From: Acidimicrobiales bacterium | GTDB taxonomy: Bacteria > Actinomycetota > Acidimicrobiia > Acidimicrobiales > JACCXE01 | Reading direction: 5' to 3' | NCBI GenBank assembly: GCA_035546775.1 | Contig: DASZWD010000070.1 | Span: 1 to 34,584 of the forward strand | Length of the DNA: 34,584 nt | Shown: in pieces, positions 1-34,584 of the stretch | How positions within the stretch are numbered: position 1 is the first letter of the stretch | Layout of the letters: every line of letters begins with the position of its first letter | Notes under the pieces: generated by a model | Databases searched by the model: none | Told to the model about the DNA's origin: nothing | The model's input: only the letters and a program-made list of their open reading frames with translations | Program-made: the position numbers and the translations under genes

Positions 1-864
1 GAGCAGGGGCCGCGTACGCGCGCTGAGATCGAGGCGCACGTGCCGGGGTATCCGCCCGATCCCGAATCGGCGCGGCGGCAGTTCGAACGCGACAAGCAGG
101 CGTTGCTGGCCAACGACATCCCGCTGCGCATCGTCGAGCAGGGCGACGAGTGGACCTACGAGGTCCGCGAGTCCGACTACTACCTGCCCGAGCTGAACCT
201 GACGAACGAAGAGCAGCTGGCGCTCGAGCTGGTGCTGTCGGCGGTCAACATCGGCGGGGCACCGGCGCACAACCTGCTGCGCAAGATGGGCGCCGGCGTC
301 GACGGGTCGGTCTCGCCGGTCGGTGTGCTGCCCGACGAGGAACTGCTGCCGGTGCTGTTCGCGGCGCGGCGCGAGCGGGCGCCCGTCACGCTGACCTACA
401 GCGGCCAGCAACGCCAGGTCGATCCGTGGACGGTGTTCTTCACCAACGGGTTCTGGTATCTCGCCGGCTACGACCACCTGCGTGCCGAGCAGCGCACGTT
501 CCGCGTCGACCGCATCGACGACGGCAGCGTGGCGGTGGGCGACAAGGCAGCGTTCGAGGTGCCGGCGTCGTTTCGTGCCGCCACCGTGTTGCCGGCGCCG
601 TGGCAGTTGCCGGGCGACGAGCCGGTCACTGCGGTGGTGCAGCTGTCGGCGTCGATCGCCCGCTACGTCGTGGACTCGATGGGCTCGACCGCCACCGCGT
701 CGGCACCGGCCGAGGACGGCTCGGTGACGATCGAGTTCGAGGTGCGCAACCGCGGCGCGTTCAAGTCGTGGTTGTTCGGCTGGCTCGACGACGCCGAAGT
801 GCTCGGACCCGAGTCGTTGCGCGACGACGTGGTGGCGTGGTTGACGGGGATGGTGTCGGCGTGA
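1..864 (+). CDS. pafB: PafB-like WYL-domain transcriptional regulator (5' end cut off by window)
   Basis: The reading frame is open from base 1, so the true start lies upstream; 287 codons are visible. The first residues include VPGYP followed by RRQFERDK, the conserved link between the N-terminal winged HTH and the WYL part in PafB. The WYL-domain core is visible as FWYLAGYD followed by RTFRVDRI at about residues 151-171. In mycobacteria PafB and PafC form a transcription activator of the LexA-independent DNA-damage response, acting with the housekeeping sigma factor at RecA-NDp promoters; WYL domains are thought to sense nucleic-acid ligands. The stop overlaps the next GTG start by four bases (GTGA), so the two genes are translationally coupled. 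A generic WYL regulator is the alternative, but the tandem pair favours PafBC. Confidence 0.8.
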   Translation, partial: EQGPRTRAEIEAHVPGYPPDPESARRQFERDKQALLANDIPLRIVEQGDEWTYEVRESDYYLPELNLTNEEQLALELVLSAVNIGGAPAHNLLRKMGAGVDGSVSPVGVLPDEELLPVLFAARRERAPVTLTYSGQQRQVDPWTVFFTNGFWYLAGYDHLRAEQRTFRVDRIDDGSVAVGDKAAFEVPASFRAATVLPAPWQLPGDEPVTAVVQLSASIARYVVDSMGSTATASAPAEDGSVTIEFEVRNRGAFKSWLFGWLDDAEVLGPESLRDDVVAWLTGMVSA

Positions 865-1787
865 GTCGCGAGGACGTCGTCAGCCGCCTCGGTCGACTGC
901 TGGCGGTGGTGCCCTGGATCGCGGCGCAGCCCGACGGCGCGTCGGCCGCCAAGATCGCGGCGCAGTTCGGCGTGACCGAGTCCCGCATCGAGAAGGACCT
1001 CCAGTTGATCGTGGAGGTCGAGCCCGTCGCCCAGGCCAACGTGCTGATGTGGGAAGAAGGCGGCCGCTGGTACGTGGACCGCTTCACGAAGTTGTCGCGG
1101 CCGCTGCGCATGACCCAGGCCGACGCGTTCGCCGTGGTCGCCGCCGCGCAGCTGATGTTGCAGGCGCCGGGTGTGGGAACGTCGGGCGCGTTCGCCTCGG
1201 CGATCGGCAAGGTGGCCCGCGCCGTCGGTGGCGACGTCAACGGCCTCGAAGTGCAGCTGCCGCGCCCGCCGGCGCTCGATGTGTTGGCCAAGGCCCTCGA
1301 GGCGCGGCGCTGTGTGCAGATGGAGTACTACTCGGCGGGTCGCGACGAGGTCACGTCGCGGGTGGTCGAGCCGCTGGCGCTGTTCACCGTGGACGGGTGG
1401 TGGCACCTCGTCGGGTGGTGTCACACCGCGCAGGCCGAGCGCGACTTTCGTGTCGACCGCGTGCGCCAGGTCGACGTGCTGGATGACACCTTCGAGTGGC
1501 GACCGCCGACGCTGCGCACCGACGTCGCCTTCGATCCCGACGTTGCGCACGCCACGCCGATCCGTATTGAGGTGCAGCCGGCGCAACGCTGGGCGGTCGA
1601 GCGCTACCCGGTGCGCGACGTCGTCGACAATGCCGACGGAACCACGCAGTTCACCGTCGACGCCGCCGGCGACGCGTGGCTGGAACGACTGCTGCTGCGT
1701 CTCGGCCCGACAGCGAAGGTGATCGAACCGGCGGCATCGGTGGTCGGAAGCGACGTCGCGGCGCGGCTGTTGGCGCTGTACGAGTAG
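861..1787 (+). CDS. pafC: PafC-like WYL-domain transcriptional regulator
   Basis: A 308-aa protein starting at the GTG that overlaps the pafB stop. An N-terminal HTH (LGRLLAVVPWIAAQ through FGVTESRIEKDLQLI, residues 9-53) is followed by SRPLRMT and a WYL core (GWWHLVGW then RDFRVDRV, around residues 177-200). This order and length fit PafC, the partner of PafB. The pair would act as a heterodimeric DNA-damage-responsive activator. The frame is also open far upstream of 861, but that upstream part is only the shadow of pafB. After this gene there is an 84-base gap and then DUF2283; the tatA/tatC genes that often follow pafBC in mycobacteria are not here. Assignment as PafC rather than a generic WYL protein rests mainly on the tandem arrangement. 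Confidence 0.78.
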   Translation: MSREDVVSRLGRLLAVVPWIAAQPDGASAAKIAAQFGVTESRIEKDLQLIVEVEPVAQANVLMWEEGGRWYVDRFTKLSRPLRMTQADAFAVVAAAQLMLQAPGVGTSGAFASAIGKVARAVGGDVNGLEVQLPRPPALDVLAKALEARRCVQMEYYSAGRDEVTSRVVEPLALFTVDGWWHLVGWCHTAQAERDFRVDRVRQVDVLDDTFEWRPPTLRTDVAFDPDVAHATPIRIEVQPAQRWAVERYPVRDVVDNADGTTQFTVDAAGDAWLERLLLRLGPTAKVIEPAASVVGSDVAARLLALYE

Positions 1788-1824
1788 CGCGCTACACCCC
1801 GGATCCACTCGTATCCTTGAGGTC

Positions 1825-1875
1825 GTGCTGAACGAGTTCGGCGAAGCCGTCAACGTGTTGGTGCCGCGGCAGTGA
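1825..1875 (+). CDS. possible 16-aa leaderless upstream ORF coupled to DUF2283
   Basis: GTG at 1825 opens 16 codons ending in TGA at 1873-1875, which overlaps the GTG start of the DUF2283 gene (GTGA). A -10-like TATCCT at 1812-1817 lies seven nucleotides before this GTG, the same geometry as other leaderless starts in the window, so transcription would begin on the mini-ORF. It could be a leader that couples translation to the downstream gene, or the remnant tail of a lost gene (DUF2283 genes often follow a DUF4258 gene). No homology can be judged at this length. Confidence 0.3.
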   Translation: MLNEFGEAVNVLVPRQ

Positions 1876-2129
1876 AGTACGTCTACGACTCTGACTCGGA
1901 CGCGCTCTACGTCACACTGCGTAATGGAGCGATTGACCACACGGTCGAATTGACCGATGGCGTTGTGCTCGACGTCAGCGCCGACGATGAGGTGATCGGC
2001 GTCGACGTCATGGTTCCGTCGCAGGGCTGGGACGCCGACATCGTCGCCGATCGTGCCCGCTTGGACCATGGGGCGCGGGCTTCGCTGCGCACGCTCGCCG
2101 CGGCGAACTGGCCGTCGGTCGTCCGCTAG
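1872..2129 (+). CDS. DUF2283 family protein
   Basis: An 85-aa protein beginning with GTG. Residues 1-45 carry the DUF2283 signature: MKYVYDSDSDALYV, a short turn, then a V-x-L-x-DGVVLDVSADDEVIG strand pattern. DUF2283 proteins are small beta-rich proteins of unknown function. Some lie beside DUF4258 genes in toxin-antitoxin-like pairs, but no DUF4258 partner is visible here. The C-terminal 40 residues (Asp/Arg/Ala-rich) extend past the usual domain. The start overlaps a possible 16-codon leader ORF (GTGA). It converges on the minus-strand gene ending at 2131 with one base between stops. Confidence 0.75.
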   Translation: MKYVYDSDSDALYVTLRNGAIDHTVELTDGVVLDVSADDEVIGVDVMVPSQGWDADIVADRARLDHGARASLRTLAAANWPSVVR

Positions 2130-2130
2130 G

Positions 2131-2532
2131 TCAGCGTCGCGACCAGCGGTCGAGTATTTCCATCGACACGGCATTCAGGAGCCGCATCGAGCCGGGCGCC
2201 ATCGCATAAATGTCGCGGTCGATGAGGCCTTCGACGTCGTCCTCGTCGAAGTAGGTGATGTGCTTGTACACGTGCACCTCGAGCGCGTCGAGATAGGCAT
2301 CGAAGTCCGCTTCGTCAAGGCCCGTCGTCTGTTCGAGGATCAGCTCGGGTGAGGCGTGCAGCGTGCGCAGGTCGGTTGTCGGCAGATACCCGAAGGGGCG
2401 GTGCAGGTTGCTCGGATCCGCGGGCGCTGCGCGCCACCAGTCCGACGGCGCGATGAAGAGCAGTTCCAACCCGAGGGCTTCGGCGATTTCGGAGAAACGG
2501 TCCTCGACGAGCCGCAGTCGGCGGTGGTTCAT
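2131..2532 (-). CDS. hypothetical protein, coupled to NYN nuclease gene
   Basis: A 133-aa protein; the ATG at 2532 is chosen because it overlaps the stop of the upstream NYN gene by four bases (ATGA). The sequence is acidic and mostly helical, with an early LFIAPSDWWRAAP segment and a C-terminal LEVHVYKHITYFDEDD region. No signal peptide or membrane segment is present. I do not recognise the family. Because it is co-transcribed with a putative NYN ribonuclease from a PafBC-like promoter, it may modulate or accompany that nuclease, possibly as an inhibitor or adaptor; that is inference from position only. Confidence 0.72.
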   Translation of the reverse strand: MNHRRLRLVEDRFSEIAEALGLELLFIAPSDWWRAAPADPSNLHRPFGYLPTTDLRTLHASPELILEQTTGLDEADFDAYLDALEVHVYKHITYFDEDDVEGLIDRDIYAMAPGSMRLLNAVSMEILDRWSRR

Positions 2533-3026
2533 GCGCTGAGCGCGAACGAGTCCGCCCGCTGCCAACCGTCGTCACGCAGGTCAAGGACAGACTGTGGTTC
2601 GGGCAGCGTGAGCACCGTGTCGGCCTGCGCTCGGGAGTAGCGGGAGATCGCCTGCTCGCGGCCCACGAGCGTCGTCTCGACGCCGGCGAGCCGCAGCGAT
2701 GCCAGGAGCCCGGCGAAGATGTGGTCGCCGGAAGCCACGACCACCCGGTCGAACCGCTCGGCGAGCCAGTCGACGCGTTCGTGGAAGATGAGAGCGAGGT
2801 CCGCGCCGTCCTTGCCCCGAGCCACCTTGACCTCCGCTCCGGGGAAGGCGCTCTTGGCGGCGAACGCGAGGCTGCGGTTCACCGCCACGAAGACGAGGTC
2901 GTCGGGGCCGGGAACCACGAGGTCGTGGTACTGCTGGGCGATGAGCTCGACGGCGGCTTCGTCCCATGCCGTGTCGCCGAGCTGATTCTCCAGGTCGATC
3001 AGGTGATAACTGCGTCCGTTGCGCAT
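2529..3026 (-). CDS. NYN/PIN-like domain putative ribonuclease
   Basis: A 165-aa protein. The pattern fits a NYN (PIN-fold) nuclease: YHLIDLENQLG near the start supplies the first acidic residue, GKDGADLAL in the middle a second, and VVVASGDHIF matches the SGDxDF-like motif preceding the final acidic site. NYN domains are metal-dependent RNases acting in RNA processing or in conflict systems. The ATG at 3026 is chosen over an upstream start at 3107 because a promoter (TTGTCACAC-N8-TACAAC) lies six bases before it, implying a leaderless mRNA, and because the domain begins here. It shares a divergent region with the gene at 3100 and overlaps the unknown gene downstream. The RNase role is inferred from motifs. 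Confidence 0.75.
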   Translation of the reverse strand: MRNGRSYHLIDLENQLGDTAWDEAAVELIAQQYHDLVVPGPDDLVFVAVNRSLAFAAKSAFPGAEVKVARGKDGADLALIFHERVDWLAERFDRVVVASGDHIFAGLLASLRLAGVETTLVGREQAISRYSRAQADTVLTLPEPQSVLDLRDDGWQRADSFALSA

Positions 3027-3032
3027 GTTGTC

Positions 3033-3055
3033 GTTGTACCGAGGCGGTGTGACAA
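3033..3055 (-). promoter_or_regulatory. PafBC/RecA-NDp-like promoter of NYN gene
   Basis: On the minus strand TTGTCACAC (3055-3047), eight bases, TACAAC (3038-3033), six bases, then ATG at 3026. The mycobacterial RecA-NDp motif is tTGTCRGTG-N8-TAnnnT; the TTGTCA core, the eight-base gap and TA match, while the last three bases are CAC instead of GTG. Transcription would start at or next to the ATG. Confidence 0.55.
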
Positions 3056-3079
3056 CTACGGAGAAATAGCTGTCACACC
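3046..3079. promoter_or_regulatory. 9-bp inverted repeat in divergent promoter region
   Basis: GGTGTGACA (3046-3054) and TGTCACACC (3071-3079) are perfect inverted arms with 16 bases between them. Each arm is the upstream element of one of the two divergent promoters (NYN gene leftward, gene at 3100 rightward), so one regulator or sigma adaptor could serve both directions. Confidence 0.7.
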
Positions 3080-3092
3080 CTCCGCGGATCAT
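3070..3092 (+). promoter_or_regulatory. PafBC/RecA-NDp-like promoter of gene at 3100
   Basis: CTGTCACAC (3070-3078), eight bases, GATCAT (3087-3092) as a weak -10, seven bases, then ATG at 3100. The CTGTCACA element lies exactly 22 bases before the ATG, as in the promoter at 5441-5463. The -10 is poorer than in the other three copies. Confidence 0.45.
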
Positions 3093-3099
3093 GGGGTGT

Positions 3100-3570
3100 A
3101 TGACCACTCGCCGCCTGACCGTGCCCGAGCTCGCTGCCGACCTGCCGCGCGTCCTCGACTACGCCCGCGTCGACCAGGGCTTCGTGTTCGTGGAGAACGG
3201 GCGCCACTACATCCAGCTGGCGTTTCCTGATGGCTGGGTGCTCGCCGAGGCGGTCGGCAACGCCTACCTCGAAGACCCCTGGACCCTCCAGCAGCATCAG
3301 GAGGTGCTGCTCGACATCCTGGGATGGGCGCGGCCCGGCGCCGCCGATCGTGACGGGCGCCGGCACCGCAACTTCCATCGCGTGTGGCTGGGCGAGACGT
3401 CGAGCGCGGCGATCGCCGAGGACGTCGTGCGCACCTTCACCGCCGTCTACCTCGAGAACGAGGCCGCCGAAGTCGACCTCCGGGTTGTCTCGACGGAGTA
3501 CTCGGGCGGCGGCTTCGGCGACCTGGACGACGATGCTGACGCGCTGCGCGTCGGTCAGCCGTCCGCGTGA
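3100..3570 (+). CDS. YbjN/T3SS-chaperone-like (TY-Chap) domain protein
   Basis: A 156-aa soluble protein. An ATG at 3091 is also in frame, but it overlaps the -10 GATCAT, so the ATG at 3100 (leaderless) is preferred. The core ENGRHYIQL, then WVLAEAVGNAYLED, a helix ending LGW, NFHRVW, and a final helix with FTAVYLEN matches the layout I associate with the actinobacterial TY-Chap group, small proteins with the fold of type III secretion chaperones and YbjN, thought to bind peptides. The gene at 18151 has the same layout. It is followed by two small genes with a three-base gap and an ATGA overlap, forming a short operon. The biochemical role is unknown. Confidence 0.6.
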   Translation: MTTRRLTVPELAADLPRVLDYARVDQGFVFVENGRHYIQLAFPDGWVLAEAVGNAYLEDPWTLQQHQEVLLDILGWARPGAADRDGRRHRNFHRVWLGETSSAAIAEDVVRTFTAVYLENEAAEVDLRVVSTEYSGGGFGDLDDDADALRVGQPSA

Positions 3571-3573
3571 TCG

Positions 3574-3762
3574 GTGTTCGATCTCTTCGTCGGCTGCACG
3601 GCGCTGCTGTCGGGGATCGTGTGTCTCGCCGTCTTGATCGCGCTGATCATCGTCGCGCCGCTCGTGACGGTACCGACCCTGGCGGTGCTGACGGTCGTCG
3701 TCGCCCGCCGCGTGCGGCGAATACGGCACACTGAACGTGCGGTGAAAGGAAGTAGGGAATGA
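3574..3762 (+). CDS. small membrane protein
   Basis: A 62-aa protein from GTG at 3574, three bases after the previous stop. Nearly the whole N-terminal two thirds is hydrophobic (residues 4-51, with Gly and Pro breaks), consistent with two closely spaced transmembrane helices, ending in a basic tail (RRVRRIRHTERAVKGSRE). It resembles no family I can name. Its stop overlaps the ATG of the next gene (ATGA), so it sits in an operon with the TY-Chap-like gene and the 48-aa basic protein. Confidence 0.65.
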   Translation: MFDLFVGCTALLSGIVCLAVLIALIIVAPLVTVPTLAVLTVVVARRVRRIRHTERAVKGSRE

Positions 3763-3905
3763 ATCGCGGTGGGTTCAGCTGGAAGCGGTTTCTGGGCGTC
3801 ACGGCGGCCAAGCGACGCGTGTCACGGGCGACGGGCATCCCGTGGACCAAGTCGGGCCGCGAACGCAAGCTCGGGGCGATGATCTTCAAGTTGTTCAAGC
3901 CGTAG
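3759..3905 (+). CDS. 48-aa basic small protein
   Basis: The ATG at 3759 overlaps the stop of the preceding membrane-protein gene and is preceded by the purine-rich run GGAAGTAGGG. The 48 residues are strongly basic: WKRFLGVTAAKRRVSR, then ATGIPWTKSGRERK and a C-terminal amphipathic tail IFKLFKP. The internal KRRVSRATGIP...SGRERK pattern looks like a conserved small actinobacterial protein rather than random translation, but I do not know its function; nucleic-acid or membrane binding is possible from charge. The stop at 3905 abuts the stop codon of the opposite-strand gene at 3906. Confidence 0.65.
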   Translation: MNRGGFSWKRFLGVTAAKRRVSRATGIPWTKSGRERKLGAMIFKLFKP

Positions 3906-4529
3906 CTACGGCGCGCTGATCTGATCCCGCAGGCTGTTGACCACCGTGGTCGCTTGCAGGGCGGCGTTGAGTTGCTGGGCGTCACAGGTCGGCGGGTTGG
4001 TCGCCGTCCCGGTGCAGGCGGCGAGGGCGGGCGCCACGGCGGCGGCGTGCTGGGCTTCGGCCACGAGTTCCTGATGCTCGGTTTGTAGACCCGCCGGCGG
4101 CGTGATGGCGCTCAGGCGCTGCGCCAGAGCCTGGTAGTCCGCCGGCGTGGCGTTGTCGCTCACGGTGGCGTTGTAGGTCGACTTGAGCTGGGCGCGGTAG
4201 GCGGCGGCGGGTGTCTGTGAGGCGACGGCGTTGCGCGTCGCCGGGGAGTCGTGGCGGCTGACGGCCTGCCCGACGGCGGCCACCAGCACGACGGCCACGC
4301 TCGCCGCGATGCCCACGAGGACGCGGCGGTGCGACGGCCACCGCGACGGCAGCGGCTGCTCGCGATGGACCGACTTGAGTGCCCGGCCGAACTCGCGCAG
4401 CTCGATCAGGCTGTCGGCGCGGGTGGCGTCGAAGCCGAGGACGGAGCAGGACTGGAGAACGTCGTCGACCGAGACGTCGAAGCGGCGCGCGATCTCGTCG
4501 GCTCGTAGGTATTCGGCCCGTATCGTCAC
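3906..4529 (-). CDS. membrane-anchored protein with IF2_N-like cytoplasmic domain
   Basis: A 207-aa protein beginning with GTG, preceded by a GGGGAGG ribosome site. Residues 6-50 (RADEIARRFDVSVDDVLQSC through SLIELREFGRAL) resemble the small IF2_N helical module found at the start of initiation factor 2 and in assorted actinobacterial proteins. A single transmembrane helix follows at residues 70-90. The C-terminal 115 residues are extracytoplasmic, Ala- and Thr-rich and probably helical, with two Cys (ACTGT, TCDAQ) that could form a disulfide. The function is unknown; the topology suggests an anchored protein linking a cytoplasmic interaction module to an exported domain. Confidence 0.65.
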   Translation of the reverse strand: MTIRAEYLRADEIARRFDVSVDDVLQSCSVLGFDATRADSLIELREFGRALKSVHREQPLPSRWPSHRRVLVGIAASVAVVLVAAVGQAVSRHDSPATRNAVASQTPAAAYRAQLKSTYNATVSDNATPADYQALAQRLSAITPPAGLQTEHQELVAEAQHAAAVAPALAACTGTATNPPTCDAQQLNAALQATTVVNSLRDQISAP

Positions 4530-4552
4530 GCCCCACCTCCCCGCTGAAGTTC

Positions 4553-4564
4553 GCTGACGTCAGC
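4553..4564. promoter_or_regulatory. 12-bp palindrome upstream of gene 4529(-)
   Basis: GCTGACGTCAGC is a perfect palindrome in the 59-base gap before the IF2_N-like membrane-protein gene, just upstream of its GGGGAGG ribosome site. It could be an operator; no regulator is assigned. Confidence 0.35.
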
Positions 4565-4588
4565 TAACGCCTTTCATGCGCCGCGTCG

Positions 4589-5374
4589 CTACCCACAAAT
4601 GCGGGTTTCGAGCTCGTCGACGAGGCGTGCGAGTTCGTGGGCGAGGCGGCTGGTCGGCCGGCGCTCGAGGAAGGCGTCGCTCAGTTGGCGGTAGTACCAC
4701 AGCTGCGCGTCGGCGCTGCGGGCGTCGGCATTGAAGCGAGTCCACAACGCGTCGCCCAGCTCGGTGTAGTCGGCGAGGATGGCGCGGGCGTTGTGCACTT
4801 TGTCGGCGTTGGAGACGCGCAAGGCGGCCTCGCTCGTGTGCGGGTCGCGCACGTGGGCGATGTAGCGCTCCTTGCGTTCGCGCCAGGGCGGCTTCGGGAT
4901 CGTGTCGGTGTCGGAACACGCGTCGACGATCGCCGCCACCGAGTCGCCGAACTGTGCGGCAATGGTGTCGAGGTCGGTCTTGCCGTCCTCGACGGCGTCG
5001 TGGAGCAGCGCGGCGATGGCCTCGTCCTCGTCGCCGCCGTCCTCGAGCACCAGCGACGCCACCGCGAACAGGTGCGACACGTAGGGGATGGTGGTGCCCT
5101 TGCGCAGGTGGTCGATGTGGAGCTCGGAGGCCCAGGCGGCGGCTTCGCCGAAACGGTCGGTCAGCCCGGTCTCGCTCACCGCGTCGACGGTATCGCCGAA
5201 GAACGAGTCGCCGCAGGCGAGGCAGCGGTGCGTGCGCGGGCCCGGTTCGCCCTCGACGACCTCGATGGCACAGCCGCCGTACTCGACGTCGCGCCCCATG
5301 ATCGGTTCGGTGACCAGTCCCCACACGATCTCGCGCACGACGGTCGATCCACAGGTGGGACAGGCGATGCTCAT
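4589..5374 (-). CDS. zinc-ribbon + HD-domain phosphohydrolase (MESH1/SpoT-like)
   Basis: A 261-aa protein. Residues 1-58 form a zinc ribbon: CPTCG (C5, C8), C35, and CLACG (C51, C54). Residues 84-205 match the HD hydrolase fold of SpoT and MESH1: H101 in VSHLFAVA, the H125-D126 pair in LLHDAVED (with E129-D130), and a late SNADKVHNAR motif supplying the last Asp. Such domains remove pyrophosphate from (p)ppGpp or act on related nucleotides. No synthetase domain is present. The ATG at 5374 has a -10 TACTAC six bases upstream and CCGTCACAC eight bases before that, a PafBC-like leaderless promoter. The substrate is inferred; the zinc ribbon may confer nucleic-acid or partner binding. Confidence 0.8.
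   Translation of the reverse strand: MSIACPTCGSTVVREIVWGLVTEPIMGRDVEYGGCAIEVVEGEPGPRTHRCLACGDSFFGDTVDAVSETGLTDRFGEAAAWASELHIDHLRKGTTIPYVSHLFAVASLVLEDGGDEDEAIAALLHDAVEDGKTDLDTIAAQFGDSVAAIVDACSDTDTIPKPPWRERKERYIAHVRDPHTSEAALRVSNADKVHNARAILADYTELGDALWTRFNADARSADAQLWYYRQLSDAFLERRPTSRLAHELARLVDELETRICG
4592..4605. promoter_or_regulatory. imperfect fourth copy of the CCCGCA-WW-TGCGGG motif
   Basis: CCCACAAATGCGGG on the plus strand differs by one base from the promoter palindrome at 6435 and 12097. It lies in the last codons of the HD gene, upstream of the minus-strand gene at 4529, but no TACCGT lies 23 bases further on. It may be coincidental coding sequence. Confidence 0.2.
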
Positions 5375-5380
5375 GGGTTA

Positions 5381-5403
5381 GTAGTACGCCGCGGGTGTGA
5401 CGG
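5381..5403 (-). promoter_or_regulatory. PafBC/RecA-NDp-like promoter of HD gene
   Basis: On the minus strand CCGTCACAC (5403-5395), eight bases, TACTAC (5386-5381), six bases, ATG at 5374. The geometry is identical to the promoter of the NYN gene. Confidence 0.5.
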
Positions 5404-5420
5404 TTCGCACGGACAGTTCC

Positions 5421-5463
5421 CCCGCATTTGCGGGAGGTTGCTGTCACATCTGATCCGTACCGT
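5421..5463 (+). promoter_or_regulatory. composite promoter: CCCGCATTTGCGGG palindrome + CTGTCACAT + TACCGT
   Basis: The palindrome CCCGCA-TT-TGCGGG occupies 5421-5434, followed by exactly 23 bases and the -10 TACCGT (5458-5463), then seven bases and ATG 5471. Between them CTGTCACAT (5441-5449) lies eight bases before the -10. This single promoter therefore carries both of the recurrent elements found in the window. Confidence 0.6.
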
Positions 5464-5470
5464 CGTCAGC

Positions 5471-5671
5471 ATGGCTGCCTTCGATTACTTCTTGCTGACG
5501 TGGGAGCCGGTCGAGAGCATCGAGCGGTTCAACCACCGGTTGTCGACACTGGGCGCCGAGGGGTGGGAAGCCGTGAGCATGTCGCCGCGCCGCACCTCGG
5601 TCCCGATGGCCGGCATGGGTGCCGACGCCATCGCCGACATCGCGGTGCTCCTCAAGCGCGCCGTCGAATAA
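5471..5671 (+). CDS. small DUF4177-like protein
   Basis: A 66-aa protein. The ATG at 5471 follows the -10 TACCGT by seven bases, so the mRNA is probably leaderless; the frame is open far upstream but that is not coding. The pattern FDYFLLTWEPV, then a helix ending LSTLGAEGWEAVSM, then AVLLKRAVE resembles DUF4177-type small alpha-beta proteins, in which a GAEGWE(L/A)V motif precedes the last strand. The function is unknown. It is divergent from the HD phosphohydrolase gene, with both palindromic and GTCACA elements between them, and converges on the DUF1524 lipoprotein gene 13 bases away. Confidence 0.7.
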   Translation: MAAFDYFLLTWEPVESIERFNHRLSTLGAEGWEAVSMSPRRTSVPMAGMGADAIADIAVLLKRAVE

Positions 5672-5684
5672 CCGGATCCGACCG

Positions 5685-6389
5685 TTACCTCGGCAGCGGT
5701 TCGTTGGGGCAGCGGGCGAGGACGCGGCGCGACGCGTCGGCTTCGGCAGCGGTCATCCAGAGGTGCCACTTGGCTTTCACGGCCACCTGCCGGGCGACGT
5801 AGGCGCAGCGGTACGGCTTGTTCGGCGGCAGCCAGGTGGCGGCGTCGCCGTCGCCCTTCGACTCGTTGGCTGATCCGTTCACCGCCAACAGTTCGAGCGG
5901 GTCGTTGGCGAAGGCCTCGCGCTGTTCGGGCGTCAGTTGCTGGGCGCCCTTCTGCCACGCGTCGCCGAGGGCCACCACGTGGTCGATCTGGATGAAGTAC
6001 GCCTTCGCCTTGTCGAACTGCATCGTCTGGCCGGTGTAGGGCTCCTCGAGCGTGCCGCTGATGACGACGCAGTCGTGCGTGTTCGGGCGGAAGGCGATGT
6101 CGCGCAGATCGCGCTGGAGGATGTCGTTGCGCGTGTCGCAGCCGTTGTGGTCGACGTCGGCCCACGCCGGACCGAACTCGCTGCGGGCGTATCCCGTCTT
6201 CGGGGCGCGACCCTTGATCGGGATGGTGTCGAGCGCGGCCAGCGCGGTGCCGACGACGACCGCCGTGGTCGTGGTCGTCTTGGTGACTGCGGTCGACGTC
6301 GTCGATGGCGCGCCCTTCGTTGAGGCGCCGCACGCGAGAAGCAGCGCACCTGCTGCGAGCGCGGCGACAACGACCCGAACTCGCGCCAT
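5685..6389 (-). CDS. secreted lipoprotein HNH nuclease (DUF1524)
   Basis: A 234-aa protein. Residues 1-21 are a lipoprotein signal peptide with lipobox-like LLLACG, followed by a Thr-rich linker (to about 50). The rest matches the DUF1524 HNH endonuclease family: a Cys-containing NGCDTRNDILQRDL segment, QIDHVVALGDAWQKGA (metal-binding D-H), NDPLELLAVNGSANESKGD and WLPPNKPYRCAY. Secreted DUF1524 proteins are candidate extracellular DNases for nutrient acquisition or competition. A -10 TAGACA lies six bases before the ATG, indicating a leaderless transcript. No immunity gene is adjacent. Confidence 0.85.
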   Translation of the reverse strand: MARVRVVVAALAAGALLLACGASTKGAPSTTSTAVTKTTTTTAVVVGTALAALDTIPIKGRAPKTGYARSEFGPAWADVDHNGCDTRNDILQRDLRDIAFRPNTHDCVVISGTLEEPYTGQTMQFDKAKAYFIQIDHVVALGDAWQKGAQQLTPEQREAFANDPLELLAVNGSANESKGDGDAATWLPPNKPYRCAYVARQVAVKAKWHLWMTAAEADASRRVLARCPNEPLPR

Positions 6390-6434
6390 CTCCGGTGTCT
6401 ACTCGGCGTGACGCGCTGGCGGCGAGCGCGACAG

Positions 6435-6477
6435 CCCGCAAATGCGGGTTGGCCTCGTAACCCACCGTCCGTACCGT
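6435..6477 (+). promoter_or_regulatory. palindrome-TACCGT promoter of DUF2510-Ltp gene
   Basis: CCCGCA-AA-TGCGGG at 6435-6448, 23 bases, TACCGT at 6472-6477. The gene starts 36 bases later at 6514, with GAGAGGTGG as ribosome site, so this transcript has a short leader. The spacing is identical to that at 5421 and 12097. Confidence 0.6.
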
Positions 6478-6513
6478 CCGCTGCGGGGCGATCCACGAGA
6501 GGTGGTTGATCAC

Positions 6514-7305
6514 ATGTCCGAGCAGACGAATCGAACAGGCAACGATCCCGGATGGGCGCCAGACCCGAGTGGTCGACACCAACTGCGGTTCTGGGACGGG
6601 GCGCGGTGGACGGATCACGTGAACGACGGCGGCGTTCCCGGCGTCGACCCGGTTGCTGCGCCGCCGGACGCGCGACCCGACGCCAAGCCGATCTGGAAAC
6701 GGTGGTGGGCCGTCGCCGCGGCGGTGGTCGCAGTACTCGTCGGCCTCGGTGCGCTCATGCCGCAGAAGCAGCCGACGAAGGTATCGGCGGCCGACATCAC
6801 GGCCACGACGATTGATCCGGCGGCGGTGGCTCCCACAACGGTCGCGCCTCCCACAACGGTCGCACCTCCCGCGACGACCGCGCCCGTCGTAACGGCTCCG
6901 CCCGCGACCGCACCGCCCGTTACGTCACCGCCTGCAACGTCGCCGCGCATCACAGCACCGCCACGCCCCGTCACGACGGCGGCACCCGTACCCGACGCCT
7001 ACGCCGGCGAGACGGTGAGTCAGGCCAACGCCCGCCGTAAGGCGGCCTCCTATCTCGAGTTCACATCGTTCTCCCGCACGGGTCTCATCGGTCAGCTGAA
7101 GTTCGACGGCTTCTCGGACCCTGACGCGACGTACGGAGTCGACGCGCAACATGCCGATTGGTTCGAGCAAGCGGCGAAGAAGGCCGAGTCGTACATGGAG
7201 TTCACGTCGTTCTCGCGGCAGGGCCTCATCGACCAGCTCATGTTCGACGGGTTCTCCCAACCCGAAGCCGAACACGGCGCTGACGCCGTAGGCCTCAACG
7301 CCTAA
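6514..7305 (+). CDS. membrane-anchored DUF2510 protein with two Ltp repeats
   Basis: A 263-aa protein; the ATG at 6514 is preceded by GAGAGGTGG. Residues 11-36 are a DUF2510 module (PGWAPDPSGRHQLRFWDG), residues 64-82 a transmembrane helix, and residues 100-165 an exported Thr/Pro/Ala linker. Two tandem Ltp repeats follow (171-219 and 220-263), each with Y(L/M)EFTSFSR-x-GLI-x-QL-x-FDGFS. Ltp repeats occur in host-surface lipoproteins; in the streptococcal phage TP-J34 the Ltp protein blocks DNA injection by other phages. DUF2510 is a short cytoplasmic Trp-rich module common in actinobacteria. This protein is anchored by a helix rather than a lipid. A role in surface interaction or phage exclusion is possible but only inferred. 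Confidence 0.85.
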   Translation: MSEQTNRTGNDPGWAPDPSGRHQLRFWDGARWTDHVNDGGVPGVDPVAAPPDARPDAKPIWKRWWAVAAAVVAVLVGLGALMPQKQPTKVSAADITATTIDPAAVAPTTVAPPTTVAPPATTAPVVTAPPATAPPVTSPPATSPRITAPPRPVTTAAPVPDAYAGETVSQANARRKAASYLEFTSFSRTGLIGQLKFDGFSDPDATYGVDAQHADWFEQAAKKAESYMEFTSFSRQGLIDQLMFDGFSQPEAEHGADAVGLNA

Positions 7306-7316
7306 GGGCGAGGCGG

Positions 7317-7880
7317 TTACGACGCGGCGACCGGCACGACGTGGGAGTGCAGCTCGTACACCTCCGCCAACTCGGCGGCGGTGTCCGGATCGTCGGCGAC
7401 GGAGTCCGGGTAGCTGCACAGCAGTGCGAACGGGAGCTCGCGTCCGAGCAGGTTCCAGGCGCGTTCGAGGTCGATGGCGCCGGAACGGTTGCCCTCGGCC
7501 CACAGCAGGGCGACCATCTCGCCGTAGGCGCGCACGGGGCGTCCCTCGGCCACTGCTTCGCGCACGCAGTGGCCGACGGAGTCGATGAAGGCGCCACGGT
7601 GCACCGAGCCGTCACGCATGAAGCGCGACAGCATCTCGGCGGCGTCGAAGAGACGCACCCGCATGTGGCACAGCGCGTCGTGCACGTCGATGCCGGCGTC
7701 GGCCAGCGCGGCGGCGAATGCGGCGCGGTGCTCGGGGGTGGCGATGACGATGACGGTGTCGCCCTCGCGCACGGCCGCCGCGAGGTAGGGGACAGCGAGG
7801 TCGGTGAGGTGCTCAGCGCCGTCGTAGAACGAAACCACATGCTCGCCTTCGTCAAGGTGCCCCGATGTCACGAGATCCAC
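7317..7880 (-). CDS. MEDS-domain sensor protein
   Basis: A 187-aa protein. Conserved MEDS features are visible: GEHVVSFYDG near the start, GDTVIVIATPEHRAAF, a central F..SVGHCVREAVAEGRPVRAYGEMVALLW stretch, then LPFALLCSYP. MEDS domains occur in DcmR-type regulators and sensor proteins and are thought to bind small hydrocarbon-derived ligands. No DNA-binding or kinase domain is attached here. The GTG at 7880 is chosen because TACCGT (plus-strand ACGGTA at 7889-7894) lies eight bases upstream; an in-frame TTG at 7910 would place the -10 inside the gene. It converges on the Ltp-repeat gene, 11 bases apart. Confidence 0.78.
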   Translation of the reverse strand: MDLVTSGHLDEGEHVVSFYDGAEHLTDLAVPYLAAAVREGDTVIVIATPEHRAAFAAALADAGIDVHDALCHMRVRLFDAAEMLSRFMRDGSVHRGAFIDSVGHCVREAVAEGRPVRAYGEMVALLWAEGNRSGAIDLERAWNLLGRELPFALLCSYPDSVADDPDTAAELAEVYELHSHVVPVAAS

Positions 7881-7925
7881 GTCGGTTGACGGTACGACGA
7901 TGGATCTCAACGTGGCCCCAATTGT

Positions 7926-8519
7926 TTACGGGGCGGGCCAGTCTCCGGCGTCCCAGCACTCCTGGAGCGAGCGGCCGTCGGGCAGCTTCCACACCGACCA
8001 GCCGCTCACGGGCTCGCCGCGGTTGACCCACATTGCGGCGGGTGTGGGGGAGTCGAACGCTTTGCCGTCTTCGAGCACCATCCCGGGTGGCTCGATGGTG
8101 GCGCCGACGCCTTGGTAGAAGACGATGAGGCCTTCGGGGACGCGGCTGAGCTGGCGCGCCGCGGCGTCGACGACGCGGGTCGTGACCCGTCGACCGCTGG
8201 GTGACGGGCGTTTCGGTGCGCTGGCCGGGCGCGGCGCGCGCGGGGCGGCGCTGCGGGCCGGGGTCGACTCGATCGCCGGCGGCGGCGCCGGTTGCGGGGC
8301 ATCGGCCGCGGCGCGTTCGAGCGCGGACTGGAGTTGCGCGGCGTAGCGCTGGGCGAAGCTCGACGTGGCTTGGGCGACGACCTGCTCGCGCTCGGCCTGG
8401 GTCGCCAGTTGCTCGCGCAAGAGCACGGTCACCCGCGAGGTGAGGTTGCGCGGGAGGGCCGGTTCGCCGGCGGCCACGGCCTTGGCGACGATCTCCTCGA
8501 TGCGGGCGAGCACGTCCAT
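7926..8519 (-). CDS. hypothetical protein with RAMA/DUF4357-like C-terminus
   Basis: A 197-aa protein from ATG 8519, with -10 TACTGA seven bases upstream (leaderless). Residues 1-75 are helical, with a repeated Glu/Gln-rich pattern (REQLATQAEREQVVAQA) that could form a coiled coil. A Pro/Ala/Arg-rich linker follows to about 118. The C-terminal part has FYQGVGATIEPPG, then DGKAFDSPTPAAMWV and VSGWSVWKL; the SP-x-AA ... GW-x-x-W pattern resembles RAMA/DUF4357 domains, which in other proteins accompany restriction enzymes and are believed to recognise modified DNA or proteins. The match is by eye and uncertain. It lies between two other minus-strand genes with gaps of 38 and 45 bases. Confidence 0.65.
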   Translation of the reverse strand: MDVLARIEEIVAKAVAAGEPALPRNLTSRVTVLLREQLATQAEREQVVAQATSSFAQRYAAQLQSALERAAADAPQPAPPPAIESTPARSAAPRAPRPASAPKRPSPSGRRVTTRVVDAAARQLSRVPEGLIVFYQGVGATIEPPGMVLEDGKAFDSPTPAAMWVNRGEPVSGWSVWKLPDGRSLQECWDAGDWPAP

Positions 8520-8557
8520 CGTGTGGTCAGTATGGCCGCCGCGGCCGGGGGACGGGT

Positions 8558-8725
8558 TCAGCGGTCGGGCGGCAGGACGATCGTGTCGTGGTGATGGAAC
8601 ACGCGCGCCTCGACGTACTGGCGCGCCACGGGGACCAACAGCGTGCCGACGACGGCGGCGACGATGATGCGCCGCCACCAGCGGCGAAACGGCCGCAGCG
8701 CGAGGTTGAACAGCACGTACACCAT
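8558..8725 (-). CDS. 55-aa small membrane protein
   Basis: The ATG at 8725 follows TACCGT (plus-strand ACGGTA at 8733-8738) by seven bases, a clear leaderless arrangement. The protein has an amphipathic start, a basic RPFRRWWRR patch, one hydrophobic helix (about residues 20-34), and a soluble tail with HHH. No family is recognised. It is divergent from the SNF2 helicase gene at 8813. Confidence 0.6.
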   Translation of the reverse strand: MVYVLFNLALRPFRRWWRRIIVAAVVGTLLVPVARQYVEARVFHHHDTIVLPPDR

Positions 8726-8812
8726 GGCCGGCACGGTAGAGACACGGTGTGGCGCGTTCGCGGACACCCGGCGCAGCCTGTAACACCCCCTCGGTACGCT
8801 GGCCGGTTCGGG

Positions 8813-12085
<3,273 letters not shown>

Positions 12086-12096
12086 ACCGCGCCGCA

Positions 12097-12139
12097 CCCG
12101 CAAATGCGGGTAGGCGGAGGTCGCCGCAGTGCATACCGT
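12097..12139 (+). promoter_or_regulatory. palindrome-TACCGT promoter of HicB-like gene
   Basis: CCCGCA-AA-TGCGGG at 12097-12110 (flanked by A and T, giving eight-base-pair-class arms), 23 bases, TACCGT at 12134-12139, then GGGAGG (12146-12151) and ATG 12158. This is the third copy with identical spacing. Confidence 0.6.
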
Positions 12140-12157
12140 CGCGGTGGGAGGCTCGCC

Positions 12158-12532
12158 ATGACCGTGGCGCGGGAATTCGAGACGCCGACATATCTCGTCC
12201 ACGCCGTTCGCTGCGACGGCTGGTGGGCGGTGGATTGCCCCGGTGTCGACGGTGCCGCCACCCACATCCGCACGCTGTCCCAGATCGACACCGTCGCCCG
12301 CGACGCGCTGGCGCGTGCGCTCGGCGTACCCGCCGACTCCTTCGACGTCGTCCTCGGCAACGTCAACTTCGCCGACGCCGCCGTCACCGACCTGATCGCC
12401 AAGGCACACATGGAGCGGGCGCTCGCTGAAGCAGCCGCGGCGCGCGCTGAGGAGGCACTGAGGGCGGCGATCGCCGCCCTGTCCGACCTCGGCCTGACCG
12501 TCCGCGACACCGGCCGGGTGCTCCACTCCTGA
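12158..12532 (+). CDS. orphan HicB-like protein, C-terminus apparently shortened
   Basis: A 124-aa protein with a good ribosome site (GGGAGG, six bases before ATG). Residues 9-68 have the HicB partial RNase H-like fold: YLVHAVRCDGWWAVDCPGVDG followed by THIRTLSQIDTVARDALARALGV. Residues 85-115 are an Ala/Glu-rich helix, then GLTVRDTGRVLHS and stop. Related actinobacterial HicB proteins usually continue after RD-x-G-x-(L/V)L with an HTH-completing segment; here the stop TGA is the start of a long palindrome (12528-12583), suggesting the end was replaced by an inserted element. No HicA toxin gene is adjacent, so a classical toxin-antitoxin role is not supported. Confidence 0.72.
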   Translation: MTVAREFETPTYLVHAVRCDGWWAVDCPGVDGAATHIRTLSQIDTVARDALARALGVPADSFDVVLGNVNFADAAVTDLIAKAHMERALAEAAAARAEEALRAAIAALSDLGLTVRDTGRVLHS

Positions 12533-12583
12533 CTTTGTGTATTTGGGCGCGGGACGCCCCGCGCCCAGATACACAAAGTCAGG
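12528..12583. repeat. 26-bp-arm palindrome at HicB stop codon
   Basis: Arms 12528-12553 and 12558-12583 pair over 26 positions with one T-G mismatch and a four-base loop (ACGC). The outer half is AT-richer (TGACTTTGTGTAT) and the inner half is GGGCGCGGG. No T-tract follows on either strand. It may be a strong bidirectional terminator or a small palindromic element; it supplies the stop codon of the HicB-like gene. Confidence 0.85.
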
Positions 12584-12606
12584 GAAGAACGGGGGCCTGG
12601 ACGCGA

Positions 12607-12642
12607 AACGAGCCGCCGACGCTTGCGCGCCGGCGGCTCGTT
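12607..12642 (-). terminator. terminator-like hairpin after cspA
   Basis: AACGAGCCGCCG (12607-12618) and CGGCGGCTCGTT (12631-12642) form 12-bp arms with a 12-base loop, 16 bases beyond the cold-shock gene stop on the minus strand. Only a short TTT follows, as is common in high-GC actinobacteria. Confidence 0.65.
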
Positions 12643-12657
12643 GCTAGAAAGGTCGGG

Positions 12658-12864
12658 TTACACGACCCGAACGTTTTGTGCTTCATCACCCTTTCGGCCG
12701 GGGGCGACGTCGAATTCGACCTGCTGGCCTTCGTTCAACGTGCGATAGCCATTGCCCTGAATGTTCGAAAAATGGACGAACAAATCTTCGCCGTCCTCGC
12801 GGGTGATGAAGCCGAAGCCCTTCTCCGCGTTGAAGAACTTCACAGTTCCAGTTGCCACTTGCAT
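12658..12864 (-). CDS. cspA: cold-shock protein (CspA family)
   Basis: A 68-aa protein, the normal CspA length. RNP1 (KGFGFI) and RNP2 (LFVHFSNI) motifs are intact, as is the start [17 protein letters not shown]. It binds single-stranded RNA and DNA and acts as an RNA chaperone. The ATG at 12864 gives the usual N-terminus; an in-frame GTG four codons upstream is ignored. AGAAGAG precedes the start. A -10 TACCCT (plus-strand AGGGTA at 12913-12918) implies a leader of about 40 bases, which is AT-richer than the surroundings. A terminator-like hairpin follows. Confidence 0.95.
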
Positions 12865-12929
12865 TTCTCTTCTCAATTAAACGAAGTCACCCGTGCGGCG
12901 GCTCCGCCCAGAAGGGTACAAGAGCCGCG

Positions 12930-13199
12930 CTAATGGTTGCGCAAGGCGTCGATGAGCTCGCCTTTTGACATGTGGCTGCGGCCCTCGATCCCGACCTTCT
13001 TGGCCTGGCTGTAGAGCTGTTCCTTGCTGCGGTCCTCGTAGTCGCCGCCGCGCCCGCCGCGGGCCGCGACCTTCGACTTGCCCTGGTTGTGCGCGGCGTT
13101 GGAGATGCGGGCCGCCTTCTCCTTGCTCATCCCGTCGTCGCGCATCGCCTCGTACTGCTTCGGGTTCTTGATCTCGGGTCCGTGCTTGCTGCCTGGCAT
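12930..13199 (-). CDS. small Rho_N/SAP-like domain protein
   Basis: An 89-aa protein preceded by a strong AAGGAGGA ribosome site. Residues 1-45 (MPGSKHGPEIKNPKQYEAMR, then DGMSKEKAARISNA) are a conserved actinobacterial module; after a Gly/Lys/Arg-rich linker, residues 52-89 (SKEQLYSQAKKVGIEGRSHM, then SKGELIDALRNH) form a Rho termination factor N-terminal-like (SAP-type) helix-extended loop-helix. Such domains bind nucleic acid. These proteins are small and basic and are often described as stress-associated. The gene lies upstream of cspA with an independent promoter for cspA between them. Confidence 0.85.
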   Translation of the reverse strand: MPGSKHGPEIKNPKQYEAMRDDGMSKEKAARISNAAHNQGKSKVAARGGRGGDYEDRSKEQLYSQAKKVGIEGRSHMSKGELIDALRNH

Positions 13200-13299
13200 C
13201 TGGTCCTCCTTCGCCCGCCTGGCTTCTCGTAGGGACGTACCCGCTGCCGCCGCGGGGTTACTCGCCCTCACGCCGGGCAGTTCTCTTGCAAGCGGACTG

Positions 13300-13422
13300 G
13301 TGGTGGCGGCGCTCGCCATCGTGCTGTTCCTCGTCGCCGCCGCGGCCGCCATCTGGCTCTTCGTCACCGTGCAGGTCCACGACGAACCCCAACACCGCCG
13401 CCGGGGGACGCGCCTGCGATAG
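13300..13422 (+). CDS. possible 40-aa single-span membrane protein
   Basis: From GTG at 13300 the frame encodes a hydrophobic helix (VVAALAIVLFLVAAAAAIWL) followed by a basic tail with RRRGTRLR. The inside-positive single-span pattern and the lack of any other gene in 13200-13430 make it possible, but there is no good ribosome site or clear start, and the frame is also open upstream. Confidence 0.3.
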   Translation: MVAALAIVLFLVAAAAAIWLFVTVQVHDEPQHRRRGTRLR

Positions 13423-13430
13423 TTCCGGCC

Positions 13431-14243
13431 GTGAGTGCCGAAGACGAATCGCCGACCCAGGCCCGGTCGCTGCTGGAATTGCTCGACCTGAAAGACGAGG
13501 GCGGCGACAGCTTCGTGGCGCCGCTGGGCCTGTCGATGGGGCCGCGGCTGTTCGGCGGGCAGGTGGCGGCCCAGGCGCTCGCCGCCGCGGTCCGCACTGT
13601 GCGGCCCGAGCACCGGCCCCAGTCGCTGCACGCCTACTTCATCCTCGCCGGCAAGCCCGACGTGCCGCTGCGCCTCGACGTGGAGCGCACCCGCGACGGC
13701 CGGTCGTTCACGACGCGGCGGGTGGTGGCGAGCCAGGACGGCGCGGCGATCTTCGAGATGAGCGCGTCGTTCCACGGCGAAGAGGAAGGCGCCGACTGGT
13801 CGACGCCGGTGCCGCTCGAAGCCCCCGACCCCGAACTGCTGCCCAAGTTCGTCGGCTACGAGAGCCGGCCGAGCGGGACGTTCTTCGAGATGCGTCCGGT
13901 GCACAAGACCGACCGGCCTTTCGCCGTGCCGCCGTACTGGGCGCGCTTCAACGAGGCGGTGCCCGACGGCGCCACCGCGGCGTGCGTGCTCACCTACATG
14001 TCCGACATGGGCATCCTCGCCATGGCGCGCGCCCCCGGCCAACCGATCGTCACGATGGCGAGCAGCCTCGATCACGCCATCTGGTTCCACCGCCCCTACG
14101 ACCCGACCGAGTGGCACCTCTTCACCGGATCGCCGCGTTCCAACTTCGGTGCCCGCGGTCTGGCGGTCGGCGGGCTGTTCAGCCGCGACGGCGTGCTGGT
14201 GGCCTCCGTCGTGCAGGAAGGGTTGTTCCGCAACCCGCGCTGA
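13431..14243 (+). CDS. tesB: acyl-CoA thioesterase II (TesB family)
   Basis: A 270-aa protein, near the family length. Two hotdog domains are visible: residues 1-105 with FGGQVAAQAL and HAYFILAGKPDVPL, and residues 150-270 with WARFNEAVPDG, a LDHAIWFHRPY motif and the conserved ...GLFSRDGVLVASVVQEGL ending. It hydrolyses medium- and long-chain acyl-CoA thioesters in the cytoplasm. The GTG start follows GATAGT (13418-13423) by seven bases, indicating a leaderless transcript. It stands alone, convergent with the J-domain gene six bases away. Confidence 0.92.
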   Translation: MSAEDESPTQARSLLELLDLKDEGGDSFVAPLGLSMGPRLFGGQVAAQALAAAVRTVRPEHRPQSLHAYFILAGKPDVPLRLDVERTRDGRSFTTRRVVASQDGAAIFEMSASFHGEEEGADWSTPVPLEAPDPELLPKFVGYESRPSGTFFEMRPVHKTDRPFAVPPYWARFNEAVPDGATAACVLTYMSDMGILAMARAPGQPIVTMASSLDHAIWFHRPYDPTEWHLFTGSPRSNFGARGLAVGGLFSRDGVLVASVVQEGLFRNPR

Positions 14244-14249
14244 GCCGCG

Positions 14250-14834
14250 TTATTGGTGGGTGTCGACGCACAGGTCCTGGCGCGGGCCGGCGACGGTGCC
14301 GTCGGTCCACGGCGGGCACGCGGTGCCGTGATCGACGACGCGCATGATGCGGGCGTCGTGGGCCCGGGTGCAGTCGACGAAGTCGCTCAGCCCGCCGCGG
14401 CTGTCGAAGACGACGCAGGTGCCTTCGAGGTTGGTGAAGTCCTGCACCGACGCGCTGGGCGACGACGGGTGCCCGTTGTTGCTATCACCGCTCACCAGCG
14501 CCAGCACCGACGTGAGCAGCAAGGCGGCGAGCACCACGACGAACCAGCGCACGCGACCCCGCCGCGCCGGCGCAACCGGCGGTGCGGCGTACCGCGGCGG
14601 CGCCGCGGTGAACGGAGGCGGTGCGGCGGCGGCCGCGGGCCCCGCGCTCCGGTGGCGCAGTTCGTCGTAGGCGACGTTGAGTTGCTGCATCGCCCGCGTC
14701 GCCATCGCCCGGTCGCGCTCGGACGCGTCGGCGTAGCGATCAGGGTGGAGTTCCTTGGATCGACGCAGGTACGCCTCGCGGATCTCCTCGTCGCTGGCCG
14801 ACGGAGCAACGCCGAGAACTGCGTAGGCGTCCAC
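14250..14834 (-). CDS. membrane J-domain protein with exported Cys-rich domain
   Basis: A 194-aa protein from GTG 14834, two bases after the stop of the upstream gene. Residues 1-65 are a J domain: VDAYAVLGVAPSASDEEI, with HPD in ELHPDRY. A Pro/Ala linker with Arg residues precedes one transmembrane helix (about 106-124). The exported C-terminal 70 residues hold four Cys (GTCVVF, DCTRAHDA, ACPPW, LCVDT), a spacing like the septum-formation-type domain of actinobacterial membrane proteins. It would recruit DnaK to the membrane. It is the last gene of a five-gene run with two PGN_0703-like proteins, so it may help fold or position them; that link is inferred. Confidence 0.82.
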   Translation of the reverse strand: MDAYAVLGVAPSASDEEIREAYLRRSKELHPDRYADASERDRAMATRAMQQLNVAYDELRHRSAGPAAAAAPPPFTAAPPRYAAPPVAPARRGRVRWFVVVLAALLLTSVLALVSGDSNNGHPSSPSASVQDFTNLEGTCVVFDSRGGLSDFVDCTRAHDARIMRVVDHGTACPPWTDGTVAGPRQDLCVDTHQ

Positions 14835-14836
14835 GC

Positions 14837-16009
14837 CTAAATATCGAGCGCGGCGAGCGCCTCCCAGAACGCCTCGAGGTCGGCGACGAGGTCGCCGGCG
14901 CGGGCGTCGAGCGCCTCGACCTGGGCGCTGTCGATGTCGCCGTTGTCGAGGCGCTTCAGCATCTGCTTGAACGCCGTGCGTGACCCCGAGACCTTCTGGC
15001 CGATGGCGACGAGGCGGCGCAGGTCGTCGGTCGGGATGATGGTGATGAACGACCCGCGCCGCGGGTCTTCCTTGCTCAGCAGCTTGAGCACCGGGTCGAA
15101 GTCCAAGTAGCGCGTGGTGATGTACTCGGCCCACTCCGGATGCGCCGGAGCCAGCGCCTTGACGAAGTCCTCGAGCGACGCGCGCACCAGTGACGCCGCC
15201 GGGTCGCGCAGGTCGGCGCGCACGAAGTTGGTGGCGAGCGCGACCTCTTCGTTGGCGGCACACGCCATCGACACCACGCGTCCGGCGTCGTACTTGTCGA
15301 CCTCGACGATGGTCTGCGCCACCAGTGACGCCACCCACAGCCGCCGCAGGTGCGGGCGGTTGAGCCGGCGCGACGCGCCCTCGCGCCAGTGCGGCGAGAC
15401 GTCGGTGGCGTCGATGACGCGCTGGTTGACGGTCATCTTCGACGCGCTCAGGTTCTCGGCGTAGGTGCACTCGATGGCGAGGAAGCGCCGCCGGTTCGCC
15501 TCCGTGCGGTATTCGACGAAGCCGTCGAAGCCGGGGCCGCCGCCGATGTAGTTGCGCTTCGGCTCGGGCGTCCACAGCAGGCGCAGGTCGGTGACCTCGG
15601 TCGCTTCGTCGTCGAGGGTCTGCACCCACGGCAACAGTTCGTTGGGCGTCGCCCAGAACTCGCCGAGCAGGTTGAAGATCAGCACGTGGGTTTCGAGCAG
15701 GTGACGGAACAGCACGTCGGTCGGCGCCACGCCGTACTCGGCGCCGTTGAGCACGCGCTCTTCGAGGGCGGTGATCACCTTGGGGCCGAAGAAGTTGTGC
15801 TCGGCGTCGGTGTCGACCGGGAACTTGTCGCCCACCAGCGTGTCGGAGATGTCGGTGCGCTCGCCGGGTTGAAAGCCGCGTTGCTCGCGCCACCACGACT
15901 GCAACCAGCGGCAGCCGGCGGTCCACTCGGAGTCCTTCTTGTCGCGAAACTTCGGCGAGTTCCACGGCAGCTCCGGGCGGAAGCCGGCCAGGCTGTCGCC
16001 GACGCTCAT
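14837..16009 (-). CDS. PGN_0703-like nuclease-fold protein, catalytic Lys lost (copy 2)
   Basis: A 390-aa protein. It resembles the PGN_0703-like putative restriction endonuclease group: HVLIFNLLGEFWATPNELLPW, then VTDLRLLWTPEPKR, FDGFVEYR and FLAIECTYAENL. In active relatives the last segment reads (I/V)E-x-K, completing a PD-(D/E)XK site; here it is ECT, so the lysine is missing. The N-terminal SPKFRDKKDSEWTAGCRW is shared with its neighbour. The ATG at 16009 overlaps the stop of the paralogue upstream (ATGA). It may bind DNA without cutting, act as a partner subunit, or use an altered site. The family call is from memory of motif layout. Confidence 0.65.
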   Translation of the reverse strand: MSVGDSLAGFRPELPWNSPKFRDKKDSEWTAGCRWLQSWWREQRGFQPGERTDISDTLVGDKFPVDTDAEHNFFGPKVITALEERVLNGAEYGVAPTDVLFRHLLETHVLIFNLLGEFWATPNELLPWVQTLDDEATEVTDLRLLWTPEPKRNYIGGGPGFDGFVEYRTEANRRRFLAIECTYAENLSASKMTVNQRVIDATDVSPHWREGASRRLNRPHLRRLWVASLVAQTIVEVDKYDAGRVVSMACAANEEVALATNFVRADLRDPAASLVRASLEDFVKALAPAHPEWAEYITTRYLDFDPVLKLLSKEDPRRGSFITIIPTDDLRRLVAIGQKVSGSRTAFKQMLKRLDNGDIDSAQVEALDARAGDLVADLEAFWEALAALDI

Positions 16010-17148
16010 TGGAGCCCGTCGATCGCGTCGCGAAAGGCCTGAAGGTCGACGGCAAGTTCGTTGGCGCGATCGTCGAGGGCGCTGATGACGCGCTGGTCGA
16101 CCTTGCCTGCGGTGATGCGCTTCAACAACTTCTCGATGGCGCCGCCGTCGCCCGTCACCCGCGGTCCGATCTTGGCCAGGGCGTTGAGCCCGGACACGTC
16201 GACGCGGATTGTCTTGTGCTGCGTTGGCCGGCGCGGGTCGTTGTTGGCCAGCAGGTGCTGCACGGGTGCGAAGTCGAGATAGCGGCGGCGGAACCACTCG
16301 GCCCACTTGGGCCGCGCCGGGGCCAGCGCGTCGACGGCCGCGTCCATCGGCGACCACACGAGCAGCGACTCGTCGTAGAGCTCGCCGCGCACCAGGTCGG
16401 CGGCGACGTGGGCGTCGGGGTCGGTGGCCACCGCCATCACGACGAGGCGGCCGGTGTCGTAGATGTCCTTCTCGACGAGCGACTGGCACAGCATGGCGTT
16501 GAGCCAGAACTGGCGCAGGTTCGGCCGGTCGAGCCGGCGGCTGGCGCCGTCGCGCCACAGCGGGCTCGCCTCGGTGTAGTCGACGTAGGTGGGGCGCACG
16601 CTGATCTTGGTGTCGGCGAGGTTCTCGGCGTACACCGCGTCGACGGCGAGGAAGCGGAACGAGCTGCCGGCGTAGTAGTCGACGAAAGCGCTGAATGGGG
16701 CGCCGCCGCCGACGGCCAGCTTCTTCTTGGGCGCCCACAGGAAGCGGATCTCGGTGACGGCGGTGGCGTCGGGATCGATGGTGTGGATCCACGGCAACAA
16801 CTCGTCGGGCTTGAGGAAGAACTCGCCGAGCAGGTTCGTGATCGCCGTCTGCGAAGAGAGCAGATCGCGGAACAACTTGTCGAGCGTGTTCATCGGGATG
16901 TCGGTGCCGTTGAGGATGCGCTCGTCCATGGCGCGCACGACGTTGGCCCCGTAGAAGTTGCGCTCCGGCTTGGTGCCGAGCGGCAGCATCGACGCCACCG
17001 GCCGTTCGATCGCCTGGCTCAGTTCACCGGCGAGATGGCCTTCCTGCTGGCGCCACCAGGACTGGAGCCAGCGGCAACCGGCCGTCCACTCGTTGTCGGT
17101 TTTCTCGGCGAACTTCGGTGAATCCCAAGGTTGGGTTTCGAGATCCAT
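16006..17148 (-). CDS. PGN_0703-like nuclease-fold protein, catalytic residues altered (copy 1)
   Basis: A 380-aa paralogue of the next gene, colinear along the whole length: SPKFAEKTDNEWTAGCRW at the start, AITNLLGEFFLKPDELLPW, VTEIRFLWAPKKK, FSAFVDYY and FLAVDAVYAENL. The position of the PD-(D/E)XK triad reads D-A-V, so both the usual E and K are changed (D retained in place of E). A conserved SRRLDRPNLRQFWLN block and KWAEWFRRRYLDF follow. It starts nine bases after the DUF3237 stop and overlaps the downstream paralogue by four bases. Two tandem degenerate copies suggest a heteromeric binding function; no methyltransferase is nearby. Confidence 0.65.
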   Translation of the reverse strand: MDLETQPWDSPKFAEKTDNEWTAGCRWLQSWWRQQEGHLAGELSQAIERPVASMLPLGTKPERNFYGANVVRAMDERILNGTDIPMNTLDKLFRDLLSSQTAITNLLGEFFLKPDELLPWIHTIDPDATAVTEIRFLWAPKKKLAVGGGAPFSAFVDYYAGSSFRFLAVDAVYAENLADTKISVRPTYVDYTEASPLWRDGASRRLDRPNLRQFWLNAMLCQSLVEKDIYDTGRLVVMAVATDPDAHVAADLVRGELYDESLLVWSPMDAAVDALAPARPKWAEWFRRRYLDFAPVQHLLANNDPRRPTQHKTIRVDVSGLNALAKIGPRVTGDGGAIEKLLKRITAGKVDQRVISALDDRANELAVDLQAFRDAIDGLQ

Positions 17149-17157
17149 CTTGTTGGC

Positions 17158-17598
17158 TTACACCAACTCGTAGACCTCGTAGCGGAGGTCACCGGTGGCC
17201 GGCGACGACGTGCCGACGCCGATTGCCTGCACGTTGTTCATCCACGCGTACGGGCCGTCGGGCGCCTCGAAGGTGGGGGCGGTCTTGAGCGCGAGGTTGC
17301 CCTCGCCGTCGGGCAGGCCGACGCCGTTGTAGGTCATGTAGATCCGGTGCTCGTCGTCGGTGACGATGACGAGCCGCACGTCGAGGCGCAGCGATCCGTC
17401 GGGCCGGAACACGGCGAAGTCGCCGCCGGAGCCCGGCGCCACCGTCCCGTTGATGCGCGCGCCCCTGATCGTGCCCTCGCCCACGGCGACGACGACCCGC
17501 ATGCCGTTGGGCGCGGCGATCACCTGCGGCGGCGGCGAGTTCACCTTCGCCTCGAACGTGAACAGGTGCAGCACGGGTAGCTGGGTGACGTCACTCAC
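17158..17598 (-). CDS. DUF3237 family protein
   Basis: A 146-aa protein beginning with GTG, eight bases after the cupin gene. Features of DUF3237 beta-barrel proteins are seen: LPVLHLFTFEAKV, VVAVGEGTIRGARINGTVAPGSGGDF, RLDVRLVIVTDDEHRIYMTYNGV and a late YAWMNNVQAIGVG. Some members are found with aromatic or hydrocarbon catabolism genes, but no reaction is established. Here it is translated with a cupin of the dihydroxyacetophenone dioxygenase type, so a catabolic role is plausible. A weak second start is not evident. Confidence 0.85.
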   Translation of the reverse strand: MSDVTQLPVLHLFTFEAKVNSPPPQVIAAPNGMRVVVAVGEGTIRGARINGTVAPGSGGDFAVFRPDGSLRLDVRLVIVTDDEHRIYMTYNGVGLPDGEGNLALKTAPTFEAPDGPYAWMNNVQAIGVGTSSPATGDLRYEVYELV

Positions 17599-17606
17599 GG
17601 TCGCGG

Positions 17607-18092
17607 CTACTGGTGCGAGTCGAGGACGACGACGGGCGGATCGGTGACGCCGTGCTGCGCGGCGCAGAACGCCTTGTAGATGCCGTAGATGGCGTGGGCG
17701 TCGATGACCATGTCGACGCTGCCCTCGGCACCGAGGTTGAGGTTGGCGCCGTAGATGGTGAACCACACGTCGGTCGGCTCGGTGTTGGTGTCGGGGACGT
17801 GCAGCGTGTGCACCGACCCGGCGGGCTCGTAGAGATAGGAGCCGGCGACGTTCACGAAGTCGGGTGTCTCGAGGTAGTACCAGCTGCCGCTCTGGGTGAA
17901 CGCATAGACGTGACCGGTGTGCTTGTGCGTCTGGATGGTGGCCCCGGGAGCGAACTTGGTGCGCACGATCCAGATGCCGGTGGCGAGGTCGACCTGGAGC
18001 AGTTGCAGCTGCGAGCCGTCGCCGAGATCGACGAAGGGCAAGTCGCCCTCGTTGCGCAGGATGGTTTGCGGAGCTGATTCGACGAGCGACAT
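17607..18092 (-). CDS. cupin protein (2,4'-dihydroxyacetophenone dioxygenase-like)
   Basis: A 161-aa single-domain cupin. The first metal motif is HKHTGHVYAFTQSGSWYYLE (about residues 56-75), followed by YLYEPAGSVHTLHVP, which supplies the last His. The LPFVDLGDGSQLQLLQVDL through GIWIVRTKFAPGA start is typical of the ChrR/2,4'-dihydroxyacetophenone dioxygenase group, iron enzymes cleaving an aromatic ketone side chain. The ATG at 18092 follows TAAATT by six bases (leaderless). It heads a five-gene minus-strand run ending at 14250. Substrate cannot be assigned. Confidence 0.8.
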   Translation of the reverse strand: MSLVESAPQTILRNEGDLPFVDLGDGSQLQLLQVDLATGIWIVRTKFAPGATIQTHKHTGHVYAFTQSGSWYYLETPDFVNVAGSYLYEPAGSVHTLHVPDTNTEPTDVWFTIYGANLNLGAEGSVDMVIDAHAIYGIYKAFCAAQHGVTDPPVVVLDSHQ

Positions 18093-18124
18093 ATGCGCAA
18101 TTTATGCGGTGCCGCAGGAGAACC

Positions 18125-18136
18125 CACCGGTCGGGC
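18125..18136 (+). repeat. 12-base direct repeat, copy 1
   Basis: CACCGGTCGGGC here recurs identically at 18614-18625. This copy lies directly upstream of the presumed -10 (TAACTC) of the TY-Chap-like gene at 18151. Confidence 0.5.
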
Positions 18137-18150
18137 CTAACTCTGAATAC

Positions 18151-18576
18151 GTGTCCAACAAGATGTTCACGCTGATCGACCTCCTCGACTGGCTCGAGGC
18201 CTTGCTTGACCACCGCGACGAGCACCGCGGCGAGTGGTACATGCTGTTTGCGACAGACGAGCGGTATGTCGAGTTGAACATCACCGCGGACGAGGTCTGG
18301 GCCGGCGCCGTCACCAACCACAACCTGAACAAGGACCAGTGGTTGAGCGAAGTCGAGTCCATCAAGATGGGTCTGTACGGCTGGGCGCTCGAAGCGATCG
18401 ACACGCCCGAGCCCAAGTACGTACGCCGCTGGTCGTCGGGGGCGCCCACCTCGCTCATCGCCAGCAAGATCCTCCAGGTGTTCACCTCGATTTACCTGCC
18501 GAAGGACGCCGAGACCGTCGAGGTCGTGCGTGGCACCTTCGCCGAGGGCAACGTCGGCTGGGACTCGCTGCTCTAA
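18151..18576 (+). CDS. second YbjN/T3SS-chaperone-like (TY-Chap) protein
   Basis: A 141-aa soluble acidic protein from GTG 18151; no ribosome site is seen and a weak -10 (TAACTC) lies about eight bases upstream, so it is probably leaderless. The order of features, GEWYMLFATDERYVELNI, a VTNHNL turn, a helix ending GLYGW, KYVRRW, and a helix with LQVFTSIYL, parallels the protein at 3100, indicating a divergent homologue of the same peptide-binding chaperone fold. Its function is unknown. It is divergent from the cupin-headed operon. Confidence 0.58.
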   Translation: MSNKMFTLIDLLDWLEALLDHRDEHRGEWYMLFATDERYVELNITADEVWAGAVTNHNLNKDQWLSEVESIKMGLYGWALEAIDTPEPKYVRRWSSGAPTSLIASKILQVFTSIYLPKDAETVEVVRGTFAEGNVGWDSLL

Positions 18577-18584
18577 AAGGGTGC

Positions 18585-18613
18585 TTGGCGCCCCGAGCGG
18601 GCGTTTGTACACT
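18585..18613 (+). promoter_or_regulatory. sigma-A-type promoter of gene at 18650
   Basis: TTGGCG (18585-18590), 17 bases, TACACT (18608-18613). A leader of about 30 bases precedes ATG 18650. Confidence 0.55.
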
Positions 18614-18625
18614 CACCGGTCGGGC
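18614..18625 (+). repeat. 12-base direct repeat, copy 2
   Basis: CACCGGTCGGGC, identical to 18125-18136, directly follows the -10 TACACT and would cover the transcription start, a position where a bound protein could repress. Confidence 0.45.
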
Positions 18626-18649
18626 GGACCGAGCTGATCGGGCGCGTCC

Positions 18650-18964
18650 ATGTTTCGCAGGTTGTTGGTAGCAGGGGGAACGGTTGCACTGACCGTTTCG
18701 GCTTTCAGCGTTGCGGCGCGCGCCCAGGAGGGCGCCCCGGTGCCCACCGTGCCCGAGACGACCACCACTCTGTCGGTCGGTGGTGACACCACCGTTACGA
18801 CGGCCACGACGCAGCCGGCCACCACCGTCACGCGCTCGACCGACGGTATGGCGAGCACCGGCCCCCACGACTACGTGTGGTGGGTCAGCCTCGCCGGCGT
18901 GTTTGCCGTCGCGACCGGCGTGTCGATGCGGGGTCGCCGCGCCGACGGCAACCACTGGCGCTAG
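18650..18964 (+). CDS. small exported protein with sortase-like C-terminal anchor
   Basis: A 104-aa protein. Residues 1-25 are a signal peptide (basic MFRR, hydrophobic core, ARAQ cleavage region). A Thr/Val-rich low-complexity stretch follows to about 63. The C-terminus has MASTG, a hydrophobic helix (YVWWVSLAGVFAVATGVSM) and a basic tail RGRRADGNHWR. That order resembles the LPxTG/LAxTG cell-wall sorting signal, with M in place of L, so it may be a class E sortase substrate or simply a membrane-tethered mucin-like peptide. The stop is five bases from the convergent protease gene. Confidence 0.68.
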   Translation: MFRRLLVAGGTVALTVSAFSVAARAQEGAPVPTVPETTTTLSVGGDTTVTTATTQPATTVTRSTDGMASTGPHDYVWWVSLAGVFAVATGVSMRGRRADGNHWR

Positions 18965-18968
18965 CGCG

Positions 18969-21347
18969 CTACCGGCTCACCTGGCGCGTCGTGCTGGCCA
19001 CGACCTTGCCGTAATACGACCAGTCGATGCGCAGGGTGTGGTCGCCCGCGGGCACGGTGACGGGCACGTCGAAGCTGTCGGGACTACCGGCGGTGTCGAC
19101 GTCGTCGGACCCGCCGAGCACGCCGTCGACGTAGACGAGCACCTTCTCGAGCGCCGCCGCCGTCGGGCAGCCGTCGGCGCCGTTGCCGGCCTGATTCGGG
19201 CAGGCGTCGCTGTCGTCGGGCACGCCGTCGCCGTCACTGTCGACCACCGGCGTCGAGTTGACGACGGCGGTGAGGGTGTAGGTCACGCCGTCGGCTTCGT
19301 CGTCGACGAGGTAGGGGTCGACGGCGATGTCGAGTTCGCCCTTCACGCCGTTGAAGCTGACGACCTCGGGCTTGTTGCTCGACGCGGCCGTGGAGCCGGA
19401 GTCGGCGGCGCCGGTGACGTACAGGTCGAGGTCCGACCCCGCCGCCGGGCTGCTGTCGGTCCAGTCGAGGCTGAACGTCACGTCGCTCTTGGACGGCAGG
19501 TTGAGCGTGAAGTGGTGGCTCTGGTCGACCGGTGATCCGGTGAGGACGCCCCCGGTCGACTGGTCGGCGTAGAACACGTTGCCGCCGTCGTGTTGGAAGT
19601 TCACCGTCTGCAGCGCGGTGCGCGGGGCGAAGCGGAAGGCCGGCGCTGCCACCGAGGGTCCCTTCGCCGCCGCCAGGCCGATGGTGTTGCGGCCGTCGGG
19701 CGCGCGGTCGTCGACCTGCGACACCGTGCTGGCGCCGGCGCTGGCGAGGCCGTCGAGGAAGTAGGGCGCGGTGATGCCGACGCCGGCGAGATACGAACGG
19801 GGGATCGTGAACTCGACGTGGGGCGAGCCGGTGAACCACTTGCTCGTGCCGTTCGGCATGTACGCCGCGGCCTGGTTGTCCCACGTCATCGGGCCCGGAT
19901 CGACCTTGGGGTAGCGCACGAAGGAGTCGAAGCGCCGGCCGTTGATCTCGACGCTGTAGACCGTCGGGCTCGTGAGCAGCGTGCTTGTTGGCGGCAGCTT
20001 CTTCAGGGCGAGATTCACCTGGACGGCGGTCGCGGTGACCGTCGCGCTCAGCGACTTGATCTCGGTGTAGTTGGTGTGGGCGTCGCTCTGCGAGTCCGCC
20101 ACTTTGGCCGACGTCGCCGTGGGGGTCGGCGTGGTCGACGCCCGCTCGACGGTCCCGAGCACGTCGAAGGCGCCGCTGGCCGAGGAGGCGCCGTCAGCCG
20201 GGCCCGTCACGTCGAGGTCGTAATTCGTGGTCTGCACCTGGGTGGGCTGCCAGTTGGTCGGCGTGCCCGGCAGGAGGCCGAGGTCGGGTTGCGGGCAGTC
20301 CGTGGGCGCGCCGGTGCCCGACGCGTAGAAGTGGTCTCGCGGGTTCTGCGCCTGGAAGTGATCGCTCGTCGCGTCCCAACTCGCCTGGTTGGCGTCGACG
20401 TGGTCGGCGTCGTTGACCACGCCGTCGTTGTTGGTGTCGACGTAGTGCGACTGCGTGACCGCGATGCCTTCGACGTCGAGGGTCGACACGCACTTGTTCA
20501 AACCGGGCGGATCGGTGTTGTACGACATGATGTCGTTGGTCGGCACCTTGGACCACGGGCCTTCGGCGCCGTCGCCGACGTGTCCGATGGTGAGGCAGTG
20601 GCCGAACTCGTGGGCCACGAGGTCGAAGAGGTTGAACACGTCGAGCGCCGGCGGGTCCGGGTCGATGGCGGGCGTGAGGGCGAAGCAGATGTTGCCGCCG
20701 CCGTTGGGGCACCGCTCGGTGACCGTGGCGCCGGGCTCGTGGTCGTGGTGGTCGTAGCCCGGCATGCCCTTCCACGTGTCCATGTCGAAGGGGTTGGACA
20801 CGCCAGTGCAGGGCGTTTCGGGGTTCTGACCGAGGTTGCGCATCTCGGTGGCCCACGGGTCGATGCCAATGCCGGCGCCGCCGACGGGGTTGGTGGCGAC
20901 GACCACGATTTCGGGGTCGACGATCGGGTACGTGACGATGCCCTGACCCGCGGCGGCCGACTCGATGTCGGTCGAGATCTTGAAGTGCATGTTCTTCATC
21001 CACGGCACGCCCATCTGCGGGGCGAGGTAGTGGATGCCGCCGTTCCACATCTCGACGGCCTGGCGCATGATGCGCATGTCGCGGGTCGCGGTGGGCGACG
21101 CCGGCACCATCAGCAGCACGTCGACGTCGGACGAGTCGAGCCCGTTCATTCCGGTGCGCATGTGGTAGCAGGCGTTGTCGGTGGCGGTGAACGTGTCGTT
21201 CTCGCACCCCGGCGGGATGTTGCCGACGCCGAAATGGGTGCCGGTGTAGCCGTCGGCGGCACTCGCCTCGGCCTGCGGCGCGGTCAATGCTCCCGCCGCG
21301 ATCACAGAAATGACCGCGAACAACGTCGCGAATACGCGCTTACGCAC
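18969..21347 (-). CDS. secreted metzincin-like metalloprotease with calcium-binding repeats
   Basis: A 792-aa protein from GTG 21347 with AAGGTGAGG as ribosome site. Residues 1-29 are a signal peptide (ALTAPQAEASA). The catalytic domain has HEFGHCLTIGH at about residues 243-253 (HExxHxxxxxH) and a Met-turn-like NDIMSYN shortly after. Position 8 of the zinc motif is Thr instead of the usual Gly, with Gly two residues later. A dockerin-like calcium loop (DTNNDGVVNDADHVD, about 302) and a thrombospondin type 3-like repeat (DSDGDGVPDDSDACP, about 700) flank a PPC-like beta region. It probably degrades extracellular protein. Confidence 0.85.
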   Translation of the reverse strand: MRKRVFATLFAVISVIAAGALTAPQAEASAADGYTGTHFGVGNIPPGCENDTFTATDNACYHMRTGMNGLDSSDVDVLLMVPASPTATRDMRIMRQAVEMWNGGIHYLAPQMGVPWMKNMHFKISTDIESAAAGQGIVTYPIVDPEIVVVATNPVGGAGIGIDPWATEMRNLGQNPETPCTGVSNPFDMDTWKGMPGYDHHDHEPGATVTERCPNGGGNICFALTPAIDPDPPALDVFNLFDLVAHEFGHCLTIGHVGDGAEGPWSKVPTNDIMSYNTDPPGLNKCVSTLDVEGIAVTQSHYVDTNNDGVVNDADHVDANQASWDATSDHFQAQNPRDHFYASGTGAPTDCPQPDLGLLPGTPTNWQPTQVQTTNYDLDVTGPADGASSASGAFDVLGTVERASTTPTPTATSAKVADSQSDAHTNYTEIKSLSATVTATAVQVNLALKKLPPTSTLLTSPTVYSVEINGRRFDSFVRYPKVDPGPMTWDNQAAAYMPNGTSKWFTGSPHVEFTIPRSYLAGVGITAPYFLDGLASAGASTVSQVDDRAPDGRNTIGLAAAKGPSVAAPAFRFAPRTALQTVNFQHDGGNVFYADQSTGGVLTGSPVDQSHHFTLNLPSKSDVTFSLDWTDSSPAAGSDLDLYVTGAADSGSTAASSNKPEVVSFNGVKGELDIAVDPYLVDDEADGVTYTLTAVVNSTPVVDSDGDGVPDDSDACPNQAGNGADGCPTAAALEKVLVYVDGVLGGSDDVDTAGSPDSFDVPVTVPAGDHTLRIDWSYYGKVVASTTRQVSR

Positions 21348-21415
21348 CAGCCCTCACCTTTCCGGCAACGTGAGCTCCCCAGCTCCCGCCCTAAAGCGAG
21401 GCCAATGGTATCGCG

Positions 21416-22282
21416 CTACCGGCTCGGGACACCGCCTTGGACCGTCGTGCGATGCAGCTCGCGGCGGAAGCCGCCGTAGTCGTTGAGGGCGAGGTGTTGC
21501 GTGGCGCGGTTGTCCCAGATGGCGAGGTCGCCGTTGCGCCAGCGGTGCCGCACCGTCAGCGAATGATCGGTCGAGTGGCGGTGCAGGGTGAGGAGGAACG
21601 CCGCCGTGTCGTCGGGGGCGATGCCGGTGCCGGCGAGGTCGCGGCAGTAGGCGAGGTTGAAGAACAGCACCTGGTGGCCGTTGCCGGGATGGCGCGTGAT
21701 CGTCGGGTGGGCGCGCACGTCGTTGGCGTCTTCGGTGGTCTGGATGTCCATGTGCTTGAGCCCGTCGTGCAGCGTCTGCATCTTCGGCGAGTACGCGTCC
21801 TTGGCGGTGTGGATGCCGACGGCGTCGGGCTTGTCGATCGGGTCGCGGTAGTGCGCCGGCAGCCGGTCGAGCGCCGCGATGTTCGACGTCCACACGGTGT
21901 CACCGCCGTACGCCGGCACGTCGATGGCGTGCAGCAGGGTGTAGCTCGGCGGGCGCTCGAGGAACGAGAAGTCGCTGTGCCACGCGCCGCCGAAGTTGAA
22001 CGCGTTGGCCTCGTCGGCTTCCTTCAGCACCTTGATGACTTCGGGGTAGTCGGGCATCGTGCCGACGAAGGGCGTGTCGCAGGGCGGGCCGAAGTGGTGC
22101 GTCAACTCGGTCTGCTCGCCGGGCGACAGCGACTGCTCGGGCAGCACGACGACGAGGTGCTCGTCGAGCGCCGCGACCAGTTCGGCCACGACGTCGCCGA
22201 TGGCGGGCGTCGTGAGTTCCTTGGCGAGGTCGACGTCGGTGATCTCGGCGCCGAGCACACCGGTCAGCGGTTGGATGCGCAC
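21416..22282 (-). CDS. TauD/TfdA-family Fe(II)/2-oxoglutarate dioxygenase
   Basis: A 288-aa protein, the family length. The iron triad is visible as WHSDFSF (H and D, about residue 101-103) and NRATQHLAL (His, about 261), and the 2-oxoglutarate-binding Arg lies in GGFRREL. DTVWTSNIAALDRLP and the GAEITDVDL start are typical of TauD. Family members hydroxylate taurine, other alkylsulfonates, alkyl sulfates or aryloxyacetates, with release of sulfite or equivalent. It follows the HD-GYP/LuxR gene by nine bases and may be co-transcribed. A sulfatase lies 7.5 kb away, but no taurine transporter is in the window. Confidence 0.88.
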   Translation of the reverse strand: MRIQPLTGVLGAEITDVDLAKELTTPAIGDVVAELVAALDEHLVVVLPEQSLSPGEQTELTHHFGPPCDTPFVGTMPDYPEVIKVLKEADEANAFNFGGAWHSDFSFLERPPSYTLLHAIDVPAYGGDTVWTSNIAALDRLPAHYRDPIDKPDAVGIHTAKDAYSPKMQTLHDGLKHMDIQTTEDANDVRAHPTITRHPGNGHQVLFFNLAYCRDLAGTGIAPDDTAAFLLTLHRHSTDHSLTVRHRWRNGDLAIWDNRATQHLALNDYGGFRRELHRTTVQGGVPSR

Positions 22283-22291
22283 CGGCCGAGG

Positions 22292-23821
22292 CTAGGCCTG
22301 GACGAGGCCGTACTGCATCGCCCGCATCGCCGCCGCGGCGCGGTTGCTCACGCCGAGCTTGGTGTAGATCCGCTCGATGTGGTTGCCGACGGTCTTGGGG
22401 CTGATCGACAGCTCACGGGCGATCGCCTTGTTGGCCATGCCCTTGGTCAACAGCGCGAGCACGTCGGCCTCGCGGGCGGTGAGCCCGGCCGGGCCGCCGG
22501 AGCGGGCGCGCGACGTCGTCTGGCCGGCCGCCGCCAGCACCGCGTCGACCGCCGCCGGATCAAGGCGGCCGTCGCGGGCGTCGCGACGCAACTCGGCGGC
22601 GGCGTCTTCGGGCGTGCGCGCCGGCCGATACGGCCGGGGCTGGGTCATAGCGTGGAAGGCGTCGGCGGCGGCGAGGACGCGCGCCGGCACCGACAGCAGC
22701 GCGCCGCTCGTCCCGCGGTGGTAGCCGCTGCCGTCGGTGCGTTCGTGATGGGTGCCGGCGAGCAGGCCGACGCGCCTGAGCGGCTCGGGGCGGCTGAAGA
22801 TGCGCTCGACGTAGTACGCGTGCATGCGCATCCGCTCTTGTTCGTGCGACGTCAGCGGGCCGGGCTTCGTCCAGATCTGCGCCGGCACACCGAAGCGGCC
22901 GACGTCGTGCACCGACGCGGCGCGCCGGGCGACGCGGGCCTCGGCCGCGGGCACGTGCAGCGCGTCGCACGCCGCGGCCACCAGCTCGGCGACGCCGCGG
23001 CTGTGGCCGGTGAAGCACGGGTGGCGCAGGTCGCAGAAGTCGCCGATGGTGGCGAGGGCGTCGTCGAGTTGCTCGTCGGCCAACGGCGGACGCGCGACGG
23101 GTTCGGCGTCGAGTACCTCGTCGACGGTGTCCTCGTCGATGCCCTTGAACAACGCGTCGGGGTCGACGACGACGGTTTGGGTGAGCTGCGGGTCGAAGTG
23201 CGTGCCCTGCCGCGCCTTGACCATGGCGACGGCGCCGTCGACGCCGTCGGTGCGCGAGAACACTTCGCACGCTTCGGCGATGTGGGCGATGCGAGCGCCG
23301 AGTGACAGCGCCGCGCCTTCGAGGTCGGCGGGCACGCCCTTGCCGTCCCAGCGGGCGTAGGCCTGCTGCACACCGGCGCGCACGTCGTCGTTGAGACCGA
23401 GGCGCGTCGCCAGCTCGCCCGCCGCCGCGCAGTGCGACGCCATCTGCTCGACGACGCCGCGGCCGTTCGTCGCCATCAGCGTCAGCTTCTGCTTGACGCC
23501 GTCGGCGCGGCTCATCATGAAGCGGCGCGCCGGCATGCCGGCGAGGTCGATGCGCAATGCGTCCGCCCGGAAGTCGATGTCGTCACCGAACACCGTGGCC
23601 GCTTCGTTGCCGTAGGTCGGGCACCCGACGTAGGTGAGGATGGCGACGTCGTAGAGCGTGGCCAGATCGGCGGCGTCGAGGCCGAGGCGCTCGCCGATGC
23701 GCAAGGCGATGCGCGCCGCCCGCGCCATGTGCTCCGCCGGCTGGCCGAAGCCGAGGTCCGTCGCCAGCGACAGCGCCACCAGCAACTCGCTGAGCCGGAC
23801 GCCCGACGCGCGCTTGGCCAT
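22292..23821 (-). CDS. HD-GYP-like phosphohydrolase fused to LuxR HTH
   Basis: A 509-aa protein. The N-terminal half is a diverged HD-like domain (LSLATDLGFGQPAEHMARAA, ARWDGKGVP). The second, more typical HD domain carries HSRGVAELV, VHDVGRFGVPAQIW, KPGPLTSHE and HHERTDGSGYHRG. Residues 440-509 are a LuxR-type HTH (LTAREADVLALL, then MANKAIARELSISPKTVGNH). The order suggests a regulator that senses or hydrolyses a cyclic nucleotide and binds DNA. TACCGT precedes the ATG by six bases (leaderless). It is divergent from the DUF4242 gene and is followed by the TauD-family gene nine bases on. Confidence 0.88.
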   Translation of the reverse strand: MAKRASGVRLSELLVALSLATDLGFGQPAEHMARAARIALRIGERLGLDAADLATLYDVAILTYVGCPTYGNEAATVFGDDIDFRADALRIDLAGMPARRFMMSRADGVKQKLTLMATNGRGVVEQMASHCAAAGELATRLGLNDDVRAGVQQAYARWDGKGVPADLEGAALSLGARIAHIAEACEVFSRTDGVDGAVAMVKARQGTHFDPQLTQTVVVDPDALFKGIDEDTVDEVLDAEPVARPPLADEQLDDALATIGDFCDLRHPCFTGHSRGVAELVAAACDALHVPAAEARVARRAASVHDVGRFGVPAQIWTKPGPLTSHEQERMRMHAYYVERIFSRPEPLRRVGLLAGTHHERTDGSGYHRGTSGALLSVPARVLAAADAFHAMTQPRPYRPARTPEDAAAELRRDARDGRLDPAAVDAVLAAAGQTTSRARSGGPAGLTAREADVLALLTKGMANKAIARELSISPKTVGNHIERIYTKLGVSNRAAAAMRAMQYGLVQA

Positions 23822-23885
23822 ACCGTCACGGTAGATGGGGTGAATGCCTCATGTCAGCTGGCTGGCGGTCCCGCACGCTGGCGCC

Positions 23886-24164
23886 ATGCCCAAATACGTG
23901 ATTGAACGAACCGTCCCCGGCGCCGGCGCGATGGACGCCGCCGCCCTCAAAGCCATCGCCACGAAGTCGAACCTCGTGCTCTCGGACCTCGGATCGCAGA
24001 TCCAGTGGCTGCACAGCTACGTGACCGACGACAAGATCACCTGCGTCTACGTGGCCGCCGACGAAGACATCGTGCGCGAGCACGGCCGCTGCGGCGGCTT
24101 CCCCGTCGACGCCGTTTACGAAGTGCGCGCCGTCATCGACCCGTCGACCGGCGATCTGCCGTGA
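23886..24164 (+). CDS. DUF4242 (SCO4226-like) ferredoxin-fold protein
   Basis: A 92-aa protein matching DUF4242 along its length: PKYVIERTVPGAG, LGSQIQWLHSYVTDDKITCVYVAADEDIVREH, and GGFPVDAVYEVRAVIDP. The family member SCO4226 is a small ferredoxin-like-fold, nickel-binding protein; the His and Cys residues of this protein (WLHSYV, CVYV, REHGRCGG) fit metal binding. ATG 23886 is preferred to an upstream ATG at 23844 since homology begins here. Its stop overlaps the GTG of a tiny secreted peptide gene (GTGA), so the two are made together. Confidence 0.85.
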   Translation: MPKYVIERTVPGAGAMDAAALKAIATKSNLVLSDLGSQIQWLHSYVTDDKITCVYVAADEDIVREHGRCGGFPVDAVYEVRAVIDPSTGDLP

Positions 24165-24307
24165 AGCGCCTCCTGTCGCTCGCAGCCCTGCTACTCCTGC
24201 TGGTCGTCGGCGCGTCGCCGGCTCACGCCGTGCGCGAGCCGGCGGTTCAGCTGCACGCTCAGCACGTCGCCCAATGGGGGTGCGGCGTGACCGAGGGTTA
24301 TTGCTAA
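24161..24307 (+). CDS. 48-aa exported two-cysteine micropeptide
   Basis: GTG at 24161 overlaps the DUF4242 stop by four bases. Residues 1-22 are a clear signal peptide (KRLLS, a run of Leu/Val, ASPAHA), leaving about 26 residues: VREPAVQLHAQHVAQWGCG and VTEGYC at the C-terminus. Two Cys seven residues apart at the end could close a ring or bind metal together with the two His. The stop codon overlaps the stop of the opposite-strand phosphatase. Possible roles are a signalling peptide, an antimicrobial or a periplasmic metal-binding partner of the DUF4242 protein; nothing in the sequence decides between them. Confidence 0.62.
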   Translation: MKRLLSLAALLLLLVVGASPAHAVREPAVQLHAQHVAQWGCGVTEGYC

Positions 24308-25119
24308 GCGGCGTCGTTGGTCAACAGCTCGAGGCGCAGCGTCGTCAGCGTGTCGTCGCTGACGCCGTGGTGCAGGAGGTACCCCTCGGCGCCGCCGTAG
24401 GTTTCGGCCAGCCAGTCGAGCGTGTCGTCGAGGGCGCGGCGCGGCGCCGACAGGTACGGCCGCACCATCTCGACGTCAATGCCGGCGGCTTCGAGTTCGG
24501 GCCGCAGCTCGGCGATGCGCGCCTCGCTGCGGGTGACGTTGGTGAGCTCGTAGTCGTCGAGGATGTGCTCGCGGTTCACGCCGAGGACTTCGAGCAGGAG
24601 CGCGGCGGCGATGCCGGTGCGGTCCTTCCCGGCGGTGCAGTGGAACACCGCCGGGCGGTGCTCGACCGAGGCCAACTCGGTGATGAGGCGGGCGAAGAGG
24701 TCAGGCCACGTGGTGAGGTTGTCGCGGTAGGTCTCGGCCACGTAGGTCTCGTCCCAGTTCGCCTCGGCGCCGCGGGTCGTGAACCACTCGACGAGCGACA
24801 TCTCGGCCGCCTGCGGACCGATCGGCAGGTGAATCACCTCGTGTTCAAGCCCGTGTTCGATCGTGGGCCAGGCGTCGCGCTCGTTCTGGCGGCGCAGGTC
24901 GTAGACGCGCTTGATGTTGAGCTTGGCCAACTCCTGCCAGCCCGCTTGGGTGAGGAACGACACCGAATCGGCGCGGTACACCTGATCCCAGGCCGTGAGC
25001 CGACCGTCGACCGTGGGGTAGCCGCCGAGGTCGCGGAAGTTGCGCACGCCCTCGAGGGGGATGACGCGCTTGGGATGGTTGACGGCCACCTCCAGAGTCT
25101 TACGCGCTCCAGAGGTCAC
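24304..25119 (-). CDS. tyrosine-protein phosphatase (PtpB/LipA-type)
   Basis: A 271-aa protein. The signature HCTAGKDRTG (CX5R loop with Cys about residue 161) is that of the actinobacterial PtpB-like dual-specificity and lipid phosphatases. GVRNFRDLGGYPT near the start and VYRADSVSFLTQAG are also typical. It removes phosphate from phosphotyrosine or phosphoinositides. The GTG at 25119 overlaps the helicase stop by 20 bases and lacks a good ribosome site; a GTG at about residue 11 is an alternative. No secretion signal is present. It is cotranscribed with or read through from the SOS-controlled helicase. Confidence 0.88.
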   Translation of the reverse strand: MTSGARKTLEVAVNHPKRVIPLEGVRNFRDLGGYPTVDGRLTAWDQVYRADSVSFLTQAGWQELAKLNIKRVYDLRRQNERDAWPTIEHGLEHEVIHLPIGPQAAEMSLVEWFTTRGAEANWDETYVAETYRDNLTTWPDLFARLITELASVEHRPAVFHCTAGKDRTGIAAALLLEVLGVNREHILDDYELTNVTRSEARIAELRPELEAAGIDVEMVRPYLSAPRRALDDTLDWLAETYGGAEGYLLHHGVSDDTLTTLRLELLTNDAA

Positions 25120-27124
25120 TGAGTGCAGTCGAGACGCGTGTCGGCCCGTCGACCGGCGCGAAGTCGCCGATGGTGACGGGCCGTTCGATCACCGTCTCGT
25201 CGAGCACCGCGCTGAGGCCCGTGACGAATCGCGAAGGTTGTCCCCATGAGTGCGCATCGTCCTTGCCGTTACGGCGGTGGTAGAAGCGCTGCGGGTAGGT
25301 GATCGTGAGGTTGTCGCGGGCCCGCGTCATGGCGACGTACAGCAGTCGCCGTTCCTCGTCGACGCCGCCGGGTTCGCCCAGCGCCATGTCCGAAGGGATG
25401 TTGCCGTCGCTGGCGTGGATCACATAGACCGACTGCCACTCGCCGCCCTTGGCCGAGTGGATCGTCGAGAGCACGAGCCAGTCGTCGTCGAGGTGTGGGG
25501 GACCGACGTCGGTGGTGTTGGCCGGCGGGTCGATGGCAAGGTCGGCCAGGAACGCGCCCCGGGTGCGATGCGCCCCGGCCATCGACACCATCGCTTCGAC
25601 GTCGCCCTCGCGCGTGCGGGCGTTGTACGGGTAGGCGCGTTCGAACGCGACGTGCAGGAAGGGGAGCAGCCGCTCGATCTGCGTGGCCGGCGGCGGGTCG
25701 GGCGGGCCGATGCAGTCGCTCAGGCACTGCTTGAGCACTTCGAGGTGCTCGACGGCCGCGGGCGGGACCAGCGTTTCGTGTTCGAGGAACGTCTTGAGCG
25801 CGGCGTCGGTGCGGGCGGTGACGCCGAGGTCATCGGCGATGCGGCGCGCCCACGCCGGGCCGACGCCTTCGAGCAGCCCGAACACGCGGTGCCACGCCAG
25901 CTCGTCGGTCGGGTTGTCGAGGATGCGCAGCAGCGCCAGCGTGTCCTTCACGTGCGCCGTCTCCAGGAACTTGAGGCCGCCGAACTTGACGAAGGGAATG
26001 TTGCGGCGCCCGAGTTCGATTTCGAGGCCGTCGGAGTGATGGCCGGTGCGGAACAGCACCGCCTGGTCGTGCAGCGCCACGCCCTTCTCGCGCTCTTCGA
26101 GCACGGCGTCGCAGATCACGTTGGCCTGGGTCTGCTCGTCGTCGCAGCGCACGAGCTTGGGGCGGCGGTCGCCGGTGCGATCCGTCCACAGCGTGCGGGG
26201 GTAGGGCTGCGGCGCCTTGTCGAGCATGGCGTTGGCGGCGTGCAGGATCGGCGGGATCGAGCGGTAGTTCTGCTCGAGGGTGACGACCTCGCAGTTGTCG
26301 AAGCGATCGGGGAAGCCGAACATCACGTCGGAGGTGGCGGCGCGGAAGCCGTAGATCGCCTGAGCGTCGTCGCCCACCGCCGTGATCGCCGCGAGGTCGG
26401 GACCGCAGTGGGCGGCGAGGATGTCGCCCTGCACGGTGTTCACGTCCTGCACTTCGTCGACGAGGACGTGGTCGAACATGGCGCGCAGCCGCGCGCCCGC
26501 GGGGTCGACGGCGAGGGCGCGCCAGTAGAGCAACAGGTCGTCGAAGTCGATCACGTTCGTTGCCTGCTTGCGCGCCGCGTATTCGGCGAACACCTCGCGC
26601 ATCGGGTCGAGGTCGCCGCGGCACCACGGAAAGAAGTCGGCCAGCGTGTCCGACAGCGGCGCCTGCGCGTTGGCGACGCGCGAGTAGATCGCCTGCAGCG
26701 TGTCCTTGCGCGGGAAGCGCCGATCGCCCCGGTCTCCATTTTTGGCGAAGCCGAGATCAACGCGTACCAGGCCCATCAGGTCCACGGCGTCGCCCGCATC
26801 GAGCACGGTGAAGCCGGGCCGCAGGCCGATGACCTCGGCGTGCTGTTGCAACAGGCGATGCGCCACCGCGTGGAACGTGCCGCCCCACACGCGGCCCGCG
26901 GCGTTGGGATCGGCGTGGCGCGCCGCGCGGGCGATGAGTTCGTGCGCGGCGCGGCGGCTGAAGGTGAGCAGCAGCAGGCGCGACGGGTCGGCGCCGCGCT
27001 CGATGAGGTGGGAGAGGCGGGCCGCCAGCGTCGTCGTCTTGCCCGTGCCGGCGCCGGCCACGATCAGCAGCGCGTGGCCCTCGTACTCGACGGCCCGCCG
27101 CTGCGCCTCATTGAGTCCGAACAT
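25100..27124 (-). CDS. UvrD/Rep-family ATP-dependent DNA helicase
   Basis: A 674-aa superfamily 1A helicase. Visible motifs are Q (LNEAQRRAVEY), Walker A (AGAGTGKTTTLAARL, about residues 25-39), DEVQDVN (Walker B), DDAQAIYGFRAAT, LEQNYRS, STIHSAKGGEWQSVYV and LYVAMTRARDNL. Length and motif order fit a UvrD-like enzyme, but no HRDC domain is seen, so it is not mycobacterial UvrD2 by architecture. The role is 3'-5' unwinding in DNA repair. ATG 27124 is chosen: a -10 TAGCAT lies eight bases upstream and a perfect LexA box (27140-27153) lies immediately above it, so the gene is SOS-repressed. It overlaps the phosphatase gene at its 3' end. Confidence 0.92.
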   Translation of the reverse strand: MFGLNEAQRRAVEYEGHALLIVAGAGTGKTTTLAARLSHLIERGADPSRLLLLTFSRRAAHELIARAARHADPNAAGRVWGGTFHAVAHRLLQQHAEVIGLRPGFTVLDAGDAVDLMGLVRVDLGFAKNGDRGDRRFPRKDTLQAIYSRVANAQAPLSDTLADFFPWCRGDLDPMREVFAEYAARKQATNVIDFDDLLLYWRALAVDPAGARLRAMFDHVLVDEVQDVNTVQGDILAAHCGPDLAAITAVGDDAQAIYGFRAATSDVMFGFPDRFDNCEVVTLEQNYRSIPPILHAANAMLDKAPQPYPRTLWTDRTGDRRPKLVRCDDEQTQANVICDAVLEEREKGVALHDQAVLFRTGHHSDGLEIELGRRNIPFVKFGGLKFLETAHVKDTLALLRILDNPTDELAWHRVFGLLEGVGPAWARRIADDLGVTARTDAALKTFLEHETLVPPAAVEHLEVLKQCLSDCIGPPDPPPATQIERLLPFLHVAFERAYPYNARTREGDVEAMVSMAGAHRTRGAFLADLAIDPPANTTDVGPPHLDDDWLVLSTIHSAKGGEWQSVYVIHASDGNIPSDMALGEPGGVDEERRLLYVAMTRARDNLTITYPQRFYHRRNGKDDAHSWGQPSRFVTGLSAVLDETVIERPVTIGDFAPVDGPTRVSTALSDLWSA

Positions 27125-27139
27125 GCGTTCGTATGCTAG

Positions 27140-27153
27140 CGAACGTGCGTTCG
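27140..27153. promoter_or_regulatory. LexA (SOS) box of UvrD-like helicase
   Basis: CGAAC-GTGC-GTTCG, a perfect match to the Gram-positive/actinobacterial LexA consensus CGAAC-N4-GTTCG. It lies two bases upstream of the -10 TAGCAT (minus strand, 27138-27133), so LexA would block polymerase. Confidence 0.82.
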
Positions 27154-27168
27154 GATTGCCGAGATGTT

Positions 27169-27219
27169 GAATCGGCACGCGGATTGTGCCCTGGGCGGGC
27201 ACAATCCGCGTACCGATTC
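27169..27219. terminator. 23-bp-arm hairpin after Rieske-ThDP gene
   Basis: Arms 27169-27191 and 27197-27219 pair at 22 of 23 positions (one C-A mismatch) around a five-base loop. The structure begins one base after the stop of the Rieske-ThDP gene and ends about 15 bases above the LexA box of the helicase. No T-tract follows. It is most likely a transcription terminator insulating the SOS gene. Confidence 0.7.
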
Positions 27220-27220
27220 G

Positions 27221-29215
27221 CTATGAGTAGTTGGGGTCCGTCTTGACGGCGACGAGGGCGGGGCCGCCGCGGACGGCGAAGGCTTCGGCGAGCGTCGGGG
27301 CAAGTTCCGCCGCCGTGGCGACGGTGAAGCCGCGGGCCCCGCACAACTCGGCGTAGGCGGCGAAGTCCGGGTTGTGCAGGCTCGTCTGCCACACGGCGCG
27401 CTGGGCGCCGATCTGTTCCTTGGTGATCTTGGCGAGCTGGCCGTTGTCGAGCACGACGACGACGATCTCCATGCCGTACTTCACCGCGGTGGTCACCTCC
27501 GCGAGGTACTGACCGAGCCCGCCGTCGCCGCACACCGCCACGACACTTCTGTGAAGGATCTCCCGTCCGGAGGACGGACGATCCTTCACAGAAGGGCTGT
27601 TGGCTGGTGGGTGCAGCGCGGACCAGGCGCCCATCGCCGCGGGCAGGCCGAAGCCGATCGAGCCGAGGTAGCCCGACATCAGTACGTGCTGACCGCGCTT
27701 GGTCTCGAAGTAACGGCCGAAGGCGTAGGTGTTGTTGCCGACGTCGACGGCGATCACTGCGTCCTCGGGCACGGCGTCGCCGAGGGCGTCGAACAACGAC
27801 GCCGGATGCAGCGCCCCGTCACGTGACTGGGCGCGCCGCGACGCCTTCTCGGTGCGCCACCGCTCCCAGCGCTTGGCGATGGTGTCGCGCTGCTCGGGCC
27901 GGCGACGCGCCGTTGTCGCCTCGCGCAGCATCTCGCACGTGACGGTGATGTCGCCGAGCAGGGGCACGTTGACAGCGTGGAACTTGCCGAGCGTCATCGG
28001 GTCGAGGTCGACCTGGATCGTCGGGATGTAGGTGGCGATGCCGGTGTGGTCGCTGAACGACGCCCCGAGGACCAGCAGCGCGTCGGCCCGTCCCATCGTG
28101 ATCGACGCCACCGGGACACCGGAGCGGCCGAGGACGCCGCACGCCAGGGGGTGCGTGTCGGGCACGAGTCCTTTGGCCTTGAACGTCGTGATGACGGGCG
28201 CGTCGAGGTGCTCGGCGAGCGCGATCACTTCGTCCTCGTGGCCGCGAGCGCCGTTGCCCACGATGATGACGGGGCGTTGCGCGCCCTCGAGCAACGCCAC
28301 CGCCTCGGCGAATTGCGCGCGCGGCGGCGCCACGTCGGTCGCGGCGACGCGGCCGACGCGCGGACGGGCCGGCGGTTGGGCGACGCCGTCCCACTCCTGC
28401 ACCTCGTCGGGAAAGATGAGGTGGCCCACGCCGCGCTCGACGATGGCGTGCTTGCAGGCCAGCGCCATCAACTCGGTGGCGTTCTGGGGCCGCAGCACCG
28501 TCTGGCTCCACGTCGTCACCGCCTCGAAGGCCGACGCCAGCGGCACCTCCTGGAACGTGCCGGGCCCGAGTACCTGTGACTTCACCTGACCGGTGAGCGC
28601 CAGCACGGGCGCGCGGTCGACCTTGGCGTCCCACAAGCCGGTGAGCAGATTCGTGGCGCCCGGACCCGCAATGGTGAGGCACGCCGCGGGACGGCCGGTG
28701 AGCTTGGCGTAACCGCTGGCGGCGAAGGCCGCCGCGCCCTCGTGGCGAATGCCGATGTAGCGCAGCCGCCCGTCGTCCTCGGCGCGGCGCAGCGCGTCGG
28801 CGAGGCCGAGGTTCGAATGGCCGACCATGCCGAGGACGGTGTCGACGCCCCAGTCGCACATCACGTCGACCATCTGGTCCATCAAGGACGGGCGAGTCTC
28901 GAACACAGGTAGCTGAACGAACAGTGCACCGTCACGTTCCTCGACGGGGTACGACGTCGCCGCGTCCTTGAACCCGGGCGGCGGCGTGCCGGTGACGGGG
29001 TCGTACTCGTAGGCGTGCCACGGGCAGATGAGGTAGCCGTTCTCGATCTGGCCGTCGCCCAGCGGGCCGCCCTGGTGCGGGCAGTGGTTGTCGAGGGCGC
29101 CGTAGCCCCCCGACGTGCGGGTGACGCACAGCGCGCGGCCCTCGACCACCACGGTTGTGAGCCGACCGACCGCGAGGCCGGCGACGGGCAGCGGGTACCA
29201 GGCGACCTCAGACAT
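27221..29215 (-). CDS. Rieske [2Fe-2S] domain fused to ThDP-dependent enzyme
   Basis: A 664-aa protein. Residues 1-105 form a Rieske domain with both ligand pairs (C45-x-H47, C64-x2-H67: NHCPHQGG, ICPWHAYEYD). Residues 110-664 are a complete acetolactate synthase/pyruvate oxidase-type enzyme: catalytic Glu in IRHEGAAAFAASGYAKLTG (about 159), the PYR domain, a central domain, and the ThDP motif VVAVCGDGG ending in DNGQLAKI. A fused Rieske unit suggests electron transfer linked to decarboxylation of a 2-oxo acid. Just before GDGG, some 20 residues (SVKDRPSSGREILHRS and flanks) are extra, encoded by a 49-bp palindrome at 27546-27594. ATG 29215 overlaps the upstream gene by eight bases. The substrate is unknown. 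Confidence 0.87.
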   Translation of the reverse strand: MSEVAWYPLPVAGLAVGRLTTVVVEGRALCVTRTSGGYGALDNHCPHQGGPLGDGQIENGYLICPWHAYEYDPVTGTPPPGFKDAATSYPVEERDGALFVQLPVFETRPSLMDQMVDVMCDWGVDTVLGMVGHSNLGLADALRRAEDDGRLRYIGIRHEGAAAFAASGYAKLTGRPAACLTIAGPGATNLLTGLWDAKVDRAPVLALTGQVKSQVLGPGTFQEVPLASAFEAVTTWSQTVLRPQNATELMALACKHAIVERGVGHLIFPDEVQEWDGVAQPPARPRVGRVAATDVAPPRAQFAEAVALLEGAQRPVIIVGNGARGHEDEVIALAEHLDAPVITTFKAKGLVPDTHPLACGVLGRSGVPVASITMGRADALLVLGASFSDHTGIATYIPTIQVDLDPMTLGKFHAVNVPLLGDITVTCEMLREATTARRRPEQRDTIAKRWERWRTEKASRRAQSRDGALHPASLFDALGDAVPEDAVIAVDVGNNTYAFGRYFETKRGQHVLMSGYLGSIGFGLPAAMGAWSALHPPANSPSVKDRPSSGREILHRSVVAVCGDGGLGQYLAEVTTAVKYGMEIVVVVLDNGQLAKITKEQIGAQRAVWQTSLHNPDFAAYAELCGARGFTVATAAELAPTLAEAFAVRGGPALVAVKTDPNYS
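27546..27594. repeat. 49-bp palindrome inserted in frame within ThDP-enzyme gene
   Basis: Outer arms CTTCTGTGAAGGATC (27546-27560) and GATCCTTCACAGAAG (27580-27594) are perfect, followed inward by two mismatches, six more base pairs (CCGTCC/GGACGG) and a three-base loop. It lies between the PYR-to-PP junction ALHP and VVAVCGDGG, adding about 20 residues without a stop or frameshift. This is a small palindromic element in coding sequence. Confidence 0.85.
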
Positions 29216-29789
29216 GCTTGCGCAGGAACTCGATGGCGTCCTCGACGCTCGACACGTCGCGACTGTGGAGCGTCCAGCCCCACGGGTCGTCGAAGGTCGA
29301 CGTGTCGCTGCGGTCCCACGGCCCGACGTAGAGGTACGGCGCCGGGTACGTGTCGTCGCCCGGGGAGCCGCCGAAGTTCGTCTCGTTGAACGTCGTGGCG
29401 AGGTCGAAGTGCTCGGGCCAGATCTGCTGGGGCGACGCGTCCGGCGGCGCCACCGACTGCAGGGCCACGGCGACGAGGCCGTACCAGTCGCCGAGTCCCT
29501 GCGCGCTGCGGGCGTCGACGACGAGCGGTTCGTCGTCGAGCGGCGTCGTCGCGGCGTAGGGGAGTTCGGCGTCCGAGGCGCCGAGTTGGCGCAGCGTCTT
29601 GCCGTCGATGGCGACGCCGTCGAGCGTGCCGTCGCGGCACACCATGCGGCGCCCGTCGAACTCCTGAGTGGCGAAGCCGCCCGTGTGGGCGCGCAGGCCG
29701 ATGTGGCCGATGGCGGCATAGGACACCTTCGCCATCACGTGCTCGGCGACCTTGTGCAGCGACTGGCGCGTGGCGATGTAGGAACTCAC
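29208..29789 (-). CDS. conserved hypothetical protein upstream of Rieske-ThDP gene
   Basis: A 193-aa soluble protein starting at GTG 29789. Segments that look conserved are HIGLRAHTGGFATQEF, GRRMVCRDGTL, an acidic central part, FNETNFGGSPGDDTYPAPYL and YVGPWDRSDTSTFDDPW, and a C-terminal helix. No catalytic motif or known fold is recognised. Its stop overlaps the start of the Rieske-ThDP gene by eight bases, and the sulfatase ends 30 bases upstream, so it belongs to a three-gene operon and may support the fusion enzyme. Confidence 0.72.
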   Translation of the reverse strand: MSSYIATRQSLHKVAEHVMAKVSYAAIGHIGLRAHTGGFATQEFDGRRMVCRDGTLDGVAIDGKTLRQLGASDAELPYAATTPLDDEPLVVDARSAQGLGDWYGLVAVALQSVAPPDASPQQIWPEHFDLATTFNETNFGGSPGDDTYPAPYLYVGPWDRSDTSTFDDPWGWTLHSRDVSSVEDAIEFLRKHV

Positions 29790-29819
29790 GGCGGTCAGTC
29801 TCGCTTTGGCGGCTTGCCG

Positions 29820-32099
29820 TTACTGCGTAGCCATGTCGGCGCGCTCGCCGCGCGCCGCGGTCTCCTGCGCCTCGAGGTCGCGCTTGCGGATTACGTCGAC
29901 GACGACGCGCTTGACGACATCCCGCGACACCTCGCTGCGCCCTTGGAGCACGCCGTCGATCGAGCCCTGCGCGTAGTAACCGACGGTGAAGGGCGACATG
30001 CCGTAGGTGACGGGCGTGTTGCGCGGCACGGTGCCGTTGCCGACGGGCACGTCGCCGTAGCGCAGCTCGACGTCGGAGCCACCCGTCCCGTTCGGAATGC
30101 TGCGCACGACGCCCACGGATTGGCCGACGGGCAACTCGACCGACGCATTGACCGTCGTCAGCTGCGTGCCGACGAAGTTGTAGGAGTAGTGCAGCCGGCG
30201 GTCCTTGAGGTACAGCACGTAGCCGCCGGCGACGCTGCCGTGGGCCACGATCACGCCGTCGACCGAGCCCTCCGCCGGCACGTCGAGTTCCACCTGAATG
30301 GTGAAGGGCCGGTTCTTGAGCGCCGGCGCGACGTCTTCGGACATCGGACCGATGCCAGGATGGAACACGTACTGGGCACGGCGGTAGCGGCCGTCGTGGC
30401 CGACGACGGGCTGGTTGTTGAGCGGCAGCACCTGGAACTTCTCGGCCTCGGTCCACCACAGCTGCTTCATCTCTTCGAGCTTGTCGGGCTCGGTCGCCGC
30501 GAGGTCGTGCACCTCGGCGAAGTCGACCGCCACGTGGTACAGCTCCCACACGTCGTCGTCGAACGGCTTGGTGACGTCGGTGCCGTCGTAGACGGTGAAC
30601 ACCCCGGGGTGGTAGACGACCGCCTTCCACCCGTCGTGATACAGCGCCCGCGAGCCGAGCATCTCGTAGTACTGCGTGTGATGGACGGCGTCGCCGGCGA
30701 ACGACGTGCCTTCGATGGGCGACTGCTCGATGCCGTTGATGGTCGCCGGCGCTTCGATGCCGATCCACTCGAGCAGCGTGGGCAACAGGTCGATGGCGTG
30801 CACGTACTGATGCCGTGTCTCACCGGCGTGCGCGTCGCCGAAGCGCGCCGGCCAGTGCACGATCAACGGGTCGGCCACGCCGCCTTCGTGCGTGTCGCGC
30901 TTGAACCGCTTGAGTGGCGTGTTGCCGGCCCACGCCCAGCCCCACGGGTAGTGGTTGAAGGCGCGCGGGGAACCGAGGTCGTCGATGCGCGCCAGGTTCT
31001 CTTCGAGTGACTCGGGCACGAAGTTGAAGAAGTAGCCCTCGTTGAAGCTGCCCTTGGCGCCGCCTTCGGCCGACGCGCCGTTGTCGGACATCACGATGAA
31101 GATCGTGTTGTCGAGCTCGCCGAGCTGGTCGACGAAGTCGACGATGCGGCCGACCTGCGCGTCGGTATGCGTGAGGAAGCCGGCGTAGACCTCCATCATC
31201 CGCGCGTAGAGGCGGTGCTCGTCGGTGCTCAGGGTGTCCCACGGCGGGACCCAACTCGGCCGCTCCGACAGCTCGGTGCCTTCGGGCAGGAGGCCGGTCG
31301 CAACCTGTTTGGCGAACACGCGGTCGCGCCACGCGTCCCACCCGTCGTCGAACTGACCGCGATAGGCGTCGATGAAGTCGCGCGGTGCCTGATGCGGCGC
31401 GTGACACGCACCGGGCGCGAACCACAGCAGGAACGGGCGCGTCGGGCTGGTGGCGCGCAGGTCGGCGAGGTTGAGCAGCGCCTGGTCGGCGAGGTCCTCC
31501 GTCAGGTGGTAGCCCTCTTCGGGCGTGCGTGGCGGCGCCACGTTGTGGTTGTCGTGCACGAGATCGGGGAAGTATTGGTCGGTCTCGCCGCCCATGAAGC
31601 CGTAAAAGCGCTCGAAGCCGCGGCCGAGGGGCCACTTGTCCCGCGGCGAGCCCATCGTCATCTCCGTCGCCGGCGCCAGGTGCCACTTGCCGACGGCGAA
31701 GGTGGCGTATCCCGTCTCGAGCAGGATCTCGGAGAGGAAGCCGTTCTCCTTCGGGATGGTGGCGTTGTAGCCGGGGAAGCCCGCTGCGACCTCGACGATG
31801 CGGCCCATGCCGTTGCTGTGGTGGTTGCGGCCACTCAGGAGGCAGGCGCGGGTGGGGGAGCACAGCGCGGTGGTGTGGAAGTTCGAGTACCGCAGGCCGC
31901 CCGCCGCCAGGCGGTCGAAGGTCGGCGTGGCGATGTCGGAGCCGTAGCAGCCGAACTGGGCGTACCCGACGTCGTCGAGCAGCACCACGACCACGTTCGG
32001 CGACCCCGCCGGCGGCTCGTCGATCGGCGGCCACCACGGCTCCGATTCCTCCAGGTACCGCCCGACTTTGCCCTCGAACACCGGTTTTGCTTTGCCCAC
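29820..32099 (-). CDS. type I sulfatase (arylsulfatase family)
   Basis: A 759-aa protein. The formylglycine motif CSPTR (C80) in TTALCSPTRACLLSG, with metal ligands DD (42-43) in VVVVLLDDVGYAQFG, VGKWHLAP, HAPH and MSDNGAS, marks an active sulfatase. Its length and the extended C-terminal part (about residues 540-759, beta-rich) match the large bacterial arylsulfatase group. No clear signal peptide is present, so it may be cytoplasmic. It hydrolyses sulfate esters and needs a formylglycine-generating enzyme, which is not in the window. GTG 32099 is preceded by GGACGGGGGT. It heads an operon with two genes downstream and is divergent from the Rrf2 regulator. Confidence 0.93.
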   Translation of the reverse strand: MGKAKPVFEGKVGRYLEESEPWWPPIDEPPAGSPNVVVVLLDDVGYAQFGCYGSDIATPTFDRLAAGGLRYSNFHTTALCSPTRACLLSGRNHHSNGMGRIVEVAAGFPGYNATIPKENGFLSEILLETGYATFAVGKWHLAPATEMTMGSPRDKWPLGRGFERFYGFMGGETDQYFPDLVHDNHNVAPPRTPEEGYHLTEDLADQALLNLADLRATSPTRPFLLWFAPGACHAPHQAPRDFIDAYRGQFDDGWDAWRDRVFAKQVATGLLPEGTELSERPSWVPPWDTLSTDEHRLYARMMEVYAGFLTHTDAQVGRIVDFVDQLGELDNTIFIVMSDNGASAEGGAKGSFNEGYFFNFVPESLEENLARIDDLGSPRAFNHYPWGWAWAGNTPLKRFKRDTHEGGVADPLIVHWPARFGDAHAGETRHQYVHAIDLLPTLLEWIGIEAPATINGIEQSPIEGTSFAGDAVHHTQYYEMLGSRALYHDGWKAVVYHPGVFTVYDGTDVTKPFDDDVWELYHVAVDFAEVHDLAATEPDKLEEMKQLWWTEAEKFQVLPLNNQPVVGHDGRYRRAQYVFHPGIGPMSEDVAPALKNRPFTIQVELDVPAEGSVDGVIVAHGSVAGGYVLYLKDRRLHYSYNFVGTQLTTVNASVELPVGQSVGVVRSIPNGTGGSDVELRYGDVPVGNGTVPRNTPVTYGMSPFTVGYYAQGSIDGVLQGRSEVSRDVVKRVVVDVIRKRDLEAQETAARGERADMATQ

Positions 32100-32147
32100 A
32101 CCCCCGTCCTAATCGACTTTTCGTGTGTGCGTATTGCGGATCCTGAG

Positions 32148-32157
32148 TATCCGGATA
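32148..32157. promoter_or_regulatory. palindromic operator candidate in sulfatase/Rrf2 divergent region
   Basis: TATCCGGATA is a perfect 10-bp palindrome 15 bases upstream of the Rrf2 ATG, flanked by GGATCC and TATAGA. It is a candidate autoregulatory site for the Rrf2 protein and could also affect the divergent sulfatase promoter. Confidence 0.45.
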
Positions 32158-32172
32158 TAGAGTGTCCGTGTT

Positions 32173-32664
32173 ATGCGGATGTCGGACGGGGTCGAGTGGG
32201 CGCTGCACGTGGCATCGGTGCTGGCGGTCGTGCCACCCGAGAAGGGCATGACGGCGGCCAAGCTTGCCGAGTACCACGGCGTCCCCGGCGCCTACTTGGC
32301 CAAGCACCTCCAGGCGTTGACCCGCGCCGGCGTGTTCGAAGCCGTGCCCGGACGCGGCGGCGGGTACCGCCTGGCGCGGCCGGCTGCCGAGGTGACCGTG
32401 CTCGACGTCGTCGAGGCGGTGGAGGGTCGCACGCGCGCCTTCGAATGCTCCGAGATCCGCCAGCGCGGACCGGCCGCAGGGCCGAAGTCGGACTACCGCA
32501 ACGTGTGCGGCATCGCCCGCGTCATGTACGACGCCGAGGCCGCCTACCGGGAAGAACTGCGCAAGGTGACGATCGCCGACCTCCTCGGCTCGTTCCTGCG
32601 CTCGGCCACTCCGGCGGCGCAAGTGCGCGCCGCCACTTGGATGCAAAAGGAGCTGTCGTCATGA
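32173..32664 (+). CDS. Rrf2-family transcriptional regulator
   Basis: A 163-aa protein with the Rrf2 winged HTH: VEWALHVASVL, GMTAAKLAEYHGVPGAYLAKHLQAL and GRGGGYRLARPAAEVTVLDVVEAVEG. Only two cysteines are in the effector region (C92 in FECSEIRQRGP and C112 in VCGIA), so it lacks the three-Cys set of IscR/NsrR iron-sulfur proteins and may sense oxidation by a disulfide or use another ligand. Its stop overlaps the epimerase start (ATGA), and the three genes 32173-34003 are coupled. Autoregulation through the palindrome at 32148 is plausible. Confidence 0.9.
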   Translation: MRMSDGVEWALHVASVLAVVPPEKGMTAAKLAEYHGVPGAYLAKHLQALTRAGVFEAVPGRGGGYRLARPAAEVTVLDVVEAVEGRTRAFECSEIRQRGPAAGPKSDYRNVCGIARVMYDAEAAYREELRKVTIADLLGSFLRSATPAAQVRAATWMQKELSS

Positions 32665-33563
32665 AGATCTTCGTTACCGGTGCGACGGGTGTGATCGGTC
32701 GCCGGGCGGTGCGCGAACTCGTCGCCGCCGGCCACGAGGTCACCGGCCTCGCCCGCAGCGACGAAAAGGCCAAGTTGCTCGACGGGCTCGACGCCAAGCC
32801 GGTGATCTTCGACGTGTTCGACGCGGCCGACGTCAAGGCGCACGCCGCGGGCCACGACGTCGTCGTCAACCTGCTGACCCACATCCCGCCGCTGACCAAG
32901 GCGCCGCTGAAGGGTGCGTGGAAGGAGAACGACCGGTTGCGGACCGAAGCGTCGGCCAACCTCGCGGCGGCGGCGCGCGCCGGTGGTGGGCGCATGATCC
33001 AGGAGAGCATCTCGTTCCTGTATCTCGACGCCGGCGACGCGTGGATTACCGAAGAGTCGCCACGCGAGGCGACGCCGTTCGTCATCTCGACCAACACGGC
33101 GGAGGAGAATGCGCTGCGCGTCGAGGGCGGCGTCGTGCTGCGCTTCGCCCAGTTCTACGCCCCCGAGGCGTCGCACACGAAGGACTCGGTCCGCATGGCG
33201 CGAATGGGCATGGCGCCCGCCGTCGGGGATCCCGACGGCTACTGCAGTTACATCTGGGCCGACGACGCGGCGCGCGCCGTCGTAGCCGCGCTCGACGCAC
33301 CCGCCGGGATCTACAACGTCGCCGAGGACGAACCGCTCACGCGTCGCGAAGGCGCGGCGATCCTGGCCGACGCCCTGCACAAGAAAAAGCTGCGGACCGG
33401 CATGGCGAAGCTGAGCGCCAAGGTCATCGGGTCGCAGGGCAGCCTGCTGGCGCGCAGCAACCGCATCAGCAACGCGAAGTTCAAGGACGCGACCGGCTGG
33501 GCACCGCAGGTGCCGTCGCAGCGCGAAGGGTGGCCCCTCGTCGTGGAAGCGATGGACGCATGA
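32661..33563 (+). CDS. NAD(P)-dependent epimerase/dehydratase (atypical SDR)
   Basis: A 300-aa protein with the nucleotide-binding TGATGVIGRRAV (GxxGxxG) at residues 7-18, DVVVNLL in the middle, SISFLYLD near the active site and YSYIWADDAARAVVAAL. The usual YxxxK catalytic pair is not evident, as in atypical NmrA-like or redox-sensor SDRs. It overlaps the Rrf2 gene and the membrane-protein gene (ATGA on both sides), so it is part of an Rrf2-controlled response. The substrate is unknown. Confidence 0.85.
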   Translation: MKIFVTGATGVIGRRAVRELVAAGHEVTGLARSDEKAKLLDGLDAKPVIFDVFDAADVKAHAAGHDVVVNLLTHIPPLTKAPLKGAWKENDRLRTEASANLAAAARAGGGRMIQESISFLYLDAGDAWITEESPREATPFVISTNTAEENALRVEGGVVLRFAQFYAPEASHTKDSVRMARMGMAPAVGDPDGYCSYIWADDAARAVVAALDAPAGIYNVAEDEPLTRREGAAILADALHKKKLRTGMAKLSAKVIGSQGSLLARSNRISNAKFKDATGWAPQVPSQREGWPLVVEAMDA

Positions 33564-34003
33564 GCGCGCTCAATCGCACGCGCTGGATCCAGGTGCTGCT
33601 CGGCATCAACCTGGTGACGCTGTTGCCCCTGGCGCTGTGGCCGCTCGTGTCACCCCGCGGGTTTTACGACAAGTTTCCCGGCGGGCCGTATCACTGGATC
33701 GACATCAACGGCCCGTACAACGAGCATTTCCTGCGCGACTTCGGGGCGCTCAACGCCGCGCTCGTCGTGATTCTCGTGTTCGCGTTGTGGAAGCCGACGA
33801 CCTCGCTGTTGCAGGCGACCGGACTGGCGCTGGCGGTGTACGCGCTGCCGCACGCGATCTACCACCTGTCGCATCTCGACGTGTACAAGTCGAGCGAGAA
33901 GTTCATCGCCACCGCGCCCCTCGTGCTGCAGTTCGCGATGGGCCTGGTGGTGGTGGGGCTCAGCTCGGCTCGGCCAGCGCCTTCACCCGCGCCAGCGACG
34001 TAG
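33560..34003 (+). CDS. four-helix membrane protein in Rrf2 operon
   Basis: A 147-aa integral membrane protein with about four transmembrane segments: residues 9-30, 63-77, 84-100 and 120-137. A periplasmic or loop segment contains GFYDKFPGGPYHWIDINGPYN, a Trp/Tyr/Pro-rich stretch. It lacks a name I can support; its position in an Rrf2-regulated operon resembles small DoxX-type stress membrane proteins. The ATG overlaps the epimerase stop. The last 44 bases overlap the convergent SRPBCC gene. Confidence 0.75.
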   Translation: MSALNRTRWIQVLLGINLVTLLPLALWPLVSPRGFYDKFPGGPYHWIDINGPYNEHFLRDFGALNAALVVILVFALWKPTTSLLQATGLALAVYALPHAIYHLSHLDVYKSSEKFIATAPLVLQFAMGLVVVGLSSARPAPSPAPAT

Positions 34004-34451
34004 CCATCCCGGCCCGCAACTCGGCAATCCGGTTGGTGACCAGCGCGTCGATCTCGTCGTCGGTCTTGCCGCGGCCGAAACCGCGGAAGCCGCCGAGCGA
34101 CGGGCCGATCTCGAAGCGCTGCGTCAACGTGACGCCGTCACCGGATGGCTCGATGTCCCACGACCACGACGCGCCGTTGCCGTCGTCGCCGCCGATGACG
34201 TCGAAGGCGAAGCGGTTGCCGCGCTCAGCCGCGGTGACGACGCACGGCGTCGCCCGCTCGAAGGCGTCGGTCTTGTTCGTGCCCTTGAAGCGCGCACCTA
34301 CGACCGGTGCCGCCTCCTGCGTCCAGGCGCCGGTGTGGGTCTCGGGGCTCCACTCGCCGACGCGCGTCACGTTCGACACGACGTCGTAGACGGCCTCGGC
34401 CGACGCCGCGATCTCGATGCTGTCGGACAGGACCATGTCGTCGAAGGTCAT
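33960..34451 (-). CDS. SRPBCC (START-like) family protein
   Basis: A 163-aa protein. The N-terminal SDSIEIAASAEAVYDVVSN followed by GEWSPETHTGAWTQ, GARFKGTNK and SWSWDIEPSGDGVTLTQRFE is the SRPBCC/polyketide cyclase-like helix-grip fold, which binds hydrophobic ligands. ATG at 34451 or 34436 is possible. The 3' end overlaps the membrane-protein gene by 44 bases on the other strand. No catalytic residues can be assigned. Confidence 0.85.
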   Translation of the reverse strand: MTFDDMVLSDSIEIAASAEAVYDVVSNVTRVGEWSPETHTGAWTQEAAPVVGARFKGTNKTDAFERATPCVVTAAERGNRFAFDVIGGDDGNGASWSWDIEPSGDGVTLTQRFEIGPSLGGFRGFGRGKTDDEIDALVTNRIAELRAGMATSLARVKALAEPS

Positions 34452-34521
34452 GGCCGCAACCTACGCGTTGTCGGTTCGCGCCGTTCTTCTCGCTCGCGCA
34501 GAGCCCGCGAACGTTTCACCA

Positions 34522-34548
34522 GGAAGAGTCCACAATGTGGACTCTTCC
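34522..34548. repeat. 13-bp-arm palindrome upstream of SRPBCC gene
   Basis: GGAAGAGTCCACA (34522-34534) and TGTGGACTCTTCC (34536-34548) are perfect inverted arms around one base. GCGAA and TTCGC flank it at about 10 bases on each side, out of exact register. The 133-base stretch 34452-34584 holds no gene I can support. Confidence 0.75.
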
Positions 34549-34584
34549 CCACTTTCGCGATTGTCGAGATCGGCGTCGCTCCGT

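Follow-up and report, generated by a model that had tools for sequence, protein, structure and literature searches.

We describe a set of promoter sites in an Acidimicrobiales genome that very probably belong to a PafBC-type DNA-damage regulon with a changed -26 element. Judging from sequence comparison, the Acidimicrobiia, a large, little-studied and mostly uncultured actinobacterial class, appears to use PafBC for DNA-repair genes via the element GTYACACC, not GTCRGTG. In mycobacteria, PafBC is the main DNA-damage activator, and the RecA-NDp, or P1, promoter motif through which it acts reads tTGTCRgtg-N8-TannnT. To our knowledge, the reach of PafBC outside the Actinomycetes has hardly been described, and a literature search did not find PafBC mentioned together with Acidimicrobiia.

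Two divergent intergenic regions of the window, the whole 34,584-nucleotide stretch analysed, hold the four promoters from which a sequence-only reading had proposed this regulon, and direct reading of the DNA found all four in place with a shared geometry and eight bases between element and -10 in each. At 3033..3054 (-), TTGTCACAC-CGCCTCGG-TACAAC (28.7 bits; element TGTCACAC at 3054-3047, -10 at 3038-3033) lies 6 nt before the ATG (3026) of an NYN-domain protein, a putative RNase (2529..3026, -; Pfam NYN, E=8e-7). Its divergent partner at 3071..3092 (+), CTGTCACAC-CCTCCGCG-GATCAT (19.5 bits), carries the same element, TGTCACAC, and its -10 lies 7 nt before the ATG (3100) of a TY-Chap3 (YbjN-like) protein (3100..3570, +; Pfam PF22552, E=5e-11). 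The second region pairs CCGTCACAC-CCGCGGCG-TACTAC at 5381..5402 (-; element CGTCACAC; 15.7 bits), 6 nt before the ATG (5374) of a (p)ppGpp-hydrolase-like HD_4 protein (4589..5374, -; Pfam HD_4, E=2e-22) whose translation has a cysteine-rich stretch at the N-terminus, with CTGTCACAT-CTGATCCG-TACCGT at 5442..5463 (+; element TGTCACAT; 17.6 bits), 7 nt before the ATG (5471) of a 66-aa protein (5471..5671, +) for which a Pfam search gave no match. Only the last of these promoters has a strict TAnnnT -10, the hexamers TACAAC, TACTAC and GATCAT each being one position off. We consider that the window promoters would work like the RecA-NDp promoter and are probably a variant of it, not literal members of its consensus.

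Neither intergenic region was found to contain the LexA box CGAACN4GTTCG when its sequence was read. A CRP-like palindrome (TGTGAC...GTCACA) between the divergent promoters was also considered and dropped: each half-site is a promoter in its own right, with a separate -10, the spacing is not constant from region to region, and sites elsewhere in the genome are mostly single.

The motif is strongly over-represented across the 3.7 Mb genome, where sites were scored at fixed spacing. Allowing one mismatch, TGTYACAYC-N7-TANNNY occurs at 53 sites against 3 with a reversed control, and strict GTCACAY-N8-TANNNT at 14 against 1, while the canonical TGTCRGTG-N8-TANNNT has no strict site anywhere in the genome. 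The genome-wide search that the sequence-only reading had proposed was thus strongly positive, with about 50 start-proximal sites compared with 1-3 in the control. A coding-like start lies 4-9 nt past the -10 at 28 of 49 sites, compared with 9% of random positions, and the transcripts would mostly be leaderless mRNAs. Genes downstream of the sites include recA, uvrB, ligA, egtD (EgtD), YifB, DnaB and DUF222, as well as those for a UvrD/PcrA-type helicase, a RecB-type nuclease and an SNF2 helicase; the recA upstream region reads TTGTTACACC-CCTTCCG-TAGGGT and also holds a LexA box, CGAACAGTTGTTCG. We infer that the motif-bearing genes respond to DNA damage.

Scanning the window with a matrix trained on 44 sites, all outside its contig, yielded 6 sites at a cut-off of at least 14 bits, against 0.13 expected from Markov-simulated windows. 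The four promoters noted at the outset rank first, third, fifth and sixth, the NYN site being the top one. The other two form a third divergent region with the same geometry. An additional promoter at 8779..8800 (+), TGTAACACC-CCCTCGG-TACGCT (element TGTAACAC, N8; 27.1 bits), precedes an SNF2-type helicase (8813..12085, +; Pfam SNF2-rel_dom, E=2e-62, and Helicase_C), whose ATG (8813) is 12 nt past the site. Divergent from it, a candidate promoter at 8733..8754 (-), CGCCACACC-GTGTCTC-TACCGT (element CGCCACAC, N8; 18.1 bits), does not keep the GT of the core, and a membrane-like ORF of 55 aa (8558..8725, -; from translation) has its ATG 7 nt further on. The earlier statement that no other GTCACA in the window has a -10 at this distance was literally right, but it missed these two sites of the same geometry.

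The same pattern extends across the class. A sample of 296 genomes contains 1589 motif sites against 123 in the control, a 13-fold excess. Taken alone, TGTCACAY shows no more than a marginal excess in the window (4 occurrences against 1.66 expected, with 8 of 100 shuffles reaching 4), as would suit four leaderless promoters that resemble one another by accident; the sequence itself is not rare there, and it is the geometry that makes the four sites non-random. The genome and class counts, together with the matrix that left the window out, refute a chance resemblance, to which we assign next to no probability. The HD gene marks a limit on conservation: its site is present with N8, as had been proposed, but the motif lies upstream of 0 of 23 homologues from the rest of the class, and the predicted regulon membership of this gene is thus lineage-specific.

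The motif also follows PafB. The 231 class genomes with a PafB match account for 1506 sites against 102 in the control, whereas two lineages in which PafB matches are absent or very weak (55 genomes) are near background, with 40 against 20. Another ten genomes gave no PafB match (several are incomplete), yet they contain 43 sites against 1. Four PafB-bearing genomes (G015, G043, G060 and G064) have no strict site, which is explained in part by recA sub-dialects, for example TGTGACACC and TGTCTCACC. That the sites are widespread, and that some precede genes not obviously involved in repair (MMPL and ABC transporters, glyoxalase), could be expected if GTYACACC were a general housekeeping promoter element of the class, unrelated to the damage response. 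We find this very improbable, as a 3.7 Mb genome holds only some 50 sites with repair genes prominent among the targets, the element sits at about -28 to -21 and not at -35, and counts fall to near background in the two lineages lacking a recognisable PafB.

Elsewhere in the phylum sample, the pattern is reversed in Streptomyces- and Mycobacterium-like genomes: families rich in the canonical form, with up to 52 such sites, contain 0-3 of the new form, compared with 0 canonical and 28 new sites in the present genome. In recA upstream regions, picked by gene rather than by motif, GTCACACC is found in Aquihabitans and two other MAG records, and GTCRGTG in Streptomyces, Nocardioides, Rhodococcus and Cellulomonas; the distance from element to -10 (N8) in these regions is the same as in this genome. 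These findings uphold the proposal of a PafBC regulon dialect with CAC for GTG, in that the motif goes with PafB throughout the class and stands in for the canonical one, and they point to PafBC as its likely reader.

The genome encodes two full PafB/PafC-type pairs, each a tandem with WYL and WCX domains in both genes and HTH_PafC in the second. One pair lies at the contig end in the window, where the PafB-like protein (1..864, +; WYL, WCX) has its N-terminus truncated and is followed by a PafC-like protein (861..1787, +; HTH_PafC, E=2.7e-14, WYL, WCX); they are 40% and 33% identical, respectively, to the PafB and PafC of the other pair, on contig C4, which directly follows ku and ligD primase-polymerase genes. 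In comparison with about 50 relatives, the window pair is a diverged second copy, and we rejected it as the orthodox regulator. The sequence-only reading had placed the promoters on the same window as pafBC; a pafBC-like pair is indeed there, but since the orthodox-looking pair is on C4, this proximity carries no evidential weight. PafBC would bind the sites described here through the orthodox pair, the second pair or both. It seems unlikely, though it would refine our explanation and not oppose it, that the two pairs divide the sites between them, for example into GTC and GTT forms. The presence of two full pairs in one genome would suit such a split, as would the third-base T that is common among the strict sites of this genome but seldom seen among the sites listed for relatives, almost all of which have C there; however, both pairs have an Arg-rich helix (SRRAA and SARRQ), and genes with GTC and GTT forms show no visible functional split.

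The PafB recognition helix is changed in the same group as the motif. Genomes with R or H three residues before FERDK have 540 new and 70 canonical sites, and those with S, N, D, E or K have 14 new and 244 canonical sites, an association that is entangled with phylogeny (for the most part a single deep split) and draws on genomes partly picked by hit counts. Two class members with a His-Arg-Met helix, G207 and G245, carry both motif forms. It is quite unlikely that another repair-gene regulator, such as a ClgR-like HTH protein or an unrelated activator, reads the motif with PafBC as a mere passenger. ClgR has been reported to recognise the mycobacterial RecA-NDp promoter (as cited in PMC5656591), but the motif here still sits at -28 to -21 with the N8 of the PafBC -26 element, tracks PafB across the class, and coincides with the altered PafB helix.

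In the PafBC explanation that we favour, YGTYACACC would take the place of mycobacterial tTGTCRGTG, still eight bases from a TAnnnT -10. If the system works as in M. smegmatis, single-stranded DNA arising from damage would bind the WYL domains of a heterodimer of PafB and PafC, and this heterodimer would then join the housekeeping RNA polymerase. The helix-turn-helix of PafB, which contacts the -26 element in the known system (PMC11804915), would read the element and PafC would hold sigma-A domain 4, so that a -35 box would be dispensable. SiwR and DriD are likewise HTH-WYL activators tied to genotoxic stress, but they are homodimers with other targets (PMC11804915), whereas here a PafB and PafC pair with HTH_PafC is encoded.

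The likeness to the mycobacterial RecA-NDp/P1 system lies in the element position, the N8 to the -10, the TGTC start, the PafB/PafC-type HTH-WYL-WCX genes, a recA that also has a LexA box, and a repair-rich regulon including recA, uvrB and egtD; the mycobacterial regulon includes recA, UvrABC and EgtD (PMC8223512). It differs in having CAC(C) for GTG(G), in allowing a third-base T, in the absence of the canonical form, in Arg/His in the PafB recognition helix, and in two PafBC-like pairs, with the orthodox one beside ku/ligD. An initial step towards the dialect is already known, in that the M. tuberculosis PafBC motif tolerates TGTCAC for TGTCGG/TGTCAG (PMC8151990). That variant, TGTCAC-N10-TA-N3-T, shares the TGTCAC core and total spacing (PMC8151990), but it is a minor form beside TGTCGG/TGTCAG, while here it is fixed, extended to ACACC and accompanied by no canonical site.

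A more tentative idea, possible but one we would not count on, is that PafB and the -26 element have co-evolved into several local codes in Acidimicrobiia (GTCACACC, GTTACACC, GTGACACC and GTCTCACC, partly mixed with GTCRGTG), which two or three residues of the PafB recognition helix would set, and that the duplicated PafBC pair here reads a broadened set with C or T as third base. If so, these codes would form a natural series for studying how a sigma-adapting activator picks its promoters. If the code has changed as we propose, each activator should prefer its own, GTCACACC for Acidimicrobiia PafBC and GTCGGTGG for M. smegmatis PafBC, and the comparison of PafB residues with motif bases would offer a handle on recognition of the -26 element. 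Such a regulon would escape searches that use the mycobacterial consensus alone, and a changed yet consistent promoter code would make damage regulons predictable across the Acidimicrobiia.

Each of the four promoters proposed from the sequence-only reading, at 3033..3054(-) (NYN gene), 3071..3092(+) (gene 3100), 5381..5402(-) (HD gene) and 5442..5463(+) (gene 5471), shows GTCACAY, 8 bases, a -10-like hexamer, 6 or 7 bases and ATG when read directly. Only the promoter of gene 5471 has a strict TAnnnT -10, the other three each being one base off. The window has 4 copies of TGTCACAY against 1.66 expected, so the word alone is no rarity, and the argument for these promoters depends on their geometry and on the genome-wide evidence. 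When a weight matrix built from 44 sites, all on other contigs, was run on the window, these four sites, 8779(+) and 8754(-) ranked first to sixth; 6 window sites reached at least 14 bits, against 0.13 in simulated windows. The site at 8779(+) lies 12 nt upstream of an SNF2 helicase start, and the site at 8754(-) lies 7 nt ahead of a 55-codon membrane-like ORF. Because these two are divergent, the window holds three divergent regions, the two originally described among them. A weaker match at 6456-6477(+) (CGTAACCCACCGTCCGTACCGT, 10.7 bits) lies upstream of a DUF2510/Ltp lipoprotein gene. Separately, a short inverted repeat, CCCGCAAATGCGGG / CCCGCATTTGCGGG, or half of it, recurs in several intergenic stretches (4597, 5424, 6440), one copy sitting between the divergent promoters at 5381-5463.

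Across the 3.75-Mb draft genome to which this contig belongs, the proposed genome-wide search returned 14 strict GTCACAY-N8-TANNNT sites (1 with the pattern reversed), and 53 against 3 when relaxed (Y at base 3, one mismatch). The canonical mycobacterial form, TGTCRGTG-N8-TANNNT, had no site in the whole draft genome. A coding-like start codon lies 4-9 nt past the -10 at 28 of 49 sites examined, against 9% of random positions, so the mRNAs from these promoters are probably mostly leaderless. If TAnnnT occupies -12 to -7, the element spans roughly -28 to -21, where the PafBC -26 element sits and a -35 box would not.

The recA promoter reads TTGTTACACC-CCTTCCG-TAGGGT and is accompanied by a LexA box, CGAACAGTTGTTCG. 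Other genes behind motif sites include uvrB, ligA, egtD, dnaB and those for a UvrD/PcrA-type helicase, YifB, a RecB-type nuclease, an HNH protein, three MTES_1575/AbiEi-type proteins, DUF222 and DUF4365 proteins and a UvrD-like protein (L033; match under Pfam's cut-off). The list also contains transporters and a glyoxalase and so extends beyond repair. In mycobacteria, PafBC targets number some 150 genes, including recA, uvrABC, adnAB, recBCD and egtD (PMC8223512). The AbiEi-like/MTES_1575 (DUF559-type nuclease) genes L042, L052 and L053 each carry the promoter element GTTACACCCC. Conservation upstream of orthologues did not hold for the HD gene, whose promoter motif was not found upstream of 23 homologues elsewhere in the class; at least this target thus looks like a recent, lineage-specific member of the putative regulon.

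The window does encode a PafBC-like pair (1-864 and 861-1787; WYL, WCX and HTH_PafC domains), as first read, but an orthodox-looking pafB-pafC pair lies on another contig, C4, directly downstream of ku and a ligD primase-polymerase gene. The window pair shares 40% and 33% identity with that pair and gets lower scores than the C4 pair when compared with most relatives' PafB and PafC, so its best description is a diverged second PafBC-like pair.

Among 296 genomes of the Acidimicrobiia, GTYACACC-N7-TANNNT occurred 1589 times against 123 for the control. The 231 genomes with a PafB match account for 1506 sites (control 102), whereas two lineages totalling 55 genomes, one without a PafB match and the other with none or very weak ones, had 40 (control 20). 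This contrast is supportive, not decisive, because one of these lineages may still hold a divergent PafB (matches of 1e-11 to 1e-15 in three members) and genomes of the other are only about 1 Mb. Another ten genomes, several of them incomplete, lacked a PafB match and yet had 43 sites (control 1). Sampled across the phylum, canonical sites were most numerous in a single family with large genomes, peaking at 52 and 49 per genome alongside 1-2 sites of the new form; the source genome had 0 canonical and 28 new-form sites. Aquihabitans sp. G128 (Acidimicrobiia) is among its nearest named relatives by recA, and it is on this kinship that the window was placed in the class. Two genomes from other families also have sites ahead of repair genes (SbcD, Lhr, SSB, RecB-type and UvrD-type proteins). 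Of 20 GTCACACC promoters fetched from the 2.5-Mb genome G003 (L326-L345), at least 18 precede one paralogous family starting MFD, with ATG 7 nt after the -10 in each; both members tested were DUF222-HNH proteins, and the promoter seems to travel with this multiplied nuclease-like family.

Upstream regions of recA, collected by gene, agree with the motif counts on new versus canonical form: L105, L108 and L110 carry GTCACACC, and Streptomyces, Nocardioides, Rhodococcus and Cellulomonas carry GTCRGTG. Several class members with PafB and without a strict site have one-base relatives at recA (TGTGACACC, TGTCCCACC, TGTCTCACC, TGCAACACC). The recA upstream (L260) of G067, a genome with no recognisable PafB, is canonical-looking (TGTCAGTGGGCACCTCTAGGGT), and its lineage may hold a divergent PafB. 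The Streptomyces recA promoters L112, L116, L118, L119, L123, L131 and L138 all read GTCAGTG-N8-TAGCGT at the same distance, although conservation of the M. smegmatis PafBC motif is stated not to have seemed to extend to S. venezuelae (PMC9380542).

In M. smegmatis, the PafB HTH contacts the -26 element and the PafC HTH contacts sigma-A domain 4 (PMC11804915). In canonical-code PafB, the helix ahead of the invariant FERDK has the sequence AFSRM or SFNRM; PafB of the class has ESRRAA, ESYRRQ or AFRRT there. With R or H as the third residue before FERDK there were 540 new-form and 70 canonical sites; with S, N, D, E or K, 14 and 244. This association between helix residue and motif form is suggestive only, because the tally is largely one deep split, genomes were partly picked by hit counts, and the HRM-type members G207 and G245 have both forms.

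TGTCAC-N10-TA-N3-T is already listed as a tolerated variant for M. tuberculosis (PMC8151990). Against the open-licence literature searched, the novelty appears to lie in this form having become fixed and lengthened into the usual code throughout an entire class, the Acidimicrobiia, with PafB changed alongside.

Follow-up and report, generated by a model that had tools for sequence, protein, structure and literature searches.

A 49-bp palindrome lying in frame within an enzyme gene of an Acidimicrobiales bacterium is likely (probability approximately 0.7) to represent a mobile palindrome in solo, non-autonomous form that is spread by a cognate, putative EDxHD nuclease. It was found in the window, i.e., the whole analyzed stretch of DNA (34,584 nucleotides), and belongs to a family of which two other copies in the same genome (G000) bracket a nuclease gene. 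This pair, which was beyond the view of the original prediction made on the window, points to the candidate mobilizer. That the palindrome is mobile is well supported, with the reservation that no close strain pair was available in which an empty site could be read to the base or a recent jump observed. The role of the nuclease as mobilizer is inferred, and its binding to and cutting of the palindrome have not been shown.

The host protein of the window copy consists of an N-terminal Rieske [2Fe-2S] domain followed by a three-domain ThDP enzyme, and its best solved homolog is the pyruvate oxidase of E. coli. This Rieske-ThDP fusion is conserved: orthologs in about ten other genomes align with it over nearly the full length. 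The original prediction had described a palindrome inserted in frame into a ThDP enzyme without the introduction of a stop, and this held exactly. The palindrome (CTTCTGTGAAGGATC-TCCCGTCCGGAGGACGGAC-GATCCTTCACAGAAG; Table 1) has perfect outer arms of 15 bp and an inner stem of 6 bp, and the open reading frame is kept through it with zero stops, so that the protein reads ...SALHPPANS-PSVKDRPSSGREILHRS-VVAVCGDGG.... The predicted gain of about 20 residues was confirmed in part, as the element itself corresponds to 17 codons and the larger figure counts the neighboring PPANS. The peptide was also correctly predicted to be missing from relatives: it is absent in all 11 orthologs compared, which stem from other genera and share 56–70% identity with the window protein over long stretches, and in the E. 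coli enzyme. The nearest ortholog, encoded in genome G009, has AWAATRGSGRKVVSVSGDGG at the insert position. The claim that relatives run directly from helix to strand failed, since the orthologs carry a helix-strand loop of about 2–12 residues at this site. Because the length of this loop varies in the relatives, the insert occupies a tolerant loop. Its proposed location near the ThDP pyrophosphate site is supported by sequence order only, i.e., the insert precedes the strand VVAVC, which has GDGG at its far end. Most likely, the ThDP enzyme tolerates this copy as a passenger, which extends the protein by a loop of 17 residues with an unknown effect on the enzyme.

Table 1. Positions of the palindromic element, its parts and its host gene in the window, and of the palindromes around two further nuclease genes in the same genome (positions within the named locus).
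Feature	Position	Strand	Remark
49-bp palindromic element	27546..27594	.	Solo copy within the ThDP enzyme gene; 25 copies in genome
Left outer arm CTTCTGTGAAGGATC	27546..27560	+	CTTCTGTGAAGG minus its first base nearly invariant in 25 copies
Right outer arm GATCCTTCACAGAAG	27580..27594	+	Perfect complement of the left arm
Inner stem CCGTCC (27563-27568) / GGACGG (27572-27577) with 3-nt loop	27563..27577	+	Covaries between copies
51 nt, exactly 17 codons, (P)SVKDRPSSGREILHR(S)	27545..27595	-	Inferred net gain: the element with one base per side
Host gene, Rieske domain and ThDP enzyme (pyruvate oxidase/acetolactate synthase-type), 664 aa	27221..29215	-	
Palindromes around nuclease gene, L125	716-766, 1707-1751		
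Palindromes around nuclease gene, L137	711-757, 1695-1745		

A search for further copies in G000 (3.75 Mb, 75 contigs), which the original prediction had proposed as a check, retrieved about 24 more, six of them also in frame within genes; with this result and the absence of the residues from homologs, the original prediction withstood its own refutation tests. Each of the 25 copies is exactly 49 bp long. Positions 2–12 and their partners are nearly invariant, mismatches are frequent at positions 13–17, and pairing is kept almost throughout at positions 18–23, where 39 cells changed on both sides versus 19.7 in shuffles (0/500 shuffles as high). The half-modules in columns 13–17 (AATTT, ATCGn, CTTTT, ATTTT, and GTTTT) often differ between the left and right arm of a copy, which looks like an exchange of halves between copies. 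As a single strand, the window palindrome forms a hairpin of -47.6 kcal/mol (z = -8.4; none of 200 shuffles was as good). That the insert is a palindrome arisen by chance, or a variable loop of the usual kind, without any link to mobile DNA can on these grounds practically be ruled out. The variable loop length in the orthologs is in favor of such a reading, but it was already refuted by the copy number, i.e., by 25 copies of fixed length with near-invariant arms, and it is further contradicted by the fold z-score and by the same peptide pattern in unrelated proteins.

Copies with exact arms were not detected in 58 sampled relatives. A looser pattern with the same spacing revealed palindromes in eight other Acidimicrobiia genomes (395 genomes searched), and the reversed control pattern had no match in the same search. 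Palindromes containing CTTCTGTGAAGG in the Phycisphaerae MAG CSMAG_386 (JAUVGW01 contigs) were set aside as relatives, as they belong to a repeat of approximately 95 bp with another core. This repeat has many copies, often at contig ends, and is probably unrelated; because the 12-mer in common is a palindrome in its own right, the agreement is likely due to chance or convergence.

Seven of the 25 copies are embedded in genes that show a strong third-position GC signal and whose frame stays open on both sides of the copy. Besides the window ThDP enzyme, the host genes encode two CoA-transferase family III proteins, an AMP-ligase (copy placed just before the SSGTTG motif), a CCG-domain protein, an ABC permease-ATPase fusion (copy in the linker), and one protein without a Pfam match. 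All but one of these seven use the frame encoding nSVK...LHRS (nSVK-x9-LHRS). Apart from the pair around the nuclease gene, the remaining copies with one exception are found 2–14 bp from the 3′ end or stop codon of a gene, often between convergent genes, and in several of these cases the TGA of the element itself ends the neighboring reading frame. The exceptional copy (L053 3001-3049) is located a few bases before GGAGGGGTGGCAGAGCGGACGAAT, where a serine tRNA gene appears to begin. No target-site duplication of 1–11 bp was found at the copies. Among the 50 pooled flanks, T does not occur directly left of the element, and the next position is C in 34 of them. Two of the three frames of the element are free of stops on either strand. 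An inserted unit of 51 nt, a length inferred without sight of a base-exact empty site, would explain how the in-gene copies keep the frame. Such an insertion would add a multiple of three nucleotides, and this together with the two stop-free frames would make surface loops, linkers, and sites behind stop codons tolerant of it; other, gene-breaking insertions would be lost by selection.

Additional evidence came from a species of the same genus (G001). It contains a different palindrome (TTCTTGTAACCG...), which shares the core length of 47 bp with the window family and is present as one pair around its own nuclease gene and as six solo copies. A third palindrome (TTCTGAGTGCG), also with a 47-bp core, occurs in four places of this genome. 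One of these is the ortholog of the CCG-domain gene (L229, G001:C341:987-1490), at the same spot as the G000 element. Sister species have thus received palindromes of two families in one and the same loop, which marks it as an insertion hotspot. These observations also bear on an alternative in which the repeats serve the host as regulatory hairpins, as terminators, or as operators of an AbiEi-like protein and were duplicated and kept for this function, the in-gene copies being accidental. In agreement with this alternative, most copies immediately follow a stop codon, frequently where two genes converge, and fold as stable hairpins. It is nevertheless highly improbable, because the seven copies within coding sequences have no apparent regulatory role and the orthologs lack the insert where checked, the CCG-domain gene of the sister species harbors a different palindrome family at the corresponding spot, no family in Rfam matches the palindrome, and the sequences differ among the nuclease lineages.

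The nuclease gene of G000 (G000:C37:26553-27575, locus L049) is located between two palindrome copies that are 1,019 bp apart, and genomes G241 and G089 likewise have a palindrome pair about 1 kb apart around the same kind of gene. The encoded protein of approximately 320 aa has an AbiEi-like N-terminal part and a C-terminal Vsr-type MTES_1575/DUF559 domain. Residues E214, D245, H263, and D272 are invariant in 18 nuclease proteins and correspond to the EDxHD pattern of homing endonucleases. Profile matches were obtained to PDB 3HRL (1e-11) and to 3R3P (4.7e-6), a “mobile intron protein” which we take to be I-Bth0305I, the founding EDxHD homing endonuclease; the match to Vsr was marginal (0.2). 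Membership in the EDxHD group is thus supported by the E-D-H-D residues, and the Vsr-like fold is inferred from sequence alone, without a fold prediction. In two cases, palindrome and gene overlap: the C-terminus of the G000 nuclease (AFCEGSPVLNTEFPSQK) is supplied by the palindrome (L049 4020-4071), and in G089 the nuclease gene takes its stop codon from the palindrome (L106 3851-3899). A search of plasmid and phage records and of viral contigs with one nuclease query returned no relative. An association of such nucleases with palindromes or inverted repeats was not described in the open-access literature searched (DUF559, MTES_1575, AbiEi_4), with subscription journals lying mostly outside this search.

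In the proposed mechanism, the cognate nuclease, probably as a dimer, would bind the two-fold symmetric palindrome and cut DNA. EDxHD enzymes have been reported to dimerize on targets of nearly 60 bp (PMC3943268), which suits a two-fold palindrome of 49 bp. The break would drive copying or moving of the palindrome to new sites without a target-site duplication, and the moved unit may be either the palindrome alone or two palindromes together with the gene. A nuclease is not obviously able to join DNA ends. This step would thus require host repair or a second protein, and we envisage host repair in this role.

The association extends beyond this genus. For each nuclease gene, a flank score was calculated from the match of its left flank to its own right flank. 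In a first set, drawn partly from genomes already known as palindrome carriers, 18 of 26 assessable loci reached p ≤ 0.01 when compared with 748 swapped pairs. The second set comprised 20 genes from other Actinomycetota genomes, selected on ORF length without prior sight of their flanks, and 11 of these had matched flanks. Overall, 28 of 46 nuclease genes had a flank match with a score ≥20, compared with 0.7–1.2% of random windows in other loci. Below this threshold, several of the other 18 genes have visible, diverged repeats (pairs at L154, L201, and L125) and others have none. The matched repeats are mostly perfect or imperfect palindromes of about 45–65 bp, with a few less symmetric ones; palindromic flanks recognized by eye include those of L126, L144, L153, L209, L210, L212, L214, and L215. 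One lineage (G218, L153) has the pair and no solo copy. Likeness among palindromes tracks likeness among nucleases (Mantel r 0.41, p 0.0002; 25 loci). However, the G000 nuclease is only 25–28% identical to those of G241 and G089 despite the common TTCTGTGAAG palindrome ends, and distant nucleases with agreeing palindrome ends indicate that cospeciation is not strict.

The main rival to a mobilizing nuclease is an unrelated transposase that moves the palindromes in trans, with the nuclease gene being a passenger as in a composite transposon. Several observations are compatible with this scenario: the flanking palindromes occur in both direct and inverted orientation, as expected from separate insertions, solo copies outnumber cassettes, and the G000 nuclease clusters apart from the nucleases with the most similar palindromes. 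On the other hand, a passenger would not belong to a single protein family at more than 28 independent loci from many genera, and each lineage has a different palindrome that co-diverges with the nuclease sequence. Moreover, no RAYT-type Y1 transposase (Y1_Tnp, PF01797), as known for REP elements, was detected in 12 genomes, with 5 of 14 control genomes being positive. Finally, nearly all perfect TCTGTGAAGG sites in G000 form part of a 49-bp palindrome, so a longer insertion element with these ends is absent from this genome. We therefore consider a transposase acting in trans improbable and regard the nuclease as the better candidate.

Among known systems, the arrangement is reminiscent of REP/RAYT units (REPtrons), in which palindromes lie behind genes, the enzyme is encoded between two copies, and both co-diverge (PMC2817692, PMC3733652). 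Shared features are short palindromes of species-specific sequence that are dispersed singly, mostly just past the 3′ ends of genes, a repeat that both brackets a dedicated enzyme gene and occurs solo (met in L049 of G000 and in G001), and the co-divergence of repeats and enzyme. In contrast to REP/RAYT, the enzyme is a Vsr/DUF559-type (EDxHD) nuclease and not an HUH tyrosine transposase, GTAG is absent at both ends of all 25 copies, which instead end in CTTCTG/CAGAAG, and the palindrome is nearly symmetric, 49 bp long, and frequently inserted in frame within genes. For the features tested, the element thus resembles a REPtron in its workings, but without the defining enzyme and the GTAG tag it cannot be counted as one.

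In-frame palindromes of Rickettsia have been known for decades, and to our knowledge no mobilizer of them has been identified. The original prediction had likened the behavior of the window element to that of these Rickettsia palindromic elements (RPE), and this was supported: as described for RPE (PMC10969869), in-frame insertion affects genes of unrelated proteins (7/25 copies) and produces a recurring peptide. The window element differs from RPE in its length (49 bp versus about 100–150 bp), its sequence, and its host, which belongs to another phylum (class Acidimicrobiia), and is thus not considered a member of the RPE family, although RPE sequences were not aligned. A further difference is the candidate mobilizer gene, as none has been described for RPE in the literature searched; RPE-related CGTC repeats reportedly have no dedicated transposase (PMC3733652). 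With EDxHD homing endonucleases (I-Bth0305I; PMC3943268), the system shares a sequence-related nuclease domain (3R3P), the E-D-H-D residues, and a long symmetric site, but it has an AbiEi-like N-terminal domain and many palindromes dispersed over unrelated sites instead of one homing site. Like IS-family MITEs, the palindromes are small non-autonomous repeats, but they lack a target-site duplication, are fixed at 49 bp, and have no parent transposase with matching ends in G000.

These data permit a bolder reading, in which nucleases related to homing endonucleases and not to any transposase, each combining an EDxHD (Vsr/DUF559-type) domain with an AbiEi-like DNA-binding domain, constitute a phylum-wide class of mobile elements that spread their own flanking palindromes as solo copies, including in-frame entry into proteins. 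We lean towards this joint claim, with only a slight margin over its negation. With a palindrome-bracketed nuclease in species after species, the question of what moves the palindromes becomes directly testable. If the reading is true, RPE-like palindromes would have the kind of mobilizer they have so far lacked, and a function would be at hand for many genes listed as DUF559 or AbiEi antitoxin. The data also suggest that many actinobacterial genes carrying the annotation DUF559 or “type IV AbiEi antitoxin” are not part of defense or toxin-antitoxin systems but are selfish elements, and they show palindrome insertion as a route to new loops in proteins.

Two variations of the basic arrangement were observed. 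Firstly, G000 holds two more nuclease genes that are bracketed by other palindromes, with the ends GTGTGC and TTCTTCTCAG, and these pairs (L125 and L137; Table 1) indicate that several such elements coexist in one genome. Secondly, two nuclease genes of genome G003 have several tandem palindromes on a side instead of one (L140 2462-2575; L149, both sides).
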